A stretch of 64,000 bases of DNA from an uncultured Prevotellaceae bacterium (lineage in GTDB: Bacteria; Bacteroidota; Bacteroidia; Bacteroidales; Bacteroidaceae): assembly GCA_947169115.1 (NCBI GenBank), contig CAMVOK010000016.1, positions 1 through 64,000 on the forward strand, read 5' to 3'. The notes under the pieces are model-generated. The model saw only the letters and a program-made list of their open reading frames with translations, was not told the origin of the DNA and did no database searches. This document shows positions 1-64,000 of the stretch, piece after piece. Positions within the stretch are counted from its first letter, which is position 1, and each line of letters starts with the position of its first letter. Position numbers and translations under genes: made by a program.

Positions 1-20
1 TGGTCATTCCAATTATTTGT

Positions 21-59
<39 letters not shown>

Positions 60-180
60 ATCAGTATATTAGCATAGAATCTGGGGCTTTCCCCGAGTGT
101 GTCCCCGTGTGGCTGTCTGGCCGTGCGGGGGCTGTTGTGTGTAGGTACAAATATTATTAACCTTTAATTATATTACAGCA

Positions 181-978
181 ATGAAAAAGAATCTTTGGAT
201 GGTGGCTGCCCTTGTGATGGGTATGGCCATGAGTGTGACACTGACATCATGCGGCGATGATGAAGAACCGACACCGACGCAGCAGAATAATGGGAACGGC
301 GGCAATGAACAAGGCACAGACAAATCTGGTGAGATAAATGGCCACAAGTATGTGGATTTAGGTTTGCCCTCTGGTACGTTGTGGGCAGAGTGCAACGTGG
401 GTGCCTCGAAGCCCGAGGAGTACGGCCTATTTTTTGCCTGGGGCGAGACGACGGGCTATACACGGGACACCGGCGACGGCCGTAAATTCGACTGGCCATC
501 GTACAAGTACAACAACGGCAGTGAAAACAATCTGACCAAGTACTGCAACGACAGCAGTCGTGGCTATAATGGCTTCACGGACTACCTGTTCGAACTCCTC
601 CCCGAGGACGATGCCGCCACGGCCAACTGGGGCACAAATTGGTGTATGCCGAGTTCAGTGCAGATTTCTGAACTCTTCAACCCCGAATACACCACCGTTA
701 CATGGACTACGCGTAACTGGAAATCTGGAAGATTGATAACGAGCAAGATGCCAGGTTACACAGACAAGAGCATTTTCCTGCCAGCCGCAGGGTATCGCAA
801 CGGTTCGTCGCTCGACGACTTTGCGGCTACGTGGGGCACGTACGGCAGGTACTGGTCGCGTACGCTTAACAAAGAATACTCGTGCGGTGCCAGGGCTTAT
901 TACTTCAGTTCGAGCCAAAAAGGTTGGGACGAATACAATCGTCACTATGGGAAATCTGTCCGCCCCGTGCGTAAATAG
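181..978 (+). CDS. Secreted lipoprotein with TIGR02145-like (Fib_succ_major-like) domain
   Basis: The 265-aa product begins with a lipoprotein signal peptide: a Lys pair, a hydrophobic core and the lipobox LTSC with Cys24. An acidic and Gln/Asn-rich linker follows. From about residue 58 the protein resembles the Fibrobacter-type major paralogous domain, with the motifs YVDLGLPSGTLW, FAWGET and a terminal SVRPVRK. It is probably anchored on the outer membrane or the cell surface. Its function is unknown. The domain is clearly paralogous to the N-terminal third of the 887-aa protein at 14882-17545, sharing for example RGYNGFTD/HGYNGFTD and EDDAAT. The ATG at 181 is supported by the signal peptide. 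The HU-like gene follows after 46 bp in the same direction, so the two may be co-transcribed. A (CT)16 tract sits upstream. Confidence 0.8.
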   Translation: MKKNLWMVAALVMGMAMSVTLTSCGDDEEPTPTQQNNGNGGNEQGTDKSGEINGHKYVDLGLPSGTLWAECNVGASKPEEYGLFFAWGETTGYTRDTGDGRKFDWPSYKYNNGSENNLTKYCNDSSRGYNGFTDYLFELLPEDDAATANWGTNWCMPSSVQISELFNPEYTTVTWTTRNWKSGRLITSKMPGYTDKSIFLPAAGYRNGSSLDDFAATWGTYGRYWSRTLNKEYSCGARAYYFSSSQKGWDEYNRHYGKSVRPVRK

Positions 979-1024
979 CATTTTTTAACTAACCTTATCA
1001 TTAACCTTTTAAATTTTTATTACT

Positions 1025-1513
1025 ATGCCGATATTTTATAACAAAGTTCGCAAGGTGGTGAATCCGAATGCCCGGGCTGGGCAAGAGATTGAGTACAAGT
1101 GGTTTCCGGTGGCGAAGGCTATCAGGAAGGCTACGCAGAAGGACATTGCGAAGTACATCTCGCGTGAGACTACACTGAACCCGAAGGAGGCAGAGATGGC
1201 CATTGCCATGCTGGCGGAGGCCACGGACTTCTACCTGAAGCAGGGCTACACAGTGAGTCTGGGTGACTGGGCTTCGTTCAACGTGACGCTGACGGCCAAG
1301 GGTTCGGCCTCGGAGAAGGACTGCGGTCCGGAGGATGTGACGAGGGTGGTGCCCCACTGCCGTTTCTCGAAGTCGTTTGTGAGCGAATTGCAGAATGACG
1401 TGACGTACCAGATTGGCACGTCGCTGGAGAGCGTGGGCAAGAGCAGCAGCTACTCGGAGGAGAACGAGGGCGGCGGCAGCGGCTCTGGCTCTGGCGGTGA
1501 GATTACGGAGTAG
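1025..1513 (+). CDS. HU family DNA-binding protein (HU-HIG type)
   Basis: This 162-aa protein has the start MPIFYNKVRKVVNP and a full HU/IHF-like body (about residues 25-125). It includes an N-terminal helix pair with KATQKDIAKYIS and the strand region around GYTVSLGDWASFNVTL. The C-terminal 25 residues are a Gly/Ser-rich, probably disordered tail (GGGSGSGSGG). This is the Bacteroidetes HU-HIG architecture, thought to bind DNA non-specifically or architecturally. Such genes occur in many copies per genome, often beside surface-protein genes, as here. The ATG at 1025 follows an AT-rich leader without a Shine-Dalgarno sequence, as is usual for this phylum. Confidence 0.88.
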   Translation: MPIFYNKVRKVVNPNARAGQEIEYKWFPVAKAIRKATQKDIAKYISRETTLNPKEAEMAIAMLAEATDFYLKQGYTVSLGDWASFNVTLTAKGSASEKDCGPEDVTRVVPHCRFSKSFVSELQNDVTYQIGTSLESVGKSSSYSEENEGGGSGSGSGGEITE

Positions 1514-1669
1514 GGAGGGAGGTTCCCTTTTTATGGTGGTGGGCAGTCCAAGCCGGGCTGCCCACCATTGTTGTCCGGTGGTTACCATCATCGGAGGCCG
1601 ATGGTCGGGAGCATCGCGCGAGGGTGGTGGGTAGGAAAATTCGGGATGATGGGAAACCGCCGTCGGGGT

Positions 1670-1801
1670 GTTTATAAGCACTCCGAAAACTCCTTATAAG
1701 GAGTTGTTGATTTCCTTATAAGGAGTTTGCAACTTCCTTATAAGCATTTGATGAAGTCCTTATAAGGAGTTTTTGTGTTCCTTATAAGGAGCTTTTGCGG
1801 T
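1670..1801. repeat. 22-bp-pitch tandem array of CCTTATAAGG palindromes
   Basis: The 10-bp palindrome CCTTATAAGG recurs with exact 22-bp spacing, starting at 1692, 1714, 1736 (last base changed), 1758 and 1780. A degenerate unit is in phase at 1670. The 12 bases between palindromes vary, although most begin with AG(T/C)TT. The array fills the gap between the convergent HU-like and outer-membrane protein genes (1514-1828); nothing else is seen in that gap. The pitch matches the arrays at 18815, 19030, 40123 and, nearly, 45188. Confidence 0.9.
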
Positions 1802-1828
1802 GCTCGGGAGCATGCTTTCGGGGGCTGC

Positions 1829-3058
1829 TCAGGAGCGTTTGCGAGTGAGGCGGAAAGAGGGGCAGACGCGCAGGTAGAGGCCGAAGCCGAAGGTGAGGGC
1901 TGACATGCCCTTGGAGTTGCAGTCGTAGAGGTCGAACTGGGCGCCCAGCCGGTATTGTGGGGTAAAGAGATAGCTGTAGCCGAGGGTGGCGTAGGCCGTG
2001 TGCATGCCGCGGAAGGTGAGGCCGGGGTTCTTCAGGCTGATGGTGCCGAAGAAGGGGGAGCCGAAGAGGTTGGCATACTGACGGGGGACGGCCACGTAGC
2101 CCAGTTCGGCATGGAGTCCGCGCAGCAGGGTGGCCGAGAGGGCGGTGTGGAGGGCGAAGCCCGTGGTGAAGGGCCAGAGGTTTCCCGACTGCTGCCAAGA
2201 GCCGAGGGCGTTGGCCTCGGCCCGCAGTTGGTTGAGCCGCGAGGTCGCACGGGGGCGATACGTCATGCGCAGACCCACGGAGCCGTTGCACAGCGTCTGC
2301 ACGCCCAGATTGGTTACGTCCTGCTCTCCGCCCCGGTGCTGGATGAGCATTCCGACGGGGGTCTCCCACTGAAGGGGACGCGATTTGTCGCGATTCCACA
2401 GGAGGGTGGCGTTCGTGCCCACGGTGAAGGCCTCCTGATGCGTGTCGAGGTCGAAGATGTAGCTCTGCCAGTTGAGCCAGAGGTCGAGGTGGATGCGCGG
2501 TCGGTCGAGCAGGAGCTGGAAACCCATTTCGGGGTCGGCAGAGAGGTTCTGCTCGGGGTTGTAGAGGGGCAGGACGAGCTGGTGGTTCTGTGCCCCGTAG
2601 ATGTCGCCCAGCACGATGGAGAGGTGACGGAAATCGGCCTGCGCACGCAGGTAGGGCAGGGCATGGATGCCGTGCTGGTATTGGTTGCCCTTCCACGTCG
2701 CGATGTCGTGGTAGGCATAGTTGGGGTAGCGGTTTGCCCCGTCGAAGAGCATGAGATGGGCACCCACTTCGAGGCGAATCTTCGATATCGGGTTGCAGGT
2801 GAGTTTCGGTTGCAGCCACGCCCCCGGCAGGGTGTAGCCCTTCATCACCTTCGAACTGTACTCGTTGTTCTGGAAGAAGGCCAAGGCGTTCACCTCAGCC
2901 CGCAGTGTGCCCACGTCGGTGGTGCCGATGCGGTAACGGTCGATGCAGAGCGAGTCCCACACCTGGGCGTGGAGCGATGAGGCCAGAAGAAGCAACCCCA
3001 TGCCCAAACTCCTCCAGAGGGAGAGGAGTATATCGTTTTGCCGTTTGCGCATATCCAT
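1829..3058 (-). CDS. Predicted outer-membrane beta-barrel protein
   Basis: The 409-aa product has a signal peptide (basic n-region, hydrophobic GMGLLLLASSLHA, cleavage probably before Gln32). The rest is rich in alternating aromatic and polar strands typical of a beta barrel. Several stretches end in aromatic residues, and the extreme C-terminus is basic (LRVCPSFRLTRKRS). No enzyme motif is visible. It resembles conserved Bacteroidales outer-membrane proteins of unknown function, and I do not recognise a named family. It lies downstream of the DedA gene with a 29-bp gap and may be the last gene of the long minus-strand run. The first Met is used; Met20 is possible but would shorten the n-region. 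Confidence 0.72.
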   Translation of the reverse strand: MDMRKRQNDILLSLWRSLGMGLLLLASSLHAQVWDSLCIDRYRIGTTDVGTLRAEVNALAFFQNNEYSSKVMKGYTLPGAWLQPKLTCNPISKIRLEVGAHLMLFDGANRYPNYAYHDIATWKGNQYQHGIHALPYLRAQADFRHLSIVLGDIYGAQNHQLVLPLYNPEQNLSADPEMGFQLLLDRPRIHLDLWLNWQSYIFDLDTHQEAFTVGTNATLLWNRDKSRPLQWETPVGMLIQHRGGEQDVTNLGVQTLCNGSVGLRMTYRPRATSRLNQLRAEANALGSWQQSGNLWPFTTGFALHTALSATLLRGLHAELGYVAVPRQYANLFGSPFFGTISLKNPGLTFRGMHTAYATLGYSYLFTPQYRLGAQFDLYDCNSKGMSALTFGFGLYLRVCPSFRLTRKRS

Positions 3059-3087
3059 GTTCGTAAGAAGTACCGTGCTTGTGGTGA

Positions 3088-3744
3088 CTACAGCTCTCCC
3101 TCGGGAGAGGTTTGGGAGTGGGGTCGCATACCTTTATATATAAGGTAGATGACCACGGCAGCACCGAGGGCGAGCATGGCGACCTTCAGATAGACGGCAT
3201 ACTCGGCCACCTTCGTGTCGAGTTCCTCGTAGGGGACAACGCTGGCCAGGTAGTAGCCGATGGCAGCCAGAATGCTGTTCCACAGGCCGGCACCCAGCGA
3301 GGTGTATAGGACGAAGCGCCCCAGTCCCATGCGCGACAGACCAGCCGGAATGCTGATGAGCTGACGCACGGCGGGCACCAGGCGACCCACGAACGTGCCG
3401 ATGGCTCCGTGGCGGTCGAAGTATTCCTCGGCCACCCTCACCTTCGCCTCGTCGATGAGGCACAGGTGCCCCCAACGGCTATTGGCAAACCGATAGACGA
3501 TGGGGCGGCCCAGATAGAGGGCCAGAAAGTAGTTGACCAAGGCCCCCACGATGGCTCCCACCGTGGCACACACCACAACCAGGAAAACATTCAGCCCGTT
3601 GCCGCTCGCCGCCAGATAGGCAGCCGGAGGCACCACCACCTCGCTGGGAAACGGGATGAAACTGCTCTCGATGGCCATCAGCAACGTGATGACCCAGTAA
3701 TTAAGGTGCTCAAGGCACCAAGCTATAAATGGTAAATTTTGCAT
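3088..3744 (-). CDS. DedA family (VTT/SNARE-associated domain) membrane protein
   Basis: This 218-aa integral membrane protein has the DedA hallmarks: the re-entrant segment around FIPFPSEVVVPPAAYLA near residue 31 and the motif VGRLVPAVRQLISIPAGLSRMG near residue 120. C-terminal transmembrane helices follow. DedA proteins are linked to membrane homeostasis, and some members flip undecaprenyl phosphate or phosphatidylethanolamine. The substrate here cannot be told from sequence. The last 11 residues (about PHSQTSPEGEL) are encoded by a C-rich palindromic repeat and are probably an acquired extension. The gene is followed at 29 bp by the outer-membrane protein gene. Confidence 0.93.
   Translation of the reverse strand: MQNLPFIAWCLEHLNYWVITLLMAIESSFIPFPSEVVVPPAAYLAASGNGLNVFLVVVCATVGAIVGALVNYFLALYLGRPIVYRFANSRWGHLCLIDEAKVRVAEEYFDRHGAIGTFVGRLVPAVRQLISIPAGLSRMGLGRFVLYTSLGAGLWNSILAAIGYYLASVVPYEELDTKVAEYAVYLKVAMLALGAAVVIYLIYKGMRPHSQTSPEGEL
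3095..3124. repeat. C-rich palindromic element, copy forming the DedA C-terminus
   Basis: The hairpin core CTCTCCCTCGGGAGAG is followed by a G-rich arm (TTTGGGAGTGGGG). On the minus strand it reads in frame as the end of the DedA protein and finishes two codons before the stop. It belongs to the same family as the copies at 3769, 8850, 13734, 13822, 46235, 50791, 57659 and 58009. Confidence 0.8.
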
Positions 3745-3768
3745 ATCAAATCTTTATTCCTAAATGAG

Positions 3769-3800
3769 CCCACCCCGGCCCTCCCTGGGGAGGGAGAAAA
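3769..3800. repeat. C-rich palindromic element (intergenic copy)
   Basis: The palindrome CTCCCTGGGGAGGGAG is preceded by CCCACCCCGGCC. It lies between the glycosyltransferase stop and the dedA start. On the minus strand it could fold as a hairpin in the mRNA leader. It is an intergenic copy of the element also found inside genes. Confidence 0.8.
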
Positions 3801-3801
3801 G

Positions 3802-3845
3802 CCTTAAACCCTTAAACTTTTAAACCCTTAAACTTTTAAACCCTT
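3802..3845. repeat. Low-complexity slippage repeat (CCCTTAAACTTTTAAA)
   Basis: Units of about 8 and 16 bp built from CCTTAAA and CTTTTAAA repeat directly after the palindromic element, between the glycosyltransferase and dedA. Comparable low-complexity spacers sit at many gene junctions in this window. Confidence 0.8.
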
Positions 3846-3849
3846 ATTT

Positions 3850-4899
3850 TCAGAACGCTTTCTTTCTAAACGTTTGTTGCTTCGTAAACAACCATTGCAG
3901 CCAAGCCGTGCCGTCCCACCAGGGAACAAGATGGAGCAGGGGGATGTAGGCAAACGGGAAATGCTCTCCCGTGGCCTTCAGTCGTTTGTTGAAACTATAG
4001 GTTAATGTCAGGTTATAAAGAATCCACAACACGGCAACAGCAATTGCAATGGCATCGTGATGACGATAAACGGCCCAGCCAATGCCCATAGCAGCTCCCA
4101 ATGTCGGCAACCACACCGAAAGCACCCTGCCCAGATACCCCATGCGATAGAGCAGGCTGCGCTTGAAGTGGCGGCGAGTCTCCATGAAGAACAGCCTTTC
4201 CTCATTCCACCAACTGCGGTAGCGCGGTGTCTCCTGCAACATGCGTGCCTCGGGATGGAGGCAGACAACCGTGTTCCGACGACGGCTGTGGCGGTTGACC
4301 ATAATGTCCGTTGCCCCCATCATGAGGTTGGCATCGTCGGCAAATCCCCGATGCTCCAGGAACAGGGAACGCCGATAGCAGAGGTTGGTTCCGTCACAGC
4401 GGTATGCCCCATGTTTCTGGGCAAAAGACAGGTTGAGCTGCTGCTGCCAGGCATGGAAGAAACGGCACCGCAGGCCGTGCCATCCCTTTCCGCCCACCCA
4501 GAGCGTGCTGCCCAGGACGATTTCCGTCGCCTCCCGTTCCATGCAACATTCACCCATACGGCTCAGCCAGTTGACCGAAGCCGGTTGGCTGTTGGCATCC
4601 GTAAGCACGACCCAGTCGTAGCTGGCCGCGCGGATGCCCAGCGTCAGAGCCAGACGCACGGGACTGATGTCGCGAGCCGTGGGCGGAATCTGTATGGTAT
4701 GGAGACAAGGGTATCTCTTCGCCATCTGTTCCAGCAGGGACAGGGTTTCGTCGGTGCTGTTCATGTCCACGACGATGACCTCAAAGTCTGCCGGATAGTC
4801 CTGTTGCAGAACCATGGGCAGATGCTCTTGCAGGGCATCGTGCTGCTCGTGAGTCGTGATGACGACACTCAGCGATGGAAGAACCTTGGCGTCAGACAT
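3850..4899 (-). CDS. Family 2 glycosyltransferase, membrane-associated
   Basis: The 349-aa protein has a GT-A glycosyltransferase domain (about residues 8-240). It starts with LSVVITTHEQHDAL and contains the nucleotide-binding DMNSTDETLSLL segment and a likely metal-binding DAN (LTDANSQP). Two C-terminal hydrophobic segments (around GYLGRVLSVWLPTLG and AIAIAVAVLWILYN) probably anchor it to the inner membrane. Donor and acceptor are not predictable. Its ATG overlaps the lysA stop by one base (TGATG), so it is translationally coupled to lysA, although no functional link to lysine synthesis is apparent. Confidence 0.87.
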   Translation of the reverse strand: MSDAKVLPSLSVVITTHEQHDALQEHLPMVLQQDYPADFEVIVVDMNSTDETLSLLEQMAKRYPCLHTIQIPPTARDISPVRLALTLGIRAASYDWVVLTDANSQPASVNWLSRMGECCMEREATEIVLGSTLWVGGKGWHGLRCRFFHAWQQQLNLSFAQKHGAYRCDGTNLCYRRSLFLEHRGFADDANLMMGATDIMVNRHSRRRNTVVCLHPEARMLQETPRYRSWWNEERLFFMETRRHFKRSLLYRMGYLGRVLSVWLPTLGAAMGIGWAVYRHHDAIAIAVAVLWILYNLTLTYSFNKRLKATGEHFPFAYIPLLHLVPWWDGTAWLQWLFTKQQTFRKKAF

Positions 4900-6044
4900 C
4901 AGAAATCCTCGTTTGTGTATCCTTTTGGTAATGGACGGCAGTTGTAGCCCGAAGCCATAATCTCACCGTAGGCTCCTGCACTGCGCAGGGCTACGAGGTC
5001 GCCTCGGTGGGTGACGGGCAGCGTATAGTTCTTCACAAATACGTCGCTGCTCTCGCATATCGGACCCACCACGTCGTAGCATTCCTTGCCTTCCTGCGAA
5101 GTCAGGTTCTCCACCTTGTGGTAGGCATCGTAGAGCGCAGGGCGTATGAGGTCGGTCATGCCGGCATCGATGATGACAAACTTCTTCACGGCTCCCTGCT
5201 TGATGTACAGCACACGGCTGATGAGACTACCGCACTGTCCGACAATGGAACGGCCAAGCTCGAAGTGGAGCTGCTGACCCTTGCGCAACTGAAGGTATTG
5301 GTTGAAGGTGCTGAAGTAAGCCTTGAAGTCGGGAATCGGATGCTCATCGGGTTGCTTGTAGTCGATGCCAAGACCGCCGCCCACATTGATGTGCGGGAGC
5401 ACAATGCCATAGCTCTCCAGCGTCTCCTGCAGTTCGTTGATGCGGAGGCTGAGGGTGGCAAAGTCGTCCATCTCCAGTATCTGGCTGCCAATGTGGAAAT
5501 GCAGACCAATGCACTCCACGTTGGTCATCTCACGGGTCTTCATCACCACGTCAACCATATCCTCCATGGCAATGCCAAACTTGTTTTCGGCCAGACCCGT
5601 CGTGATGTTGTCGTGAGTATGGGCACCCACGTTGGGATTGATGCGGAAGGCAACCTGAGCCGTTTTCCCCAGTTTCCGAGCCAGTTCGTTGATGACCTCC
5701 AACTCGGGAATGCTCTCTACGTTGAAACAGAAGATTCCGGCCTTCAGTCCCAGTTCAATCTCCCAGTCGCTCTTGCCCACACCGGCATACACAATCCGAT
5801 GGGCCGGGAAACCAGCATCCAGACAGGCTTGAATCTCGCCGCCACTGACACAGTCGGCACCAAGACCAGCCTGCGTGATGTGGTGGAGCACTTTGGGGGT
5901 TGTACAAGCCTTCACGGCATAATGGACATGCTGGTTGGGACGAAGCTCGCGCTTGATGGCTTCCAGTGTCTCGTCCAGCAGGACTGTGTCGTAGTAGTAG
6001 AAGGGGGTTCGCAGGGAACGGAACTTCTCTATAGGAAAACTCAT
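4899..6044 (-). CDS. lysA: Diaminopimelate decarboxylase
   Basis: This 381-aa PLP enzyme catalyses the last step of lysine synthesis, decarboxylation of meso-diaminopimelate. It has the alanine racemase-like barrel with the Schiff-base lysine in HYAVKA (Lys45). Other landmarks are the phosphate-binding NVGGGLGID, ELGRSIVG, and the substrate-binding CESSD that contributes across the dimer interface. The length fits the shorter Bacteroidetes form. It lies downstream of the aspartate kinase gene, the first step of the same pathway, separated by a polypyrimidine slippage repeat. Start and stop are well supported. Confidence 0.97.
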   Translation of the reverse strand: MSFPIEKFRSLRTPFYYYDTVLLDETLEAIKRELRPNQHVHYAVKACTTPKVLHHITQAGLGADCVSGGEIQACLDAGFPAHRIVYAGVGKSDWEIELGLKAGIFCFNVESIPELEVINELARKLGKTAQVAFRINPNVGAHTHDNITTGLAENKFGIAMEDMVDVVMKTREMTNVECIGLHFHIGSQILEMDDFATLSLRINELQETLESYGIVLPHINVGGGLGIDYKQPDEHPIPDFKAYFSTFNQYLQLRKGQQLHFELGRSIVGQCGSLISRVLYIKQGAVKKFVIIDAGMTDLIRPALYDAYHKVENLTSQEGKECYDVVGPICESSDVFVKNYTLPVTHRGDLVALRSAGAYGEIMASGYNCRPLPKGYTNEDF

Positions 6045-6056
6045 AATGTCAAATAT

Positions 6057-6131
6057 TCATTTTTCACTTCTCACTCTTCACTTCTCACTCTTCACTTCTC
6101 ACTTCTCTTCTCTCTTCTCTCTTCTCTCTCT
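6057..6131. repeat. Slippage repeat (CACTTCT/CACTCTT)n
   Basis: The gap between lysC and lysA is filled by units of TTCACTTCTCACTC that decay into TTCTCTCTTC. On the transcribed strand it is a GA-rich leader directly upstream of lysA. It resembles the repeats at 19215-19360 and 23360-23420. Confidence 0.85.
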
Positions 6132-7460
6132 CTACCCCTTAAACAGCGTTTCGCTAAGGGCCTGTAACGTGCGCTTCTTGTCTTCGGCTTTCACCAGGAA
6201 CGAAATGTTGTAGTTGCTGCCACCGTAGCTAATCATGCGTACGGGAATCTTCTTCACGGCCATGCAGGCACGAGTCTCGAAGCCCACGTTGCCGCTGGCC
6301 AGGTCGCCTACCACGCATACGATGCACATGCCGTCGTCAACCTCCACCGTGCCGTACTTCTTCAACTCGTTCACGATGTCGCTCAAGTGGGCACGGTTGT
6401 CGATGGTAACGCTAACACCCACCTCGCTGGTGCAAATCATGTCGATGCTGGTCTTGTACTGCTCGAATATCTCGAACACCTTGCGCAGGAAACCGTATGC
6501 CAGCAACATGCGTGACGACTGGATTTGTATGCAGGTGATGTTATCCTTGGCAGCTACGGCCTTGATGGTTCCACGTTGGATTTCGTTGTTGATGATGGTG
6601 CCTGGAGCTGTCGGGTCCATGGTATTCAGCAGACGCACGGGTACGCCGGCAAACTTGGCAGGTTGTATGCAGGTGGGGTGGAGTATCTTGGCACCGAAGT
6701 AGGCCAATTCGGCAGCCTCTTCAAAATAGAGTTGGCGCACGGGCTCAGTGTGGTCCACGATGCGCGGGTCGTTGTTGTGCATGCCGTCGATATCGGTCCA
6801 TATCTGAATCTCGTCCGTCTGCAAGGCAGCACCAATGAGGCAGGCCGTGTAGTCGCTTCCGCCACGTTGCAGGTTATCTACTTCGCCTTGTGAATTGCGG
6901 CAGATGAAACCCTGCGTGATATAGATGTCGTAGTCGGCGTGCTCTCTGAGTTTCTTGACGGTGGCTTCACGTATGTAGTTGAAGTCGGGCTCTCCGTTCT
7001 CGTCGGTACGCACGATGTCAAGGGCAGACAACAACAGCACTTTTCTGCCTTGCTCCAGCAGGTAGTTGGTAACCATAGTTGTGCTGAGGATTTCGCCCTG
7101 TGCCAGAATTATCTTTTCTTCAGCGGAACTGAAGGTGGGGGCATACTTGGTGAACGAACGGATGTACTGGAATTTCTCGTGCAGGAACTCTATCGTCTTG
7201 TCACGGTAGGCTTGTGTGCTATACAATTCGTCAACATGGGCGAGGTATTTTTGTTCCAGTTGGTTGATGACTGTGCTTGCCCCTTCGGGATTATTCTTAT
7301 AGAGATAGTCGGAGATTTCCACCAAGGTGTTGGTGGTTCCGCTCATAGCAGACAGTACCACGAAAGATTGTTCGCCCTCGGCGGGGTTGAAAATCTGGGT
7401 AACCTCTTTCATTCGTTGTGGCGAACCGACACTGGTACCGCCGAATTTCATAACTTTCAT
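6132..7460 (-). CDS. lysC: Aspartate kinase, monofunctional
   Basis: The 442-aa enzyme phosphorylates aspartate as the entry step to lysine, threonine and methionine synthesis. The kinase domain opens with KFGGTSVGS and contains a TDIDGM and ADP-site region near residue 217. Two C-terminal ACT-like regulatory domains follow (from about residue 310, with TSIDMICTSEVGVSVTID). These normally bind the feedback inhibitor, typically lysine or threonine. No homoserine dehydrogenase domain is fused. It is transcribed with the ftsE-like gene upstream and lysA downstream. The symbol lysC is by function; thrA-type naming is excluded by the lack of a fusion. Confidence 0.95.
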   Translation of the reverse strand: MKVMKFGGTSVGSPQRMKEVTQIFNPAEGEQSFVVLSAMSGTTNTLVEISDYLYKNNPEGASTVINQLEQKYLAHVDELYSTQAYRDKTIEFLHEKFQYIRSFTKYAPTFSSAEEKIILAQGEILSTTMVTNYLLEQGRKVLLLSALDIVRTDENGEPDFNYIREATVKKLREHADYDIYITQGFICRNSQGEVDNLQRGGSDYTACLIGAALQTDEIQIWTDIDGMHNNDPRIVDHTEPVRQLYFEEAAELAYFGAKILHPTCIQPAKFAGVPVRLLNTMDPTAPGTIINNEIQRGTIKAVAAKDNITCIQIQSSRMLLAYGFLRKVFEIFEQYKTSIDMICTSEVGVSVTIDNRAHLSDIVNELKKYGTVEVDDGMCIVCVVGDLASGNVGFETRACMAVKKIPVRMISYGGSNYNISFLVKAEDKKRTLQALSETLFKG

Positions 7461-7481
7461 TGTATTGGAGTATTTATGGGG

Positions 7482-8141
7482 TTATTCAATATTGATTTTT
7501 CCTTCGCGGCATCGCCATACGATGCCAGGGAACTGGGTCGGCCATTTCTCGTTGTGGGTGGTCATCACCACAGCTGTGCCTTGGTGACGAATCTCGTTGA
7601 GCAGTTCCATCACACGTGTACCGTTTTCGGCATCGAGGTTGGCCGTCGGCTCGTCGGCTAACAGCAGTTTGGGGTTGTTCAGCAGGGCACGGGCAATACA
7701 TACTCGTTGTTGCTCGCCTCCCGAGAGTTCGTAAGGCATGTGACGGGTTTTGTCGGGCAGTCCCACCTGTTCCAGCACTTCTATGATGCGTTGCTCGCGT
7801 TCTATCTTCTTCTTCCATCCTGTGGCACGAAGCACGAAATCGAGATTCTCGTCAATGGTGCGGTCGCGCAGAAGCTGGAAGTCTTGGAATATGATACCCA
7901 GCTGGCGACGGAGTTTTGGCAGTTTGCTGGCCTTCATGCGAGTCATGTCGAAGTCAAGAACTTTGGCTTCGCCTGATGCGATGGGCAGCTCGCCATAGAT
8001 ACTTTTTAGCAGAGAAGTCTTGCCACAACCCACTTCACCGAGAATGTATATGAATTGTCCCTCTTCGATATTGAGGTTAAGCTCTGAAAGCACAGGTCTC
8101 TCGTCCTGGCAGAGCTGAACTTGTTCGTATTTTGCTAACAC
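7482..8141 (-). CDS. ftsE: FtsE-like ABC transporter ATP-binding protein
   Basis: This 219-aa ABC ATPase has a Walker A motif GEVGCGKT (about residues 35-42), a Q-loop (IIFQDFQLL), the signature LSGGEQQR and a Walker [13 protein letters not shown]. It is closest in pattern to FtsE, the ATPase that works with FtsX at the division site to control peptidoglycan hydrolases. No ftsX is adjacent in this window. In Bacteroidetes ftsE is commonly separated from ftsX, so the assignment is probable rather than certain; a LolD-type exporter is the alternative. It uses a GTG start and lies 21 bp from lysC. Confidence 0.8.
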
Positions 8142-8184
8142 GTTTATTGCTTTTAATTAAGAATTAAGAGAGATGAATTAAGAA

Positions 8185-8832
8185 TTATTTCATTGTACCG
8201 GCGGCTTTGGCCTGTCGGCGCTGTTTGTCCCACTCGGGGTCGTGACGGCGGTGCAGTTCCTCGGCCACGTCCTCAATACGTAGTCCTTTGTCGGTCAGCA
8301 TAACGATGAGGTGGTAGAGTAGGTCGCTAGCCTCATAAACAAGTTGTCCGTTGGTGCCATTGGTCGCCTCGATGACGGTTTCCAGAGCCTCTTCGCCTAC
8401 CTTTTGAGCAATCTTGTTGATGCCTTGGCTGAAGAGTTTGGTGGTATATGACCCCTCGGGCATCTCCTTGTGACGTCTTTCAATAAAGTCGCTCAGTTCC
8501 GACAGGAAGAGTAGGGGATTGGTGACATTCTCCTCGCCCCAACAGGTATCGGCCCCGGTGTGGCAGGTAGGTCCATCTGGACGAGCCTTGATGAGCAGTG
8601 TGTCCTGGTCGCAGTCGTTCAGAATCTCCACAACGTTCAGGAAGTTCCCACTGGTTTCCCCTTTCGTCCATAACGTATTACGGCTACGGCTCCAGAATGT
8701 TACTTTGCCTGTCTCGACAGTCTTCTGATAGGCTTCTTCATTCATGAATCCGAGCATCAGAACCTTCTGTGTCACGGCATCTTGTATGATGGCAGGAACC
8801 AGTCCGTCCATTTTCTTGAAATCTATGGTCAT
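8185..8832 (-). CDS. hisI: Bifunctional phosphoribosyl-AMP cyclohydrolase / phosphoribosyl-ATP pyrophosphatase
   Basis: The product (215 aa from the ATG chosen here) catalyses steps 2 and 3 of histidine synthesis. The N-terminal cyclohydrolase half has the metal-binding set around NDCDQDTLLIKARPDG and TCHTG. The C-terminal half is a MazG-like pyrophosphohydrolase with KVGEEALETVIEA. The ORF track starts nine codons upstream (MERVFKRK), but those codons are read from a C-rich palindromic repeat, and MTIDFKKMDG is the natural family start. It is the last his gene of the hisH-A-F-IE cluster. Confidence 0.95.
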   Translation of the reverse strand: MTIDFKKMDGLVPAIIQDAVTQKVLMLGFMNEEAYQKTVETGKVTFWSRSRNTLWTKGETSGNFLNVVEILNDCDQDTLLIKARPDGPTCHTGADTCWGEENVTNPLLFLSELSDFIERRHKEMPEGSYTTKLFSQGINKIAQKVGEEALETVIEATNGTNGQLVYEASDLLYHLIVMLTDKGLRIEDVAEELHRRHDPEWDKQRRQAKAAGTMK

Positions 8833-8849
8833 AATCTTACGTTTAAAGA

Positions 8850-8920
8850 CCCTCTCCAAACCGCTCCCCTTATGGATAGGCTTTCTTTTTCCCCTTTGAG
8901 GGAGGGGGGTGAGGGGGCTA
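8850..8920. repeat. C-rich palindromic element, extended copy between hisF and hisIE
   Basis: Two C/G-rich blocks, CCCTCTCCAAACCGCTCCCC and CCCCTTTGAGGGAGGGGGG, bracket a pyrimidine spacer. They match the family at 13734, 50791 and 58009. The element supplies the spurious upstream ATG of hisIE and overlaps the hisF stop region. Confidence 0.75.
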
Positions 8921-9676
8921 TGTTCTTACACTTATTCCTTCTTTTCTTAGATATTTCTTGAGTTCTGGGATGCCAATCTCACCGAAGTGGAATACGCTGG
9001 CAGCCAGCGCAGCATCGGCATGCCCCAGACGGAAAGCATCACGGAAATGTTCCATACGTCCAGCTCCTCCACTGGCAATGATTGGGATGCTGAGACGCTC
9101 GGCCAGTTGGCTCAGGGCTTCGTTGGCAAAGCCTGTCTTCACTCCATCGTGGTTCATGGAGGTGAAAAGAATCTCTCCGGCTCCGCGTTCTTGGGCTTCA
9201 TAGGCCCAGTCCGTCAGTTTCCGCCCTACGGGAATGCGACCTCCATTGATGTAGCATTGCCATTCTCCGTTTTCTTCTTGTCGGGCATCGATGGCTACTA
9301 CGCAGACCTGACTTCCATAATGTCGGGTGATTTCGTCAATAAGTTCAGGTCGTCGCAGGGCAGCACTGTTTATGCTTACCTTGTCGGCTCCAGCCGAGAG
9401 CATGCGGTCAACGTCGCTTAATTCGTTAATACCACCTCCTACGGTAAAGGGAATGCTGAGTGTGGCTGCAACCCGTTCTACCATATCGGAAAACGTCTTT
9501 CGCCCTTCGTGGCTGGCGGTGATGTCGAGGAACACCAATTCGTCGGCTCCCTGCAAGCTATATGCCCGTCCCAGTTCAACTGGGTCTCCAGCTTGTCTTA
9601 GGTTAACGAAGTTTGTCCCCTTGACGGTCTGCCCGTCTTTTACATCGAGGCAAGGTATGATGCGTTTAGCTAACAT
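8918..9676 (-). CDS. hisF: Imidazole glycerol phosphate synthase, cyclase subunit
   Basis: The 252-aa TIM-barrel enzyme turns PRFAR plus ammonia into imidazole glycerol phosphate and AICAR. It starts with the canonical [20 protein letters not shown] carrying catalytic Asp11. The second catalytic Asp lies in VVAIDARQ near residue 130, and phosphate sites include TVGGGI and ASGGAG. It pairs with HisH, encoded three genes upstream in the transcript. Only a short A-rich leader separates it from hisA. Confidence 0.98.
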
Positions 9677-9689
9677 TAATCCTTCTTTC

Positions 9690-10406
9690 TTAATTCTTCA
9701 TTATTAATTGCTTCAGGTCGATGCGTCCTTCATAGATAGCCTTCCCGAAAACAACGGCAGGAATGCCGGCCTTTTCTAAAGCATCGATATCCTCAATACA
9801 ACTCACTCCTCCACTTGCAATAAGGTGACATTCCGGGTGGGCTTGCATGATGGATTTGTATAGTTCTATGGCAGGACCTTGTAACATGCCGTCTCTGCTG
9901 ATTTCCGTACAGAGTACATATTTATTCCCTGCATCCATGTATTGGGCAAGGAAATCTGTCAGCAAGACTTCGCTATCTTCCTTCCAGCCGTTGATGCTTA
10001 TCTTGCCGTTTCTGACATCGGCTCCCAATATCATGTGGTCGGCACCATAGCGTTCCAGCCATAGCAAGTAGAGGTCGGGGTGGGTGATGGCAATGCTGCC
10101 TACGGTTACAAGGGTAGCACCTGCGTCGAAGACCCGTTTCAGGTCATCCTCTGTTTTTACGCCTCCCCCAAAATCTACGGTGAGTTTCGTTTTCTGACAT
10201 ATCTCGCTAAGTACCTTGTCGTTGACCACATGGCGGCTCTTGGCTCCGTCGAGGTCAACCACATGCAGACGCTGAAATCCCATGTCCTCATATTGCAGAG
10301 CCATATCAATGGGCTTCCCATACACTTTCTTGGTGTTGTAGTCACCTTTGCTCAGCCTCACGCACTGACCTTCAATAATGTCTATGGCAGGAATCAACTG
10401 TATCAT
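9690..10406 (-). CDS. hisA: Phosphoribosylformimino-5-aminoimidazole carboxamide ribotide isomerase
   Basis: This 238-aa TIM-barrel isomerase opens ProFAR to PRFAR, the substrate of HisHF. Visible motifs are [18 protein letters not shown] with catalytic Asp8, [15 protein letters not shown] containing the second Asp, and the phosphate-binding DFGGGVKT and ASGGVS. It lies between hisH and hisF in the transcript. The intergenic space towards hisH is a degenerate TTACGAATTA repeat. Confidence 0.97.
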
Positions 10407-10452
10407 TCTAATTACGAATTAGGAATTACGAGTTACGAATTACGGAGTTACG
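10407..10452. repeat. Slippage repeat (AATTACGAATTAGG/AGTTACG)
   Basis: About five units related to AATTACG(A/G) fill the hisH-hisA junction. No promoter or terminator motif is evident inside it. Confidence 0.75.
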
Positions 10453-10454
10453 AT

Positions 10455-11123
10455 TTACAATTCAAGGAAGTTGCGGAGTATGCGTTCTCCCACGCTTCCA
10501 CTCTTTTCGGGGTGGAATTGTGTGGCGTAGAAGTTGTCGCGGTGGAGGGCTGCACTGTAGGGCTGAATGTAGTCGGTCGTGGCGATTGTCCAAGAGCATG
10601 TCGGTACGTAGTAGCTATGAACAAAATAGACATACTCGCCTCCCTTGAAGCCTTGGAACAGCCCTTCAGGAATTAACTCTTCTTGCACAGCAAGCGTAGC
10701 CCCTTCGGATCGTCCGATTACACCCTTCATCCTTAACCCGTCACTATGCGTGAAACGCAGCTCATTCCATCCCATGTGGGGAACTTTGTCTTCGTGACGC
10801 TGAGGCTGAAAACGTAGAACTGGCACGTCGAAAATACCCAAGCAGTCAACATCTCCCTCTTCGGAATGTCGGCACATCAGTTGCTGACCGATGCAGATGC
10901 CAAGGATGGGCTGTTTGAGGTTTCGGATTACGTTATCCAAGCCATGGGCACACAGGTACTTCATGGCATTGCTGGCCTCGCCTTGCCCAGGGAAGATGAC
11001 TTTGTCGGCTTTGGCTATACGCTCGGCATTGTTTGTCAGCATGGGTTTGATGCCCAATCGCTGAAGGGCATGGATGACGGAGTAAATGTTTCCGGCGTTA
11101 TAGTCTATGATAGCAACCTCCAT
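10455..11123 (-). CDS. hisH: Imidazole glycerol phosphate synthase, glutamine amidotransferase subunit, with repeat-derived insertion
   Basis: The 222-aa class I glutaminase supplies ammonia to HisF. It starts MEVAIIDYNAGN and has the oxyanion segment FPGQGEA, the nucleophile in GICIGQQLM (Cys77), and the His/Glu pair in FHPEKSG (about residues 204-206). Between the conserved PHMGWNELRF and GEYVYFVHSYYVP it carries roughly 25-30 residues more than I expect for the family. Residues about 128-149 of that insert are encoded by DNA matching an intergenic repeat at 19283-19343. The catalytic residues are intact and the insertion sits in a surface-loop region, so the enzyme is probably active. Confidence 0.95.
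   Translation of the reverse strand: MEVAIIDYNAGNIYSVIHALQRLGIKPMLTNNAERIAKADKVIFPGQGEASNAMKYLCAHGLDNVIRNLKQPILGICIGQQLMCRHSEEGDVDCLGIFDVPVLRFQPQRHEDKVPHMGWNELRFTHSDGLRMKGVIGRSEGATLAVQEELIPEGLFQGFKGGEYVYFVHSYYVPTCSWTIATTDYIQPYSAALHRDNFYATQFHPEKSGSVGERILRNFLEL
10677..10742 (-). repeat. Copy of an intergenic mosaic repeat embedded in hisH
   Basis: Read on the coding strand, this segment contains GGGTTAAGGATG, TGTAATCGGACG, TACGCTTGC and GCAAGAAG in that order. The same four blocks occur in the same order in non-coding DNA at 19283-19343 on the plus strand. In hisH the blocks are kept in an open frame by a 6-bp insertion and altered spacers. Confidence 0.85.
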
Positions 11124-11130
11124 GTGTGGC

Positions 11131-11610
11131 TTATTTTTTCGCGGTGATGGCTTTATCTGCCTTTTCCCAGTCGGTGTTTATGCTGAATGGGGTGATGCAG
11201 CCTGGATCGTTGATGAACGATTCGGTAATCTCGGCATCTTGATTCTCAAACATAGGATTCTCGGCTGTTGCCTTCCAGTACCTCTTCATGATGTCTTTCT
11301 TGGTCGAATCGCTGGCTTTCTGTGCCTTGGCCAGTTCCGAGAAATAAGAGGTGATGAAATGGTTTAGGGAATAAGCCTGACGGTCGAGCATATCGGCTGC
11401 TACGGAACCTCCGTTTTGCTTGATAGCCGTTGTGCAGAGATACTGCAATGCGGTGAACTTGAATTGTGAGATGTTAATCAGGAAAGGGTCTGACTTAGGA
11501 TCTTCCAGAACAAGCTTGGCATTCGATACCACTTGGTTGAACACGTCTTGGGCTTTCGTCTGACCAATGGCCAGTGTGCTGAGCATAATTACAAAGAATA
11601 GTTTTTTCAT
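11131..11610 (-). CDS. Small exported protein of unknown function
   Basis: The product is 159 aa from the start MKKLFFVIMLSTLAIGQTKAQ, a clear signal peptide. The ORF track extends 39 codons upstream without any exported-protein logic, so the later ATG is preferred. The mature part is helical, with no cysteine pair or catalytic motif that I recognise. It lies only 7 bp upstream of hisH and is almost certainly in the same transcript, although no role in histidine synthesis is evident. Similar small periplasmic proteins next to hisH occur in Prevotella-like genomes; that is recollection, not verified here. Confidence 0.7.
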   Translation of the reverse strand: MKKLFFVIMLSTLAIGQTKAQDVFNQVVSNAKLVLEDPKSDPFLINISQFKFTALQYLCTTAIKQNGGSVAADMLDRQAYSLNHFITSYFSELAKAQKASDSTKKDIMKRYWKATAENPMFENQDAEITESFINDPGCITPFSINTDWEKADKAITAKK

Positions 11611-11813
11611 AATCGTTATATGGTTTAGGTATGTTCTAAAGTTCTCAATTATATTATTTGGGTAAGTTCCATTTCGGATGTTTTCACTTCTCTCACTTGC
11701 ATCTTTTCCGTCAATCCTTTGTGCCATAGACCACTATGCCACTTCAGCATTGATTTCAAATCTGCTGCGTGATAAAAAGTAAAACCATTCCGAGATAATT
11801 TATAGAACATACC

Positions 11814-13184
11814 TTAAATGTTTTTCTTTAAGAATAATCGTTGATTGATACATGGAGGCAATTCTTCCTCGTAGTGAGTCACCATGACAAGTGTCTTGTG
11901 CTTTCGTTGGCAGAAGGTCTCTATAATCTCCTTCACACGGGCACGATTCTTGTTGTCCAGACCATGTAATGGTTCGTCAAGGATGAGTAGTTCGGGATCT
12001 TTGATAAAGGCGCGTGCCAGCAGGCACAGCCGTTGTTCTCCACTTGAGAGTTGCAAGAAAGTGCGGTCGGCCAGTTCGCGGATGCCAAAGACTTGCATCC
12101 AGCGCAGGCATATATCGCGCTGGTTGGGCTTGGGTCGGGCATATAGGCCGATAGAGTCGTTAAGACCACTGGCTACGATGTCTATGGCAGGTATGTCTTT
12201 CTGATAAGCACGGTGCATTTCCGGACTTACATAGCCGATGTGTTTCTTAATCTCCCAAATGCTTTCTCCCGAACCCCGCCGATGGCCAAACAGGCGAATG
12301 TCGCAGGCATAGCCTTGTGGATTGTCGGCACAGACGAGACTTAACAATGTGCTCTTTCCAGCCCCATTCTCACCGCTTAGTGCCCATCGCTCGCTTTCGT
12401 TTACCGTCCAGTTGAGGTGGGAGAGTATGGTGCGTTCCCCATAACGGATATTAACCTCGGTGAATTTCAGTATCTCTCCTCCTTCTTGTGGATAGAATGG
12501 GGTAGTCTGTATGTCTTTCGATTCGAGTTGCAATATCCAGTCACGTTCTTCTTGTGGAAGGGCAGGAGAGGAGGGACTTATTGGGGCGTTCACGTATTCT
12601 TCACGTGTTATCTTATCTCCGACATGTAAATCTTCTACAGGAATGACGTGGGTGATGAATGGGGGTAGGTCATCGGTTTTTGATAACACAAGAATGAGCG
12701 TTAACGAGGTCTCGTGGATGAGATTCTGAAGCAGCTCGGATAAGATTTTGCGGTTTTGAACGTCCAACCCAATGAAGGGATTATCGATGATGAGCACATC
12801 GGGACATGAACGTAACACTTTCCCCAGTTGGTATTTGCGCATCTCGCCGCTCGAAAGAGCTATGATGGGTTTACCGTCCACGCGGGGCATGTCATCGGAA
12901 ATGTCATGCTGGTTCCAACGCTGCTGATAGTAGTATGTGCCATCCTGTTCTCCATACGAATCTCGGAAAGTGATGTTCCGCACAAGTCCATGCTCACCGC
13001 CAACCTCATTTTGTAACAATGGGTATCGGCCTGTGATGATGTCAACCAAACGGCTCTTGCCTGATGCATTTGCTCCCACGATAGCGATTTGTTCACCTTC
13101 GTAGATGCACAGGTTGACAGGCTCTGCCATCCGTTTCCCCGGATGGCGGGTCACTCCGTTCCGTATGGTTATTATCTCTTTCAC
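11814..13184 (-). CDS. Double-ABC-domain ATPase, ModF/PhrA-like
   Basis: This 456-aa soluble protein holds two ABC domains. The first has Walker [10 protein letters not shown] (about residue 38) and a signature-like LSSGEMRKY. The second has GENGAGKST (about residue 270), signature LSSGEQRL and Walker [13 protein letters not shown]. No transmembrane segments are present. It resembles ModF/PhrA, formerly linked to photorepair or molybdate genes but of unproven function. The linker between the domains ([12 protein letters not shown]) is encoded by DNA that looks like a degenerate copy of the C-rich palindromic element. The start overlaps the ruvC end by 4 bp. Confidence 0.85.
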
Positions 13185-13801
13185 CCTTGCACTCTATCTT
13201 TGTTCTTGTTAGCGAAGTCCTTCCACGAACGGTACGAGACCGTGTTCTGAGGACGGTTCGACTGCATGAAATGGCAATAGGCTGCGGCCAGTGCATCGGT
13301 CGCATCGAAGTGCTGTCTCATCTGTTCTTCGTCCAGATGGAGTATGCGTTGTAGCATTCCGGCTACCTGCTCTTTCGAGGCACCGCCTGTACCCGTAAGT
13401 GCCATCTTTATTTTCATTGGGGCATATTCGTGGATGGGAACATCGTGTTGTATGGCTGCTGCAATAGCAACGCCCTGTGCGCGTCCCAGTTTCAGCATCG
13501 ATTGTACGTTCTTCCCGAAAAATGGTGCCTCAATAGCCAGTTCGTCGGGCAGATACGACTGGATGATGCCGGAGACCCGTTCATAGATATGCCCCAGTTT
13601 CAGATAACCGTCATCAATCTTGTGCATGTCAATGACCCCAAGAGCCACGGCTTCGGCCTTGTTGCCTAAAACCTTCAGTACTCCGTAACCCATGAGGTTC
13701 GTGCCAGGGTCAATCCCCAATATGATTTTCTCAAACCTCCTCCTGCCCCCTCCGAGAGAGGGGGTGTTGGTGGTCAGAGATTCGTTGTGCTGCTTTATCA
13801 T
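13181..13801 (-). CDS. ruvC: Holliday junction resolvase RuvC with repeat-derived N-terminal extension
   Basis: The RNase H-fold nuclease resolves Holliday junctions together with RuvAB. Acidic catalytic residues are visible in GIDPGTN (Asp31), [10 protein letters not shown] and near the end in [12 protein letters not shown]. The family normally starts a few residues before [11 protein letters not shown]. Here about 20 extra residues precede it, and [11 protein letters not shown] is encoded by a C-rich palindromic element. No ATG lies closer to the core, so the extension is probably translated. The start codon overlaps the DUF4286 stop (TAATG), indicating coupling. Confidence 0.95.
13734..13770. 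repeat. C-rich palindromic element encoding the RuvC N-terminus
   Basis: The palindrome CCCCCTCCGAGAGAGGGGG is flanked by CCTCCTCCTG. On the minus strand it is translated in frame as part of the RuvC N-terminus, immediately before the catalytic first strand. Confidence 0.85.
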
Positions 13802-14157
13802 TACCGTTTTCGGTTGGCATTAATTCTCCCCCTTTCCTTTGGAGATGGGTTGGGGATGATGCTTTCCATGATTGTACTAAAACCTACGATGCGTCCGTCG
13901 AATACTTGCAACAATTCCTTGTTCAAGGCATCCCCAAGTTCTGTGTACCATTTATGGAGAATGGCGGTCGAATCCACGTCAAACTGTACGCTGAAACATT
14001 CCGTGTCTTGGTCATGATGCGACAGAATGCGTAACATCCGGGAACCGCTTAGGCGACCATCGTCTTCCACCCGTGGCATCATGCACTCGTTCACCCAGAT
14101 TACAAAGTCACGTGCATCACCCACGGGCATTGTATAGGTCGTGTTATAGACAATCAT
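13801..14157 (-). CDS. DUF4286 family protein
   Basis: This 118-aa protein starts [13 protein letters not shown], typical of DUF4286, a small ferredoxin-like-fold family with no known function. Conserved features include [10 protein letters not shown] and [16 protein letters not shown]. The C-terminal 18 residues ([17 protein letters not shown]) come from a C-rich palindromic element and are probably a late addition. It is the first gene of the long minus-strand run. A -7 box TAACTTTG lies 27 nt upstream of the ATG, and ruvC is coupled through a 1-bp overlap. Confidence 0.88.
13822..13860. repeat. C-rich palindromic element encoding the DUF4286 C-terminus
   Basis: The arms CTCCCCCTTTCC and GGAGATGGGTTGGGG form a degenerate copy. 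It is read in frame on the minus strand as [13 protein letters not shown] near the end of the DUF4286 protein. Only 51 bp separate it from the RuvC copy, so the junction of two adjacent genes carries two elements. Confidence 0.78.
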
Positions 14158-14184
14158 TCTTACCTTATTATATATATTAGGTTA

Positions 14185-14192
14185 CAAAGTTA
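14185..14192 (-). promoter_or_regulatory. -7 box TAACTTTG of the DUF4286-ruvC-his run
   Basis: The Bacteroidetes -7 consensus TAnnTTTG lies 27 nt upstream of the DUF4286 ATG on the minus strand. A -33 TTTG is not clear. It is the only good promoter motif found for the start of this long run. Confidence 0.6.
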
Positions 14193-14204
14193 CGAAAAAA
14201 CGAG

Positions 14205-14460
14205 AGAAATGAGAAAGGAAAGCTTGCTTTTCTTTTCATTCCCGAGTGCAAAGTATCTTCGGCGTAGCCAAAGTTACGAAAAGTCGAGCGCAAAAAAAAG
14301 GATTTCAATCTTTTTTGTGCCGAGACGGAGTAACTTCGCCAATTTATTGGCAGAGTTACTAATAAGCGAGCGAAATGCCAAATTCATTTGAACAAGAATG
14401 TTCAACGAACCATCATTCGTTGATTGCTACAACCAACATAACTTGATTGCACGGATATAT
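14205..14460. repeat. Composite intergenic repeat with internal hairpins and TTGATTG units
   Basis: This AT-rich stretch contains imperfect inverted repeats such as GCGCAAAAAAAAGGATT...AATCTTTTTTGTGC (14288-14319). Related blocks recur, GTTACGAAAAGTCGAGCG and GTTACTAATAAGCGAGCG. At its end two TTGATTG units start at 14420 and 14443, 23 bp apart, and resemble the array at 18815. No convincing gene is present between 14158 and 14532. It looks like a mosaic of dispersed repeats. Confidence 0.6.
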
Positions 14461-14523
14461 AACATCTAAAAACGCAAAAACGCACGAAAAACTACTTTCG
14501 TTTTTTTCGTGCGTTTAGATGTT
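14461..14523. terminator. Long AT-rich palindrome, probable terminator of the peptide operon
   Basis: The outer arms AACATCTAAA/TTTAGATGTT and inner arms AACGCACGAAAAA/TTTTTTCGTGCGTT form a long hairpin 10 bp past the stop of the second small peptide on the minus strand. A T-rich run inside the stem and the location favour a terminator. Confidence 0.65.
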
Positions 14524-14532
14524 CAAATAAAT

Positions 14533-14673
14533 TTAGAACAAGTTCTTATCTGCCTTCACGTCGAAGGGACCCGGCTTGCCATTGATATCAATTGTACTGG
14601 TAGCCACGAGCAGGTGATCACCACTCTCTATGGCAATAACCTTGGTTCTCATCTTGATATATGGTTGTTTCAT
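14533..14673 (-). CDS. Small peptide 2 (46 aa), paralogue of the adjacent peptide
   Basis: This gene is not in the ORF track; I translated it from the minus strand. The product begins MKQPYIKMRTKVIAIESGDH and ends GPFDVKADKNLF. It shares with its neighbour the pattern MK(K/Q)xYIxx....I......(L/I)L(V/E)(A/V), then a variable Gly/Asp-rich tail. No signal peptide or transmembrane helix is obvious. It begins 25 bp after the stop of peptide 1 and is followed by a strong palindrome. I recall similar short MKKxYIxP proteins as frequent hypotheticals in Prevotella, but I know of no function. Confidence 0.68.
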   Translation of the reverse strand: MKQPYIKMRTKVIAIESGDHLLVATSTIDINGKPGPFDVKADKNLF

Positions 14674-14698
14674 ATCTTGTCTTGTTCACATTACTGAT

Positions 14699-14875
14699 TT
14701 ACCAGATATCTTCGGTCTTGTCATCATCCCAATCCTCTTCCCATCCCCGGTCTTCCTTCGCATCGAAGTTGCCGCCGCTACCGCCTATGGTAATCTGGCT
14801 CACCTCCAATATCCAGTGGCGGACAGACACGCTGATGGTGTCTGCCGCCGGTTCTATATATGCTTTCTTCATCAT
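14699..14875 (-). CDS. Small peptide 1 (58 aa), MKKxYIxP type
   Basis: This gene is absent from the ORF track. The start is ATGATG and the product begins MMKKAYIEPAADTISVSV. A short hydrophobic stretch (HWILEVSQITIG), a GGSGG segment and a very acidic, Trp-rich tail (GWEEDWDDDKTEDIW) follow. It starts 6 nt after the stop of the 887-aa secreted protein, which strongly suggests translational coupling. The leader-like conserved N-terminus with a variable C-terminus recalls precursor peptides, but no modification or export gene is adjacent. Function unknown. Confidence 0.72.
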   Translation of the reverse strand: MMKKAYIEPAADTISVSVRHWILEVSQITIGGSGGNFDAKEDRGWEEDWDDDKTEDIW

Positions 14876-14881
14876 CAGTTT

Positions 14882-17545
14882 TTACTTTACCACGAACTTC
14901 TTGCCGTTCTTGATGTAGAGTCCCTTTCTGGGATTCGTCACGCGACGGCCATTCAGGTCAAAGACAGGCTGTTCGTTTGTCGAGATTGCATCTCGACCTA
15001 CTTCCTCAAGGCCAGTTTCTATTAATTCGTCCTCATCCATGCCGAAGACCACCACCTTCACCTCGCCAATGTTCTTCGGGTTGCCGTCGCGGTCGGTCAC
15101 GGCCATGTACCAACGCATGGGGCTTAGGGCATTGGTAGCATCTGCTGCCTGATGCAGGCTTCCGCTGCCAAGGGCATAATACCCCTCGCCGAACATCGTG
15201 GCTCCGCTCACTCCCGTGTAGGTACCCGTAAAGGTATAGAGCGTGTTCCACGAAGATACGTCGTAACTCTTTTCCTCTGCCCTGTACAGCGTGGCGTTGG
15301 TCAGAGAGATGGTCTTCTCACCCATCGTCTTGGCCTTGATGAGGTAAGGCGTATGTGCCTCTGTATGTCCGCTCTTCACCTTGAACATCTCCAGCACCGT
15401 CCTATCGACATTGCCGTCTTCATCATCGTCGTACTGGTTCACATTGTTGATGCGAGCCACTTCGAAGTCGTCCTTCCAATCTTCGTATTGCATCTCGAAG
15501 GGAACATACAGGGCTTGCCAGTCAGTGTTAGTAAAGTTACGGGTGTAGGAAAGCGTATTTACCTCATATCCGACATCGTTTGAAAAGGATTTTCCGTCTG
15601 CAAGGTTTACTATATCATTAGGCATACCATAATACATTAAAGAGAATTTATCCCAAGCACACCAAAGCTTGGTATTCTCCTCCAATCGAGTGCCAACACA
15701 CAAAGTGCCGTCTGTAACCTCAACCACTATAGGTTCTATCACATACTCTCCATTCCTAAAAGAATTCGATGCATCGTCTACACTGCTTTCGGAATTTTTC
15801 TTCATGGGGAAAACACGAGTCTTTCCGTTGGCAAAGAAAACTGGCAGATGTTCATAATCTTCGCCTTCCTGACCATAGAATCCCTGTGCCGACAAAGCAT
15901 ATATTCCATTGGGGATTCCCGTGAGAGTCTGGCTGAAAGTAAAAGCCACACGCCATGATTCCACACAGAAGTTCACATCTTCGCCAGTATTACGCCGGTG
16001 TATTTCTCCAGGGAACGTCCAATTCCAGGAATCGTAGTACATATTATTGCGTCCGAAATCGGCATCCTGTATGAGGAAGGTGGCATCTATAGGATTTGTC
16101 TCGGTAGCAGTGGACAAACGTTCCATCATCTCCTCCTCGGATATAATCTTCCATTGCACACTGGCAGCATTAGGATTCGTCTCTGTTTTTCCAAGTACAG
16201 AACTTGTACCATCATAACCATAATATACTGTGCCATCTCCGATGGTGTAAGAATCGTCGGACGTGGCAGTTATATAAAGGGGTTGGGGAGTAGGCTTATC
16301 CATGTAGTCCCCATCGAAATAGTATGATTGTTCACCATAGTAAGTATCGATAACCTGCGATTTCAAGCAGTATCTTCCATCTGAAAGTTTTTGGAGTTCA
16401 ACGAATTCAGGGTGTATAACTAAAGAGGCTCGTGTACCCCAGTCATTTCCTGCGCCCCAGTATTTTCCTGTGGATATGTTTTGAAGATAGAATTTACCAT
16501 ATCCAATAGACTCGCTGCCATCATTGAAAACCGTTACCTCACATGTAGCCGAAACGTTGCTGCTGCCCCTGGTCTTACAAGTGATGGTGCAAGTACCGGG
16601 GGCAACGGCCACGACCACCCCGTCCGAGCCTACCACGGCTACCCCCGTGTCGCTGGAGCTCCACGTGAGAGCCGTGGCTGCTGCATCGTCCGGGCTGACC
16701 GTAGCCACGAGCTTCGTGGAACCGCCCGCTGCAAGCGACAGGGACGAGGGCGACAAGGCAATGTCCGCCGCTGTTGGAACAACGCGTACAGGGCGAACAG
16801 ATAGGCCGTTGCTACGGCGGCCGTGCGCGTCGACGATGGACGAAACGAAGCCCAGGCCACGGGCGTGGTCCGGGTCGCTCGCGAAGAGCGTACGCGACCA
16901 GAAGTAGCCGGATGAACCTGCATTGTAGAGCGAAGGATCTGTGGGCGACGAACCTCCGTAGGAGGAGGGCCACATATAGCGAAACCCTGCGGCCGGCAGG
17001 AAAATGAAGTTCCCGACATAGCCAGACACCTTGCTCGTTATCTTACGGCCATATACACCGTTCACGGTCGTCGACTCCGAGGTGGTGTAATCGCTGTTGG
17101 TGAGTTCATCTAACTGTTCTATTGTCGGCATACGCCACCCACTGCCCCAGTTGGTCGTGGCGGCATCGTCCTCGGAAACGAGTTCGGTCAGGTTATCGGT
17201 AAAGCCGTTGTAACCGTGGCTGCTGTCACTGCAGTACTTGGTCAGGGTGTTGTAACTGCCTTTGCAGTACTTATAGGTTCTCCAGACATAATCGGTCTTC
17301 GTGTAGGTGCCAGCGTTGGAGTAATTCATGGCATTGCTCTCGTCCGTTCCGCCGTAGGGAACTGTCTCGCCCCAAGCGAAGTAGTCGCCGTAGTCCTCGG
17401 GGTTGTTGGCACCCACATTGCAGGTGGCCCACAAGGTTCCACTGGGAAGACCGAGGTCAACATACTCGCGTGTGTCGGCCGAAGCCACACAGGCTGCCAT
17501 ACTCATGAGCATAGCGAGCAGAAAAGTTAAATGTTTGTGTTTCAT
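14882..17545 (-). CDS. Large secreted protein: Fib_succ_major-like domain, Big_2 Ig domain, C-terminal sorting-like tail
   Basis: The 887-aa product has a signal peptide (MKHKHLTFLLAMLMSMAACVASA). A domain paralogous to the lipoprotein at 181-978 follows (about residues 27-255, YVDLGLPSGTLWATCNVGA). A bacterial Ig-like Big_2 domain is at about 262-340 (LSLAAGGSTKLVATVSPDD). A central region probably folds as beta-sandwich modules. The C-terminus is a tail of the type FDLNGRRVTNPRKGLYIKNG, the Prevotella-type tail often called a T9SS-related sorting signal. It is probably exported to the surface; ligand and activity are unknown. Two small peptides are encoded immediately downstream in the same transcript. 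Confidence 0.8.
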   Translation of the reverse strand: MKHKHLTFLLAMLMSMAACVASADTREYVDLGLPSGTLWATCNVGANNPEDYGDYFAWGETVPYGGTDESNAMNYSNAGTYTKTDYVWRTYKYCKGSYNTLTKYCSDSSHGYNGFTDNLTELVSEDDAATTNWGSGWRMPTIEQLDELTNSDYTTSESTTVNGVYGRKITSKVSGYVGNFIFLPAAGFRYMWPSSYGGSSPTDPSLYNAGSSGYFWSRTLFASDPDHARGLGFVSSIVDAHGRRSNGLSVRPVRVVPTAADIALSPSSLSLAAGGSTKLVATVSPDDAAATALTWSSSDTGVAVVGSDGVVVAVAPGTCTITCKTRGSSNVSATCEVTVFNDGSESIGYGKFYLQNISTGKYWGAGNDWGTRASLVIHPEFVELQKLSDGRYCLKSQVIDTYYGEQSYYFDGDYMDKPTPQPLYITATSDDSYTIGDGTVYYGYDGTSSVLGKTETNPNAASVQWKIISEEEMMERLSTATETNPIDATFLIQDADFGRNNMYYDSWNWTFPGEIHRRNTGEDVNFCVESWRVAFTFSQTLTGIPNGIYALSAQGFYGQEGEDYEHLPVFFANGKTRVFPMKKNSESSVDDASNSFRNGEYVIEPIVVEVTDGTLCVGTRLEENTKLWCAWDKFSLMYYGMPNDIVNLADGKSFSNDVGYEVNTLSYTRNFTNTDWQALYVPFEMQYEDWKDDFEVARINNVNQYDDDEDGNVDRTVLEMFKVKSGHTEAHTPYLIKAKTMGEKTISLTNATLYRAEEKSYDVSSWNTLYTFTGTYTGVSGATMFGEGYYALGSGSLHQAADATNALSPMRWYMAVTDRDGNPKNIGEVKVVVFGMDEDELIETGLEEVGRDAISTNEQPVFDLNGRRVTNPRKGLYIKNGKKFVVK

Positions 17546-17633
17546 AGTTTTTATTATTTTGTTATTAAAAATTGTTTTCTATGCTTGGTTTAAATAGGGA
17601 CACAAAAAGAAAACGTGGACTAAACTTCGTCTA

Positions 17634-17752
17634 CGTTTCGGAGGTATCGCCAAACACCTTACAACCTTTAACGAGTAAAAGCCCACGCCATCAGCGTGAG
17701 CATCCGTGCTTTTACTCTTGGTTGTTTCTTTAATTTGGCGAATTTCCGAAAC
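17634..17752. other. Long interrupted hairpin, candidate structured RNA or MITE
   Basis: Four perfect nested stems face each other across 118 bp: GTTTCGGA/TCCGAAAC, TCGCCAAA/TTTGGCGA, ACAACC/GGTTGT and GAGTAAAAGC/GCTTTTACTC. They are separated by small internal loops and capped by CACGC-CATCA-GCGTG. It lies in the 380-bp gap (17546-17925) between the DUF2442 gene and the 887-aa gene, both on the minus strand. No ORF of interest overlaps it. The remaining part of the gap shows only low-complexity repeat-like sequence. Confidence 0.75.
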
Positions 17753-17925
17753 AAGAATTTAAGCGGACGCTTCTTCTATATGTCTAATTCGTTTATGTCA
17801 TCATATCACGGTTTAAAAGTTTAATAGTTGAACTTCGTTCGAGACTGCTTTTGCTTGGCATAGTCCAAACAAGTTTTTGCTCTGCTCTCGCTTAATCGCA
17901 GCCTTTAAGGGTTTACAGATTGAAT

Positions 17926-18255
17926 CTATTTATATTCTGGTGCTTCATCTTCCGCAACACCTGGGATTAGGCGGTTTGAGACGGGGTATGAGGCAACCTT
18001 TTTCTCAACCAATGATCCTGTGTGAAGTTTTTCAACGGGAAATATCAAGTCCCAGTTCTTGCCCCAAACGATGTTGCCATTCTCAAGTTTGAACCGACGG
18101 AAGTTCTTCTCGTCAAGATACTTGTTGTACTGGGGATGGGGATGACTTCGGATGAAATCACCGATATTCACTGTCTGGGAAGTGTTGTCACTAAACTGCA
18201 GGTTTACGGACAGGTTCCCAGCATTCGTGGCTCCTATGATATACAAGCGTCCCAT
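17926..18255 (-). CDS. DUF2442 domain protein
   Basis: The 109-aa product starts at MGRLYIIGATNAGNLSV, two bases after the stop of the DUF4160 gene. The longer ORF-track version overlaps that gene and is not needed. The sequence has the DUF2442 pattern: a beta-rich N-terminus, then PQYNKYLDEKNFRRFKLENGNIVWGKNWDLIFP. DUF2442 proteins are small and often encoded next to DUF4160 proteins. A toxin-antitoxin-like role has been suggested for such pairs, but neither partner's activity can be read from this sequence. Confidence 0.82.
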   Translation of the reverse strand: MGRLYIIGATNAGNLSVNLQFSDNTSQTVNIGDFIRSHPHPQYNKYLDEKNFRRFKLENGNIVWGKNWDLIFPVEKLHTGSLVEKKVASYPVSNRLIPGVAEDEAPEYK

Positions 18256-18257
18256 AT

Positions 18258-18560
18258 TTACAGCCGTTTTCGTATGTTTGTACTCCTGACTGCCTGTCTC
18301 ATCACAAAGAAACGCACCCACTTCGAAATAATGTTCTTCTGGTACTTCCTGATGAAAGCCTCTGCTGTCTTTTTGTCTTTGCCAGAAAGAGGTTCCTCGC
18401 CATCTTTTTCTCTTACCCTTATCTCAACAAGCTCGCCATCGTGCATGATTAGTTCGAAGATGCTCTGACATCCTCCGTGTGTCACATGCACATGGATGGG
18501 TTCATGCTCATTAGAGTAGAAGAAGAAAATGAAACCAAAGTATTCGAATATCTTGGGCAT
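18258..18560 (-). CDS. DUF4160 domain protein
   Basis: This 100-aa protein begins MPKIFEYFGFIFFFYSNEHEP and continues with the DUF4160 signature IHVHVTHGG, then a basic C-terminal half. It is the first gene of a two-gene unit with DUF2442 (the TAA is followed by AT and the next ATG). A -7 box TAACTTTG lies 20 nt upstream of the ATG. Proposed toxin-antitoxin membership is inference from the pairing and the small size. Confidence 0.85.
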   Translation of the reverse strand: MPKIFEYFGFIFFFYSNEHEPIHVHVTHGGCQSIFELIMHDGELVEIRVREKDGEEPLSGKDKKTAEAFIRKYQKNIISKWVRFFVMRQAVRSTNIRKRL

Positions 18561-18580
18561 CGTTATATACGATTTTGTGA

Positions 18581-18588
18581 CAAAGTTA
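18581..18588 (-). promoter_or_regulatory. -7 box TAACTTTG of the DUF4160-DUF2442 pair
   Basis: A consensus -7 element lies 20 nt before the DUF4160 ATG on the minus strand. The -33 region is occupied by repeat DNA and shows no clear TTTG. Confidence 0.6.
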
Positions 18589-18589
18589 C

Positions 18590-18680
18590 AAAATAATGTA
18601 TAATGTACCGCTCGAAATTATGAAAAAATTTCGCTTGCGTAGTAAAACGGAGCAAGAATGTATAATGTATAATTTCTTTG
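18590..18680. repeat. Mosaic repeat: hairpin core flanked by ATGTATAATGT units
   Basis: A core running from CCGCTCG through CGCTTGCGTAG to AACGGAGCAAGAA is bounded on both sides by copies of the local micro-repeat ATGTATAATGT. The same core, with different flanking micro-repeats, occurs at 19480-19545. Confidence 0.75.
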
Positions 18681-18814
18681 AATGAGTGTTCGAATAGCTG
18701 CGCACTAATCCCCACTTTTCCACTGGACGCTACCACCCCTGCCTTTGCCACCGTCGCGATGCTCCCCAATTGCTCAAACACATAACTCGCAATTGCCTCT
18801 CCGGAGGAGGGGAG

Positions 18815-18892
18815 TTTGATTGCTACAATCAACACCTTTTGATTGGGCAACCATCATGCTTTGATTGCTGCAACCATCATATCTTGGTTGTA
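18815..18892. repeat. 22-23 bp-pitch array of TTTGATTG...CAATCA units
   Basis: Units start at 18815, 18838, 18860 and 18883 (last one CTTGGTTG), with steps of 23, 22 and 23 bp. The first unit is a partial palindrome, TTGATTG-CTA-CAATCAA. The sequence is closely related to the two units at 14420-14455. A short CTCTCCGGAGGAGGGGAG palindrome abuts it at 18798. Confidence 0.8.
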
Positions 18893-18908
18893 CGAACTGA
18901 GGGAAATT

Positions 18909-18991
18909 AGTGGGCAACGCCTCCGAGCGTTGCTTGCAGGAAATGAGGTCAAAAGACTGTCGTCCTGCAACGCTCGGAGGCGTTGCCCACT
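18909..18991. repeat. Inverted repeat with 25-bp perfect arms, each arm itself palindromic
   Basis: Arm 18909-18933 (AGTGGGCAACGCCTCCGAGC...) is the exact reverse complement of 18967-18991, with a 33-bp spacer. Within each arm GCAACGC and GCGTTGC form a second palindrome around CTCCGA. The nested symmetry resembles REP/BIME or MITE-type elements. No transposase ORF is nearby. Confidence 0.85.
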
Positions 18992-19029
18992 ATCTTTAAC
19001 TATGATAACACACACTCGGGCAGACACGA

Positions 19030-19185
19030 GACGTTGCCCGTGCGGGCAGTAGCCTTTGCGCCCGCGGACAATGTCCGTTGTCCGTATCGGACAGTGGCCT
19101 TTATTCCCTCAGACAATGCTCGTCGTCCGTATCGGACATGCAACGGCGTCCGTATCGGATAAGCATCATCGTCCCTACGGGCTAA
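19030..19185. repeat. 22.5-bp-pitch array of GTCCGTATCGGAC-like palindromes
   Basis: The GGACA (or variant) end of each unit falls at 19044, 19066, 19089, 19111, 19134, 19157 and 19179, giving steps of 22, 23, 22, 23, 23 and 22. The best units are palindromes GTCCG-TAT-CGGAC; others are degenerate (GCCCG-TG-CGGGC). An earlier unit near 19018 is doubtful. Confidence 0.82.
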
Positions 19186-19214
19186 CGACACGGCTCTCTT
19201 TGTCTGCACCTATC

Positions 19215-19550
19215 GCAAGAAGGGTGAAGGGTGAAGGGTTAAGGGTGAAGAGTGAAGGGTGAAGAGTGAAGGGTGAAGAATGAAGGGTTAAGGATGTAAT
19301 CGGACGGCGCAGCCTACGCTTGCAGAGCGAAGCGGGGCAAGAAGTGAGAGGTGAAGGGTGAAATGATAAATGATAAATAATAAGTGAGAAGTGAAATGAT
19401 AAATAATAAATGATAAATTCTCTAACCAGACGGCCAAAGGCCTACGCTTGGCTCGTCCAAGAATGTTCAATGCTCAATGTTCCGCTCGGCTTTGCCGCTT
19501 GCGTAGAGAAACGGAGCAAGAATGTTCAATTCTCAATGCATTAAATCTTC
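19215..19550. repeat. Mosaic of slippage repeats and hairpin cores upstream of the DUF1573 gene
   Basis: GTGAAGGGTGAAG-type micro-repeats (19215-19290) are interrupted by a core (TAATCGGACGG..GCCTACGCTTGC..GCAAGAAG, 19295-19343). GTGAAATGATAAATAATAA units follow, then a second core (GACGGCCAAAGGCCTACGCTTGGC, about 19430) and AATGTTCAATGCTCAATG units. A third core ends in CGGAGCAAGAATG, followed by AATGTTCAATTCTCAATG. There is no convincing gene between 18561 and 19612. Confidence 0.75.
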
Positions 19551-19560
19551 CCCTCATGCC

Positions 19561-19591
19561 TTTGTTGTTTCAACAATATTTCGTAACTTTA
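19561..19591 (+). promoter_or_regulatory. Promoter of the DUF1573-DUF2264 unit
   Basis: A -33 TTTG at 19561 and a -7-like TAACTTTA at 19584 are separated by 19 bp, the normal Bacteroidetes spacing. The predicted transcript starts about 15-20 nt before the ATG at 19613. The last base of the -7 box departs from the consensus G. Confidence 0.6.
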
Positions 19592-19612
19592 CGGCTGAAA
19601 ACGATAGAAACT

Positions 19613-20044
19613 ATGAAAAAGAAGACATTTATTATTATGGCCTTGTCGTTGTTGGCATTTGGGGGCACACCCCTTGCACAGGCTGAAACGTCTGCTACGC
19701 TGACAAGTGTAGCACAGGCTGAGAAACAGGCAGAAATCAAGTTTGAGGTTACAAAAATAGACCTTGGGACTTTTGCAGAAAAGGATGGCGAGCAACGTTG
19801 CTCATTTGAGTTCACCAACGAAGGGGATGCTCCGTTGGTAATCAATCAGGCTTTTGCCTCCTGCGGTTGCACGGTGCCTACATATACCAAAGACCCTGTG
19901 AAACCCGGGGAAAAAGGAAAGATAGATGTTACTTATAACGGAAAGGGTAAGTTTCCCGGGCATTTCTCGAAGACTATCACCATCCGCTCGAATGCAAAGA
20001 CTGAGATTGTGCGTCTGACCATCGAGGGAACAATGACCAAATAA
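19613..20044 (+). CDS. DUF1573 domain exported protein
   Basis: The 143-aa product starts MKKKTFIIMALSLLAFGG, a signal peptide. The upstream 55 codons of the track ORF run through intergenic repeats and the promoter and are excluded. The mature part is a single DUF1573 Ig-like domain: FEVTKIDLGTFAEKDGEQ, then the conserved SCGCTVPTYTKDPVKPGE and a terminal TIRSNAKTEIVRLTIEG. Such proteins are periplasmic or surface-exposed, with unknown ligands. The next gene begins one base after the stop, so the two are coupled. Confidence 0.88.
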   Translation: MKKKTFIIMALSLLAFGGTPLAQAETSATLTSVAQAEKQAEIKFEVTKIDLGTFAEKDGEQRCSFEFTNEGDAPLVINQAFASCGCTVPTYTKDPVKPGEKGKIDVTYNGKGKFPGHFSKTITIRSNAKTEIVRLTIEGTMTK

Positions 20045-20045
20045 C

Positions 20046-21365
20046 ATGAAAAAGACATTTCTTTTGCTGGCACTCGTTGTAGTGCCAGTTTTCGGTTTTG
20101 CTAAATCGAAAAAGCAAGTAGTAGAGACGAATCCGCTTGGTACTGGCGTGGAAGACCGTGCTTACTGGGCGCAGTTGGCTTACCAGATGGCTGCTCCTGT
20201 CTTGGAGAACATGGCCAATGGCACGTTACAACAGAACATGAAGTTGGAACTGTCGCCGACATGGGACAATCGCGACAAAAAGGTGGCTTATATGGAGTGT
20301 TTCGGCCGATTGATGGCAGGTATTGCTCCATGGCTTACGTTGCCCGATGATGATACCGAGGAGGGTAAGATGAGAAAGCAACTTCGGGAGTGGGCTTTGA
20401 AAGCCTATGCCAATGCGGTTGACCCAGAGAGTCCTGACTATCTCGGATGGCAGAGCGGTGGTCAAACGTTAGTGGATGCTGCTTATGTGGTAGAGAGCTT
20501 GTTCCGTGGCTACAAAGCCTTATGGGAGCCCCTTGACGATGTTACGAAACAGCGTTACATTAAGGAACTGCAAGGACTCCGTCGCTATGACCCCCCTTAT
20601 ACCAACTGGCTCCTTTTTGTGGGCATGGAGGAGGCTTTCCTCATGTATGTCAATGGGCAACCCGATGCCTTCCGCATAAAGATGGCTATGTCGAAGGCTG
20701 AGGAATGGTATATTGGTGATGGCTTGTACAGCGATGGTCCCTCGTTTGCTTTTGATTACTACAATGCTTTCGTTATCCAGCCCATGTACACCGAGTGCTT
20801 GCAGATGGTGTCGGCCCGTCAGGGGAACAACTCGTATCTCATCCGTTCCAAGGGTGACAACCGCAATGGAGCCACGAATCGCCTGAAGGAGGTTGTGAAA
20901 CGTATGCAGAAATATAGTGTCATTCTCGAACGCTTTATCTCGCCGGAGGGAACCTTCCCTGTTGTCGGTCGTTCAATACCATACCGTTTGGCCGTACTCC
21001 AGCCTCTGGCACAGTTGGCGTGGATGAAGCAGTTGCCCCAAGAACTCCATAATGGTCAGGTACGTGCAGGTATTACTGCTGTTATGAAGCGCATGTTTGA
21101 GGGTAAGGGCAAGTCGAACTTCACTGAAGATGGTTACCTCACAATTGGTTTCGTGGGCAGTCATCCCAATGTTGCTGATTGGTACACTAACAATGGTAGT
21201 CTTTATATGACTTCGTTGGCTTTCATGCCACTCGGTCTGCCTGCTGACGATCCTTTCTGGACAGATGCACCCGAGAAGTGGACATCGAAGAAGGCTTGGG
21301 AGGGCGACGACTTCCCCAAAGATCATAAGTGGGACATAAACCGTCAGATTCTTTATTGGGAATAG
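20046..21365 (+). CDS. DUF2264 domain protein, predicted exported glycan-processing enzyme
   Basis: This 439-aa protein has a signal peptide (MKKTFLLLALVVVPVFGFA) and one DUF2264 domain over nearly its whole length. Landmarks include SPTWDNRDKKVAYMECFGRLMAG, the acidic-aromatic DGLYSDGPSFAFDYYNAFVIQ and FISPEGTFPVVGRS. The family is all-helical, and an (alpha/alpha)6 barrel related to unsaturated glucuronyl/galacturonyl hydrolases has been suggested. Periplasmic glycan processing is therefore a reasonable inference, not a demonstrated function. It is co-transcribed with the DUF1573 gene and ends at a bidirectional terminator. Confidence 0.88.
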   Translation: MKKTFLLLALVVVPVFGFAKSKKQVVETNPLGTGVEDRAYWAQLAYQMAAPVLENMANGTLQQNMKLELSPTWDNRDKKVAYMECFGRLMAGIAPWLTLPDDDTEEGKMRKQLREWALKAYANAVDPESPDYLGWQSGGQTLVDAAYVVESLFRGYKALWEPLDDVTKQRYIKELQGLRRYDPPYTNWLLFVGMEEAFLMYVNGQPDAFRIKMAMSKAEEWYIGDGLYSDGPSFAFDYYNAFVIQPMYTECLQMVSARQGNNSYLIRSKGDNRNGATNRLKEVVKRMQKYSVILERFISPEGTFPVVGRSIPYRLAVLQPLAQLAWMKQLPQELHNGQVRAGITAVMKRMFEGKGKSNFTEDGYLTIGFVGSHPNVADWYTNNGSLYMTSLAFMPLGLPADDPFWTDAPEKWTSKKAWEGDDFPKDHKWDINRQILYWE

Positions 21366-21381
21366 AACATTGCAATAAACT

Positions 21382-21441
21382 ACTCCATACAAAAATAGAG
21401 ACAGCGGATATTTTTCCGCTGTCTCTATTTTTGTATGGAGT
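21382..21441. terminator. Bidirectional terminator, 26-bp perfect arms
   Basis: The arm ACTCCATACAAAAATAGAGA... (21382-21407) is repeated perfectly inverted at 21416-21441 around an 8-nt loop. T-runs are present on both strands. It lies between the convergent DUF2264 and BspA-like genes and should terminate both. Confidence 0.9.
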
Positions 21442-21451
21442 TATATATTTC

Positions 21452-22306
21452 TTATCTTCTTCTCCTGCTACGGCTCCTGCTGCTCTGTTTCTTGGCTTTC
21501 GTTGTGGTTTTGGATGCCTTGGCATTATTCACAGTCTGTTCCTTCGTGGCATTTTCTGCCTTGACGATATCCTTTGCCTTTTCTGCAGTAGCACTGAGGG
21601 CAGACATCGTGGCCATGTCAAATTCGCTGGTAGAGATAAACTTTTTCCAGTATGCTTCATTCTGATACTTGCTACGGCATCCCATAGGAACATATACGTC
21701 AGTCCAAGTGTAATGAGGAGAGTCGAACGAACTGCTTCCGCTGATGGTGGGAGGAATGGTGGGGAGGCAGTTCAGGACGGCCAGTGAATTGCAGGCTGCA
21801 AACACATAGTCACCGATGGATGTAACGCTGGGACCAATGGTGATGGCCGTAAGTGCCGTACAGTCGCAGAAAGCATAGTTTCCAATCCAGGTAACGTTGT
21901 TGCCGATGCTTACGGTCGTCAGACCAGTGCATCCACGGAATGCGGCATCCTCGATAGATTTTACGTTGTTGGGAATGGAGATGATGGAAAGTGCCGTGCA
22001 ACCATAGAATGCACCACTTTCAATGGTGGCTACGTTGTCGGGAATGATAACGCTTGTCAGTCCCGTGCAGCCATAGAATGCATAGTTCCCAATTGTTGTG
22101 ACTTTAAATGTACGTCCGTTATACGTAACATTCTCAGGGATAACAATATCACCAGTGTACTTCTTATCACCGGAGGTTACCTCAAAATCAGTAACGGAGG
22201 TGCGGTTGTAATATATGCCGTTAACCTCGCAGTCATAAGCCCAGGATGAGGTGCAAAAAAGGCACAAAAGGGCGGTGAAAAGGGATTTAAGTTTTAGGTA
22301 TTTCAT
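21452..22306 (-). CDS. BspA-like leucine-rich repeat (LRR_5) secreted protein with basic tail
   Basis: The 284-aa product has a signal peptide (ending CTSSWA). About five LRR_5 repeats of ~23 aa follow, with the pattern IGNYAFYGCTGLTSVIIPDNV. After a folded cap (SPHYTWTDVYVPMGCRSKY) the C-terminus becomes Lys/Ala-rich and ends in an Arg/Ser tail SSRSRSRRRR. BspA-like proteins are typically surface adhesins. The strongly basic terminus is unusual, and the usual DLxGR/KGLYI sorting tail is missing. A -7 box TACATTTG is present 20 nt upstream of the ATG. Confidence 0.85.
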   Translation of the reverse strand: MKYLKLKSLFTALLCLFCTSSWAYDCEVNGIYYNRTSVTDFEVTSGDKKYTGDIVIPENVTYNGRTFKVTTIGNYAFYGCTGLTSVIIPDNVATIESGAFYGCTALSIISIPNNVKSIEDAAFRGCTGLTTVSIGNNVTWIGNYAFCDCTALTAITIGPSVTSIGDYVFAACNSLAVLNCLPTIPPTISGSSSFDSPHYTWTDVYVPMGCRSKYQNEAYWKKFISTSEFDMATMSALSATAEKAKDIVKAENATKEQTVNNAKASKTTTKAKKQSSRSRSRRRR

Positions 22307-22326
22307 TGTTTTTTCTTTTCGCGCTG

Positions 22327-22360
22327 CAAATGTACGAAATAAATCTGAGATTAGTGCAAA
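22327..22360 (-). promoter_or_regulatory. Promoter of the BspA-like gene
   Basis: The -7 box TACATTTG (22327-22334) and a possible -33 TTTG at 22357-22360 are separated by 22 bp, slightly longer than usual. The ATG is 20 nt downstream of the -7 box. Confidence 0.5.
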
Positions 22361-22375
22361 AATTGACCTTATTTT

Positions 22376-23356
22376 TTATGCTTTTCCCAAAATGCGATCC
22401 ATTACCCAATTGACCGTCGTGGCCGATATGCTGTCGCATGTACATGGTTTCTGGCCTTGCAAGTGTTGTACTATACTCTGAATGAGTGGCATTTGTACGT
22501 GTAAGGGGTTCTCTATGTGAAATTCCTGGCAGCCATCTTCGTTTTGTAAGATAATGGGTTCATAGGTAAATACGGAGAAGGAAATACTACCTCGGTCACC
22601 GATGATTTCTATGCGGTCGGTCTTGGCTGAGTTGTGTGCGACAAAACACCATGAACCAGAACCTGGAAGACCATCGGAGAACTGGAAGGAGGCACTTACT
22701 GTATCTTCTGTTTGATAGAGTCTGCCACGGTTCGTACAATAGCCATGAGCACGGAGTATGGGGCCAAACATTTCCTGCAAGAGGTCAATCTGATGAGGGG
22801 CAAGATCGTAGAAGTACCCACCACCGGCAATGTCGCGTTGTACACGCCAAGGCAGGTTTTCCCGATTGTAGTCGAGGTCGCGGGGAGGAACAGCAAAACG
22901 TATCTGTACGTTGATGGCCTTGCCAATGGTTCCATCTTCTACCAATTGCTTGATTTTCTGAAAGTAGGGAAGGTATCGTCTGTAATAGGCAACGAAGCAT
23001 GGCACGCCTGTCTGTTCTGAGATTCGATTGATTCGCTGACAGTCAGGATATGAGGCCGCCAAAGGCTTTTCCACGTAAACGGGTTTTCCTGAACGCATGG
23101 CCATGATGGCATAGGTGGCATGAGAAGAAGGTGGGGTGGCGATATATACAGCATTAACATCGGGGTCGTCCACAAGTGTCTGTGCATCGGTGTACCACTT
23201 GGGAATGCCATGACGTTCGGCATAAGATCTTGCCTTGTCGGCATTACGACTCATTACGGCCACCACTTTTGAACCTTCAACTTGATTGAAAGCTGGGCCA
23301 GATTTCTTTTCTGTTACTTCGCCACAACCGATGAAGCCCCACTGGATTTGTTTCAT
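22376..23356 (-). CDS. Gfo/Idh/MocA family NAD(P)-dependent oxidoreductase
   Basis: This 326-aa protein has the N-terminal Rossmann motif GFIGCGEVTEKKSGPAF (a GxGxxx variant) and the family signature EKPLAAS with its catalytic Lys (about residue 97). The C-terminal alpha/beta substrate domain contains GGGYFYDLAPHQIDLL. Members oxidise or reduce sugars, inositols and related polyols; the substrate here is not predictable. It appears to be a single gene: a long slippage repeat separates it from the porin upstream, and the BspA-like gene downstream has its own promoter. Confidence 0.9.
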   Translation of the reverse strand: MKQIQWGFIGCGEVTEKKSGPAFNQVEGSKVVAVMSRNADKARSYAERHGIPKWYTDAQTLVDDPDVNAVYIATPPSSHATYAIMAMRSGKPVYVEKPLAASYPDCQRINRISEQTGVPCFVAYYRRYLPYFQKIKQLVEDGTIGKAINVQIRFAVPPRDLDYNRENLPWRVQRDIAGGGYFYDLAPHQIDLLQEMFGPILRAHGYCTNRGRLYQTEDTVSASFQFSDGLPGSGSWCFVAHNSAKTDRIEIIGDRGSISFSVFTYEPIILQNEDGCQEFHIENPLHVQMPLIQSIVQHLQGQKPCTCDSISATTVNWVMDRILGKA

Positions 23357-23359
23357 AGT

Positions 23360-23548
23360 TATTAAAAGGTGAAAGGGTGAGAAGTGAAAGGGTGAGAAGT
23401 GAAAAGTGAGAAGTGAAAGGGTGAAATGGTAAATGGTTAAATGGTAAATAGTAAATGGTAAATAGTAAATGGTAAATAGTAAATGGTAAATAGTAAATGG
23501 TTAAATAGTAAATGGCTAAATGGTAAATGGTAAATGATTAAATGGTGA
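23360..23548. repeat. Slippage repeat: GTGAGAAGTGAAAGG then (GTAAATGGTAAATA)n
   Basis: The gap between the porin stop and the oxidoreductase start holds two successive micro-repeats. The second is a 14-bp unit repeated about eight times with small changes. The same motif, in reverse orientation, occurs at 57940-58008, where it forms the start of a protein. Confidence 0.88.
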
Positions 23549-23554
23549 ATGGGG

Positions 23555-25780
23555 TTAATTGAAGAAGTTCCAACTGACTCCAAAGTGTATGTTCATGGGA
23601 TCCATGGGATAGTGGGGAGCCCAGAACATGCGACCTGTACCTGCATTCAAGTGTTTGCCCATGATATATATGCGACAATGCTTGATGTGTAGGTTAACGT
23701 ATGCGTTGATAATGGGGTAGTTACCAATCTTAGTACGTGTTGCATTCGTGTCTTGTACGGCAAATTGACCTATGCTTGTGGAATAGTCTGGGGCATAGTA
23801 GGATGTGAAGTATCGTACGTCACCTCCCACTTCTATATTCAGAACCTTGGCTATCCGGAAAGTCAGGTATAGATTGCTGTAAAGTGAAAGTTTGGGTAGG
23901 GGAAGAGCATCCTTATTTGAGGTAGTCTGATAGGTGGCCTCATTGTCCCAGTGGAAGGGGCCGAATTTTAAGTCCTGTTTTATGCCTAACGAGAACACTT
24001 GTATGTTGCTGGATGTTTGACGAACAGCTACGTCATGGCTATAGTCGGCAGAGAGCGTAGATGATGGGTCTGTGTCAATGAGCGTATTGGTCATGGCATA
24101 GTGGGTATAGTTCTTGATGTTCTCAAAACCTGCGTGCAGGGTCGTTTGGGTGCGCTGTATGCTTAAAGAGCCTTCAATACGCGATTTGAACTCCTTGGAT
24201 AGGTTGGTGTTATCCCACCAGGTGAATTGGTTATGGTAATGCTGATAGTAGAAATCAGGTGTTTCTGCACCAACGAATCCATGGGCTTCCACACTGACAG
24301 TGTCTTTACGTCCGAGTCGGAATTGAAGTTCTGCTGTACCATCGACTTCGAAATCTCCAGCATCTTCACCAGCAAATACGAAAAATCCGTTGGCGTTGTA
24401 ATGAATGAGTGAACCTTGTGTGCGACTCAGTTCACCTCCAACGGCCATATTGTGCTCCGAATAATGACGGGCAAAAATGTTTCCTACATCGTTAAAGTCG
24501 GGTAGGGTATATGCCTTGAATTCGTGGAAGGCAAACAGGGCAATTCCCATCTGTGCCCATTTGTTGAATCCCTCTCTAAGCGAAAGGGCTATCGTGTTCT
24601 TTATAACCAGTCCATTGGTGCGGTCTTTTACATTTGTCTTGTCGCCATAATAAAGATTGGTGTAGTAGTTTTCGGGCGTATTATGGGAATAGTAAGTATG
24701 CTTAAGGTTATTGATACTTAGGGTATGTATGATGCTTGAAACGGGAACAAATTCTTTGGGGATAATCTGACGGGCGCTCCATGCTTTTTGTAGAGAGTCC
24801 ACCATGGCTATTCGTAACAAAGAGTCCTTTTCTGCAACACTGCGTAAACTATCACTCATCTGTAGTAACAGCTCGTTGTCAGATGGCATTACGGGTTTCA
24901 GACTATCTGGGATTTCTATGTCTCGATGGAAACCTAAATTGTAGCGATGGGTGAGGAAATAGTCTTGATGCTTGTTGCGGTTCCATGTTGCAGATAAAGC
25001 TGTGGGGATGTCCTTCGATGTGAACTTTCTGGGGAAACTTTGGGGATCCCTGATATAAGCATCGTCTTCTATACCTCCATTCTCTGCCATCCTCAGATGA
25101 TTGAGGTTGGCGTAGGCATGGATGTTGTATCGTTCGCCTAAATAATAGCCAAAGAGTGTTCCCCCGAATTGACTGTTTGCCTGACTGTTGTAATAACCAC
25201 GTCCGTACAGATAGTCAAACTTCATACCGATACCCGCCTCTTTGTTTATGTTTGAAGCAAAATAGGCGTGCAGACGTTCCTGTCCGTTGGTCTTGGAACC
25301 GGCTTTGTGAAAGGCCAAATTTGTGAGGGGTGACAGGGTGTTGGAGAAACGAAAATCGCGCAGGCCACCGATGAGGTAGTCGTAGGGCCGCAAGAATACA
25401 AATGGGTTGGTTGCTTTCCGATGTAGGTATATGCGGCTTAGGCGTGGTGAGCCAAGATTGCCTAAGATATTATATTCACCATTGTAACCATTGGTTTCGT
25501 TGAAGTAATGGAACATGTGTACCACAGTGTCAGTACTTTCCTCTGGTATAATGGTCCCTAACCGTCCATCTACCGTCCATTGGTTTACTCCGATAGGAAC
25601 ATCCTCAAGACGATTCTCGGTGGTATCTCGTCCCCATGTACTATGGTTTGATTTAGGGCGAATGTATTCGTCCTCTTCATCAGAGTAGTTTCCTCCTGTG
25701 GGATTCTGAGGATACTCCTGTGCCTTTGTGGTAAGGCACAGGAGTAAGAACAGGATAACAAATGTTACTCTTTGCTTCAT
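23555..25780 (-). CDS. Putative outer-membrane porin
   Basis: The 741-aa product has a signal peptide (MKQRVTFVILFLLLCLTTKA) and a short acidic N-terminal region. A long beta-strand-rich body has many aromatic-girdle strands and ends in WNFFN with a terminal aromatic cluster, consistent with an outer-membrane barrel of the Bacteroidetes putative porin family. A charged helical insertion near residues 290-345 (LLLQMSDSLRSVAEKDSLL) probably lies outside the barrel. The ATG overlaps the stop of the oxidoreductase gamma subunit (TAATG). The porin is therefore coupled to the kor operon and may supply a substrate to it; that is inference. Confidence 0.82.
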   Translation of the reverse strand: MKQRVTFVILFLLLCLTTKAQEYPQNPTGGNYSDEEDEYIRPKSNHSTWGRDTTENRLEDVPIGVNQWTVDGRLGTIIPEESTDTVVHMFHYFNETNGYNGEYNILGNLGSPRLSRIYLHRKATNPFVFLRPYDYLIGGLRDFRFSNTLSPLTNLAFHKAGSKTNGQERLHAYFASNINKEAGIGMKFDYLYGRGYYNSQANSQFGGTLFGYYLGERYNIHAYANLNHLRMAENGGIEDDAYIRDPQSFPRKFTSKDIPTALSATWNRNKHQDYFLTHRYNLGFHRDIEIPDSLKPVMPSDNELLLQMSDSLRSVAEKDSLLRIAMVDSLQKAWSARQIIPKEFVPVSSIIHTLSINNLKHTYYSHNTPENYYTNLYYGDKTNVKDRTNGLVIKNTIALSLREGFNKWAQMGIALFAFHEFKAYTLPDFNDVGNIFARHYSEHNMAVGGELSRTQGSLIHYNANGFFVFAGEDAGDFEVDGTAELQFRLGRKDTVSVEAHGFVGAETPDFYYQHYHNQFTWWDNTNLSKEFKSRIEGSLSIQRTQTTLHAGFENIKNYTHYAMTNTLIDTDPSSTLSADYSHDVAVRQTSSNIQVFSLGIKQDLKFGPFHWDNEATYQTTSNKDALPLPKLSLYSNLYLTFRIAKVLNIEVGGDVRYFTSYYAPDYSTSIGQFAVQDTNATRTKIGNYPIINAYVNLHIKHCRIYIMGKHLNAGTGRMFWAPHYPMDPMNIHFGVSWNFFN

Positions 25781-26337
25781 TAGGCTTGCGAAACGGGGCT
25801 TATGGCTTCGTTTCCGCGTTTGAGTGCTTCTTCGTTAAGCGGAATGAGGTTATGGTGACGTTGGGGAAGAGTCTTATGAAGTGCCTTCAACACATTAGTA
25901 ATAGATACGACTGGACATACGTTAAGGAAACCACCCAGTACGAGCATATTGAATGCTTTCACGTTTGCCATCTCTGCTGCAACATCCATGGCATTGATGC
26001 GATACACGTTGATGTCGGTGCGCTGGGGTGGGGTGCTGATGCCATACGGGTCGTAAATGAGATTTCCACCTGGTTTAATCTTGCTCTCAAACTTATCCAA
26101 TGAAGGTTGGTTCAGAATGATGGCCGTATCATATTCACTAAGAATAGGTGAAGAAATCTTCTCGTCACTTACAATCACGGTGACATTGGCCGTGCCTCCA
26201 CGTTGTTCTGGTCCGTAAGAGGGCATCCACGTCACTTCTTTCCCTTCAAACAAGGCGGCATAAGCCAATATCTTTCCCATGGAGAGTACCCCCTGACCGC
26301 CGAATCCGGCTATGATTATCTCGCTTTTCATTGTCAA
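25780..26337 (-). CDS. 2-oxoacid:ferredoxin oxidoreductase, gamma subunit
   Basis: This 185-aa subunit has the gamma-domain start IIIAGFGGQGVLSMGK and the conserved SYGPEQRGGTANVTVIVS. Together with the alpha, beta and ferredoxin-like subunits encoded upstream it forms a CoA-acylating 2-oxoacid oxidoreductase that passes electrons to ferredoxin. Sequence alone does not separate 2-oxoglutarate (Kor) from branched-chain (Vor) specificity. It follows the beta subunit gene after 21 bp and overlaps the porin start. Confidence 0.93.
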   Translation of the reverse strand: MTMKSEIIIAGFGGQGVLSMGKILAYAALFEGKEVTWMPSYGPEQRGGTANVTVIVSDEKISSPILSEYDTAIILNQPSLDKFESKIKPGGNLIYDPYGISTPPQRTDINVYRINAMDVAAEMANVKAFNMLVLGGFLNVCPVVSITNVLKALHKTLPQRHHNLIPLNEEALKRGNEAISPVSQA

Positions 26338-26358
26338 ATATCCGTTATCAATTATCCA

Positions 26359-27123
26359 TTAAGCTTTGTCCTTCAAATCTCCGAGTTTGTAATAAGGGAA
26401 CATGTGGTCTTCCATCCACTGGTTCGCTTCTTCTGGTGTTTTCTTCCAACCAGAACTACAGGTGCTGACAATTTCGACAAGCGAACTACCTTTTCCTTGC
26501 ATGGAGTATTCGAAAGCCTTGCGTATGGCGGCTTTGGCTCGACGTATGTAAGCTACCTTGTTCACAGCTTGGCGCGTTACGTAACATGTTCCTTCCAATG
26601 TTGCTGCAATCTCGGTTATTTTCAGGGGGAATCCGTGGAGGGAGGCCTCGCGACCATAGGGACAGGTGGCAGTTTTCATGCCCATCAATGTGGTTGGGGC
26701 CATCTGGCCTCCGGTCATACCATAAATGGCATTGTTGACGAAGATAATGGCTATGTTGTCACCACGGTTTAGGGCATGGATGGTTTCGGCAGTGCCGATG
26801 CAAGCCAAATCGCCATCTCCCTGATAAGTGAATACCAAATTCTCCGGCCACAGGCGCTTGGTTGCACAGGCAATGGCTGGTGCACGTCCGTGGGCAGCTT
26901 CTATCCAGTCAATGTCCAGATAGTTATAGGCGAAAACAGCACATCCTACGGGAGAAACGCCGACGGAACGGTTTTCCATGCCCATTTCCTCAATAACTTC
27001 AGCTATCAGTTTATGCACTACGCTGTGGCTACATCCAGGACAATAGTGCATGGGGTTGTCGTTGAGAAGCGTAGGCTTCTTATAGACTAAATTTTCGGGT
27101 TGTATGATATCTTGGTTTGTCAT
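26359..27123 (-). CDS. 2-oxoacid:ferredoxin oxidoreductase, beta subunit (TPP-binding)
   Basis: The 254-aa beta subunit binds thiamine pyrophosphate. The motif YQGDGDLACIGTAETIHALNRG, with the NN some 25 residues later (FVNNAIYGMTGGQ), is the classic GDG-NN signature. Cysteines in HYCPGCSHS near residue 28 match cluster or structural ligands of this family. The length is short, as for Kor/Vor beta chains. It lies between the 81-aa membrane protein gene (7 bp away) and the gamma subunit gene. Confidence 0.94.
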   Translation of the reverse strand: MTNQDIIQPENLVYKKPTLLNDNPMHYCPGCSHSVVHKLIAEVIEEMGMENRSVGVSPVGCAVFAYNYLDIDWIEAAHGRAPAIACATKRLWPENLVFTYQGDGDLACIGTAETIHALNRGDNIAIIFVNNAIYGMTGGQMAPTTLMGMKTATCPYGREASLHGFPLKITEIAATLEGTCYVTRQAVNKVAYIRRAKAAIRKAFEYSMQGKGSSLVEIVSTCSSGWKKTPEEANQWMEDHMFPYYKLGDLKDKA

Positions 27124-27129
27124 ATCTGC

Positions 27130-27375
27130 TTATAGCATAAATCGAACAAAAAGTTCTATGGTTTTAAATAACATTCCTATTGCTATGGTCCCTAATCCAT
27201 AGATATGTTTCTCTGGAAGGTAGAAGTATAAGACCAGTCCAACGGCGGCTGTTGCCAAGAACAGAAAATTTAGAATGTTGCGTATGCGGCCTGTGTCGGA
27301 ACTATGGCCTCTTTTACGGCGTATGCGTTCTAATTCTCTCTGTTGTTCAGCGAGCATCTCGTTTACGTCTTCCAT
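27130..27375 (-). CDS. Small two-helix membrane protein inside the kor operon
   Basis: This 81-aa protein has an N-terminal charged helix (EMLAEQQRELERIRRKRG) and two predicted transmembrane segments (ILNFLFLATAAVGLVLYFYL and IYGLGTIAIGMLFKTIELFV). It sits between the alpha and beta subunit genes with gaps of 6-7 bp on both sides, so it is certainly co-transcribed. It might tether the oxidoreductase to the membrane, but that is speculation from position only. I recognise no named family. Confidence 0.8.
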   Translation of the reverse strand: MEDVNEMLAEQQRELERIRRKRGHSSDTGRIRNILNFLFLATAAVGLVLYFYLPEKHIYGLGTIAIGMLFKTIELFVRFML

Positions 27376-27381
27376 AGCAGT

Positions 27382-28461
27382 TTATTGCTTCATCTTCTCT
27401 ACTTCGTTTACAATCTCCTCTGGAGTGGGGACTATGCCACCCATGCGCCCATAGTGGAATACCGGAACACAACCTTGCACGGCCAGTTGTATGTCTTCTA
27501 CCATCTGACCAGCGTTGATTTCCATGCTTAATATTCCTTTGGCTTTCTGTGCCAGTGTCTTGATGGCCTGACTTGGGAAGGGCCACAGGGTGATGGGGCG
27601 AAGCATACCGACGCGAATGCCCTTAGCACGACATAACTCAATGGCTTTTTGGGCAATTCGAGCAGCAGAACCAAATGCAACAATAAGGTATTCCGCGTCT
27701 TCGGTCATATATTCCTCATAGCGTACTTCCTTTTCCTTGATTTCCTTGTATTTCTCTTGAAGATGTATGTTATGTAACTCCATGGCATGAGGATCCAGTT
27801 CAAGGGAAGTTACAATATTCTTCTTGCGGTTTTTGCATCCATTGGCAGCCCAAGGACATTCTTGGCGAAGTTCCTCCTCTGTTCGACGAGGTTTGAAGGG
27901 AGGCAAGACCACTTTCTCCATCATCTGTCCGATTACACCGTCGCTAAGCATGATGACGGGAATGCGGTAACGGAATGCCAGTGTGAATGACAAATCCACG
28001 AAGTCTGCCATTTCCTGCACACTTGCGGGAGCCAATACAATTACGTTGTAGTCACCGTTGCCACCGCCTCTTGTACTTTGGAAATAGTCTCCCTGACTGG
28101 GCTGTATGGTACCCAGACCTGGACCACCACGCTGCACATTGACGATAAGACCAGGAATTTCGGCACCAGCCATATAGGTTATGCCCTCTTGCATAAGGGC
28201 GACACCAGGACTTGACGATGATGTCATGACGCGCTTGCCTGTTGCACCTCCACCATAAACCATGTTGATGGATGCCAACTCACTTTCAGCCTGTACGACT
28301 ACCATTCCTGTTGTTTCCCATGGCTTCTCTACGGCCAGGGTCTCAAGAATCTCACTTTGGGGGGTAATGGGGTAGCCGAAATATCCATCGCAGCCACAAC
28401 GGATTGCTGCATGGGCAATGGCTTCGTTCCCCTTCATTAACAAAATTTCGTTTTCCTCCAT
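27382..28461 (-). CDS. 2-oxoacid:ferredoxin oxidoreductase, alpha subunit (VorB/KorA type)
   Basis: The 359-aa alpha subunit contains the pyrimidine-binding domain of the TPP enzyme (residues about 1-190, GYPITPQSEILE and the conserved Glu in QAESELASINMV). A C-terminal transketolase-like domain (GIRVGMLRPITLWPFP) follows. In automatic annotation this subtype is usually called 3-methyl-2-oxobutanoate dehydrogenase subunit VorB, although the physiological substrate may be 2-oxoglutarate. It is preceded by the ferredoxin subunit gene with a 6-bp gap. Confidence 0.92.
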   Translation of the reverse strand: MEENEILLMKGNEAIAHAAIRCGCDGYFGYPITPQSEILETLAVEKPWETTGMVVVQAESELASINMVYGGGATGKRVMTSSSSPGVALMQEGITYMAGAEIPGLIVNVQRGGPGLGTIQPSQGDYFQSTRGGGNGDYNVIVLAPASVQEMADFVDLSFTLAFRYRIPVIMLSDGVIGQMMEKVVLPPFKPRRTEEELRQECPWAANGCKNRKKNIVTSLELDPHAMELHNIHLQEKYKEIKEKEVRYEEYMTEDAEYLIVAFGSAARIAQKAIELCRAKGIRVGMLRPITLWPFPSQAIKTLAQKAKGILSMEINAGQMVEDIQLAVQGCVPVFHYGRMGGIVPTPEEIVNEVEKMKQ

Positions 28462-28467
28462 ATTAAT

Positions 28468-28683
28468 TTATCTTTTACGATACACTGTAATACAACCGTC
28501 GGGGCATACAATAGCACAGGATGTACAGCCTGTGCACATACCTTCTGCTACTTGTTCTGCATAGGGGTAGCCCTTCTTGTTTACGGTTTTCTTTGTCAGT
28601 CTAATGATGTTCAGAGGACATGCTACGGCGCACAAATTGCAGCCCTTGCACCTTTCTGTGTCTACGATTATTGCTCCTCTCAT
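28468..28683 (-). CDS. 4Fe-4S dicluster ferredoxin subunit of 2-oxoacid oxidoreductase
   Basis: This 71-aa protein has two complete cluster-binding motifs, CKGCNLCAVACP and CTGCTSCAIVCP, each CX2CX2CX3C. It is the delta-type electron-transfer subunit taking electrons from the TPP site towards external ferredoxin. It is the first of the oxidoreductase structural genes. A 38-bp gap separates it from the TPR gene upstream. Confidence 0.95.
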   Translation of the reverse strand: MRGAIIVDTERCKGCNLCAVACPLNIIRLTKKTVNKKGYPYAEQVAEGMCTGCTSCAIVCPDGCITVYRKR

Positions 28684-28721
28684 ATATTTAATCTTTTAAT
28701 CTTAAAAACTAATTTATTCGT

Positions 28722-28922
28722 TTAGGGGTTGTACATTTGTTTGCAATAGAAGTTCAGGATATTGTCAAGCATTTCCTTGGCTTTGACTGCAGGTGATGAG
28801 GGATTTAGCTCGATGGCTTGGTTATAGCATTCCAAGGCATGCTGCCAGTCACTTTGTTGCCTGAACTGGTTCCCCATGGCATATAACCTTTCGGCCTCGG
28901 CTATCTTTTCTCCTTCGTTCAT
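28722..28922 (-). CDS. Small TPR-motif protein
   Basis: The 66-aa protein consists of little more than one and a half tetratricopeptide motifs (AERLYAMGNQFRQQSDWQHALECYNQAIELNPSSP). It has no signal peptide, so it is presumably a cytoplasmic protein-interaction module. The ATG overlaps the stop of the DUF4468 gene (TAATG), and the ferredoxin subunit follows. Its role in this operon is unknown. Confidence 0.82.
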   Translation of the reverse strand: MNEGEKIAEAERLYAMGNQFRQQSDWQHALECYNQAIELNPSSPAVKAKEMLDNILNFYCKQMYNP

Positions 28923-29554
28923 TATTCTACGACCACGTTTTTCTTGCGTGGCATAACGGGTTTTACTTCCTCCTTTTCCTCGAAGGACTCCATTGCCGCA
29001 TTGAATATGGCTTCTGCACGGTCAACTGTTTTACGACGGAATTTGCCGCTCTTGGGATAAAGTTTGGTCTGGGCTTTGTTCAATGCCTCTTCGTCGCTTA
29101 TCCACTCTTCGGCCTTGAATATAATGCCATTCTGGGTTTCCATATCTTCGTTGTAATAATACGAGATATTTGTAATCTTCATGGTTATACGATGGCCACT
29201 CGTGGCAACCTCTATTTGGTAGCGGAAACGCGTGCGGTCGAGGTTGAAAGCTTTTTTCTTGAATACCATCCATTCGCAGACGCGAGCCGTTATGTTCGCG
29301 GGTGTGTCCTCTATCACGCGGGCGTAGTTGCCTGGGGCTGGAATGGAGGTTTCTACTAATTGCTTGACAAACTGATTCATTGCGGCTTGAATCTCAGCCT
29401 CAGTTTTGCTGGGTACAGAGAAAGACTTCGTGAAAGTTACCATGCCGTTTTCTTCAGGTACAGCCCCTTTCAGATATTTAGAGTCGTCTCTTTTCTCTTT
29501 TGCCGTTGCGCCTACAGCAACAAACAGCATCATACAAAATAGTAACTTTTTCAT
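28922..29554 (-). CDS. DUF4468 domain exported protein
   Basis: The 210-aa protein has a signal peptide (MKKLLFCMMLFVAVGATA). A DUF4468 domain with TBP-like fold follows (about residues 35-150), containing FTKSFSVPSKTEAEI and RFRYQIEVATSGHRITMKITNISYYY. The lysine-rich C-terminus (PRKKNVVVE) is unusual. Function unknown; periplasmic by the signal peptide. It is the likely first gene of the unit leading into the TPR and kor genes. It follows the ABC permease gene after 17 bp, so read-through from the export operon is possible. Confidence 0.85.
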   Translation of the reverse strand: MKKLLFCMMLFVAVGATAKEKRDDSKYLKGAVPEENGMVTFTKSFSVPSKTEAEIQAAMNQFVKQLVETSIPAPGNYARVIEDTPANITARVCEWMVFKKKAFNLDRTRFRYQIEVATSGHRITMKITNISYYYNEDMETQNGIIFKAEEWISDEEALNKAQTKLYPKSGKFRRKTVDRAEAIFNAAMESFEEKEEVKPVMPRKKNVVVE

Positions 29555-29571
29555 ATCTATTTTATTCTTAA

Positions 29572-30792
29572 TTACTCATATCTTAGTGCCTCAATGGGAT
29601 CCATGTGGGCTGCTTTCAGCGAAGGCCCAATTCCAAATGCAATACCAATAAATGCACACACACCAAAACTTACCAGCACACTCCACAAGGGAACCGTGGC
29701 TGGAAATCCTATTAGGTTTGCCAATCCACTTAATAGATAACCTAATCCCACGCCAATGACACCTCCTGATAGACTTATCATAATGCTCTCAAGGAGAAAC
29801 TGGCGACTGATGTCGATGCCTCTTGCTCCTACTGACATGCGTAGGCCAATCTCTTTCGTGCGTTCCGTCACAGACACAAGCATGATGTTCATAATGCCAA
29901 TGCCTGCCACCAGCAGGGAGAATGCTGCTGCAACCACGAGCACGGTTTGCAAGGTAGTCATGGTGCTGGACATCGTTTCCATGATTTCTTGTTGTGAACG
30001 GATGGTGAAGTCGTCTTCTTCACCCTCCTTTATCTTGTGATTGCGTCGCAGTATGCCCGATAGTTCTTCTATGGCATCGTCGCTTAGCTCTTCTTTCAGG
30101 GCACTGACATTGATACTACTGAAAAACGTCTGTGCTGCAATGCGCTTCATCACCGTTGTGTAGGGAGCTATCATCACGTTATCCTGATCCATTCCCCATG
30201 AGTTATAACCTTTCGATTTCAGTATGCCGACAATGCGGAAAGGAATACTCTTGAAGCGGATAGTTTTTCCTACTGCATCGAAATTTTTGTCTCCGAATAG
30301 CTCTTCCACGATAGTAGTACCCACCACACATACTTTAGTACTCTTTAATACGTCTTCTTCGGTGAAGCAGTCTCCGTCTTTTATTTCCCATAGTTTTATG
30401 GTCAGGTATTCAGGGCTTTCGCCATAGACCGTAGTATTGGTGTTGTTTGCTCCATAGATAACTTGCCCACTGGCATTTACTTCGGGGCTGACATGAGTAA
30501 TTAGTTTTGCTTCGTTTTGTATGGCTTCGTAATCGGCCATTTTCAGGGTTTGCATGGCAGAAGGGTCAAGTCGTACGCCACCACGCATGTCGCCGCCGGG
30601 GCGGATGGTCAGCAGGTTGGTTCCCATCTTCGAGAGTTCCTTGCGGATACTATCCTTAGAACCCTGTCCGATAGCCATCATAGTAATAACAGCTGCTACA
30701 CCGATGATGATGCCCAACGTGGAAAGCAGGGTGCGAGATTTATTGTTCATGATGGCCGTGATGGCCACTTTCAACAGATTAGCAAAATTCAT
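29572..30792 (-). CDS. MacB-like ABC transporter permease
   Basis: This 406-aa permease has the MacB topology: one N-terminal transmembrane helix (TLLSTLGIIIGVAAVITMMAIGQG), a large periplasmic MacB_PCD domain (about residues 45-260) and three C-terminal helices of the FtsX fold (VLVVAAAFSLLVAGIGIMNIMLVSV). It works with the separate ATPase, the HlyD-like adaptor and TolC encoded just upstream. Together they form a tripartite pump for macrolides, peptides or other exported molecules. A short CAACTTT repeat separates it from the ATPase gene. Confidence 0.93.
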   Translation of the reverse strand: MNFANLLKVAITAIMNNKSRTLLSTLGIIIGVAAVITMMAIGQGSKDSIRKELSKMGTNLLTIRPGGDMRGGVRLDPSAMQTLKMADYEAIQNEAKLITHVSPEVNASGQVIYGANNTNTTVYGESPEYLTIKLWEIKDGDCFTEEDVLKSTKVCVVGTTIVEELFGDKNFDAVGKTIRFKSIPFRIVGILKSKGYNSWGMDQDNVMIAPYTTVMKRIAAQTFFSSINVSALKEELSDDAIEELSGILRRNHKIKEGEEDDFTIRSQQEIMETMSSTMTTLQTVLVVAAAFSLLVAGIGIMNIMLVSVTERTKEIGLRMSVGARGIDISRQFLLESIMISLSGGVIGVGLGYLLSGLANLIGFPATVPLWSVLVSFGVCAFIGIAFGIGPSLKAAHMDPIEALRYE

Positions 30793-30828
30793 TAATTCTC
30801 AACTTTCAATTTTCAACTTTCAACTTCC

Positions 30829-31584
30829 TTAGTCATCTTGATTCTTAGGCAGAGCAGCCAAAGCTTCTGCGGCAGAGAGTATGTTCTTATTTTCCACGTC
30901 TTCGCGAATCTTGCCGTCGCGCAGCATGATGTTGCGGCTGCTATACTGGGCAATTTCGGGATTGTGGGTGACGAAGACAATGGTACGTCCCTGTCTGTGT
31001 AGTTCCTGGAAAAGAACAAGGATTTCAAAGCTTGTTCTCGTATCCAAGTTACCTGTAGCCTCGTCGGCAAGAATGACGGCAGGATTGTTTACCAAGGCAC
31101 GGGCAATGGCTACACGCTGCATCTGTCCGCCTGACATCTGGTTTGACCTATGCTCCAGACGGTCGCCCAATCCTACTGCTTTTAGTGCCTCAATGGCAGC
31201 CTCACGACGTTTCTTGGCCGAGTATGCGCTGTTGTACATCAAAGGCAGTTCTACGTTCTCTACGGCTGTCGTCTTCGCCAGTAGGTTATAGTTCTGGAAG
31301 ATAAAGCCAATCTTTCGATTACGGAGTACAGCACGGTCGCGGCGACGCATTTTGCGCACAGGCACACCGTCAAGGATGTATTCGCCACTTGTGGGAGTAT
31401 CGAGGCATCCCAGTTGATTCAGCAGCGTTGACTTGCCAGAGCCCGAGGTGCCCATGATGGTGACAAACTCACCCTCATGAATCTTGAAACTCACGCCGCG
31501 CAGAGCCTTGACGACCTCGCTGCCCACGTGGAACTCGCGACGTACGTTTTGCAATTCAATGACAACCTTTTTATTCTCATTCAT
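30829..31584 (-). CDS. MacB/LolD-like ABC transporter ATP-binding protein
   Basis: The 251-aa ATPase shows Walker A GTSGSGKST (about residues 45-53), Q-loop IFQNYNLL, signature MSGGQMQR and Walker B VILADEATGNLD, the pattern of the MacB/LolD group. In most MacB proteins this domain is fused to the permease; here it is a separate gene. The C-terminal 25 residues (ENKNILSAAEALAALPKNQDD) are an added helix. Gap to the adaptor gene is 21 bp. Confidence 0.94.
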   Translation of the reverse strand: MNENKKVVIELQNVRREFHVGSEVVKALRGVSFKIHEGEFVTIMGTSGSGKSTLLNQLGCLDTPTSGEYILDGVPVRKMRRRDRAVLRNRKIGFIFQNYNLLAKTTAVENVELPLMYNSAYSAKKRREAAIEALKAVGLGDRLEHRSNQMSGGQMQRVAIARALVNNPAVILADEATGNLDTRTSFEILVLFQELHRQGRTIVFVTHNPEIAQYSSRNIMLRDGKIREDVENKNILSAAEALAALPKNQDD

Positions 31585-31605
31585 AGCCTCTAATCCCTAA
31601 TCTTT

Positions 31606-32766
31606 TTATCCCTTTTTCTTTTCGTTGCGGTTTTTGGGGCGAGGCATGAAGGGATTGCCACCACTTTCTTCTTGTTCTTCGTCCATTTGTCCGTTCTGTA
31701 CATCGGTCAGCACTTCGGTTCCCGCATTCACGCCATTTACAATTTGAGTCAATGTACCGTTAGTCATGCCCGTTTCTACGGCTAATGCCTTAATGTTAGG
31801 TCCTTCTTTTACCCATAGCTTTTGCTTGGCATTAGTATCGGTGATGGTCTCACCTTCGTTTAACATGGCTTCGTTGGGTGTGAATCGTAATGCCTTTGCC
31901 GGAACCGCTAAAACATCTTTTACTTCCATCGTATAGATGTTTACGTTGGCTGTGAGGCCGGGTTTCAGTTTCAGGTCTTGGTTGGGGGCGCTGATTACAA
32001 CTTCGTAGGTAACGACGTTACTTTCTGTGGTTGCCTGTTGGCGTACTTGTGTGACTTTTCCTTCAAAGGTGTCGTTGGGGAAGGCGTCAACGGTGAATGT
32101 TACACGTTGACCTTCTTTAACTTCGCCTATGTCAGCCTCGTCAACGTCTGCAATGACACGCATGTCGGTTAAGTCTTGGGCAATCTTGAAGAGGGTAGGT
32201 GTGTTGAAGCTTGATGCAACGGTCTGTCCTTCCTCTACTTCCTTTGATAGAACTATTCCGTCTATCGGACTTGTAATGGTGGCATAGCCTAAATCCGTTT
32301 GCGCACGTTTTACACTCTCCTGTTGCTGAGCTACGGTCTGTTGGGCACGGACGTAACTCAAACGAGCTTGGTCATAATCGTTGGCCGAGATAAGTCCTTG
32401 ATCATACAGGTTCTTGTAACGTTCGTAGTTTGTTTTTTGGTAATCGAGGTCACATTGTGCACTCTTGAGGTTGGCCTGAGCCGCAGCCAGTGTTGAGAGC
32501 AGATTGGTACGATCAAGTTCAGCTATCACCTGCCCGGCTTTTACTACGCTGTTGTAGTCAACATATAGCTTGCTTACGATACCACTGACCTGAGTACCCA
32601 CATCCACACTTGTTACTGGCTCAATAGTGCCTGTGGCTGTTACACTGGTGGTAATATCTTGTTTTTCCACCGTTGCTGTAGAGTAGGTGAACTCCACTTT
32701 CTTCTTGCAGCTCACACAAAGCAAGCCTGTCATGCTTAACGCGCAAATGATTTTTATGAACTTCAT
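31606..32766 (-). CDS. MacA/HlyD-like periplasmic adaptor protein
   Basis: This 386-aa membrane-fusion protein has a probable lipoprotein signal (MTGLLCVSC, Cys20, followed by Lys residues; the -3 residue is atypical). The lipoyl/barrel-sandwich parts (VTATGTIEPVTSVDVG) surround an alpha-helical hairpin (about residues 95-165). A beta-barrel domain and a membrane-proximal domain follow. It bridges the ABC permease and TolC. The tail is rich in Asn/Lys (MPRPKNRNEKKKG). Confidence 0.93.
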   Translation of the reverse strand: MKFIKIICALSMTGLLCVSCKKKVEFTYSTATVEKQDITTSVTATGTIEPVTSVDVGTQVSGIVSKLYVDYNSVVKAGQVIAELDRTNLLSTLAAAQANLKSAQCDLDYQKTNYERYKNLYDQGLISANDYDQARLSYVRAQQTVAQQQESVKRAQTDLGYATITSPIDGIVLSKEVEEGQTVASSFNTPTLFKIAQDLTDMRVIADVDEADIGEVKEGQRVTFTVDAFPNDTFEGKVTQVRQQATTESNVVTYEVVISAPNQDLKLKPGLTANVNIYTMEVKDVLAVPAKALRFTPNEAMLNEGETITDTNAKQKLWVKEGPNIKALAVETGMTNGTLTQIVNGVNAGTEVLTDVQNGQMDEEQEESGGNPFMPRPKNRNEKKKG

Positions 32767-32802
32767 ATATTCAATTCTTCACTCTTAATTCTTAATTCTT
32801 CA

Positions 32803-34140
32803 CTAAAGATGTATCTCCTCCCCACTGTAGAACTTTAACAGTTGCATGTTTAGTAGGGTCGTATATTTGCTTTGCAGTTCATCCTGCTTTGCACGAATCA
32901 GATTGTCGTGCTCTTGGCGGAGTTCCACAATGTTCTTCAGTCCGTTCTTGAACTGAGCGTTGAGCAACTCGTAAGTTGTTTCCGCACTCTGTAACTTGAT
33001 CTTTGCCGCGATAAAGCGTTGCTGGTTACTGTTGGCGTTAAGCCAGTAGCTCTCGATGGTGCTGGCCAAAGCGTTTTTTTTGTCCTGTAGGTCAAGCTTG
33101 CTGTTAACTTTCTGCAGCTTGGCCTTATTTACGGCACTCTTGTTCCGACGGTTGTCAAAGATGGGAACACTTAGGTTTATACCAGCACTCAAGTTTAGAT
33201 TGGTTTTCATCTGCTTGCCGAGGTCGTCATTGCTGGCGGTATAATGGCTATCGCCGGCACTTGCACTCATGCCGATGGTTGGGTAAAAACCGCGACGAGC
33301 AATGTCAATACTCATGTCGGCAGCGTCTATACTGAGTTCTGCGCTACGTATTTCTGGACGTGATTTCAGCGCCTGCTCATAGATGCTCTGAGCCGATGGT
33401 ATGGGGGCGAGCACTTGTTCTTCGTTAGGCTCAGTGCCCGTCACATCGAATGGGGTGTCAATGGATAATTCAAGCAGGCTTTTCAGCTGTCGCTTAAAGT
33501 TGAGCACCTGAGTCTCGCTGTTCACGATGTCGTATTGCGTGTCTTGCCATTGAGCTTCCAACTGGGATAAATCGGCTTTTGAAATAAGTCCCTGATTAAA
33601 CATCTGCTGTCCGCGTTCGTATTGACTTTTGGCTGTCTCGGACAGTTGCTCGTTCACCTTTTTTGCCTCAATACTGTATAGGATTTGCACGTAAAGTTGG
33701 GCAATTTGCTCTTGAATGGAGAGTTCACTTTGTTGTGTGCCCAGTTCTGTGATTTGGTTTTGTAGCTTCTGGGCCTTGATGTTCTTGTGGTTGATACCAC
33801 CGTTCCAGATGGTCCAATTGGCATTCAGACCATAAGAACCCTGCTCTGTGAACTTGTTCGAGGTCATCGTCACCTGTCCGTTCTGAACGAGAGCCGTATT
33901 TTCCTCAAATGGGCGAAATCCGACGCTTTGATTCATCGAAAAACTCAGGCTTGGGAACAATGCTCCTCTATTTTGCCATAGAGTAACTTTCCCCTCTTCT
34001 TCACTTATTCGGTTTTTCTGAATTTGCAGGTTGTTCTCTTTGGCGTAGTCAAGACATCGCCTAAGTGTCCACTGCTCTTGTCCCAACATCGGGATGGAAA
34101 GTAGGCACATCAGTGCCAATATGCTTATTATCTTGTTCAT
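32803..34140 (-). CDS. TolC family outer-membrane efflux protein
   Basis: The 445-aa protein starts at MNKIISILALMCLLSIPMLG, a signal peptide. The ORF-track start 25 codons upstream lies inside the promoter region and is rejected. Two outer-membrane-efflux repeats are visible, each with long amphipathic helices (for example IQEQIAQLYVQILYSIEAKKVNEQ). It forms the outer-membrane channel of the export system encoded downstream. The gene leads the operon TolC-adaptor-ATPase-permease and has a clear promoter. Confidence 0.94.
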   Translation of the reverse strand: MNKIISILALMCLLSIPMLGQEQWTLRRCLDYAKENNLQIQKNRISEEEGKVTLWQNRGALFPSLSFSMNQSVGFRPFEENTALVQNGQVTMTSNKFTEQGSYGLNANWTIWNGGINHKNIKAQKLQNQITELGTQQSELSIQEQIAQLYVQILYSIEAKKVNEQLSETAKSQYERGQQMFNQGLISKADLSQLEAQWQDTQYDIVNSETQVLNFKRQLKSLLELSIDTPFDVTGTEPNEEQVLAPIPSAQSIYEQALKSRPEIRSAELSIDAADMSIDIARRGFYPTIGMSASAGDSHYTASNDDLGKQMKTNLNLSAGINLSVPIFDNRRNKSAVNKAKLQKVNSKLDLQDKKNALASTIESYWLNANSNQQRFIAAKIKLQSAETTYELLNAQFKNGLKNIVELRQEHDNLIRAKQDELQSKYTTLLNMQLLKFYSGEEIHL

Positions 34141-34185
34141 TATCCGTAGCTCTCGCTTGACCGCGTTCGGTTTGTTAAAGGTGCG

Positions 34186-34216
34186 CAAAGATACGAATTT
34201 ATTGCGACTTGACAAA
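34186..34216 (-). promoter_or_regulatory. Promoter of the tripartite export operon
   Basis: The -33 TTTG (34213-34216) and -7 TATCTTTG (34186-34193) are separated by 19 bp, a near-perfect Bacteroidetes promoter. The TolC ATG lies 45 nt downstream of the -7 box. Confidence 0.8.
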
Positions 34217-34254
34217 ATAACTAAGGCGATTTAACATTGTTTTACCCCTTATGC

Positions 34255-37116
34255 TTATTGGGAAGGAGGCAAAGATGAGATGTATTCTATCAGTTCTCGA
34301 TAATCGGGGCTTTGTTTTAATAAACTCAACTGACCTATAAGGAAGAATTGTTTTCGGGCACGGGTGATGGCAACATTCAATTTTCTGTCAATCGTGATGC
34401 CGCCAACTTCGGCAGGAACCGAGAGCACCTCCAACAGACGTGCGTCACGGACTACGGTGGAAAAAATGATGATGTCTCGTTGGCTGCCTTGATAACGTTC
34501 CACGGTATCGATGGTTATCTGTTGGCAGTTGGAGATGCCTGTTTTTTCCAGTTTTTTCCGAATCAGAGATATCTGTCCTCGGAAGGGCACAATGATTCCA
34601 ATCTGTGTAGTGGGATGCCACTCTTCTCCGTTGAGTTGTGAAAGTTGGTGCAGTTCAGTTACAAGTTCTGCTACCTCCTTGGCTTCATTCTCATTCGTTT
34701 TCTCTCCTTTCCTTATGGCCAAGTCTTGGACGTCGAACATGCCCATACGATGAGTGGCAATATATTGTTGACGGCAGTTCCGGGGATTGTACTTGGGCCA
34801 TGGAGTTCCTGCTGTCTGATGGGGCAGGGGGATAGTGCCCAGACGTCCCTCGTAATATTGAAGGTTAACGAAATGGCTTATGGACTCGTGCATTCGTCCT
34901 TGACAAGTGAGCATGCCGTCAATCTCTTGATATTTGTGCTGTTCCGCTTGCCGATATAGGCGTTCAAAGAGTGAATCCCGGCAGTTTTGTAGCCCTATAT
35001 CGATGAGGGATGAGCTGGAGACTTTACTTTCTTGGCTGGGTTGTACGACTACGGCTGGCAGCTGTTTGTGGTCACCAATCATGATGAGTTTTCCGATACC
35101 CATTTTTCCATCAGCCGAAGTGATACACAACAAGGGCATAAGCTGTGGCTCTAAAACTTGCGATGCTTCATCCAATATGGACGTATGGAATTGTTTGAGC
35201 TTGAATAATTCTGGCGTGGAACAAAGGCTGCTGACCGTACCGCATACAATGCGGATGGAAAGTATGGTTTGGAGCAGTTCTCTTCTGTTTTGACATGGAG
35301 ATATGATGTTGGGCAGAAGCCTTGTCCGGTATCTATGGTCACACGATGCTTCTTGCCCGATTCGTAGGTAGGTAGGTGTGGGGCTGATTCTTTCCAATGC
35401 CTGGCAAATCTCGTCAACGGCCCGATTCGTATAGGCCATGAGCAATATGCTTTGGTCTGGTCGCTCGTTGAGAAATTTTTCCACCATGCCACGAAGGGTG
35501 ATACTGGTCTTTCCACTTCCAGGTGGTCCCACCAAGAGGTAAAGGTCGTTGGGGGTCGGGGGGCGTAGTCCTAATATTAGCTCACGCCGGTGGCGAGGGC
35601 AGGAGAGCAGGGCGTATAAACCACGATACTGGGAGGCAAAAAGACTGTCGCTATATGATGGTTCTATAGCGTATTGTTTGTCGTCATGTATAAATGTTTT
35701 TCCATGTTGTGGGTGGTCGAGTTTGAGCAAAAAGGCATCTGGTCTAATCTCCTCAATATGGCAACGAATGGATTGATGGAAAATGACTTTGTCATCAATC
35801 CATTCGTGCTCGTAAAGGATTATGCCGTCTCCTTCCCTGAAATTCGACTGATTTCCTTCGTTTTCCGGCAGCTGGGCTACAATGTGGGTAAGTAAATCTT
35901 GATTGTTTGTAAGAGGGGTGAGCGTGAGGCCTGCTACCATGTTGCCATCGAGTATCTTGGTATTATCGTCGCACAGCCATGCCCGTGCAAAGGCGCGATT
36001 GCTGGCGGGTCTTTCGTCGCCCACCTTGGCGTAGTATTGTTCGCGTTGTACAAACGAAAGCATTGTGCAGAAATAATCGATCTCGATGGGCGAAGCATTA
36101 TGTAAGGTGTTTAAGAAGGACATAATGCGTGGACGCATGTAGTTCTGATACAGCTTCCCTGTTGCGTGCAGTGGGTTGAAGTCATCCTCAGTCAGACTTA
36201 ACAGAAAATCTTTGCTGTTCTCACGCAAAATACGGTCAATGTGTACTATGCCATTTCGAATGGCCAAAGCCGCGGAAATGCTGTCCTGACCTAAATTTAT
36301 GTCATAGATTTGAGGATAGTGGGAGTATAGTAATAACGTGCTTATTTCCTCGCGTGGTAATCCGAGGCTGTAGTGCAAGATTTCCTTGTATAAGGCCATC
36401 TGCCAGGCATGCTCGGTTTTGAATGTATTGTGAAACTCGTCGCGTTTGCCGCTTTTCAACTCCACGATTTTGTGTAAGTCGTTCGTCAGCAGGTCGAGAC
36501 GGCCTTGCAGACCCAATGCTTCGCAGATAAAGGCAGGTTCCAGTTGTGCACCCTTGTTTGTAATGTCAATTCCATGTCGAGGAAATTCCTCTTTTACAGT
36601 CCGCTGTAGATTCTGAAACTGTGTTTTGCAGCGTTGAAAGAATACTTCATTAATACCTTCTAATGTGCAGTATTTTAATGCGTAATCATTGAAGCTCTTA
36701 TGCATGCTATGCTGGAAAGAGTCTTCTCTGTTTATGGCATCATCCAGAAATTGGTTAGCTACATTTCCGAGTTGTATGGCCAAGGTGTCTTCCCGTGGCA
36801 TGAATTTGGCCATTAAATAGTGCAGGGGTGTGGTTCCACTGGGTTTTACACATTGGCAGATGGTTGTTATGTCCACCAGATAGTCAGGTTCCAGAATGAA
36901 GAGTCGGGGGCATAGAGTGCCATCTTCTTCTTTCTCTATGTCCAATAAGTTAAGTTGTGCGCCGGGATATAGCTGTTCGGTCAGGTGCCATATTGGCGTG
37001 TGATGCACCGTCAATGGGGCCTTCGACATGTCAGATTTCTCGTAACCGATAATCTGACGTTCGTCCCATGTCTTTACTATCAGTCTCAACTCTTTCACTT
37101 TTTGCTTGTCACCCAC
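34255..37116 (-). CDS. Dna2-like nuclease-helicase (PD-(D/E)XK fused to superfamily 1 helicase)
   Basis: In this 953-aa protein the N-terminal third contains a RecB-like nuclease core: GLQGRLDLL with the metal-binding Asp, then IVELKSGK (the ExK motif) and HAWQMALYKE. The C-terminal half is a UPF1/Dna2-type superfamily 1B helicase: Walker A VGPPGSGKTS (about residue 530), motif II ILDEASQ, motif V/VI RYQGSQRDIIIFSTVV and NVAITRARKQ. It probably processes DNA ends or flaps. The start is a GTG that falls at the end of a 38-bp direct repeat shared with the end of the next gene upstream. Confidence 0.85.
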   Translation of the reverse strand: MGDKQKVKELRLIVKTWDERQIIGYEKSDMSKAPLTVHHTPIWHLTEQLYPGAQLNLLDIEKEEDGTLCPRLFILEPDYLVDITTICQCVKPSGTTPLHYLMAKFMPREDTLAIQLGNVANQFLDDAINREDSFQHSMHKSFNDYALKYCTLEGINEVFFQRCKTQFQNLQRTVKEEFPRHGIDITNKGAQLEPAFICEALGLQGRLDLLTNDLHKIVELKSGKRDEFHNTFKTEHAWQMALYKEILHYSLGLPREEISTLLLYSHYPQIYDINLGQDSISAALAIRNGIVHIDRILRENSKDFLLSLTEDDFNPLHATGKLYQNYMRPRIMSFLNTLHNASPIEIDYFCTMLSFVQREQYYAKVGDERPASNRAFARAWLCDDNTKILDGNMVAGLTLTPLTNNQDLLTHIVAQLPENEGNQSNFREGDGIILYEHEWIDDKVIFHQSIRCHIEEIRPDAFLLKLDHPQHGKTFIHDDKQYAIEPSYSDSLFASQYRGLYALLSCPRHRRELILGLRPPTPNDLYLLVGPPGSGKTSITLRGMVEKFLNERPDQSILLMAYTNRAVDEICQALERISPTPTYLRIGQEASCDHRYRTRLLPNIISPCQNRRELLQTILSIRIVCGTVSSLCSTPELFKLKQFHTSILDEASQVLEPQLMPLLCITSADGKMGIGKLIMIGDHKQLPAVVVQPSQESKVSSSSLIDIGLQNCRDSLFERLYRQAEQHKYQEIDGMLTCQGRMHESISHFVNLQYYEGRLGTIPLPHQTAGTPWPKYNPRNCRQQYIATHRMGMFDVQDLAIRKGEKTNENEAKEVAELVTELHQLSQLNGEEWHPTTQIGIIVPFRGQISLIRKKLEKTGISNCQQITIDTVERYQGSQRDIIIFSTVVRDARLLEVLSVPAEVGGITIDRKLNVAITRARKQFFLIGQLSLLKQSPDYRELIEYISSLPPSQ

Positions 37117-37216
37117 TAACTACTCTCACCTTTTTACCCACCAAATTCACCACATTTTCGAGGTGACCGCTGGGACGACACTAACTACTCTCACCTTTTT
37201 ATCCACCAAATTCACC
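37114..37216. repeat. 38-bp direct repeats at the transglycosylase/helicase junction
   Basis: Copies at 37114-37151 and 37179-37216 differ at one base and are 65 bp apart. One contains the stop codon of the transglycosylase gene, and the other ends at the GTG start of the helicase. It looks like a partial tandem duplication of the gene junction. Confidence 0.9.
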
Positions 37217-38326
37217 CTCTGGTTTACGTACCTGGGTTGGATGCTTTGAATGTTTGGCCGGTGTAGGGATGCTTGCCTTGCTATGGTTCCTGGCTTGCCC
37301 TCGGTATTGTGCCCATCGGTCAATGATGTTGCGCACATAGTCGTACGTTTCGTTGCCTCTCAGATACCCTGAAGTTACAACAGGGTCGTTGTAGTATTGT
37401 GGACTGCTGAGGTTTAGAATATAGGGCTCCACTTCTCGCCACACTTTGTCGTTTTTCCCGTTTTTGCGGGCCAGTGCCATCGCATCTCGCACATGGTTGG
37501 CACCTCCGTTGTATGCAGCAAGAATAAAAGGTATTCGGTTGCTTTGTCCTGGTATGTCTGTGAATGTTTGGCTCAGCTCCCGTAGGTATCGCACACCAGC
37601 TTCTATGTTCTTTTCGGGGTCAAATATGTCATTCTGCTCAAGATTCAGGTGTTCTGCCGTACCTGGCATGATTTGCATGAGTCCCTGTGCTCCAGCCCAT
37701 GATACGGCTTGTGGGTCGAAGGCCGATTCTTGATAACACTGGGCGGCCAATAGTCTCCAGTCCCAACCGATTTCTCCGGCATGTTTCTGAAACTGGGCAT
37801 CGTATTGGCATATTTGTCCAGTGGCAGCATTTATCATCATGGGACGTGCCTTGCGTCGTACCTGTTGGGGAGCAGTCTGTTTTTCTTTTTGTTTCTCCAG
37901 TCTGTTGGGGGTGTACCAATCGTCAATGGCTTGGGCCAGTAATGTAGCGTTGGTGTTAACCAGCCAGTTATTCTTGCAATGAATGGCTCCTGGTATGGCT
38001 GGTAAGACCATGGCAACAAGGTCAACTTCCTTCTCGCGTAAGCGTTGTAGTACCTCTGCCGTATCGTGTGCCACCTCCATGCGAAGCCGCACACCTATAC
38101 TGTTGGCAAACTCCTCGGCAAGGTCGTGTTGCAAGCCAAATCCCTTTCCTTTATACTCAAAATAAGTGTCTGGCCCCGAAATAGTAATGGCAATCAGTTC
38201 TCCTGATTCTTCAATTTCATATAGGTCATATCCAAGTCCAATCGTATCAATATCCTCAGACGGGGAGAACATTGATGATGTCTTGTGCTCGTTTCGTGCT
38301 TGGCAAGCAGCGAACAAAAGGCACAA
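37199..38326 (-). CDS. MltF-like membrane-bound lytic murein transglycosylase
   Basis: The protein combines a shortened solute-binding-like domain (about residues 40-135, GFGLQHDLAEEFANSIGVRLRM) with a C-terminal SLT domain. The catalytic Glu lies in CYQESAFDP and is followed by SWAGAQGLMQIMPGTA and FILAAYNGGANHV. It would cleave peptidoglycan glycan strands. A lipobox-like LFAAC near the start indicates an outer-membrane lipoprotein. Yet the TTG start of the track leaves only seven residues before the Cys, and no ATG or GTG exists nearby in frame, so the true N-terminus is unresolved. The C-terminal tail is basic and Pro-rich. Confidence 0.83.
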   Translation of the reverse strand: MCLLFAACQARNEHKTSSMFSPSEDIDTIGLGYDLYEIEESGELIAITISGPDTYFEYKGKGFGLQHDLAEEFANSIGVRLRMEVAHDTAEVLQRLREKEVDLVAMVLPAIPGAIHCKNNWLVNTNATLLAQAIDDWYTPNRLEKQKEKQTAPQQVRRKARPMMINAATGQICQYDAQFQKHAGEIGWDWRLLAAQCYQESAFDPQAVSWAGAQGLMQIMPGTAEHLNLEQNDIFDPEKNIEAGVRYLRELSQTFTDIPGQSNRIPFILAAYNGGANHVRDAMALARKNGKNDKVWREVEPYILNLSSPQYYNDPVVTSGYLRGNETYDYVRNIIDRWAQYRGQARNHSKASIPTPAKHSKHPTQVRKPEGEFGG

Positions 38327-38331
38327 AAGAA

Positions 38332-38955
38332 CTATTGATTTTGTCCAGGACGTAGGCGATGTATGATGTAAGTGCGCATGATTTCTATTGCCTTGCTGTT
38401 GCTCCCACCTTGTGGGACAATCAGGTCGGCATATCGTTTGGTGGGTTCTATGAACTCTTCATGCATAGGTTTCAGTACATCCAGATAGCGATCTATGACC
38501 ATTTGTGTGGTTCGTCCGCGTTCAACTGTGTCTCGCTGGATGACGCGAATCAGCCTTTCGTCGGGGTCGGCATCTACGAAGATTTTCAAGTCCATCAGGT
38601 CACGCAACTCTTTCTTGAACAAGGCCATAATACCTTCGATGATAATGACCTCGCATGGCTCCACATGTACAGTTTCGGCCTGTCGATTACTTTCTATGTA
38701 AGAGTAGGTCGGTTGTTCAATGGCGCGTCCGTTTCGAAGTTCCTCAATCTGGCGAGTTAGTAAATCCCAGTCAAAGGCATTGGGGTGGTCGAAGTTAATG
38801 CGCCGACGCTCCTCCATGGTCAACTCTGTGGTGTCGTTGTAATAGGAGTCTTGGGGAATGAGGGCAATTTTGTCGCCAGGTAATGTTTCCACAATTTTAC
38901 GTACTACGGTGGTTTTTCCGCTACCAGTTCCACCTGCAATGCCAATGATGTACAT
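38332..38955 (-). CDS. udk: Uridine kinase
   Basis: The 207-aa P-loop kinase phosphorylates uridine and cytidine in pyrimidine salvage. From the chosen ATG it reads MYIIGIAGGTGSGKTT, with Walker A close to the N-terminus as usual. The track's seven extra codons are an unneeded extension. Other landmarks are PQDSYYND, the DHPNAFDW substrate segment and VIIEGIMALF. It is followed by the transglycosylase gene, whose start region abuts the udk stop. Confidence 0.95.
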   Translation of the reverse strand: MYIIGIAGGTGSGKTTVVRKIVETLPGDKIALIPQDSYYNDTTELTMEERRRINFDHPNAFDWDLLTRQIEELRNGRAIEQPTYSYIESNRQAETVHVEPCEVIIIEGIMALFKKELRDLMDLKIFVDADPDERLIRVIQRDTVERGRTTQMVIDRYLDVLKPMHEEFIEPTKRYADLIVPQGGSNSKAIEIMRTYIIHRLRPGQNQ

Positions 38956-39009
38956 ATTTTTAAGGTTAAATGTCAAATGTCAAATGTGAGATGTCAAATA
39001 TATGGTGGT

Positions 39010-40059
39010 TTAGTCGATTCTCAGTTTCCTTAGTAGCTCTGTGTTGATGCGCTTGATGCGCTCGTTCGTCTGCCGGAAGTCTTGTTGGATGTCTTCTTTC
39101 AACCTGTCCATTTCTATCTGCATGTTGTTGTAGATGTCGGTGAAGGCACTGAATAGGGGCAGAGTAAAACGTTGCTCCTCTGTGTTCACCACCACATTGA
39201 TGCCATGACTTATGAGTTCTACATCGATTTCTGTTCCACATTCCATTGGGTCGCCGTCAAAGTGTACAACTCCAGGATTTTCCCGATGTATATGTACCCG
39301 TTTGCATCGGAATGTTCGTGTGTGGCTGTTTTTGTCGATGGTTTTGTTCATCAGTTGTACAATCACCTGAGCCGCCTCCAGTAGATTGAAGGGCTCCAAT
39401 ATCGTTACGTCCATCAGTCCGTCGTTCATCGATGCTGCTGGTGCTATATACACATTGTTGCCATACTGCGATGCATTGGCACAGGCGATAAGGAAGGCTT
39501 CGTATTCTTTCTCTTCTCCGTCGATGCTTATCTTGTAGGTTTCGGGTTTGTAGCTAAGTCCTTCTTTTAGGGTGTTGTCCACGTAGGTGAGCAGTCCGCG
39601 TTTGCCAGCTTCGGCAAACTTCTGGCTGATGATGGCATCGAAGCCTATGCCACAGGTACAGAAAAAGGGTTGCCCGTTTATCTTACCGTAGTCCAGCGAT
39701 TCTATATTGCATTCGGCCAGTATCCTCAGGGCTCCGATAGGATTGATGGGGATGAAGAGGTGGCGTGCCAATCCGTTCCCGCTACCGCAGGGGATGATGG
39801 CCAGTGCCGTTGGGGTATGTACCAGCGAGCGTGCCACTTCGTTTACAGTGCCGTCGCCGCCTACGGCAACCACGACATCGATGCCTTCCGCTGTTGCCTG
39901 ACAAGCCAGTTGTGCAGCATGACCCGATTTCTGGGTGTACACGACATCGTAGTCGAACCTTTCAGCATCGAGGTATTCGGGAATCAACTTCACAATGGAT
40001 TCCTTGCCACGTGTTCCCGATATGGGGTTAATGATAAACCGAACTCGTTTCTTGCTCAT
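39010..40059 (-). CDS. Diacylglycerol kinase-family lipid kinase (YegS/DgkB-like)
   Basis: This 349-aa protein has the DAGK catalytic signature: RFIINPISGTRGKES, the nucleotide-binding VVAVGGDGTVNEVARSL (about residue 70) and IPCGSGNGLARH. A C-terminal beta-sandwich domain with VHFDGDPMECG follows, then an added C-terminal helix. It phosphorylates a lipid such as diacylglycerol; sphingoid-base kinase activity is an alternative in Bacteroidetes that make sphingolipids. The -7 box ends 9 nt before the ATG, so the mRNA is predicted to be almost leaderless. A 22-bp repeat array lies upstream of the promoter. Confidence 0.9.
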   Translation of the reverse strand: MSKKRVRFIINPISGTRGKESIVKLIPEYLDAERFDYDVVYTQKSGHAAQLACQATAEGIDVVVAVGGDGTVNEVARSLVHTPTALAIIPCGSGNGLARHLFIPINPIGALRILAECNIESLDYGKINGQPFFCTCGIGFDAIISQKFAEAGKRGLLTYVDNTLKEGLSYKPETYKISIDGEEKEYEAFLIACANASQYGNNVYIAPAASMNDGLMDVTILEPFNLLEAAQVIVQLMNKTIDKNSHTRTFRCKRVHIHRENPGVVHFDGDPMECGTEIDVELISHGINVVVNTEEQRFTLPLFSAFTDIYNNMQIEMDRLKEDIQQDFRQTNERIKRINTELLRKLRID

Positions 40060-40068
40060 AAATCAGGA

Positions 40069-40100
40069 CAAAGATAGATACTTTCCCCGACTTATCCAAA
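40069..40100 (-). promoter_or_regulatory. Promoter of the lipid kinase gene, 9 nt from the ATG
   Basis: The -33 TTTG (40097-40100) and -7 TATCTTTG (40069-40076) are spaced 20 bp. Only 9 nt separate the -7 box from the ATG at 40059, leaving a predicted leader of a few nucleotides. Confidence 0.75.
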
Positions 40101-40122
40101 TAAATTTTGAAAAAGGAATTTG

Positions 40123-40232
40123 GTCAACCTTACGTCGGGGCTTCGTCAACCTTATGTCGAAGCTTGGTCAACCTTATGACGGAGCTCGGTCAACCTTATG
40201 ACGAGGCATGGTCAACCTTATGACGGAGGAGG
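40123..40232. repeat. 22-bp-pitch array of GTCAACCTTATGAC units
   Basis: Five units start at 40123, 40145, 40167, 40189 and 40211, exactly 22 bp apart. The first ten bases GTCAACCTTA are invariant, TGAC or TGTC follows in most, and the last 6-8 bases vary. GTCA...TGAC makes each a partial palindrome. The array lies immediately upstream of the lipid kinase -33 box. Confidence 0.92.
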
Positions 40233-40239
40233 GGTATAA

Positions 40240-40285
40240 AAAGCAACGGGGATGCGCTGTCGGCGCACCCCCGTTGGATGTAAAA
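40240..40285 (-). terminator. Rho-independent terminator of the 1289-aa protein gene
   Basis: A 14-bp stem CAACGGGG(A)TGCGC/GCGCACCCCCGTTG (40244-40257 and 40263-40276) is followed on the minus strand by CTTTTTATA. It lies 14-55 bp after the stop codon at 40299. Confidence 0.85.
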
Positions 40286-40298
40286 AAAGTTTAAAGTC

Positions 40299-43200
40299 TT
40301 ACTTGCGGATAACCTTTACGGTCTTGACGGTACCGTCGGCCTGGGAAACCTGCTTGATAAGCAGACCCTTGGTCTGGGCATTAGCTATGCGGCCTTGCAG
40401 GTCGTAGTAAACAGCTTTGCCCTGAGCGGCACTCATATCATTGATACCGGTGTTGAGTTCCTCGCTCCATACAATGTTCGACTTGTTGCACTCGCCGCCA
40501 CCGTAATAGATGCTTTGTACACCAATCTTCTTCCAGGAAGCAATTTCTTCTGCAGGCTGGTTCAGATACACACGTTCGCCATAAGCGTAGATGTCATAGC
40601 TGTCATCGTAAGTGTAGGGAATCTCAGTCATATCCTCGTCCATGTATGTATAGAGGTCGGCTGCAAGCGTCAGAGGTTCCTGTACATTGCTACCTTCGAC
40701 TACTTTCTCAACCCATATCTGGTAGAACAGTTTGCTTCCGATTATGGCATTTCCCTCAGTGTCGGTAGCGGGGATGATGAAATCAACATTGGGATACTTT
40801 GTACCCTCGAGTGTCAACTTGTCGATAGCGGGATCGGCAGGTGTGGCAGCCACCTCAATCATCTTGGTGATTTCAACAGCTGTGAATGTCTGATAGGGAT
40901 ACATTGAACGCTTGGCTCCATTTATAACCACGAACTGGTCGGTGCTGAAGGTGTTGGTTTCGGCATCGTAGTTGAGCACGATGTCTTCCATCGTTTCGAG
41001 GTCATCGGCAACGGCCGTGAGGTAGTAGTTGAAGCTGTACCAGAGAATGGTCAAGTTACCCATGAATTGGTTGGCAGGAATGGTCACAGTCTTACCGTCT
41101 TCGCTCAAGGTTCCCTTAGCCCACATCTCGGCTGTGTTGTCGGAGAATCCCTTGAAGTAAACGTCGTTGCCGTCGAAGCCAACCTCAATCTGGTGGCTAT
41201 ACTCTTGGAAGGATACTTCGATTTCGTCCTCTTCCTCGTCGTTGCCTCCGTCATTGTCAGCTACAACCTTCTTGCGAACCTCGTACGATTCCTCTTCTTC
41301 ATCTACGATTTCCATAGCCGTGAAGAGGTAGGTTTCAGTTTCCAGTCCTTCGGGAGCCACAACAGGTTCAACCACGATGGCCTCACCTTCATAGTAGATG
41401 GCATTGGTCCAGTAACCATGGGGATCAACTTCTTCTGCGCTCTGGTTCTCCAGGATGTACTCCGTCTTTTGGGTCAGAGTCTTAGCATCGGCATCGTAAT
41501 AGAATTCGATGTCTTCAATGCCCTGTTCTCCATAACCTACCATGAACTCCATTCCATATTCGTCCTTACCTACAAACTGGCCGGTGGGGAAGGCTGCAAC
41601 ACCTTCCTCGGTATTGAGGGTACCCTTCAGCCAAGCATCCTCGAAGTAGTAAGACAGACCCTTGATGTATATGTCAGTTCCATCGAAGGCGACCTCGGTC
41701 TGCCGCTGGACGTCTTTAACGTCATCACCGTCGCTGAAGGATGCTTCCAGGGTCCATACCTGAGTCTCTACGCCTTCGGGCAGTACTACAAGGTCGGGAA
41801 TAACAAGAGCACCAGGAGTGTAAACGGCAGTCTCAAAATAGTCGTAGATAGATACCTCGTCCTTCGCTTCAGACTCTCCATAGTAGGTGTCTTCAGTGAG
41901 TGAAATCACACCGCTTTCAGCATCGAAGTCGAATACGATTTCCTCTTCATATACAAAATTGTTTCCTTCGTCAACACTAATACCAATGAGATATTCTTTA
42001 CCATATTCGTCCTCACCCACGAACTGGCCACTTTTGAAGGTAATCTTTCCATTTTCATTCAACTCACCCTTGATGAATGCCTCGGGGAAGTAGTAAGCCA
42101 GACCCTGTACGTAAACGTCAGTTCCGTCGAAAGCAACGAGTTTGGTATCCTCGATGGTGATAGTGTTCTGACTGTCTGCGCCACTGGCCTTCAGTGTGTA
42201 TTCCTGTGCCTCAACACCTTCGGGAAGAACAACGAGTTTGTCTTCCTCTTCTTCTTCACCGCCACCTTCTTCTTCGCCATTCAGAATAACCTTGATGCTC
42301 TGAATGCGAGTCTGCTGGCCGCTTGTGTTGGGAACAGAGAAGACGATTTCGTTTGCCTCACCTGTCCATACTCCTGTTGTGCCGTCCTCGGCAATTGTCA
42401 TTTTGCCAACCTCCACGTTGAATGCGGGCATTTTTGCACCGTCGTTGGTGTCGAATGCGAACTCAACCTTTACGATGGCTTCGCCTTCAGAGGTCAGTGT
42501 GAGTGTGTTTCCTGCGTATGCACGCACGGATGTACCTGCATCATAATAGCGTGGGGAATTCTGACCATCGTTCTGTGCAAAAAGACCAGTAATTCCTTCG
42601 TCGATAGTAATGTTTGTAATAGCTTGCTTATTGTTGTACTCCTGGTCTTCTGCAATCCATAGATGTCCTGCGGCAGGTTCGTCACCCCCATAGGGCTTAA
42701 TCTCGTACCACTGGATTTCTGTCTCGTTGGTCTCGCCACCACCGTAGTAGATTGACTTGATGCCCAGTTTATTCCAGTCGTCAGAATAGAGGTCGTTCAA
42801 ATAAATTGTATTATTGACGAAGTCGTAGTTATCCGTAAATCCGTATGGAATCACGGTCATGTCTTCGGTCAGTTTACTGTGCGTCTGAGGGGTAAATGTC
42901 AGTGCACTTACCTCACCTTCAATGTCGGTGTAGATTTGGTAGAACAGTTTTGACGAAACAAGGCCATTGCCTTCGGTATCCACAGCTGGAACATTGAAAG
43001 TGATGATATAGCCGTAGTTGCTATTCTTCAAATCCGTAATCTCGGGGTTAGCGGGCATGGCAGCAACTTCTACAACCTTTGAGATTACGAGGTCACTATA
43101 TATACTGTACCAGTAGGGCTCTTCTTTCTCACCGTTAATGGCAACATACTGTCCTTCGAGAAGAGTTAGGGTCTTGGAGTCTGCATCGAAGTCGAAAACC

Positions 43201-44168
43201 ACGTCTTGCAATTCTGCCTCATCTTCTAAGCTGTTAAGACCTACGAACCACATTACATATCTGCTTGCGTAAGTTCCGAACAGTTGTCCAGTGGGGAATG
43301 TAACCTTGATTCCACCTTCTGTGACTTCGCCAGTTCCCTTTACCCATGCCTCGGGCAGATAGGAACAAAGTCCCTGTACATAGATGTCAATGGTGGTGGG
43401 TGAGGTTGTTACGAAACCAGCCTGTACATTGAACGCAATTGAAGAGGTAATCAGCTGCTCTTGCTCGTTATAATCGTAACTCAAACCTTTGACGGTGAAT
43501 TCCTCCGTTTCTAAACCTTCTGGTGCCTCAACGGGCAAGTCAACTTCACCTTCGATTTTGGTCAGCGTTACACCTGCTGACCAATAGGCATAGTATCCTA
43601 ATCCCGCGGCAACGTCTTGATTGTCCAGGATATAGGTGGTGAACTCGAAACTTCCAGTCTCAGCATCATAGTTGGCAATGACATCAGTAAGTGTGCTACC
43701 GTCAAAACCGGCCAGATATACTTCAGCCCCAGGGTTGCCCATGTATTGCCCCATTGCAAATGTGGCAACACCGTCTTCTATGGTGCCTTTTGCCCAAGCA
43801 TCTTCAACATACCAGCAAAGTCCAGTTACATAAACATCGTTCCCGTCAAAGATAACTTTTACGGTTCTGGTAATTGTACCTGAACCTCCGCTGTTTGTGC
43901 CCTGTAGGGTGTAGTAGATAACTTCTCCTGTGGGAGGAGTTACTGGCTCTGCAACTCGGCGTGGTGCCTGAGAGCGAACAGAGTTTGCCATGTAGGGCAT
44001 GGCAAGTTGCTTATTTGCCAGTTTGCCAGCATTCAGTGGCGTTGTGCTTTGAGTTGCTATGGCCTTATGGATAGGCAATTCAAGAGCGCGAGAACCACTC
44101 ATGGGCTTCTGTGCATAAGCCATCACGGCCATGAAGGCCGCGAGAATCATGAAAGTAAATTTTCTCAT
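40299..44168 (-). CDS. Giant secreted repeat protein with Prevotella-type C-terminal tail
   Basis: The 1289-aa protein has a signal peptide (MRKFTFMILAAFMAVMAYA). At least five homologous beta modules of ~130-160 aa follow, each carrying a (V/I)AFDGTD(V/I)Y(V/I)(Q/K)GL(A/S)YYF...KG motif and a later FDFDA(E/D). Two copies of a different module (about 115-130 aa, both with LGIKSIYYGGGE or GVQSIYYGGGE) sit after module 2 and near the C-terminus. Acidic Glu/Gly linkers separate parts. The last ~45 residues (YYDLQGRIANAQTKGLLIKQ, then a basic VKVIRK) are the family tail thought to direct export. Probably a surface structure or binding protein; no catalytic motif seen. It is strongly acidic overall. 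Confidence 0.82.
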   Translation of the reverse strand: MRKFTFMILAAFMAVMAYAQKPMSGSRALELPIHKAIATQSTTPLNAGKLANKQLAMPYMANSVRSQAPRRVAEPVTPPTGEVIYYTLQGTNSGGSGTITRTVKVIFDGNDVYVTGLCWYVEDAWAKGTIEDGVATFAMGQYMGNPGAEVYLAGFDGSTLTDVIANYDAETGSFEFTTYILDNQDVAAGLGYYAYWSAGVTLTKIEGEVDLPVEAPEGLETEEFTVKGLSYDYNEQEQLITSSIAFNVQAGFVTTSPTTIDIYVQGLCSYLPEAWVKGTGEVTEGGIKVTFPTGQLFGTYASRYVMWFVGLNSLEDEAELQDVVFDFDADSKTLTLLEGQYVAINGEKEEPYWYSIYSDLVISKVVEVAAMPANPEITDLKNSNYGYIITFNVPAVDTEGNGLVSSKLFYQIYTDIEGEVSALTFTPQTHSKLTEDMTVIPYGFTDNYDFVNNTIYLNDLYSDDWNKLGIKSIYYGGGETNETEIQWYEIKPYGGDEPAAGHLWIAEDQEYNNKQAITNITIDEGITGLFAQNDGQNSPRYYDAGTSVRAYAGNTLTLTSEGEAIVKVEFAFDTNDGAKMPAFNVEVGKMTIAEDGTTGVWTGEANEIVFSVPNTSGQQTRIQSIKVILNGEEEGGGEEEEEDKLVVLPEGVEAQEYTLKASGADSQNTITIEDTKLVAFDGTDVYVQGLAYYFPEAFIKGELNENGKITFKSGQFVGEDEYGKEYLIGISVDEGNNFVYEEEIVFDFDAESGVISLTEDTYYGESEAKDEVSIYDYFETAVYTPGALVIPDLVVLPEGVETQVWTLEASFSDGDDVKDVQRQTEVAFDGTDIYIKGLSYYFEDAWLKGTLNTEEGVAAFPTGQFVGKDEYGMEFMVGYGEQGIEDIEFYYDADAKTLTQKTEYILENQSAEEVDPHGYWTNAIYYEGEAIVVEPVVAPEGLETETYLFTAMEIVDEEEESYEVRKKVVADNDGGNDEEEDEIEVSFQEYSHQIEVGFDGNDVYFKGFSDNTAEMWAKGTLSEDGKTVTIPANQFMGNLTILWYSFNYYLTAVADDLETMEDIVLNYDAETNTFSTDQFVVINGAKRSMYPYQTFTAVEITKMIEVAATPADPAIDKLTLEGTKYPNVDFIIPATDTEGNAIIGSKLFYQIWVEKVVEGSNVQEPLTLAADLYTYMDEDMTEIPYTYDDSYDIYAYGERVYLNQPAEEIASWKKIGVQSIYYGGGECNKSNIVWSEELNTGINDMSAAQGKAVYYDLQGRIANAQTKGLLIKQVSQADGTVKTVKVIRK

Positions 44169-44232
44169 GCTTTTTTGTGTTTGTTAATAATTAGAATAAT
44201 AGAAAATGTAATAATTTCGTTCAAAACGGGTG

Positions 44233-44240
44233 CAAAATTA
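44233..44240 (-). promoter_or_regulatory. Possible -7 box TAATTTTG of the 1289-aa protein gene
   Basis: A consensus TAnnTTTG sequence lies about 64 nt upstream of the ATG at 44168. No clear -33 element accompanies it, so this is tentative. Confidence 0.45.
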
Positions 44241-44294
44241 GTTAAAATATCATAAAAAGACAAGTATTCGAACGTTTTTGTAAGGAAAACTGCC

Positions 44295-45113
44295 CTATTT
44301 CTTAATATTCATCAAATCCAAGCCTGTGACATTGAGGTACTTCGTAAGTTTGTCGTAGGGGATGGTAAAGGAGGGCATCCCATAGGCGTAGGCAGCTATC
44401 TCGTACTGCTGATAAGTGAAAGTAAGTCCTTCTTCGGTGAAGCAGGGCTCCGTATGGGGCAGGGTGAGTTCGAAGAGGTCGGAATTGAACAGGCATTCGC
44501 CTAAGGCTTCCTCGGTTTCTACCTCGAAGTATTCCATCAGCCCTTTACGCATAAGTTGATCCCATTCTTCGTCGGCCACATGGTTGTTCAGTACGTTTTT
44601 GCCCATCAGGCGACCGTCGCTCTTACGGAAAGTCATGCCCCAGCTGATGGTAAGTCCGTGGGCACCGCCATTGTAGTCGTAGGTCTGGAGGTCAATAGTA
44701 ACCAGTCGGTCGGTCTCGTAACCTTTGGAAATGTGTAGGTCGCGCTCGTAACGCATCATGAAGTCCATGTCCTCGTCGTAGAGTTCTTCGTCGTCGGTGT
44801 GCATCTCAGCCATTTCGGCCATTCGCTCCCGGGCATACTGGCGTGCAAAAGAATCGACATCGGCATAATCGCCCTTATAGGTTCCTCCCAGTGCTTCGTT
44901 GAGTTGCTCCATGAGAGCGGCTTGGGCTCTGGAGTCGGGAAGGATGGGGAGTGTGATATCGATGTGGGTGCTGTCCTTCTCAGTTCCGACGCTGAAAGCA
45001 ATGACTTTTGTGGTTCCCTTTGTCTGAGAATCCTGTTTGTTACAAGCCGAGAAAGTGAGCAACAGGACTGCCAGCCCCATTGCCAGAAAATGTGTTGTGT
45101 AGGTTCGTTTCAT
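44295..45113 (-). CDS. DUF3298 (RsiV-like) lipoprotein
   Basis: The 272-aa product starts at MKRTYTTHFLAMGLAVLLLTFSAC with a lipobox at Cys24. The 12 upstream codons in the track run towards the promoter and are excluded. The body carries a DUF4163-like N-terminal part and a DUF3298 domain with the hallmark YDYNGGAHGLTISWGMTF. The domain pair occurs in RsiV-type proteins that bind lysozyme. Here there is no anti-sigma domain, so an envelope-associated or surface role is inferred. A good -7 box lies upstream. Confidence 0.85.
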   Translation of the reverse strand: MKRTYTTHFLAMGLAVLLLTFSACNKQDSQTKGTTKVIAFSVGTEKDSTHIDITLPILPDSRAQAALMEQLNEALGGTYKGDYADVDSFARQYARERMAEMAEMHTDDEELYDEDMDFMMRYERDLHISKGYETDRLVTIDLQTYDYNGGAHGLTISWGMTFRKSDGRLMGKNVLNNHVADEEWDQLMRKGLMEYFEVETEEALGECLFNSDLFELTLPHTEPCFTEEGLTFTYQQYEIAAYAYGMPSFTIPYDKLTKYLNVTGLDLMNIKK

Positions 45114-45136
45114 GACGTTAGTTTTATTTCGAACTG

Positions 45137-45144
45137 CAAAGATA
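45137..45144 (-). promoter_or_regulatory. -7 box TATCTTTG of the DUF3298 lipoprotein gene
   Basis: A consensus -7 box lies 23 nt upstream of the ATG at 45113. It supports that start over the track start at 45149, which lies upstream of the box. Confidence 0.65.
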
Positions 45145-45187
45145 AGCATATTTTTTCACATACGTATGCCTGTCGTGGAAGATTATT

Positions 45188-45256
45188 ATTGCGATGCCCG
45201 TAAGAATAGTATTGCGATGGCCGTAAGATTATTATTGCGATGGCCGTAAGAATGGT
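45188..45256. repeat. 23-bp-pitch array of ATTGCGATGGCCGTAAGA units
   Basis: Three units start at 45188, 45211 and 45234, with 23-bp steps and a conserved 18-bp part. A weak fourth match (GTTGCGATTC) lies near 45281, about two periods later. The array lies between the divergent promoters of the DUF3298 lipoprotein gene and mfd. Confidence 0.85.
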
Positions 45257-45293
45257 ATCTTTCGTGCCTTGGACAAGTATGTTGCGATTCATG

Positions 45294-45325
45294 CTTGTTC
45301 GAGTGGGATTTATTTCGTACCTTTG
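45294..45325 (+). promoter_or_regulatory. Promoter of mfd, 9 nt from the ATG
   Basis: The -7 box TACCTTTG (45318-45325) is preceded by CTTG at 45294 with a 20-bp spacer. The ATG at 45335 follows after exactly 9 nt. The track start (TTG, 45269) lies upstream of the promoter and cannot be used from this transcript. Confidence 0.7.
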
Positions 45326-45334
45326 CGACGGCTT

Positions 45335-48300
45335 ATGGAACTTGGAGAACTATTGAAACTCTATCGGAAACACCCCACAGTAAAGGCTTTGGGGCGCATG
45401 CTCGTTGACCGTGACAAGCAAAGAATGTATGCTACGGGATTGCAGGCATCGAGTTTGCCGATGGCTTTTGCTTCGTTGCAAGAAGCGGCTCCCGAGTCAC
45501 TTTACCAACCTTTCCTGTTTGTACTGGACGACCAAGAGGAGGCAGGATACCTCTATCACGACCTTGTACAGATAATGGGTGATGAGCAGGTGCTATATTT
45601 TCCCGGTTCGTTTCGCCGTGCCGTGAAGTATGGGCAGCGCGATGCCGCCAACGAGATACTTCGTACGGAAGTGCTGACGATGGTAAACTCAAAATTTAAA
45701 GTTCAAAAGTCAAAATCATCTTCTCGTCTTTTCATTGTTTCCTATCCAGATGCCTTGGCAGAGCAGGTGGTGTCGCACGACACGCTGAAGGAGAAGACGC
45801 TCGTTGTGGCACGAGGACAGAAGATAGACATCTCGGAGGTTGAATCGACGTTGGTGGACTTCGGGTTCCGTCGTGTTGATTATGTATATGAACCAGGGCA
45901 GTTTGCCATTCGTGGCAGCATTGTCGATGTGTATAGCTTTTCCAACGAGAATCCCTATCGTATCGATTTCTTCGACGATGAGGTTGACTCCATTCGCACT
46001 TTCGAGGTACAGACACAGCTCTCGGTGGAAAAGCAGGAGGAGGTGCGCATCGTGCCCGAACTTACCACTCAAGTACGCGAAAGCATGTTGTCCTTCATGC
46101 CACAGGAGACCGTTGTGGTGGTGAAGAACATTTCGTATCTGTGCGATACGATAGGAAACATCTATGAAACGGGATTCTCCCAGCAGGCAGTCTTGGCGGA
46201 AGATGCTTCTAACCTGGACGATGAAACATCGCAGACTTCCTCTTTGGGAGGGGGGAAGGAGAAGCTGTTGGTTGACGGAGCCTCATTCCAACGGCAGTTG
46301 TTGCAGTACCGTACGGTGGAGTTTGGACATCGCCCCACGTTCGTGCCTGAAGCACGGGTAGAGTTTGACGTGACAGTACAGCCCATATTCCACAAAAACT
46401 TTGATATGGTATTTGATGCCTTCCAAGATTATCTCTTGCGCGCATATACCATATATATATTGGCGGACTCACCTAAGCAGAACGAACGCCTGAAAGCTAT
46501 CTTTGAGGAGAAGGGGGTAGGCACATCTTTCACTCCCGTAAATAAAACCCTTCATGCGGGTTATGCAGACAACACTCTGAAGGTTTGCATATTTACGGAT
46601 CATCAGATATTTGACCGCTTCCACAAATACAACCTAAAAAGTGATAAGGCAAGGCGAGGAAAGGTGGCTCTGACACTGAAGGAACTGCAACAATTCGAGA
46701 TTGGCGACTATGTGGTACACATTGACCATGGAGTGGGGCGGTTCGGTGGATTGATAAGCATTCCGGAGAACGGGCAGATGGTGGAGAAGATAAAGATTAT
46801 CTACCAGCACGATGATGTCATATACGTTTCGATACATGCCCTGCACAAAGTTTCGAAATACAAAGGCAAGGAGGGTGAGCCTCCCCGGCTGAACCGTCTG
46901 GGTGGCGGTGCCTGGGAACGCCTGAAGGAACGTACGAAGGAGAAAATAAAGGACATTGCACGTGACCTCATAAAACTCTATTCTACCCGACAAAAGCAAC
47001 GCGGATTCCAGTTCTCGCCCGATTCTTTCTTACAACATGAACTGGAGGCATCGTTCCTTTACGAAGATACGCCCGATCAAATGAAAGCCACCCAGCAGGT
47101 GAAGCAGGATATGGAACGTGCCAAGCCCATGGATCGACTGGTGTGTGGCGATGTGGGATTCGGAAAGACGGAGGTGGCCATCAGGGCAGCCTTCAAGGCC
47201 GCGTGTGACGGAAAACAAGTGGCCGTAATGGTGCCCACTACGGTGTTGGCTTATCAGCACTATCGCACGTTCTCCGAGCGGTTGCGCGATTTCCCTGTCA
47301 AGATAGAGTATTTGAGCCGTGCCCGAAGCGCTAAACAAACCAGTGAAATCCTGAGAGAACTGAAAGAGGGCAAGGTGGACATTGTCATAGGTACACACAA
47401 ACTCATTGGCAAGACTGTTGTCTTCAAGGATTTGGGATTGCTTATTATAGATGAGGAACAGAAGTTCGGTGTTGCCACTAAGGAGAAACTGCGCCAGATG
47501 AAAACCAATGTGGACACGCTGACGCTTACGGCTACACCCATACCGCGTACCCTTCAGTTTAGCCTGATGGGGGCGCGTGACCTGAGTGTCATTCAAACTC
47601 CGCCCCCTAACCGTTACCCCATTCAGACCGAGCTGCACGTTCCCAGTACGGAGGTTGTGGCCGATGCCGTGAACTTCGAGATGAGCCGCAATGGTCAGGT
47701 GTTCATCGTGTGTAACCGTATCAGTCGTCTGCCAGAAATAGAGGAGATGGTACGCAAGGCGGTTCCCGATGCCCGTATAGCCGTGGGACACGGACAGATG
47801 CCTACGGAACAATTGGAACACATAATCTTGGATTTTGCCAACTATGACTATGATGTGCTCGTATCCACCACCATCATAGAGTCGGGTATCGACATCCCGA
47901 ATGCCAATACCATCATTATCTATAATGCGCACAACTTTGGACTTTCCGACCTTCACCAAATGCGTGGGCGTGTGGGGCGATCGAACAAGAAGGCATTCTG
48001 TTACCTGTTGGCTCCGCCATTGGCTGCCCTGTCGGCTGATGCACGTCGAAGGTTACAGGCTCTGGAGAACTTCTCCGACTTGGGCAGTGGCATACACATA
48101 GCCATGCAGGATCTCGACATTCGTGGTGCAGGTAACCTCTTGGGTGCAGAGCAAAGTGGATTCATTGCCGACTTGGGTTACGAGACGTATCAGAAGATAC
48201 TGGCTGAGGCGGTGAGCGAGCTGAAGACCGATGAGTTCAGTGAACTCTACGCTGATGAGATACGACGAGGAGAGGACGTGGATGGTTCGCAATTTGTAAA

Positions 48301-48763
48301 TGAATGCCAGCTTGACAGCGACTTACAGATGTGTTTCCCGGAGGATTATGTACCAGGGAGCAGCGAACGCATGTTGCTCTACCGTGAACTCGACGGATTG
48401 GAAAACGACGAACAGGTGGAACTGTTCCGTAAGCGTATGCAGGATCGTTTCGGACCCATACCCGAAGAGGGAGAGGAACTGATTCGCGTGGTAGCCTTAC
48501 GCCGTCTGGGTCGCCAGTTCGGTTCCGAACGTATTGTACTCAAAGGGGGACGCATGCGCCTCTATTTCATCTCCAATCCCGATAGCGCATTCTACCAGAG
48601 TCGGGCTTTCGGTCAGTTGATTACTTATGCTACAGCCAGTGTGGCACGTTGCCGGTTGGCCGAGAAAGACGGTCGCCGAACGATGCTCTTCAGCGATGTG
48701 CATAGCGTGGCCGAGGCTGTCGCTCTTTTACAAAATATCCAGAAGATAGTTCATAAAATATAA
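45335..48763 (+). CDS. mfd: Transcription-repair coupling factor Mfd with two repeat-derived insertions
   Basis: The 1142-aa translocase removes stalled RNA polymerase at DNA lesions and recruits UvrA. The N-terminal UvrB-like part is followed by the RNAP-interacting domain (IGDYVVHIDHGVGRFGGL), the helicase motor (Walker A GDVGFGKTE, DEEQKFGV box, TATPIPRTL) and a C-terminal TRCF domain. The start MELGELLKLYRKHPTVKAL is chosen because the promoter ends 9 nt before it. Two segments look acquired: residues about 119-129 (SKFKVQKSKSS) from an AAAGTTCAAAAGTCAAAA-type repeat, and residues 301-309 (TSSLGGGKE) from a C-rich palindromic element. Both lie in the N-terminal part, away from the motor. 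Confidence 0.96.
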   Translation: MELGELLKLYRKHPTVKALGRMLVDRDKQRMYATGLQASSLPMAFASLQEAAPESLYQPFLFVLDDQEEAGYLYHDLVQIMGDEQVLYFPGSFRRAVKYGQRDAANEILRTEVLTMVNSKFKVQKSKSSSRLFIVSYPDALAEQVVSHDTLKEKTLVVARGQKIDISEVESTLVDFGFRRVDYVYEPGQFAIRGSIVDVYSFSNENPYRIDFFDDEVDSIRTFEVQTQLSVEKQEEVRIVPELTTQVRESMLSFMPQETVVVVKNISYLCDTIGNIYETGFSQQAVLAEDASNLDDETSQTSSLGGGKEKLLVDGASFQRQLLQYRTVEFGHRPTFVPEARVEFDVTVQPIFHKNFDMVFDAFQDYLLRAYTIYILADSPKQNERLKAIFEEKGVGTSFTPVNKTLHAGYADNTLKVCIFTDHQIFDRFHKYNLKSDKARRGKVALTLKELQQFEIGDYVVHIDHGVGRFGGLISIPENGQMVEKIKIIYQHDDVIYVSIHALHKVSKYKGKEGEPPRLNRLGGGAWERLKERTKEKIKDIARDLIKLYSTRQKQRGFQFSPDSFLQHELEASFLYEDTPDQMKATQQVKQDMERAKPMDRLVCGDVGFGKTEVAIRAAFKAACDGKQVAVMVPTTVLAYQHYRTFSERLRDFPVKIEYLSRARSAKQTSEILRELKEGKVDIVIGTHKLIGKTVVFKDLGLLIIDEEQKFGVATKEKLRQMKTNVDTLTLTATPIPRTLQFSLMGARDLSVIQTPPPNRYPIQTELHVPSTEVVADAVNFEMSRNGQVFIVCNRISRLPEIEEMVRKAVPDARIAVGHGQMPTEQLEHIILDFANYDYDVLVSTTIIESGIDIPNANTIIIYNAHNFGLSDLHQMRGRVGRSNKKAFCYLLAPPLAALSADARRRLQALENFSDLGSGIHIAMQDLDIRGAGNLLGAEQSGFIADLGYETYQKILAEAVSELKTDEFSELYADEIRRGEDVDGSQFVNECQLDSDLQMCFPEDYVPGSSERMLLYRELDGLENDEQVELFRKRMQDRFGPIPEEGEELIRVVALRRLGRQFGSERIVLKGGRMRLYFISNPDSAFYQSRAFGQLITYATASVARCRLAEKDGRRTMLFSDVHSVAEAVALLQNIQKIVHKI
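45689..45724. repeat. Low-complexity repeat inserted in mfd
   Basis: The sequence TCAAAATTTAAAGTTCAAAA and its continuation have the form of the intergenic micro-repeats seen elsewhere in the window (for example 30793-30828). They encode the Lys/Ser-rich SKFKVQKSKSS stretch of Mfd. Confidence 0.6.
46235..46260. repeat. C-rich palindromic element inserted in mfd
   Basis: ACTTCCTCTTTGGGAGGGGG and its continuation match the palindromic family in reverse orientation. They are translated in frame as TSSLGGGKE (residues 301-309). SLGGG also appears in the RuvC copy. Confidence 0.8.
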
Positions 48764-48780
48764 TTATAAGACGTAATATC

Positions 48781-49494
48781 ATGAACAAAAGAAATATACT
48801 ATATCGTGGCCTATTGTGCATGATGTATTTGGCATTATGCCTTGTGTTATTGGCTTCGTGCGACGACAATGGCCATTATGAGGTGACGGAAGATACTGTG
48901 TGTTACCGCTATTGGACATTCAGCTATGGGTATATCAACGATACGTTGCCAGAGGCTGACCCCAAGACCTTCATTGACTTGAAGGATTGGCTAGGAAAGG
49001 ATGCGCACCGCGTCTATTTCAAGGAGAAGCAGATAAAAGGGGCAGACCCGAATACCGTCGAGGCCAAAAAGTACCCGTTGTGCTGCGATAAGAAGGATTA
49101 TTATTTTATGGGCGTGGCCATGAATGTGGCAGACAAGGAACACTTCAAGGTGCTACACTATGACTGGAACCTATGGGCGAAGGATAGCCGATATGCTTAC
49201 TACGACAGTACACGCGTGGAAGTTAGGAACGTCAAGGATTTCCACGTTGTCGATTACTGCTGGGCCACGGACAATCTGGATGTTTATGTTTTCGGCGAAC
49301 TCCTGCCTGATGCTGACCCCAAGACGTTCAAACATCTCGAAAACGGATATATGCGCGACAAATCGCACGTGTGGTACATTGACAGCCTTATACCCGATGC
49401 CGACCCGAAGACCTTCAAGGTGGACAAGGAGGGGAATGCTTCGGACAAGTACGGTCCGTTTAACTATGGCAAACGTGAGAATGCAGAAGAATAG
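48781..49494 (+). CDS. DKNYY family lipoprotein
   Basis: The 237-aa protein has a long signal peptide ending in the lipobox LLASC (Cys27). The mature part contains several DKNYY-type repeats with the pattern AHRVYFKEKQIKGADPNTVE, RYAYYD and SHVWYIDSLIPDADPKTFK. The family's role is unknown, though it is common in host-associated bacteria as surface lipoproteins. It follows mfd after 17 bp and is probably co-transcribed. The conserved ADPKTF occurs three times, marking individual repeats. Confidence 0.87.
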   Translation: MNKRNILYRGLLCMMYLALCLVLLASCDDNGHYEVTEDTVCYRYWTFSYGYINDTLPEADPKTFIDLKDWLGKDAHRVYFKEKQIKGADPNTVEAKKYPLCCDKKDYYFMGVAMNVADKEHFKVLHYDWNLWAKDSRYAYYDSTRVEVRNVKDFHVVDYCWATDNLDVYVFGELLPDADPKTFKHLENGYMRDKSHVWYIDSLIPDADPKTFKVDKEGNASDKYGPFNYGKRENAEE

Positions 49495-49504
49495 GGGTGC
49501 GATT

Positions 49505-49536
49505 TTTAATTTTTAATTTTTAATTTTTAATTAATT
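49505..49536. repeat. (TTTTTAAT)n slippage repeat upstream of the sigma-54 activator
   Basis: About four TTTTTAAT units directly precede the -7 box at 49541 and occupy the position of the -33 element. Changes in unit number would alter promoter spacing. Confidence 0.8.
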
Positions 49537-49540
49537 ATTG

Positions 49541-49548
49541 TATCTTTG
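49541..49548 (+). promoter_or_regulatory. -7 box TATCTTTG, 9 nt from the activator ATG
   Basis: A consensus -7 box is followed after exactly 9 nt by the ATG at 49558. The track's TTG start at 49546 lies inside the box. The -33 region is a TTTTTAAT repeat without a clear TTTG. Confidence 0.68.
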
Positions 49549-49557
49549 CATCCGCTT

Positions 49558-50790
49558 ATGGCAGGATATGATTTGACACAGATAAAAGCCCGATACGGCA
49601 TCATTGGTCGCGACGCACGTCTCGATCAGGTTCTTGACACGGCATTGCAGGTGGCCAAGACTAATCTGGCTGTCTTCATACAGGGCGAAAGCGGCACGGG
49701 CAAGGAAATTGTTCCGCGCATTATACATGACCATTCGCTACGAAAGACAAAACGCTATATTGCAATCAACTGTGGTTCTATTCCCGAGGGTACGATAGAC
49801 AGTGAATTGTTTGGCCATGTGAAGGGCTCGTTCACGGGTGCTATCAGTGACCATGATGGCTACTTTGGGGCGGCCAATGGAGGGACACTCTTCCTCGACG
49901 AGGTGGGAGAACTGCCCCTTAGCACTCAGGTTCGTTTGTTGCGTGTTCTGGAAACGGGAGAGTATATACCCGTAGGTGGTAGCGAGCCGAAGAAGACGGA
50001 CGTACGCATTGTGGCGGCTACCAATGTCCAGATAGAAAAGGCCATACGTGAGGGCAAGTTCCGCGAGGATTTGTACTATCGTCTCTGTACCATCCGTGTG
50101 AAAATGCCACCTTTGCGCGAGCGTGGCGAGGATGTGTTGCTGCTTTTCAAGAAGTTTGCAATGGATACGGCCCAGCAGTATAGCATTCCCGAGCCTTTGC
50201 GCCTTACACCAGAGGCGGGTAGGGTGATGATGTCATACAAGTGGCCAGGCAACATACGTCAGTTCAAGAATGTAGTAGAACAGATGAGCATCCTTTGCGA
50301 GGAACGTGTCATCACCCCAGAAATACTGGCTCAATATGAGATTACTCCCTCACAGGAAACTACAGACTTGGCTCTGCGAGATGGCAGTCTTTCAACTCAG
50401 CCGAGCGACGGAACGGTGGAGCATACGCTGAAGATGATGCAGTTGATGATTCACTCCCTGAAGATGGATGTGGAGATGTTGAAGCAAAGGGTTGATGCTG
50501 CCGAACAGTCTGGACACATCGTACATCAGCTTTCAGCACCGACCCCACAACCTCGTTCGGAATATTCTGAATATTCAGAGTATTCGGAGCCTTCAGAGTA
50601 TGCTGAAAGTTCGGATACCTCGGATTTTGCCGATGATGAGGAAGATTTAAATTTAGAGAAGATGGAGCGCCGCATGATTGAAAAGGCACTGCGTCGTAGC
50701 CGCAATCGTCGAAAGGTGGCTGCCGACGACTTGGGAATTAGCGAGCGAACTCTTTATCGTAAAATTAAAGACTATGGAATTGAGGAATAA
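49558..50790 (+). CDS. Sigma-54-interacting transcriptional activator without receiver domain
   Basis: This 410-aa protein starts almost directly with the AAA+ domain: IIGRDARLDQVLD, Walker A GESGTGKE (about residue 43), the sigma-54 contact loop GSFTGA (GAFTGA variant) and Walker B GGTLFLDEV, then YKWPGNIRQFKNVVEQ. The C-terminus has a Fis-type HTH (RRKVAADDLGISERTLYRKI). No receiver or sensor domain is present. A linker of repeated Ser-Glu-Tyr (SEYSEYSEYSEPSEY) is encoded by a degenerate 9-bp DNA repeat. It heads an operon with lptE, a TPR-like gene and secG. It probably controls envelope-related genes, which is inference from neighbours. Confidence 0.92.
   Translation: MAGYDLTQIKARYGIIGRDARLDQVLDTALQVAKTNLAVFIQGESGTGKEIVPRIIHDHSLRKTKRYIAINCGSIPEGTIDSELFGHVKGSFTGAISDHDGYFGAANGGTLFLDEVGELPLSTQVRLLRVLETGEYIPVGGSEPKKTDVRIVAATNVQIEKAIREGKFREDLYYRLCTIRVKMPPLRERGEDVLLLFKKFAMDTAQQYSIPEPLRLTPEAGRVMMSYKWPGNIRQFKNVVEQMSILCEERVITPEILAQYEITPSQETTDLALRDGSLSTQPSDGTVEHTLKMMQLMIHSLKMDVEMLKQRVDAAEQSGHIVHQLSAPTPQPRSEYSEYSEYSEPSEYAESSDTSDFADDEEDLNLEKMERRMIEKALRRSRNRRKVAADDLGISERTLYRKIKDYGIEE
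50558..50625. repeat. Degenerate 9-bp repeat within the activator gene
   Basis: Units related to GAATATTCT and GAGTATTCG repeat about seven times and encode the Ser-Glu-Tyr linker. This sequence style is like the intergenic slippage repeats. Confidence 0.75.
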
Positions 50791-51322
50791 AAGACCCTCT
50801 CCCGACCTCTCCCATAAAGGGCGAGGAGTAGGCTGGGTTCTTGTGTTTCTGTTGGCTTTAGCTTCGTGTACGGTGAGCTACAAGTTCAATGGTGCCAGCA
50901 TTGACTACACCAAGACCAAGACGATACAAATAGATAACTTCCCCATTCGTTCGGCTTATGTATGGGCACCCATGCAATCTATCTTCCAAAATAAACTGAC
51001 TGACCTCTATGCATCCCAGACGAAATTGCGTCAGGTGAAGAAGGGCGGCGATTTGCAACTGGCTGGTGAGATTACGGGCTTTGACCAGTATAATAAGGCT
51101 ATCTCGGCAGAAGGTTATTCGAGTCAGGTGCAATTGAAGATGACGGTGAACGTGCGCTTTGTTAATAATGCCAACCATACGGAGGACTTTGAACGACAGT
51201 TCTCGGCAACAACAGAATATGACTCCAGTCAGCAACTCATCAATGTCCAGGAGGAACTGGTTACGCAAATGGTGAAGGACATTACAGAACAAATCTTTAA
51301 CGCAACGGTGGCAAACTGGTAA
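50774..51322 (+). CDS. lptE: LptE family LPS-assembly lipoprotein
   Basis: The 182-aa protein starts at MELRNKRPSPDLSHKGRG, overlapping the activator gene by 17 bp. The track start 32 codons upstream lies inside the activator HTH and is rejected. The hydrophobic VLVFLLALASC provides a lipobox. The mature part (CTVSYKFNGASIDYTKTKTI and a C-terminal helix) matches the Bacteroidetes LptE family. LptE plugs the LptD barrel that inserts lipopolysaccharide into the outer membrane. The n-region of the signal peptide is encoded by a C-rich palindromic element, making it unusually long and proline-containing. Confidence 0.9.
   Translation: MELRNKRPSPDLSHKGRGVGWVLVFLLALASCTVSYKFNGASIDYTKTKTIQIDNFPIRSAYVWAPMQSIFQNKLTDLYASQTKLRQVKKGGDLQLAGEITGFDQYNKAISAEGYSSQVQLKMTVNVRFVNNANHTEDFERQFSATTEYDSSQQLINVQEELVTQMVKDITEQIFNATVANW
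50791..50839. repeat. C-rich palindromic element encoding the LptE signal n-region
   Basis: GACCCTCTCCCGACCTCTCC followed by CATAAAGGGCGAGGAG has the standard form of the family, with a long C-rich left arm. It begins directly after the stop codon of the activator gene. It is read as KRPSPDLSHKGRGVGW. Confidence 0.85.
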
Positions 51323-51334
51323 TTTTCCTATCTT

Positions 51335-52072
51335 ATGAAAAGAATCACAGAATACATAGGAACCCAAAAGTCAGGAGGACAGACCGCACAGAAACAACTG
51401 TGCCAGATTGTCGAGCGTTATCCTTTTTACCAGGCGGCACGATTGTTGCTTTTGCGTTCGTTATACGAAAGCCACGATTCTTCGTTCGGTCAGGAACTGC
51501 GCCGCGCAGCCGTGTATGTACCTTCTCGTCGGGTTCTTTACAATCTTATTGAGGCCGATCGATTGAAGCCCGTTCCTGAGTCGAAGGTACACAAGAGAAC
51601 CGAGGAGGTAGAGGATGGTATGGATCGCACCTATTCGCTTATCGACAACTTCCTCAGTACGACATCGGAACCACAACCTGTGAAGAAAAGCAGATCTGTG
51701 CGTCCGACTGCTGATGCTTCTACCGATTATATGACTTATATGCTGCAAATCGAAGAGGATACGGCTACATCGGATGTTACTCCTACATCGGAAACGGTTA
51801 CCTACAACCAGTCTCTGCTTGATACCTTCCTCGAACAGGGTAAGATAACTATTCAGGAACATCCTGACGAGGAACTACAAAAGCCTGAAGATACAACCAA
51901 TAATGAAGTTTTGACCGAAACTTTGGCCCGGATTTACATCAAACAAGGCAAATATGACAAGGCTCTTGAAATAATTCGGCGAATTTCCTTGAAATATCCA
52001 AAAAAAAATCGTTACTTTGCAGACCAAATACGCTATTTAGAGAAATTAATCGTTAATAATAATAATAAATAA
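51335..52072 (+). CDS. TPR-like protein of the lptE-secG operon
   Basis: The 245-aa protein has no signal peptide. Its N-terminal helices (LCQIVERYPFYQAARLLLLRSL) and C-terminal segment (LARIYIKQGKYDKALEIIRRISLKYP) look like tetratricopeptide-type helix pairs. A long, probably disordered Ser/Thr/Glu-rich middle separates them. This architecture is common in Bacteroidales between lptE and secG, but the function is not known to me. Gaps are 12 bp to lptE and 10 bp to secG. Confidence 0.8.
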   Translation: MKRITEYIGTQKSGGQTAQKQLCQIVERYPFYQAARLLLLRSLYESHDSSFGQELRRAAVYVPSRRVLYNLIEADRLKPVPESKVHKRTEEVEDGMDRTYSLIDNFLSTTSEPQPVKKSRSVRPTADASTDYMTYMLQIEEDTATSDVTPTSETVTYNQSLLDTFLEQGKITIQEHPDEELQKPEDTTNNEVLTETLARIYIKQGKYDKALEIIRRISLKYPKKNRYFADQIRYLEKLIVNNNNK

Positions 52073-52082
52073 ACCTACATCA

Positions 52083-52433
52083 ATGTACAATTTAATCGTG
52101 ATTTTGATAGTGGCCGCATCTGTTCTGATGTGTCTCATCGTACTGATTCAGGAATCGAAGGGCGGTGGCCTGGCCAGTGCCTTTGCTGAAAACAATGCCA
52201 TGCTCGGTGTACGTAAGACTACCGATGTAATTGAGAAGATTACTTGGGGGTTGGCTATTGTTATGGCAGTTCTGAGCATCATAAGTGTGGCTTTCCTCGG
52301 GAACCCTAAAACCGCAGGTACGACCATTATGGAGCAGGCTGTTGAACAGCAGGCAACAAACCCCAACAACTTGCCTGCAATTCCTCAGGGAGAAACTCCT
52401 GCTGAGGCTCCTGCAGAGACTCCTGCCCAGTAA
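52083..52433 (+). CDS. secG: Preprotein translocase subunit SecG
   Basis: The 116-aa membrane protein has two helices: the first is NLIVILIVAASVLMCLIVLIQES and the second spans WGLAIVMAVLSIISVAFLG. The SecG cytoplasmic loop motif SKGGGLASAF is between them. The C-terminal Pro/Ala/Glu-rich tail (PAEAPAETPAQ) is a common Bacteroidetes addition. SecG assists SecYE in protein export. The gene ends at a strong terminator shared with dnaA. Confidence 0.94.
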   Translation: MYNLIVILIVAASVLMCLIVLIQESKGGGLASAFAENNAMLGVRKTTDVIEKITWGLAIVMAVLSIISVAFLGNPKTAGTTIMEQAVEQQATNPNNLPAIPQGETPAEAPAETPAQ

Positions 52434-52444
52434 ACCTATGTGGC

Positions 52445-52485
52445 AAAAAAAAGCCGCTTCCCAAATCGGGAAGCGGCATTTTTTG
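52445..52485. terminator. Bidirectional terminator between secG and dnaA
   Basis: A 10-bp GC-rich stem GCCGCTTCCC/GGGAAGCGGC with loop AAATC is flanked by an A-run and a T-run, making it functional in both directions for the convergent secG and dnaA genes. Confidence 0.95.
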
Positions 52486-52498
52486 TCTGAATTACTTG

Positions 52499-53902
52499 TT
52501 AACGCGTTTGTTTCAGTTTTGCTTCTATTTCCGTGATGTGTTGAGAGAATGCTTTGTCCGTAGTTATTCGGTCTTTCACCTGACTGATGGCATGGAGCAC
52601 CGTGGCATGGTTGCGACCACCAATGAGCTGGCCTATACGGCTGGTGGTGAGTTTGGTAAGTCGTTGGGCCATATACATGGCCGTTTGGCGGACTGTGACG
52701 ATGTTGGCCTTACGTGACTTGGAAAAAAGGTCGTCTTGCGTAATGCCCCAGTGCTCGCAGCATTGGTCAATGATAGTCTCTATGGTCAGTGTACGTGGCT
52801 GGAATTTAATGATACGACGTACTATTTGTTCAGCCATAGCCAAGTCAATGTCGCGGTTATACACTACGGAGTAGGCCATCAGTGAGTTGACGATGCCTTC
52901 CAGGTCCCGGACGTTGTCACCGGCATTGGCTGCCACGTAGTCAACAACATCGTCAGAGATACTCAGTCCATCGCGGCGTATCTTACTCAAGAGAATGCGG
53001 CGACAGAGGTCAAAGTTGGGCTTTTCCAGTTCAGCAATCAGTCCCCACTTGAAACGTGTGAGCAGACGGTCTTCCATGCCTTGCATGGTGGCGGGGGCAC
53101 GGTCACTGGTGAGAATAATCTGCTTGCCGTTCATCTTCAGGTGGTTGAAGACGTGGAAAAATGCCTCCTGGGTTTTCTCTTGTCCCGAGAGTTCCTGTAT
53201 GTCGTCAATGATGAGTGTGTCGATGGTCTGGTAAAAATTAATGAAGGAGTTGAACGTGTTCATACGACGGCTTTCGGTAAACTGCACCATGAATTGGTGA
53301 GCTGTGACATAAAGCACGCGACGCTTAGGGAAACGTTCCTTCAAGGCCAGTCCGATGGCATTTACCAAATGTGTTTTGCCTACTCCCGATGCTCCGTGGA
53401 TGAAGAAGGGGTTGAAAGTAGTTTGTTTAGGATTCTCGGCCAGACTACGTCCGATGCTGTAGGGAAAACGATTGCTTTCCCCCTCGATAAAGTTCTCAAA
53501 GCGATAGTCGGGATTGAGCTGAGAATCGAGGTCGTCGGCTGGAGCCTTGCTCATGGGACGCATGGAGTCGTCCTTCATTTTTCGCATTTTCTCTGAGGTC
53601 GGTAGTCCCTCTACCTCGGTGGGTATGTCGTTCGTGCTGTCCGTCTGAATCCGGTACACGATACGAGCCTCCTTGTCGAATACCCGCCAAACCACGTTGT
53701 ACATCAGACGTTTGAACTGCCCATCGAGAATCTCGAAGAAATAGTTTGAGGGAACGGAGAGTAATAGCTCTTTCTGCTCTGTGTCGTATGACACGAGTTC
53801 AGTAGGCTGGAACCATGTGATGTATTCCTGCTCTTTTACGTTACACTTGACAATCTCAAGGCAACGTTGCCATTGTTCTCTATGTCCCTGCTCTGAAGCC
53901 AA
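52499..53902 (-). CDS. dnaA: Chromosomal replication initiator protein DnaA
   Basis: The 467-aa initiator has an N-terminal helicase-loading domain (WQRCLEIVKCNVKEQEYITWF). An AAA+ domain follows with Walker A HGASGVGKTH (about residue 170) and Walker B TLIIDDIQ. The C-terminal HTH domain carries the signature GGRNHATVLHA that binds DnaA boxes. All motifs are intact. In Bacteroidetes dnaA is often not next to oriC or dnaN, and here it lies beside an MCE gene with no cluster of DnaA boxes seen. A slippage repeat fills the space upstream. Confidence 0.97.
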   Translation of the reverse strand: MASEQGHREQWQRCLEIVKCNVKEQEYITWFQPTELVSYDTEQKELLLSVPSNYFFEILDGQFKRLMYNVVWRVFDKEARIVYRIQTDSTNDIPTEVEGLPTSEKMRKMKDDSMRPMSKAPADDLDSQLNPDYRFENFIEGESNRFPYSIGRSLAENPKQTTFNPFFIHGASGVGKTHLVNAIGLALKERFPKRRVLYVTAHQFMVQFTESRRMNTFNSFINFYQTIDTLIIDDIQELSGQEKTQEAFFHVFNHLKMNGKQIILTSDRAPATMQGMEDRLLTRFKWGLIAELEKPNFDLCRRILLSKIRRDGLSISDDVVDYVAANAGDNVRDLEGIVNSLMAYSVVYNRDIDLAMAEQIVRRIIKFQPRTLTIETIIDQCCEHWGITQDDLFSKSRKANIVTVRQTAMYMAQRLTKLTTSRIGQLIGGRNHATVLHAISQVKDRITTDKAFSQHITEIEAKLKQTR

Positions 53903-53940
53903 ATCCTTAATCTCTAATCCTTAATCCCTAATCCTCTTTT
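53903..53940. repeat. Slippage repeat (AATCCTTAATCTCT)n upstream of dnaA
   Basis: Units of AATCCTTAATC(T/C)CT fill the whole dnaA/MCE gene gap, leaving no room for a separate dnaA promoter there. Confidence 0.8.
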
Positions 53941-53941
53941 C

Positions 53942-54826
53942 TTACTTCGCCTTCTTTCCGATGAGCGAGAAGTGTACGTAGCGGTGTGGGTTCTCCTTCA
54001 AGTCCTCCAACAGGTTTGTGGCACTGTTGACGGTGGTGTTCAGATTGCCATACAGGCTTGTGTCGTTGAGTAACAACCCCAGGCTTCCCTCGCCACTGTT
54101 CAGTTTGTCGGTGGCCGCCTGTACGTTGTCCATCGTTGTATTTACCTTATTTACGGTGGTCTGCAAGTCAAGCTGTGCCAGATTGTCCGTCAGGGTTACG
54201 ACATTCTCGCCAGCCTTGTTGAAGGTTTTTGTCATTTGAGGGATGTCCTTGCCAAGCAGTTGGTTTAACTGTTGACTGCTTTGGTTGAGATTATCCGTTA
54301 TTTGCTCTGCATTTTCGAGAACCTTTGGCAAGTTTGGATCCTGAGCCAGTTTGTTCAATGTTAGGATAAGTGAATCCACGTGAGCCAATACTTGTTCTAC
54401 CTTTGGCATAACATCAGCCGCAGCGGTCATCAGTCCGTTGGCAGCAGATCCAATGATGGTATCGCCGGGCATGTAACGGTCGGCAGGATTGGGACCCATG
54501 GTCAGGTTCAGTGTGCAACCTCCCAGCATGGCCTCGTCAAGGGCAGCGATGGTGCCGTGTGGTATCTTTACGTTGTGGTTAACACTGATTTCCACCACTA
54601 CGTTGCCGGGGTGGTTGTAGTCGTAAGATACGTTAGAGACGATACCTATATTGAAACCATCGGCATACACGGTACTTGACTTGGACAATGCCTTGGCATC
54701 CTTGAAGGCTATGTAATAGTTTTCACTATTGTCAAAGAGTTTCACTCCTTTTAGGAACTTCATTCCGAAAAACAGTAAAACCAAGGCTACGATGCCTGTT
54801 AGTCCTATTTTTACTTCCCGTCTCAT
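53942..54826 (-). CDS. MCE/MlaD family protein
   Basis: This 294-aa protein has one N-terminal transmembrane anchor (IGLTGIVALVLLFFGMKFLKG). A single MCE domain follows (about residues 38-115, NYYIAFKDAKALSKSSTVYADGFNIG), then a long amphipathic helical C-terminal region with regularly spaced Asn/Leu (QLNQLLGKDIPQMTKTFNKAG). MlaD-type proteins form hexameric rings that move phospholipids between membranes. No ABC partner genes are adjacent. The amidase gene lies 9 bp upstream in the same transcript. Confidence 0.9.
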   Translation of the reverse strand: MRREVKIGLTGIVALVLLFFGMKFLKGVKLFDNSENYYIAFKDAKALSKSSTVYADGFNIGIVSNVSYDYNHPGNVVVEISVNHNVKIPHGTIAALDEAMLGGCTLNLTMGPNPADRYMPGDTIIGSAANGLMTAAADVMPKVEQVLAHVDSLILTLNKLAQDPNLPKVLENAEQITDNLNQSSQQLNQLLGKDIPQMTKTFNKAGENVVTLTDNLAQLDLQTTVNKVNTTMDNVQAATDKLNSGEGSLGLLLNDTSLYGNLNTTVNSATNLLEDLKENPHRYVHFSLIGKKAK

Positions 54827-54835
54827 ATCTTTCTT

Positions 54836-55600
54836 TTATTTTTTATTTTCCTTGTATGTCTTAAACGCATTGTAGATGGAACGGCTCATTTTGGCAATGC
54901 CGTCTTGGGAGTTGAGGAATTGCTCCTCACTACGGTTGTTGATGTATCCCAATTCTATAAGGGCACTGGGCATGGATGTGTTTCTAAGTACCAGGAAGCC
55001 TGCTTGATATACGCCTTTGTTGACACGACCTGCGTGAGAGGCAAACTGCTGTTGGACCAATCCGGCAAACTTCACGCTTTGCTGCATGTACACATCTTGC
55101 ATCAGTTCGAATATGATGTAGCTCTCACTCGAACGAGGGTCAAAACCCTCGTATTTCTCCTCGTAATTTGCTTCCAGTGTGATGACGGAGTTCTCTCGTT
55201 TTGCCACAGCCAGATTGTCAGCAGCACGGTGCATGCCGAGGGTGTATGTCTCCGTACCATGTACCTGTGTGCCTTTTCGACCAGCAGCAGTGCTGTTGGT
55301 ATGTATAGAAACGAAAAGGTCGGCTTTATTCCTATTGGCAATGTTTGCCCGTTCGTTAAGTTCTATGAAGGTGTCTTTCTTGCGGGTATAAACAACTTTT
55401 ACGTCGGGAAAATTCTGTTCTACCAGTTTGCCGAAAGCTAGGGCAATGGCGAGGTTTATGTCTTTCTCCTTAGAGAAGAATCCGAGTGCCCCCGTGTCCT
55501 TACCTCCGTGTCCGGCATCTATGACGAGCGTATAGCTCCATGCTTTTGTGGTACATAAAAGTATGGTTATCAATAGGGCGATGATGTTTCTTTTTTTCAT
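54836..55600 (-). CDS. N-acetylmuramoyl-L-alanine amidase (Amidase_3)
   Basis: The 254-aa protein has a signal peptide (MKKRNIIALLITILLCTTKAWS) and an AmiC-type zinc amidase domain. Zinc ligands are seen in IDAGHGGKD, the Glu in KEKDINLA and SIHTNS; the catalytic Glu is in ALIELGYINN. It cleaves the amide between MurNAc and the peptide stem, usually during daughter-cell separation. It has no binding domain. A clear promoter lies just upstream, and the MCE gene follows, joining wall hydrolysis and lipid transport in one unit. Confidence 0.95.
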   Translation of the reverse strand: MKKRNIIALLITILLCTTKAWSYTLVIDAGHGGKDTGALGFFSKEKDINLAIALAFGKLVEQNFPDVKVVYTRKKDTFIELNERANIANRNKADLFVSIHTNSTAAGRKGTQVHGTETYTLGMHRAADNLAVAKRENSVITLEANYEEKYEGFDPRSSESYIIFELMQDVYMQQSVKFAGLVQQQFASHAGRVNKGVYQAGFLVLRNTSMPSALIELGYINNRSEEQFLNSQDGIAKMSRSIYNAFKTYKENKK

Positions 55601-55618
55601 AGGTCAAATATGCAGGTG

Positions 55619-55649
55619 CAAAAGTAGGAAAAAAAATTGATTGGTCAAA
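55619..55649 (-). promoter_or_regulatory. Promoter of the amidase-MCE operon
   Basis: The -33 TTTG (55646-55649) and -7 TACTTTTG (55619-55626) are 19 bp apart. The amidase ATG is 18 nt downstream of the -7 box. Confidence 0.75.
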
Positions 55650-55719
55650 GAGGAAACTTGTTTTTATGCTTATAATTTCACCTATATTGGGTGATGTCCT
55701 CAGTCCTACCAAATTGTCT

Positions 55720-57978
55720 TTAATCCTGCTTTAGCCAGCGGTCGAGCCAGGCGAAATAGGTGCGTTGCCAAAGAATACCATTTTGGGGCTTCAGCACCCA
55801 GTGGTTTTCGTCGGGGAAGATGAGTAACTGTGCCTCTATGCCTCGCATACGGGCTGCGTTGAAGGCAGACATGCCTTGGGTGGCATTGATGCGATAGTCT
55901 TTTTCGCCGTGGATACAGAGGATGGGGGTGTCCCACTTGTCCACAAAGCGATGGGGGGAGTTGTCGTACGTTTTCTTGGCACGGGCAGTCATATCCTTCA
56001 CCCAGGGAGCATCGTCGTACTCCCAGTTTGAGAACCAGTTCTCCTCGGTTTCTGTGTACATGGCTTCAAGATTGAAGGCACCGTCGTGTGCAATGAAGCA
56101 TTTGAAGCGCTTGTCATGATGGCCAGCCAGATAATAAACAGAGAATCCTCCGAACGAAGCACCTACGGCACCGAGACGGTCTCTGTCCACATAAGGCAGA
56201 TTTTCGCAAGCATCGTCAATGGCTGCCAGGTAGTCCTGCATGCACTGGCCCGTCCAGTCGCCCGAGATTTCTTCCTGCCAGGCAAGTCCGAATCCGGGAA
56301 GACCATGGCGGTTAGGGGCAATGACCACGTAACCCTGAGCTGCCATTATCATGAAGTTCCAGCGGTACGACCAGAATTGAGATACTGGACTTTGCGGTCC
56401 CCCCTCGCAGAAGAGTAGGGTGGGGTACTTCTTGTTGGGGTCGAAGTGAGGTGGTTTCACTATCCAATAATGCATGTCCTCACCAGTAGTGGTTTTAATC
56501 CAGCGGGCCTCGCTGGAGCCTGCTGCAATTTGATTGAGGATGTGGTCGTTCTCGTGAGTGACTTGGGTTAACTCGACGATGGAATCGCCGAGCACGTCAG
56601 CCAGATAGAGGTCTGCAGGGTGCATGTAGTTGTGCTGCTCAACCAACAACTTGGATTTGCCTGGCACCAATTGCAAGCTGCCAAAGTCTGCCTGGAAGTC
56701 TGAGAGTTGCTTTACATTGCCCTCAAGGTCTGTACGATAGAGGTTCTCTGTGGCATGCCAGACACCGAGGAAGTAGATGGTCTCGCTATCGTCACCCCAA
56801 ACGAAGTCGTCGACGTTGGAGTCGAAGGATTCAGTGACATATTGCGAAGTACCCTGTCCGAGGAAATAGACACAGAGTCGCATGCGGTCGGCCTCATAGC
56901 CATCGCGCTCCATGCTTGTCCAAGCGATGTAGCGTCCGTCGGGCGAGAACTTGGGGTTCTGGTCGTAGCCCACCTTTTGTTCGATGTAGAATCCTCCGTC
57001 TTCGGCAATCTCCTGTTCTGTGAACATGCCGTTGCCTTTCTTGTTCACCGTCTGGTCGGCAAGCGTGTGCGTGGGGTTCACTTCGGGAGCCACGTAGTCG
57101 CCCGTCTTGCATAGGTTCATTTCTTCACCGCTCTCAATGTCATAGAGGAAGATGTCGGAGTCTGTGGAGATGCTCATCTGGAGTCCTGTCTTCTTGCGGC
57201 AGGTGTAGGCAATCTGCTTCGAATCGGGGCTCCATGCCAGTTGCTCGATGCCTCCGAATGGCTCCATTGGGCACTCGTAAGGCAGCCCCTCGAGGATGTC
57301 CTTTTCTTCTCCTGTCTCCAAGTTAAGGAGGAAGGGGTGTGGAATTGACTCCACATAGTGATCCCAATGGCGATACATGAGGTCGGTCACCAGTCGTCCC
57401 GTAGCCTTTGGCAGGTCGCTGGGGTTCTCCTTGATGATGTCGTGATAGGGTATGTACTTGATGAGGATGACCTTCTTCTGGTCAGGCGAGAAGAGGAATC
57501 CCTCCACTTTGCCATCCGTCTTGGTCAATTGCTTGCGAGCATAACCCTTCATCTTTAACCCTTCACCCTTCACCTTCATGGTCCAAACTTCGCCCTCTTT
57601 GGCAAATGCCAGCTTATCGTCACTAAGCCATACGGGGGAAGAACCAAGGCCGAGGAAAGTCCCTTCCTGACCTCCCCGAGGGGAGGAAATAACATCCCCC
57701 TCGGGGGATAAAAGGGGGGCTGTATAGATTACCGTATTGCTGCGGTTCTCTTCCACGCTGTAATAGCTGACTTGGTAGGCCACTTGCTTGCCATCGGGAG
57801 AAACAGCATAAGAGCCTATTCTGCCCATGGCCCACAGGGCTTCAGGTGTCATTACGTCACTCTCCAACTGGATGTCGCTTCGCGTGATGATATTCTCGTC
57901 TTGTTTAGAACAGGATGCCATGATAATCAATGCTAGAACACAAAACCATTTACCATTTAACCATTTACGATTTACCAT
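55720..57978 (-). CDS. S9 family prolyl-oligopeptidase/DPP-like lipoprotein with three repeat-derived segments
   Basis: The 752-aa serine peptidase has an N-terminal beta-propeller (YAVSPDGKQVAYQ-type blades) and a C-terminal alpha/beta hydrolase domain. The catalytic residues lie in GASFGGFS (Ser), EKDYRIN (Asp) and DENHWVL (His). It resembles dipeptidyl-peptidase 5. Its lipobox IIMASC (Cys23) suggests outer-membrane anchoring. Three parts are repeat-coded: the first 11 residues (MVNRKWLNGKW) from a GGTAAATGGTTAAATGG repeat, residues about 89-108 (SPEGDVISSPRGGQEG) from a double palindromic element, and residues about 134-145 (MKVKGEGLKMKG) from a GTGAAGGGTTAAAG-type repeat. The catalytic domain is untouched. 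Confidence 0.93.
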   Translation of the reverse strand: MVNRKWLNGKWFCVLALIIMASCSKQDENIITRSDIQLESDVMTPEALWAMGRIGSYAVSPDGKQVAYQVSYYSVEENRSNTVIYTAPLLSPEGDVISSPRGGQEGTFLGLGSSPVWLSDDKLAFAKEGEVWTMKVKGEGLKMKGYARKQLTKTDGKVEGFLFSPDQKKVILIKYIPYHDIIKENPSDLPKATGRLVTDLMYRHWDHYVESIPHPFLLNLETGEEKDILEGLPYECPMEPFGGIEQLAWSPDSKQIAYTCRKKTGLQMSISTDSDIFLYDIESGEEMNLCKTGDYVAPEVNPTHTLADQTVNKKGNGMFTEQEIAEDGGFYIEQKVGYDQNPKFSPDGRYIAWTSMERDGYEADRMRLCVYFLGQGTSQYVTESFDSNVDDFVWGDDSETIYFLGVWHATENLYRTDLEGNVKQLSDFQADFGSLQLVPGKSKLLVEQHNYMHPADLYLADVLGDSIVELTQVTHENDHILNQIAAGSSEARWIKTTTGEDMHYWIVKPPHFDPNKKYPTLLFCEGGPQSPVSQFWSYRWNFMIMAAQGYVVIAPNRHGLPGFGLAWQEEISGDWTGQCMQDYLAAIDDACENLPYVDRDRLGAVGASFGGFSVYYLAGHHDKRFKCFIAHDGAFNLEAMYTETEENWFSNWEYDDAPWVKDMTARAKKTYDNSPHRFVDKWDTPILCIHGEKDYRINATQGMSAFNAARMRGIEAQLLIFPDENHWVLKPQNGILWQRTYFAWLDRWLKQD
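57541..57580 (-). repeat. GTGAAGGGT-type slippage repeat inside the S9 peptidase gene
   Basis: On the coding strand the sequence GGTGAAGGGTTAAAGATGAA is like the intergenic units at 19215-19290. It is translated as KVKGEGLKMKG in the propeller. Confidence 0.78.
57659..57723. repeat. Double C-rich palindromic element inside the S9 peptidase gene
   Basis: Two perfect palindromes, CCTCCCCGAGGGGAGG (57671-57686) and ATCCCCCTCGGGGGAT (57694-57709), lie within one element with outer arms GTCCCTTCC and AAAAGGGGGGCT. The frame is open across both. Confidence 0.9.
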
Positions 57979-58008
57979 TTTTTTACCATTTAAACATTTA
58001 TCATTTAC
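57940..58008. repeat. ACCATTTA slippage repeat forming the S9 peptidase start
   Basis: Units of (A)CCATTTA(A/C)... run from the gene gap into the coding region. The ATG at 57978 and the next ten codons are made of this repeat, which is the reverse complement of the type at 23420-23548. Confidence 0.85.
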
Positions 58009-58043
58009 TCCTCCCCCTCGGGGGAGGTGGGGAGAGGGGCTCT
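58009..58043. repeat. C-rich palindromic element (intergenic, near-consensus)
   Basis: CCTCCCCCTCGGGGGAGG with the arm TGGGGAGAGGGGC is the most complete copy in the window. It ends at the stop codon of the DUF1846 gene. Confidence 0.88.
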
Positions 58044-59506
58044 CATTTCTTCTTTACGGGGTCGCAGGTCAGTCCACAGCCAAGTTTCCTGAATATTTTA
58101 CGGTCAACCTCGCTTAACAGCACAGTAGAGTGGACTTGACAATCACGAAGTTTGGGCAGTTGCTCAAGTGCTTTGCGACAATTCTCGTCATGGGGGGATA
58201 GTACGGACAGGGCCACAAGTACCTCATCGGTATGCAGACGGGGATTCTTACCTCCCAGATATTCAGTCTTTGTCTTCTGTACGGGTTCTATCAGGCTCTG
58301 TGGAATGAGTCGAATCTCGTGATCAATGCCAGCCAGATGCTTTGTTGCATTGAGGAGTAGAGCTGCACTGCATCCCAACAGAGTGGATGACTTGGATGTG
58401 ATGATGGTGCCATCCTCCAACTCTATGGCAGCAGCTGTATGTCCCGTCTCCAATTTCCTTTCGTAGGCAGCGGTCGTTACAGGACGGAAAGCTGTAGTGA
58501 TTTTTGCCTGGTTGAAAAGCAGTCGTATCTTGCTCACTTCCTTTTCGTTGTCTGCCCCATCTGCCATTTTATTGGTAGCGGCATAGTAGCGGCGGATGAT
58601 TTCATCCTTTGATGCTTTGCTGCATACCTCGTCGTCGGATATACAGAAACCTACCATGTTTACGCCCATGTCCGTGGGTGACTTGTAGGGGTTTTCTCCA
58701 TAAATACCCTCGAACAGTGCATTGAGGACGGGGAAAATCTCGATGTCGCGATTGTAGTTGACTGCCGTTTTTCCGTATGCTTCCAGATGGAAGGGGTCAA
58801 TCATATTTACGTCGTTGAGGTCGGCAGTGGCCGCCTCGTAGGCGATGTTAACGGGATGCTTCAGTGGGAGATTCCATACGGGGAAGGTCTCAAACTTAGC
58901 ATAACCGGATCGAATGCCACGCTTGTTCTCGTTATAGAGTTGAGAGAGACAAGTTGCCATCTTGCCACTACCAGGGCCTGGGGCAGTGACTATGACTAAT
59001 GGATGTGTGGTCTCCACATAATCGTTCTTTCCAAAACCTTGGTCGCTGGCAATGATATCCACATTATGAGGATAGCCATCAATGAGATAATGAACATAGG
59101 ACTTGATGCCCATACGTTCCAGGCGGTGGCGGAATTGGTCGGCAGTGTGCTGACCATTGTAATGTGTGATGACCACACTGCCTACCGTGAACTGCCGTTG
59201 CATAAACTCTTCGCGAAGTCGGAGAACGTCTTCATCGTAGGTGATGCCCAAGTCGGCACGTATTTTATTCTTTTCAATATCTTCGGCACTGATGACGATG
59301 ACAATTTCCAGTTGATCCCTTAACTGGGCAAACATGCGGAGCTTGGAGTCGGGTTTGAAACCAGGCAATACACGCGATGCATGGTGGTCGTCGAAGAGTT
59401 TGCCACCCAGTTCCAGATATAGTTTTCCATCGAACTGTGCGATACGCTCACGTATGTGCTCACTTTGTATCTTGAGATACTTCTCGTTGTCGAAACCTAT
59501 CTTCAT
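58043..59506 (-). CDS. DUF1846 domain protein
   Basis: The 487-aa cytoplasmic protein matches DUF1846 over its full length: MKIGFDNEKYLKIQSEHI at the start, DGKLYLELGGKLFDDHHASRVLPGF and a P-loop-like region VTAPGPGSGKMATCLSQLY. Structures of the family show a nucleotide-binding fold, but no reaction is firmly assigned. It is transcribed after yidC with a 29-bp gap. The stop region abuts a palindromic element. No unusual insertions were noticed. Confidence 0.93.
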   Translation of the reverse strand: MKIGFDNEKYLKIQSEHIRERIAQFDGKLYLELGGKLFDDHHASRVLPGFKPDSKLRMFAQLRDQLEIVIVISAEDIEKNKIRADLGITYDEDVLRLREEFMQRQFTVGSVVITHYNGQHTADQFRHRLERMGIKSYVHYLIDGYPHNVDIIASDQGFGKNDYVETTHPLVIVTAPGPGSGKMATCLSQLYNENKRGIRSGYAKFETFPVWNLPLKHPVNIAYEAATADLNDVNMIDPFHLEAYGKTAVNYNRDIEIFPVLNALFEGIYGENPYKSPTDMGVNMVGFCISDDEVCSKASKDEIIRRYYAATNKMADGADNEKEVSKIRLLFNQAKITTAFRPVTTAAYERKLETGHTAAAIELEDGTIITSKSSTLLGCSAALLLNATKHLAGIDHEIRLIPQSLIEPVQKTKTEYLGGKNPRLHTDEVLVALSVLSPHDENCRKALEQLPKLRDCQVHSTVLLSEVDRKIFRKLGCGLTCDPVKKK

Positions 59507-59535
59507 CTTACATTTGGCATTTGGTCGTTTAGTAT

Positions 59536-61401
59536 TTAGTGCTTACGCATCTTTTGCTGCTCTTCAGCCATCTTCTGCATGGCCTCCAGTCTGGCAGCCA
59601 AGCCACCCATCTTCTTGGGGTCGTTAGCATGGCGAGCCTTATAGTCATCGAGTTGAGCACGCAATTTTTTGTCGTCAGTGAAACGACGGAGTGCCCACAT
59701 AATGAGGATGGTGGTCAGTCCACTGAGGAAATAGTAGTAGGAGAGACCTGATGAATAGTCGTTGAACATGAAGAAGAAGGCAACTGGCATGATGCCCATC
59801 ATCCACTGCATCATCTTCATCTGTTGTTGCTGTTCGGCCGACATCATGGCATTGCTCTGTTGTTGACGCATGGAGATGAACGTGTTTACAATGTTGGTTA
59901 CAGAGAACAGAAGGCAGAAGATGCTGATGTGATTGCCGATAAGCCAGAGGTCTTTGCTCCAACGGATGATATCGTCGTAGGCACTGAGGTCGTCGGCCCA
60001 AAGGAAACTCTGTCCGCGAAGTTCAATGGCGTTGGGGATGAAGTTGAAGAGGGCAATCCAGATGGGCATCTGTATGAGCATAGGCAGACAGCCACCCATG
60101 GGCGAGACTCCATATTGCGAGTAGAGTTGCATCATCTCTTGTTGCTTCTTCATGGCATCCTCCTGTTTCGGGTATTTGGCGTTGATTTTGTCCATTTCGG
60201 GTTTCAGAACACGCATACGGGCACTGGCCAAATAACTCTTCTTTGTTGCAGGATAAACCAAAGCCTTAACGATGAGGGTGAGCAACAACAGCACGATACC
60301 CATGTTCAGACCAAAGCCTGTGAGCCAGTCGAAGAGGTAAAGGATGAAGAAACGGTTAATCCATTTAACGATAGGCCAACCGAAATATACGAGATTCTGT
60401 AGCTCTAAATCCTTGTCTGAGAGACTGAGTTTGTTGGTCGCCTTCAGGGTATGGAAGTCGTTGGGACCTAAGTAAAACTGCATTTCGGTTGGTTGCTTGC
60501 CTGTGGGGTCAAACTGTGTCTGCATCTGTGCACGGTACAGTTTCAGGTAGCCGCTGTTTTTTTCTTGTGGCGTGCTAGTAAGACTAACATTCTTGAAGTC
60601 TTGATGAGCAATGATAAGGGCAGAGAAGAACTGGTCCTTGAAGTCAATCCAGTCCAATGACTTTTCAATGTCCTTGGAAACGTCTTTCATTTCATCAAGT
60701 TTCTTGGTTCCTTCGTCCTTTATTTTATAAGTCAGTGCAGCATAGCGGTTCTCGAACGAGCCACCCTTTTCCTGCTGCTGGGCTAGATTCTCCCAGTAGA
60801 TGTCGATTGTGTTCATCGATGGGGCAAACAGATTGGCAATTCCTTCGCTCTCGATGATGAAGTCGAGCATGTAAGAATCGGGCTGTAGATGATATTTCAG
60901 GTTAAGAGAACCACTGCCAATGGCTGCGGTTAGTGTTAGTGTGCTATCTGTTTGTTCTGTGGCTTGGAAGTAAATTTCGTCACTGGATATGTTCTCGTTT
61001 TTGGCTGCCATAGCATAGCGGAATTTGCTTTCTTCCTTCGAGAGCAACACCACATCCTGCTTCTCTTGATTCTTATATTCCTTCAGAGTGGCATTTTCCA
61101 ACACGCCACCCAGGGTGCTGATGCCTACAGAAAGATGTTCGTTCTGCAACGTGATGGTCTCTGCTGTCCCTTGTTTAACTGCAAAGAATGCCGACGTGCT
61201 GTCCACAATTTCCTGTTTTTCCGTATTGGCTTCCATGGCTTTCTTTTCCAGTTCTGCCTGCGCCTTTGCTTGTTCCACCTGTGCGATGCTGTCCTGACGT
61301 GCCATCTCTGCCAATTGTGCTTCGCTGGGACGGCTCCAGTAACTGAAGCCAATCATTACTAATATGATTAGAATGAATCCTGTGATAGTGTTTTTGTCCA
61401 T
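59536..61401 (-). CDS. yidC: Membrane protein insertase YidC
   Basis: The 621-aa insertase has an N-terminal transmembrane segment (TGFILIILVMIGFSYWS). A charged helix and the large periplasmic P1 beta-sandwich domain follow (about residues 80-350). The conserved five-helix core includes LVYPATKKSYLASARMRVLKPEM and GCLPMLIQMPIWIALFNF. The C-terminus is basic, as expected for ribosome contact. It inserts membrane proteins alone or with SecYEG. A -7 box TATATTTG is seen 49 nt upstream. Confidence 0.96.
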   Translation of the reverse strand: MDKNTITGFILIILVMIGFSYWSRPSEAQLAEMARQDSIAQVEQAKAQAELEKKAMEANTEKQEIVDSTSAFFAVKQGTAETITLQNEHLSVGISTLGGVLENATLKEYKNQEKQDVVLLSKEESKFRYAMAAKNENISSDEIYFQATEQTDSTLTLTAAIGSGSLNLKYHLQPDSYMLDFIIESEGIANLFAPSMNTIDIYWENLAQQQEKGGSFENRYAALTYKIKDEGTKKLDEMKDVSKDIEKSLDWIDFKDQFFSALIIAHQDFKNVSLTSTPQEKNSGYLKLYRAQMQTQFDPTGKQPTEMQFYLGPNDFHTLKATNKLSLSDKDLELQNLVYFGWPIVKWINRFFILYLFDWLTGFGLNMGIVLLLLTLIVKALVYPATKKSYLASARMRVLKPEMDKINAKYPKQEDAMKKQQEMMQLYSQYGVSPMGGCLPMLIQMPIWIALFNFIPNAIELRGQSFLWADDLSAYDDIIRWSKDLWLIGNHISIFCLLFSVTNIVNTFISMRQQQSNAMMSAEQQQQMKMMQWMMGIMPVAFFFMFNDYSSGLSYYYFLSGLTTILIMWALRRFTDDKKLRAQLDDYKARHANDPKKMGGLAARLEAMQKMAEEQQKMRKH

Positions 61402-61450
61402 ATACTTTGTTTTCTTCTATTATAAATGTATTGTTCTTAATTTTAAGTCG

Positions 61451-61458
61451 CAAATATA
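61451..61458 (-). promoter_or_regulatory. -7 box TATATTTG of yidC
   Basis: A TAnnTTTG match lies 49 nt upstream of the yidC ATG, divergent from the DUF3078 promoter. No clear -33 partner. Confidence 0.5.
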
Positions 61459-61501
61459 CAAAAAAAACTGGAAAGATGCCGTGGATTTACTATAAAATAA
61501 C

Positions 61502-61509
61502 TAACTTTG
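61502..61509 (+). promoter_or_regulatory. -7 box TAACTTTG of the DUF3078 gene
   Basis: A consensus -7 box lies 20 nt upstream of the ATG at 61530. The upstream region is AT-rich with no clear TTTG. Confidence 0.6.
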
Positions 61510-61529
61510 GGCCATAAATTTGAATACAG

Positions 61530-62933
61530 ATGAAGAAAAAACTATTCGTGGCTGTGGCTATGGCCAGCAGTGTATGCTTTGCACAAGAGAGTTTAACCGA
61601 CAGTATCACTACTCTTTATGAGCAGAAAATGTCGGAATTAATTGAGGCGTATGAATTGGATGCCCAACAGGTGGCCAAGCGGGCGGAAACCGTATCGCTT
61701 AGTCCCTATTATTTTCGTTTGATGACTCCCGGCACGTATTATAGCAGTGCCGTTCAGCAGATGATGAACATCGATTGGCCAGAGGCCGGTACTCCGGGTA
61801 AAACTCTGGTTCCTGCTGTGGAAGCTGTGAAAATGTCAGATCAGGTGTTGACAAACCTCTATGTACATAATCCTTCCTTGGTAACTTATACCGAGGCTCC
61901 CAGTGATGAGACTCCCATCTTGCGTGAGGAACTTGAGACCCCGATAACGGTTGTGGAACCCAAGTTGTCGGAAATGGCCGTAGATGTTGATTTGGATACA
62001 GAGGTGGCTGATACCGTTGCTTTTGTGGCAAAGAAACCCAATTTCTGGAAAATTTCAGGTAATGGTTCGTTGCAGTTTACCCAGTCTTATTTCTCCGAGA
62101 ACTGGTACCAAGGCGGTGAGAACAACTATGCGGGTATTGGTATGCTCACTCTGGAGGCTAACTACGACAATAAACAGAAGATTCAGTGGGACAATAAACT
62201 GGAGGCTCAACTTGGTTTCCAGACCGTTACCAACGATGAGCATAAGGCTCGTGTTACCAGTAACCTTCTTCGCCTGACATCGAAGATTGGTTATAAGGCC
62301 ATTAAGAACTGGTTCTATACAGGACAGCTGATGACTTATACGCAGGTGGCTCCTTTCTACGAAAAGAATCCTTTGAAAGATGATGGTTCCTACGATTTGA
62401 AGCCATGGAAGGCCCGTTTCGGTACTCCTTGGTATCTGACCCTCTCTGTCGGTATGGACTATAAGTACAAGAGTAAAAATGGAAAGGTTGACCTTTCAGT
62501 TTACGTTTCTCCCGTTGCTTATTATATGACTTATGTTGAGCGTTTAGGTGCTCTCAGTGGTAATCCGACAGCTCCGGATTATAACCCTCGTTACTATGGT
62601 GATATGTATGGTATCAACGAGGATGCCGACGGAATCTACACCTCACACTCATTCCACAAGTTCGGTCCTAACTTTACGATAAACTCCAAGATTCAGGTCA
62701 TGAAGAACGTATTGTGGACAAGTCGTCTCTACTGGTTCTCCAACTTCCACAGCACGCTGGTGGAATGGGAAAACACCCTCGACTTCACCATCAATAAATA
62801 TCTCTCGGCCAAGTTCTATGCCTATCCTCGCTTTGACGATAGTAGTACAAAATACAGGAACCCGAAGAAGCACAGAGGTGACTATATGATGTTCAAGGAG
62901 TGGCTGAGTCTGGGAGTGAGCTACAAGTTCTGA
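61530..62933 (+). CDS. DUF3078 domain protein, probable outer-membrane protein
   Basis: The 467-aa product has a short signal peptide ([18 protein letters not shown]), a helical linker and a DUF3078 beta-strand domain from about residue 170. It begins [31 protein letters not shown]. Alternating aromatic and polar strands end with SLGVSYKF, a typical outer-membrane C-terminus. Function unknown; members are widespread in Bacteroidetes. The 3' end overlaps the convergent engB gene by 13 bp. Confidence 0.9.
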
Positions 62934-63517
62934 TTGATAGATTCGATATAGTTTAGTACATCTTCGCGACCCAGACGGGTTTCGCTGCTTGTAATAAAAT
63001 GGGGGGGTAATTCCTCCCATTGTTCTTTTAGTGCATTCAGGTAAGCAGCCACATTGGTGTTTAGTTTGCTTTTGCTTAATTTGTCGGCTTTTGTGAAGAT
63101 GATGCTGAAGGGTATGGCGTTCTCGCCCAGCCATTCCATGAACTCAAGGTCAATCTTCTGGGGTTCGTGTCGGCTGTCGATGAGCAAGAAGAGGTTTACC
63201 ATTTGCTCGCGTTGCAGGATGTAGGAGTATATCATCTCTACCAGTTTGTCCTGATCCTTCTTGCTTCGTTTGGCAAATCCATAGCCAGGGAGGTCCACAA
63301 TGTACCATTCGTCGTTTATCCTGAAATGGTTAATGAGCATGGTCTTACCTGGGGTCGCGGAGGTCTTGGCCAGTCCGTTCTTTCCTGTAAGCATGTTTAT
63401 CAAACTCGACTTTCCTACATTGCTTCGTCCAATGAAGGCATATTCTGCCTCATGCGTTTGTGGGCATTGGCTTACCTGACTGTTGCTGACAATAAATTCG
63501 GCTTTCTTGATTATCAT
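62921..63517 (-). CDS. engB: Ribosome biogenesis GTPase YsxC/EngB
   Basis: This 198-aa GTPase has all G motifs: [10 protein letters not shown] (G1, about residues 30-39), the G2 region [15 protein letters not shown] (G3), TKADK (G4) and a late TSSE for G5. It acts in large ribosomal subunit assembly and is usually essential. The gene lies 4 bp after the aldose epimerase-like gene and converges with DUF3078, overlapping it by 13 bp. Confidence 0.96.
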
Positions 63518-63521
63518 ATCT

Positions 63522-64000
63522 TTAGTCGGTGTTTACGGTTATCGTGTATTGGTGCACTTTACTTGTTGCCTTCTCAATGCTGTTCATGCAATATCGATTA
63601 CGGAATTCGCCATTGTACCCTTCGAGGTCACAGCTGCCCCACCAGGGTTCTATGCATACAAATGGGGCGCATCCGCCATTGGGAGCCCATAGGGCAAGAA
63701 CGGGAGAGTCGAAACTCAGTCTGACGATTTCTTTTTTGTCCTTATTATACAATACACACGTGTGTGCAATGCCTCTTGTGTCCAGAATGGTATCACAGTC
63801 GAAGGTGTGATGCCTTAGTGGAAGTAGTCCCTCTTCGTTCAGAGGTACATCGAAGGACCCTTCCGGCCATAAATAACCTCCAGGTCTCAGACCGTTACTT
63901 ACTAATTTGTCAGTAATGTCGAATCCCAAATAACCATGGGGATACTTGTCATTTTTGCTGTCAAAATCAGGTAGGTTAAAGGCTGGGTGCGCTCCTATCT
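63522..64000 (-). CDS. Aldose 1-epimerase family protein (C-terminal part, cut by the window end)
   Basis: The track shows 135 aa from a TTG codon, but the frame stays open to base 64000 and adds [15 protein letters not shown], the conserved aldose-1-epimerase (GalM-like) substrate-site motif with its His. Further matches are [21 protein letters not shown], where the Glu is catalytic. The enzyme would interconvert sugar anomers; the HPAFN type includes hexose-6-phosphate epimerase-like members. The true start lies outside the window. It is followed by engB after 4 bp. Confidence 0.88.

Follow-up and report, generated by a model that had tools for sequence, protein, structure and literature searches.

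The best-known case of selfish DNA carried in frame within proteins is that of the intracellular parasite Rickettsia. The Rickettsia palindromic elements (RPE) were described by Ogata et al. (2000, 2002) and are reviewed in PMC10969869 and PMC2229807. GTAG- and CGTC-tagged REPs are small hairpin repeats that are mostly intergenic, with a minority in ORFs, including those of essential genes (Di Nocera et al. 2013, PMC3733652). No dedicated transposase goes with the CGTC repeats, for which Bacteroidetes are among the listed hosts, and at about the same site in recB two Xanthomonas species carry different REPs (PMC3733652). The BrickBuilt MITE of Porphyromonas gingivalis is built of tandem 23-bp units with inverted ends and is present in about 19 copies per genome, always between genes (PMC4596501). 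Searches of the open PMC literature, where most subscription papers are missing, yielded no case of a repeat inserted in frame in Bacteroidota.

We analyzed a 64,000-nucleotide stretch of DNA from an uncultured Prevotellaceae bacterium (the window), in which hisH carries an insert that resembles intergenic DNA. Judging from the comparisons below, this insert is very probably an in-frame copy of a non-autonomous, expanding dispersed repeat, with selection keeping in-frame copies in tolerant loops.

The hisH insert and its product

The hisH gene is directly upstream of hisA, hisF and hisIE, all on the same strand. The features of the gene and its insert are as follows.

10455..11123, minus strand: hisH coding sequence, 222 aa (ORF list; NCBIfam TIGR01855; PDB 4gud, 1ka9)
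10677..10742, minus strand: insert of repeat DNA; the loop holding it lies between HMGWN and YVYFVHSYY
10680..10718, minus strand: 39-bp core, ATCGGAC-hairpin 1-TACG-hairpin 2-AA, encoding IGRSEGATLAVQE (own-genome searches; unit length test)
10699..10711, minus strand: hairpin 1 of this core, GATCCGAAGGGGC (complementarity across copies)
10682..10694, minus strand: hairpin 2 of this core, CTTGC-TGT-GCAAG
10721..10742, minus strand: period-7 flank of the insert, GGGTTAA, GGATGAA, GGGTG

HisH is 222 aa long here, against a baseline of 196–200 aa in relatives. The loop after HMGWN has 46 residues where the baseline is 20, an excess of about 26, of which about 20 are recognizable repeat. Read on the minus strand, 10742-10677 is GACGGGTTAAGGATGAAGGGTG-TAATCGGACGATCCGAAGGGGCTACGCTTGCTGTGCAAGAA-GAG; the exact ends of the insert are blurred by the heptamer flanks. 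The earlier note had proposed that about 22 residues were absent from other HisH proteins. The loop comparison agrees that most relatives have no counterpart, and corrects the size to about 26 extra residues.

The NCBIfam TIGR01855 match on HisH is split into two stretches, and PDB 4gud aligns on either side of residues 125–153, with nothing opposite these residues. C77, H204 and E206, the catalytic triad, are invariant in an alignment with 29 relatives; the enzyme has taken up repeat DNA and kept its catalytic residues, as the earlier note proposed. A single-chain AlphaFold2 model built from 30 sequences had a mean pLDDT of 85.5 and a pTM of 0.84. Its sole stretches with pLDDT below 50, residues 127–140 and 143–147, are the insert, which starts about 8 residues past the conserved GWN motif. 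The model matched 4gud with a TM-score of 0.81, and Thermotoga HisH chains were matched too. The modeling that the earlier note had suggested predicts that the insert is an unstructured loop on an intact HisH fold.

The repeat family, its core and its reading frame

The window belongs to a metagenome-assembled genome (MAG) of 2.74 Mb in 39 contigs, 87% complete. The 66-bp hisH segment, searched against this genome as the earlier note had proposed, gave 47 matches (best non-self E 6.5e-22) and is, on this evidence, one copy of a dispersed hairpin repeat. Its closest partners, in asnB (92%) and a GH31 glycosidase gene (91%), align across all 66 bp. A core pattern (CGGACG, 4–14 nt, CTACGCTYG, 3–24 nt, AAGAA) was found at 79 places, one of them reported twice, and the reversed-pattern control at 0. 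In the examined stretches of the genome we counted about 88 core copies, the majority intergenic; this census rests on patterns, similarity searches and stretches of one 87%-complete MAG, so that diverged copies were missed, and several cut-offs were set after the data had been inspected. The same pattern was present in just 5 of 60 other genomes of the genus, at 2–6 places each, which marks the expansion as specific to this species within the genus. Rfam gave no covariance-model match at the element, only below-threshold mir-551 look-alikes at one locus outside the core.

The core, about 37–49 bp long and bearing two hairpins, commonly lies within period-7 arrays. Its modules are AYCGGAC, hairpin 1, TACG, hairpin 2 and AA. 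Hairpin 2 occurs as CTTGC..GCAAG, CTTGG..CCAAG or CTCGC..GCGAG. Hairpin 1 has variable stems of 2–5 bp; a perfect stem with a loop of at most 5 nt was present in 21 of 38 distinct sequences, while 2000 shuffles gave a mean of 5.3 and a maximum of 10. By this measure hairpin 1 varies between copies yet keeps its self-complementarity. The core flanks have a lag-7 identity of 0.40, compared with 0.26 in evenly spaced pieces of the window. Terminal inverted repeats of the core were not evident. At five places (L010, L012, L016, L019, L020) the core lies at the same internal position of a longer repeat whose ends are inverted, AACCCCTGCTAA..TTAGCAGGGGTT, and one pattern search found no empty copies of this longer class.

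Other members of the family and further arrays lie elsewhere in the window.

19299..19343, plus strand: long-subtype core between genes, with which the earlier note compared hisH
19219..19293, plus strand: GAAGGGT heptamer array preceding that core (Tandem Repeats Finder)
19425..19463, plus strand: second intergenic core, in a dialect with a CTTGG-CTCGT-CCAAG hairpin
19482..19522, plus strand: element between genes in the CCGCTCGG dialect, as also found in HisH of L099 and L081
57544..57578, minus strand: core-less heptamer array, in frame in the peptidase-like ORF 55720-57978 (MKVKGEGLKMKG)

The blocks reported earlier as shared by hisH and 19283-19343 are correct in sequence and coordinates, but the intergenic partner at 19299-19343 is of a different, longer subtype. 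Within the window the match between the two is moderate (score 74.5; a single other stretch rich in arrays scores higher with two of its pieces, which overlap), so window statistics alone leave chance similarity open; the genome searches exclude chance. Derivation of the hisH insert from the 19283 copy was considered and rejected, as the subtypes differ.

Several other repeats were seen along the way. The first codons of the minus-strand ORF 55720-57978, MVNRKWLNGKW, come from another heptamer array at 57944-58008. A further family at 13181-13801 and 50774-51322 reads, for example, TPLPSRGGAGVG near the N-termini of RuvC and an LptE-like protein; it also occurs in a second AsnB loop (L211), and looks like one more coding repeat of this clade. 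Intergenic tandem arrays with units of 22–23 bp lie at 1691-1797, 40120-40228 and 45179-45258 (TCCTTATAAGGAGTT.., TTGGTCAACCTTATGACG.. and AAGAATAGTATTGCGATGGCCGT) and are unrelated to the heptamers.

About 22 of the 88 core copies lie within open frames that are evidently genes, at least 17 of them, in either orientation and several frames. A single insertion into one enzyme, as first pictured, is too small a description of a family that by this count is in frame throughout the genome. The genes with in-frame copies are hisH, asnB, the GH31 glycosidase gene, purL, porU, argB, mnmA and those for a DUF4922/SpoIID protein, an AddB-like protein, a MATE transporter, an MFS transporter, a nucleotidyltransferase, a metallophosphoesterase and a short protein without a Pfam match. 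A gene for a ResB/CcsA protein has two copies in two dialects, and a CpsB/CapC-like gene (L066, contig C30 of this assembly, near its end) has four tandem cores; tandem core copies also occur at L025 and L027. In L066 the first unit measures 41 bp and those after it 39 bp, so that the reading of the core shifts frame after the first unit. A WbqC-like gene has a partial copy, and two copies form the ends of genes, another MATE gene and a nitrilase-like gene. The names GH31, AddB-like, WbqC-like and nitrilase-like were read from the sequence, without a Pfam or PDB match. The repeat has at least four readings: VIGRPEGATLAVQE and NRTTRRGYA forward, SCTASVAPSGRPIT and FLHGKRSPFGSSDY in reverse. In the proteins tested by PDB and Pfam alignments homology resumes on both sides of the insert, and AsnB aligns with E. 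coli 1ct9 end to end, with a gap at the insert. A dxr-like protein (L173) and ArgB (L160) have a similar segment, GERREERRESNVLDLQKSTKEENVSS.. and GEKREERRERNVIDSPKNTQGEV.., which may be yet another coding repeat.

Core length summed per gene is divisible by 3 in 14 of 16 genes, at 39 or 48 bp per copy, and in 23 of 64 non-genic copies (Fisher p = 2e-4), the latter being about the one third expected. Counted per copy, the figures are 19 of 21 genic and 23 of 64 non-genic (p = 1e-5). As the genic label itself rests on open frames, it and these tests are partly dependent on each other, although an open frame limits the whole insert and not the core alone. One length, 50 bp at L070, was kept uncorrected; with a reading of 13 codons, it probably reflects a miss by the arm finder. 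The short subtype, which is free of stops in four of six frames, is enriched in genes (19/23 versus 21/65, p = 5e-5). Genic and split-gene status were judged by open frames, homology and inspection. Inspection of 20 closely spaced ORF pairs, each on one strand, around non-genic copies found 0 split genes; the pairs were different neighbors such as ligA/dapA or truB/queA. No frameshifted gene with a copy was found. This frame pattern favors a core that inserts whole and is translated straight through, with damaging copies being purged; splicing and ribosomal bypassing are disfavored by it.

The same loops in related genomes

Relatives were taken as the genus plus the 80 nearest named genomes, uncultured Bacteroidaceae and Prevotellaceae that are mostly ruminant gut MAGs. 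Their commonest HisH loop has 20 residues, and insert-free HisH is the norm, as a comparison of the kind recommended in the earlier note shows. The HisH loop of L099 and L081 holds a related but different element, with GGACAAT-like heptamers and ACCGCTCGG..TCAAGAA, in opposite orientations. The two genomes have 27 and 20 matches, respectively, to their own HisH-loop element, at up to 98% identity. Several of these matches are again in frame within genes, for example those of a MiaB-like enzyme, of a glycosyltransferase and, as a tandem pair, of a GH2-like enzyme (names by inspection). L052 has a heptamer minisatellite of about 90 residues. L032 (genome G026) has the hairpin-2 half of the present family; this segment has 9 places in the window's own genome at up to 3 mismatches, whereas the search of G026 itself gave a single place. 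Lag-7 identity over 31 distinct HisH loops of at least 24 residues was 0.34, whereas 500 codon shuffles averaged 0.254 and never exceeded 0.276; the window's own HisH copy is without a lag-7 signal.

By these comparisons the same HisH loop is filled by two other genomes' own dispersed repeats, with heptamer-like DNA in several more. An insert conserved across species at the protein level was not seen; the loop sequences of relatives are unrelated. AsnB is a second case of loop reuse. Relatives have AsnB without an insert; in L212-L214 and L216 the loop used here is occupied by different inserts, of heptamer or palindrome type, and the second AsnB loop holds the different, TPLPSRGGAGVG-type repeat. 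A more general proposal, that a clade of rumen Bacteroidales has a hitherto undescribed class of period-7-array hairpin repeats with species dialects, which go on entering coding DNA and refill tolerant HisH and AsnB loops with disordered segments, independently in many species and without a REP-type transposase, strikes us as evenly balanced.

Mode of spread and comparison with known systems

On the reading that we prefer, the repeat would have multiplied in this species, entering intergenic and coding DNA alike, and purifying selection would have purged the copies that broke genes. The survivors would have a length that is a multiple of three and sit in a tolerant loop, where translation would give a disordered segment. 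The HisH protein would then be made and working, straight translation would apply, and the core would be the moving unit. The segment could instead be an adaptive functional domain whose likeness to a repeat is secondary. Several relatives have longer loops at the same place, near the GWN motif that faces HisF, but the DNA is more than 90% identical to copies in unrelated genes, the relatives fill the loop with unrelated sequences and the model predicts no structure at the insert, all of which make this explanation very improbable. It is scarcely credible that the insert is removed or skipped, by splicing or by ribosomal bypassing as in mitochondrial byp elements, to give a protein of ordinary length. 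The elements are indeed short, hairpin-forming and located inside conserved genes; yet such a process needs no open in-frame copies, and all genic copies found are open, most of their genes show the divisibility by three and no frameshifted copy came to light.

Movement of this dispersed repeat may involve either a trans-acting enzyme or template switching driven by hairpins and heptamers at replication. Transposase-free spread, through template switching or recombination among period-7 arrays at replication with the hairpins as pause sites, is plausible but falls a little short of an even chance. The left and right flanks of a copy share heptamers (mean longest match 5.36, versus 4.00 with random partners, maximum 4.55), and the tandem cores and the changing but complementary hairpin 1 are in keeping with such a process; copies without heptamers in plain coding sequence, such as L070, and the occurrence of both orientations at dispersed sites look more like insertion. 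We consider it rather doubtful that the core is a REP or MITE moved in trans by a tyrosine (Y1/RAYT) or other transposase, that is, a member of the REP/RAYT class proper. Its short paired-hairpin architecture, the five copies nested in the longer repeat and the known entry of REPs into ORFs (PMC3733652) speak for it. Against this, a search with PF01797 for a Y1 transposase (RAYT/IS200) gave no match in the 87%-complete genome, whereas 10 of 41 searched genomes were above the cut-off, and no fixed target-site duplication was found at core copies, whose flanks share heptamers instead.

Repeat DNA repeatedly becoming new protein loops would be a feature of this group that annotation and structure prediction for the clade should anticipate. 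A natural insertion series is available in orthologous enzymes whose shared site is empty or filled by inserts that differ in length and sequence, and tolerance, cost and possible gain are measurable in it.

Among other repeats, the heptameric (STRR-type) repeats of cyanobacteria and others (PMC4692102) form period-7 tandem arrays as here. The BrickBuilt MITE is a Bacteroidales repeat like ours, but has 23-bp units and is described as always intergenic. For the STRR-type repeats we know of no hairpin core, nor are they, to our knowledge, recurrent in-frame protein inserts. CGTC REPs have a single stem of 8–9 bp, a loop of 4–5 nt, a terminal tag and a CCA-like tail (PMC3733652); here the hairpin 1 stems are shorter and variable, each unit has two hairpins and the flanks are often heptamer arrays. 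GTAG and CGTC strings do occur on the reverse strand at the junctions of hairpin 1 and flank, and a distant link to these REPs is possible. As a precedent for the reuse of the HisH loop, the two Xanthomonas species have different REPs at nearly one position in recB.

Our best reading is that the repeats of this genome behave as Rickettsia palindromic elements and intragenic REPs do, with a different architecture. Like RPE, they are short palindromic repeats with many copies, a species-specific expansion and no known transposase, a likeness of behavior, by description. The 79 places with no control match and the complementarity of hairpin 1 agree with dispersed palindromic copies. In both systems about half the copies or fewer are in frame inside unrelated protein genes and open in more than one frame; here these are the roughly 22 of 88 copies, and relatives have insert-free HisH and AsnB. 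The original RPE were about 150 bp, with shorter ones in other RPE families; the core here has 37–49 bp and two hairpins. PMC10969869 and PMC2229807 describe no period-7 arrays, which are present here. Unlike in RPE, the same loops are struck by different repeats in different species. RPE hosts are intracellular alphaproteobacteria, and ours are Bacteroidales with genomes of 2–4 Mb. High-copy in-frame repeats in such ordinary-sized rumen genomes, with different repeats using the same enzyme loops again and again, would show that the phenomenon is no quirk of intracellular life.

Follow-up and report, generated by a model that had tools for sequence, protein, structure and literature searches.

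The DNA analysed here, referred to as the window, is a stretch of 64,000 nucleotides from an uncultured Prevotellaceae bacterium. Between a DUF4160 gene (18258-18560, minus strand) and a DUF1573 gene (19613-20044, plus strand) it contains a repeat island holding four copies of one repeat family (cores, or units), all on the plus strand and in the same orientation. An initial annotation had recognized four cores here, and all are present, at most about 10 nt from where it had placed them. It had overlooked a fifth unit, which lies on the minus strand within hisH. The relevant features are given below; boundaries were read from the sequence unless another source is named.

10455-11123, minus strand: hisH (imidazole glycerol phosphate synthase amidotransferase), which carries the fifth unit; phmmer match to 4gud_A, E=3.5e-40, with the alignment broken at the insert
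10682-10720, minus strand: fifth unit, a 39-nt A-type copy lying in frame within hisH, to which it adds VIGRSEGATLAVQ; orthologs in relatives are without it
18590-18608, plus strand: AATGTAT micro-repeat left of unit 1
18609-18656, plus strand: core unit 1, B-type (CGCTCG... two hairpins ...GCAAG), within the AATGTAT array; also among the genome-wide copies
18657-18674, plus strand: AATGTAT micro-repeat right of unit 1
18908-18992, no strand assigned: perfect inverted repeat (computed), 26-nt arms at 18908-18933 and 18967-18992, 33-nt spacer, 100% complementary
19032-19174, no strand assigned: 22-23-bp tandem arrays (GTCCGTATCGGACA...), here without a core (TRF)
19219-19296, plus strand: AAGGGTG heptamer array left of unit 2 (TRF)
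19297-19341, plus strand: core unit 2, A-type (TAATCGGACGGC...GGGGCAAG), within the AAGGGTG/AAGTGAG arrays; also in the genome-wide copy list
19342-19422, plus strand: AAGTGAG/AAATGAT heptamer array separating unit 2 from unit 3 (TRF)
19423-19461, plus strand: core unit 3, A-type with a short right hairpin (CTTGGCTCGTCCAAG), within the AATTCTC/AATGTTC array
19462-19482, plus strand: AATGTTC/AATGCTC heptamers between units 3 and 4
19483-19520, plus strand: core unit 4, B-type, between AATGTTC heptamers; also in the genome-wide copy list; folds as two abutting hairpins
19521-19541, plus strand: AATGTTC/AATTCTC heptamers right of unit 4

The sequence of the heptamer arrays shifts along the island, as determined with TRF, and the micro-repeat differs between copies in the way the initial annotation had described: AATGTAT at unit 1, AAGGGTG/AAGTGAG at unit 2, and AATGTTC/AATGCTC/AATTCTC at units 3-4. 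Its further statement that each core is flanked on both sides by the local micro-repeat needs correction in one detail: at unit 3, the GATAAATAATAA array on the left is absent on the right. The 22.5-bp arrays and the nested inverted repeat that it had listed are also real, and both are outside the core family. The former were resolved by TRF into arrays of 22-23 bp at 18838-18880, 19032-19138 and 19123-19174. Several unrelated 22-23-bp tandem arrays are found in the window as a whole (1691-1797, 18838-18880, 19032-19174, 40120-40228 and 45179-45258), some of them with an internal palindrome. The middle of the island recurs elsewhere, with 94.6% identity over 93 bp for positions 18717-18809 (L004, contig C2) and 78% over about 190 bp for positions 18815-19005 (L013, contig C6). 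A search of Rfam with the island gave no match at the curated score; the sub-threshold matches all fell on the 26-nt inverted repeat.

Comparison of the copies showed that a unit is about 36-50 nt long and begins with a 4-nt 5' tail, TAAT or AAAC in type A and CGCT in type B, followed by two abutting hairpins. Type A follows the plan [T/A]AA[T/C]-CG(GAC)-hairpin 1-(TA)CG-hairpin 2, and type B the plan CGCT-CGG-hairpin 1-CG-hairpin 2; both end in CAAG. Hairpin 2 takes the form CTTGC...GCAAG (with several inner forms), CTTGG...CCAAG or CTCGC...GCGAG. The sequence of hairpin 1 varies and yet stays paired, in 97.6% of the cells for type A and 97.4% for type B. The compensatory changes amount to 7 cells over 3 pairs in type A, where three of the four inner pairs are changed on both sides, and to 6 cells over 3 pairs with both-side changes in type B; in neither type did any of 500 shuffles reach as high a value. 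Folded as DNA, unit 1 forms two abutting hairpins, and the lowest-energy single-strand fold of unit 3 is an alternative long hairpin. Because the folding energy of single units was not reliably below that of shuffled sequences (z from -0.4 to -2.6), the case for structure rests on covariation. Units also occur head to tail in tandem, with the junctions CAAG|TAATCGG or CAAG|AAATCGG.

The island is not unique, a point on which the initial annotation had made its reading depend: the family is interspersed throughout the genome. The exact sub-pattern CTTGCGTAGN{2,8}CGGAGCAAGAA occurs in 44 copies in the 2.7-Mb host genome, as against 0 for the reversed control, and a second variant pattern adds further copies. 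The same sub-pattern is present in 59 and 54 copies in the genomes of two relatives (the latter designated G062). Most of the genus is without it, and only 5 of the 301 genomes sampled in the family contain it, where a count of zero applies to the exact sub-pattern and leaves room for other variants of the unit, which escape it. Copy number thus ranges from 0 to 59 among close relatives, and such patchiness is what mobile DNA typically shows. In a public genome collection, the sub-pattern was found in many rumen Prevotellaceae/Bacteroidaceae metagenome-assembled genomes (MAGs); these are drafts, in which short arrays are prone to misassembly. One core copy is located on a 126-kb IMG/VR contig, inside an open reading frame and near a ParA-like gene (L177:10549-10573). 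A segment of about 180 bp is repeated at four places in the genome (L007, L010, L017 and L022, around 1350-1600), and in three of these four places a core faces another core in inverted orientation.

To characterize the insertion sites, we collected the genome-wide copies and compared their flanks. Within a copy, the left flank resembles the right flank more closely than in shuffled pairings (63 clusters of the host genome, z=9.5). In the same flank test, the left flank showed no resemblance to the reverse complement of the right flank (z=-0.6). Where 7/8-periodic arrays are present on both sides, the period crosses the unit in exact register: the match at shift 0 is 81% for type A and 88% for type B, compared with 19-43% elsewhere. 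Nearly every unit is followed by AA, and type A units are preceded mostly by G, with C next in frequency. The arrays continuing in register across the unit therefore indicate insertion before AA without target-site duplication, with the reservation that a perfect array could hide the duplication of exactly one repeat period and that only empty sites outside arrays exclude it.

Symmetrical flanks, which the initial annotation had led us to expect throughout the genome, are frequent and not universal. An array is present on at least one side of 53% of the cores in the host genome (39/74 with a 7/8-periodic array). For the N|AA sites of the window, the figure is 22% among intergenic sites and 3.8% overall, which makes the enrichment 2.4-fold over intergenic sites and approximately 14-fold over all sites. 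At the threshold used, nearly half of the host's cores have no array on either side. Cores lie in register inside 22-mer arrays as well (for example at L100 and L193), and in other genomes 22-mer arrays (AACCTATATTCGA... and AACGGCTTTTTCTCCTAGAAAG) also contain cores in register. Because some copies sit at sites without an array (L085, L010/L017), arrays are favoured as sites and are not obligatory.

Pairs of filled and empty sites, including empty orthologous sites (L155/L156 and the purL of L279) akin to those that the initial annotation had proposed to look for in related strains, define the boundaries of the insertion precisely. In a primase-like gene at L112, a 42-nt unit is present between AATTCTC and AATTGTC, and the homologous gene at L155 and L156 carries heptamers of a like kind without this unit. 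At L085, one of two paralogous segments is filled (L085:935), with the unit between ATTATGG and AATTC, and the paralog at L085:1708 has none. L010 is empty (AATACG|AATTC), compared with a type-A unit at ACG|AA in L017 and one more tandem unit in L007. In purL, a 39-nt unit is present at AAGGATG|AAGG in the host (L278), compared with an empty ortholog from the same genus (L279); the host protein reads VELGLIKD-[VIGRPEGATLAVQ]-EGLRVKN and the ortholog VELGLIKNEGLKAKN. No target duplication was found at the filled and empty sites compared (L112, L085, L017/L010 and purL). Wherever a comparison could be made, the array predates the core within it.

Units are mainly intergenic; 23 of about 200 are within long open reading frames. 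Inside these, the unit length is divisible by three in 19 of 23 cases, compared with 65 of 178 elsewhere (p=3e-5), an enrichment that is partly circular in that frameshifting inserts break the reading frame used for finding them, and a few of the 23 lie in antisense or doubtful reading frames. The host genes supported by Pfam encode FGAM synthase (purL), MATE, ResB/CcsA, CbiJ-CbiD, a DnaG-like zinc ribbon, a 2-hydroxyacid dehydrogenase and a TPP enzyme; Asn synthase and a DUF5110/fn3 protein are further hosts. In-frame units are carried by purL, MATE, ResB/CcsA, CbiD/CbiJ, the TPP enzyme, the 2-hydroxyacid dehydrogenase, Asn synthase, the DUF5110/fn3 protein and the hisH of the window. The hisH of the window aligns with a solved HisH on both sides of the insert, and hisH orthologs in relatives are without the 39-nt unit. 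The loops of hisH (L348-L377) and purL (L278-L307) that carry units show heptamer-like tandem growth without a core in several Prevotella-like species, so that the same loops of housekeeping enzymes accommodate the growth of tandem repeats as well as mobile inserts.

Overall, these data suggest that the cores are probably copies of a non-autonomous, very small mobile element of about 36-50 nt, on which an enzyme may act in trans. The initial annotation had left it undecided whether the core inserts into existing micro-repeats or seeds the growth of flanking repeats, for example by slippage at the hairpin, in which case the arrays would be the core's product. The strong likeness of left and right flanks counts in favour of seeding. 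However, the window has many core-free arrays of these kinds, nearly half of the host's cores are free of arrays on both sides at the threshold used, the homologous sites L155/L156 have the array and no core, in contrast to L112, and the hisH and purL loops of different species have heptamer-like expansions without any core. From the empty sites, the growth of these loops elsewhere and the core-free arrays of the window, it follows that the arrays precede the cores, which insert into them, and the unbroken phase of the array across the core agrees with this. Seeding is unneeded, the core-free arrays speak against it as a general rule, and we regard it as very improbable; the evidence supports the conclusion that cores insert into existing arrays and need not seed them.

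The compensatory changes that keep the hairpins, together with the mainly intergenic position of the units, would also fit functional RNA or DNA elements, such as terminators or mRNA-stabilising hairpins, that are held by selection and are not selfish mobile DNA. This explanation is improbable in view of the copy number of 0 to 59 among related species, the occurrence of both orientations relative to genes (22 ++ and 15 --), the in-frame insertions in enzymes and the tandem copies, and the island's lack of an Rfam match at the curated score. Draft MAGs, in which arrays are hard to assemble, raise the further concern that the family is an assembly artefact or a chance likeness of low-complexity intergenic DNA. 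Since the same unit is found in independent assemblies of many species, the exact-pattern control gave a count of 0, and single-copy coding genes carry insertions where their orthologs are empty, we give this concern almost no credence.

Under the preferred reading of the cores as a mobile element, an enzyme would act on them in trans. A whole-genome scan with PF01797 detected no Y1 transposase in the host genome. The conclusion that the genome has no HUH transposase was wrong, as tracing weak matches elsewhere revealed a divergent REP-transposase-like HUH family of 330-461 aa. Four genes of this family are present in the host genome, one of them with an internal stop (C7:85814-86872, C11:88986-90035, C12:75572-76624 and C18:47695-48723; loci L343-L346), and another member is located at L229:1246-2238. 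The motifs PDHxH and Y-x-x-x-NP characterize the family and are present in the two host genes inspected. The matches to REP_Tyr_transpos and Y1_Tnp are weak yet consistent; NCBIfam REP_Tyr_transpos matched the three members tested with E of about 1e-8 to 1e-9, under its cut-off. The family has a conserved C-terminal extension that Pfam does not describe. The best PDB profile matches of this C-terminal domain are to DprA, at E=0.1 only, and Pfam and NCBIfam gave no match; a DprA-like identity is a lead at most. The initial annotation had proposed a search for a transposase or reverse transcriptase acting in trans. The first part yielded these candidates, although without a positional tie to the cores; as to the second, an RVT_1 reverse transcriptase was rejected as the mobiliser, none being found in the host genome or in G062. 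A gene recurring next to cores was also rejected in this role, since the best cluster was a housekeeping ABC-F ortholog and not a transposase.

Several observations would be accounted for if the unit were mobile without an HUH enzyme, through RNA copies, another recombinase, or host repair or template switching at hairpins. No cores were found at the ends of the host's HUH genes and no enrichment near them, with one unit in 120 kb around HUH genes. The co-occurrence of cores and HUH genes across genomes is weak (Fisher p=0.19 for presence and 0.06 for 8 or more copies), and many genomes have a gene of this family but no core of the present kind. In G062, which has 54 cores, no such gene was found, an exception that incompleteness of the MAG may explain. 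By strand, 34 of 72 core clusters are on the G-rich strand, as judged from local GC skew in a draft genome, and a lagging-strand bias is expected of IS200/IS605-like insertion. The small dispersed repeats (SDRs), a comparable tiny family, were reportedly proposed by Elhai in 2008 to move via RNA. CGTC REPs, which occur in Bacteroidetes, likewise have no known dedicated transposase (PMC3733652). Against these points stand the missing RVT_1 and the enzyme-like character of the insertions, whose precise ends, constant AA at one end and lack of duplication fit HUH elements. Mobility without an HUH enzyme is a real possibility, although on balance we doubt it.

The copies of the non-autonomous element that we favour were thus inserted whole, directly before AA and without target-site duplication. 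Their sites are intergenic arrays of 7/8-mers or 22-mers, simple sites, or positions beside an earlier copy, where tandem units result, and some units are carried in frame within protein genes. Arrays would be favoured because they present numerous AA targets, withstand insertion and may open up single-stranded slippage loops. Spread may occur by copying or moving a folded single strand, with an enzyme supplied in trans, most plausibly the host's own divergent REP-transposase-like Y1/HUH protein. We infer the link between this protein and the cores, so that the mobilising enzyme is a candidate, and its assignment, taken on its own, appears to us close to evenly balanced. It is conceivable, but we think unlikely, that a long REP-transposase-like HUH protein moves the two-hairpin units of Bacteroidales into slippage-prone heptamer arrays, in genes too, and that the array and unit together grow the loops of housekeeping enzymes.

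In the literature searched, we found no paper on the two-hairpin repeat, and the units seem to form a new family of mobile repeats of very small size. Very small non-coding repeats such as SDR (Elhai et al. 2008, cited in PMC2884548 and PMC3116915), RPE and CGTC REP are known in a few lineages. What the present family adds is a set of exact boundaries and empty sites, an array target already in place before insertion, structural covariation and a handful of candidate enzymes. It comes from a common rumen lineage, in which that literature does not seem to describe it.

The SDRs of Nostoc and relatives, the subject of work by Elhai et al. in 2008 (Genome Res), are reportedly tiny elements of 21-27 nt without coding capacity, with a structure kept up by compensatory changes. 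They often lie within heptamer arrays, form nested or tandem copies, and are patchy within the clade. The units described here are like them in their size of tens of nucleotides, structure, compensatory changes, heptamer context, tandem copies, patchiness and non-coding nature. They differ, in a comparison made by description, in belonging to another phylum and in having two abutting hairpins over 36-50 nt, and for the present units in-frame insertions in housekeeping genes and array-bearing empty sites are shown. Rickettsia palindromic elements (RPE), of about 150 bp, occur in frame inside unrelated metabolic genes, where they add a peptide in a tolerated place (PMC10969869). In-frame insertion into protein genes is shared by our units (hisH, purL, MATE, CbiD and others); unlike RPE, and again as compared by description, they are 36-50 nt long, mostly intergenic and strongly associated with heptamer arrays.

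With REP/REPIN elements, their RAYT transposases and CGTC REPs (PMC3116915, PMC3733652), the units share hairpin repeats, a high species-specific copy number and some copies in genes. CGTC REPs are defined by a CGTC tag, an 8-9-bp stem, a 4-5-nt loop and a CCA-like tail (PMC3733652). A point in common with them is the sequence CGGACG of type A units, which reads CGTCCG on the opposite strand. The units of our family lack a single 8-9-bp stem that ends in a GTAG or CGTC tag, and they have no CCA tail. We rejected membership in GTAG REP/REPIN, as the units stand head to tail and not as inverted doublets, include variants without GTAG, and do not flank the HUH genes. Membership in CGTC REPs was rejected on the short and variable stem of hairpin 1, the second hairpin and the CAAG end. 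Prevotella PINSR, an intergenic repeat of 188 bp (PMC4755523), and BrickBuilt of P. gingivalis, a MITE bounded by terminal inverted repeats and holding 23-nt repeats (PMC4596501), resemble our family in being amplified in related Bacteroidales and in having no clear enzyme; both are far longer, and PINSR is not described as inserting in micro-repeats. A MITE of a DDE transposon was rejected for the units themselves, whose two ends do not match in inverted orientation, whose arrays stay in register and whose non-array empty sites show no duplication.

In Bacteroidetes, TnpA-REP genes of subclass 2.6 have atypical hairpins on their flanks, and further copies of these hairpins occur at other places in the genome (PMC6006769). 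Y1/HUH-like (divergent RAYT-like) genes are present in the host genome as well, although none is bounded by the ends of the core. The HUH proteins are also longer than those of IS200/IS605 and subclass 2.6 (330-461 aa, with the C-terminal extension) and have PDHxH in place of NHxH, and no bias to one strand was seen in the strand count of 34/72 (local GC skew, draft genome). The units share with minimal elements derived from IS200/IS605 (PMC6006769) the hairpin ends, the lack of target-site duplication and a fixed short sequence at one end. In the way it works, the unit resembles a minimal hairpin transposon that leaves no target duplication.
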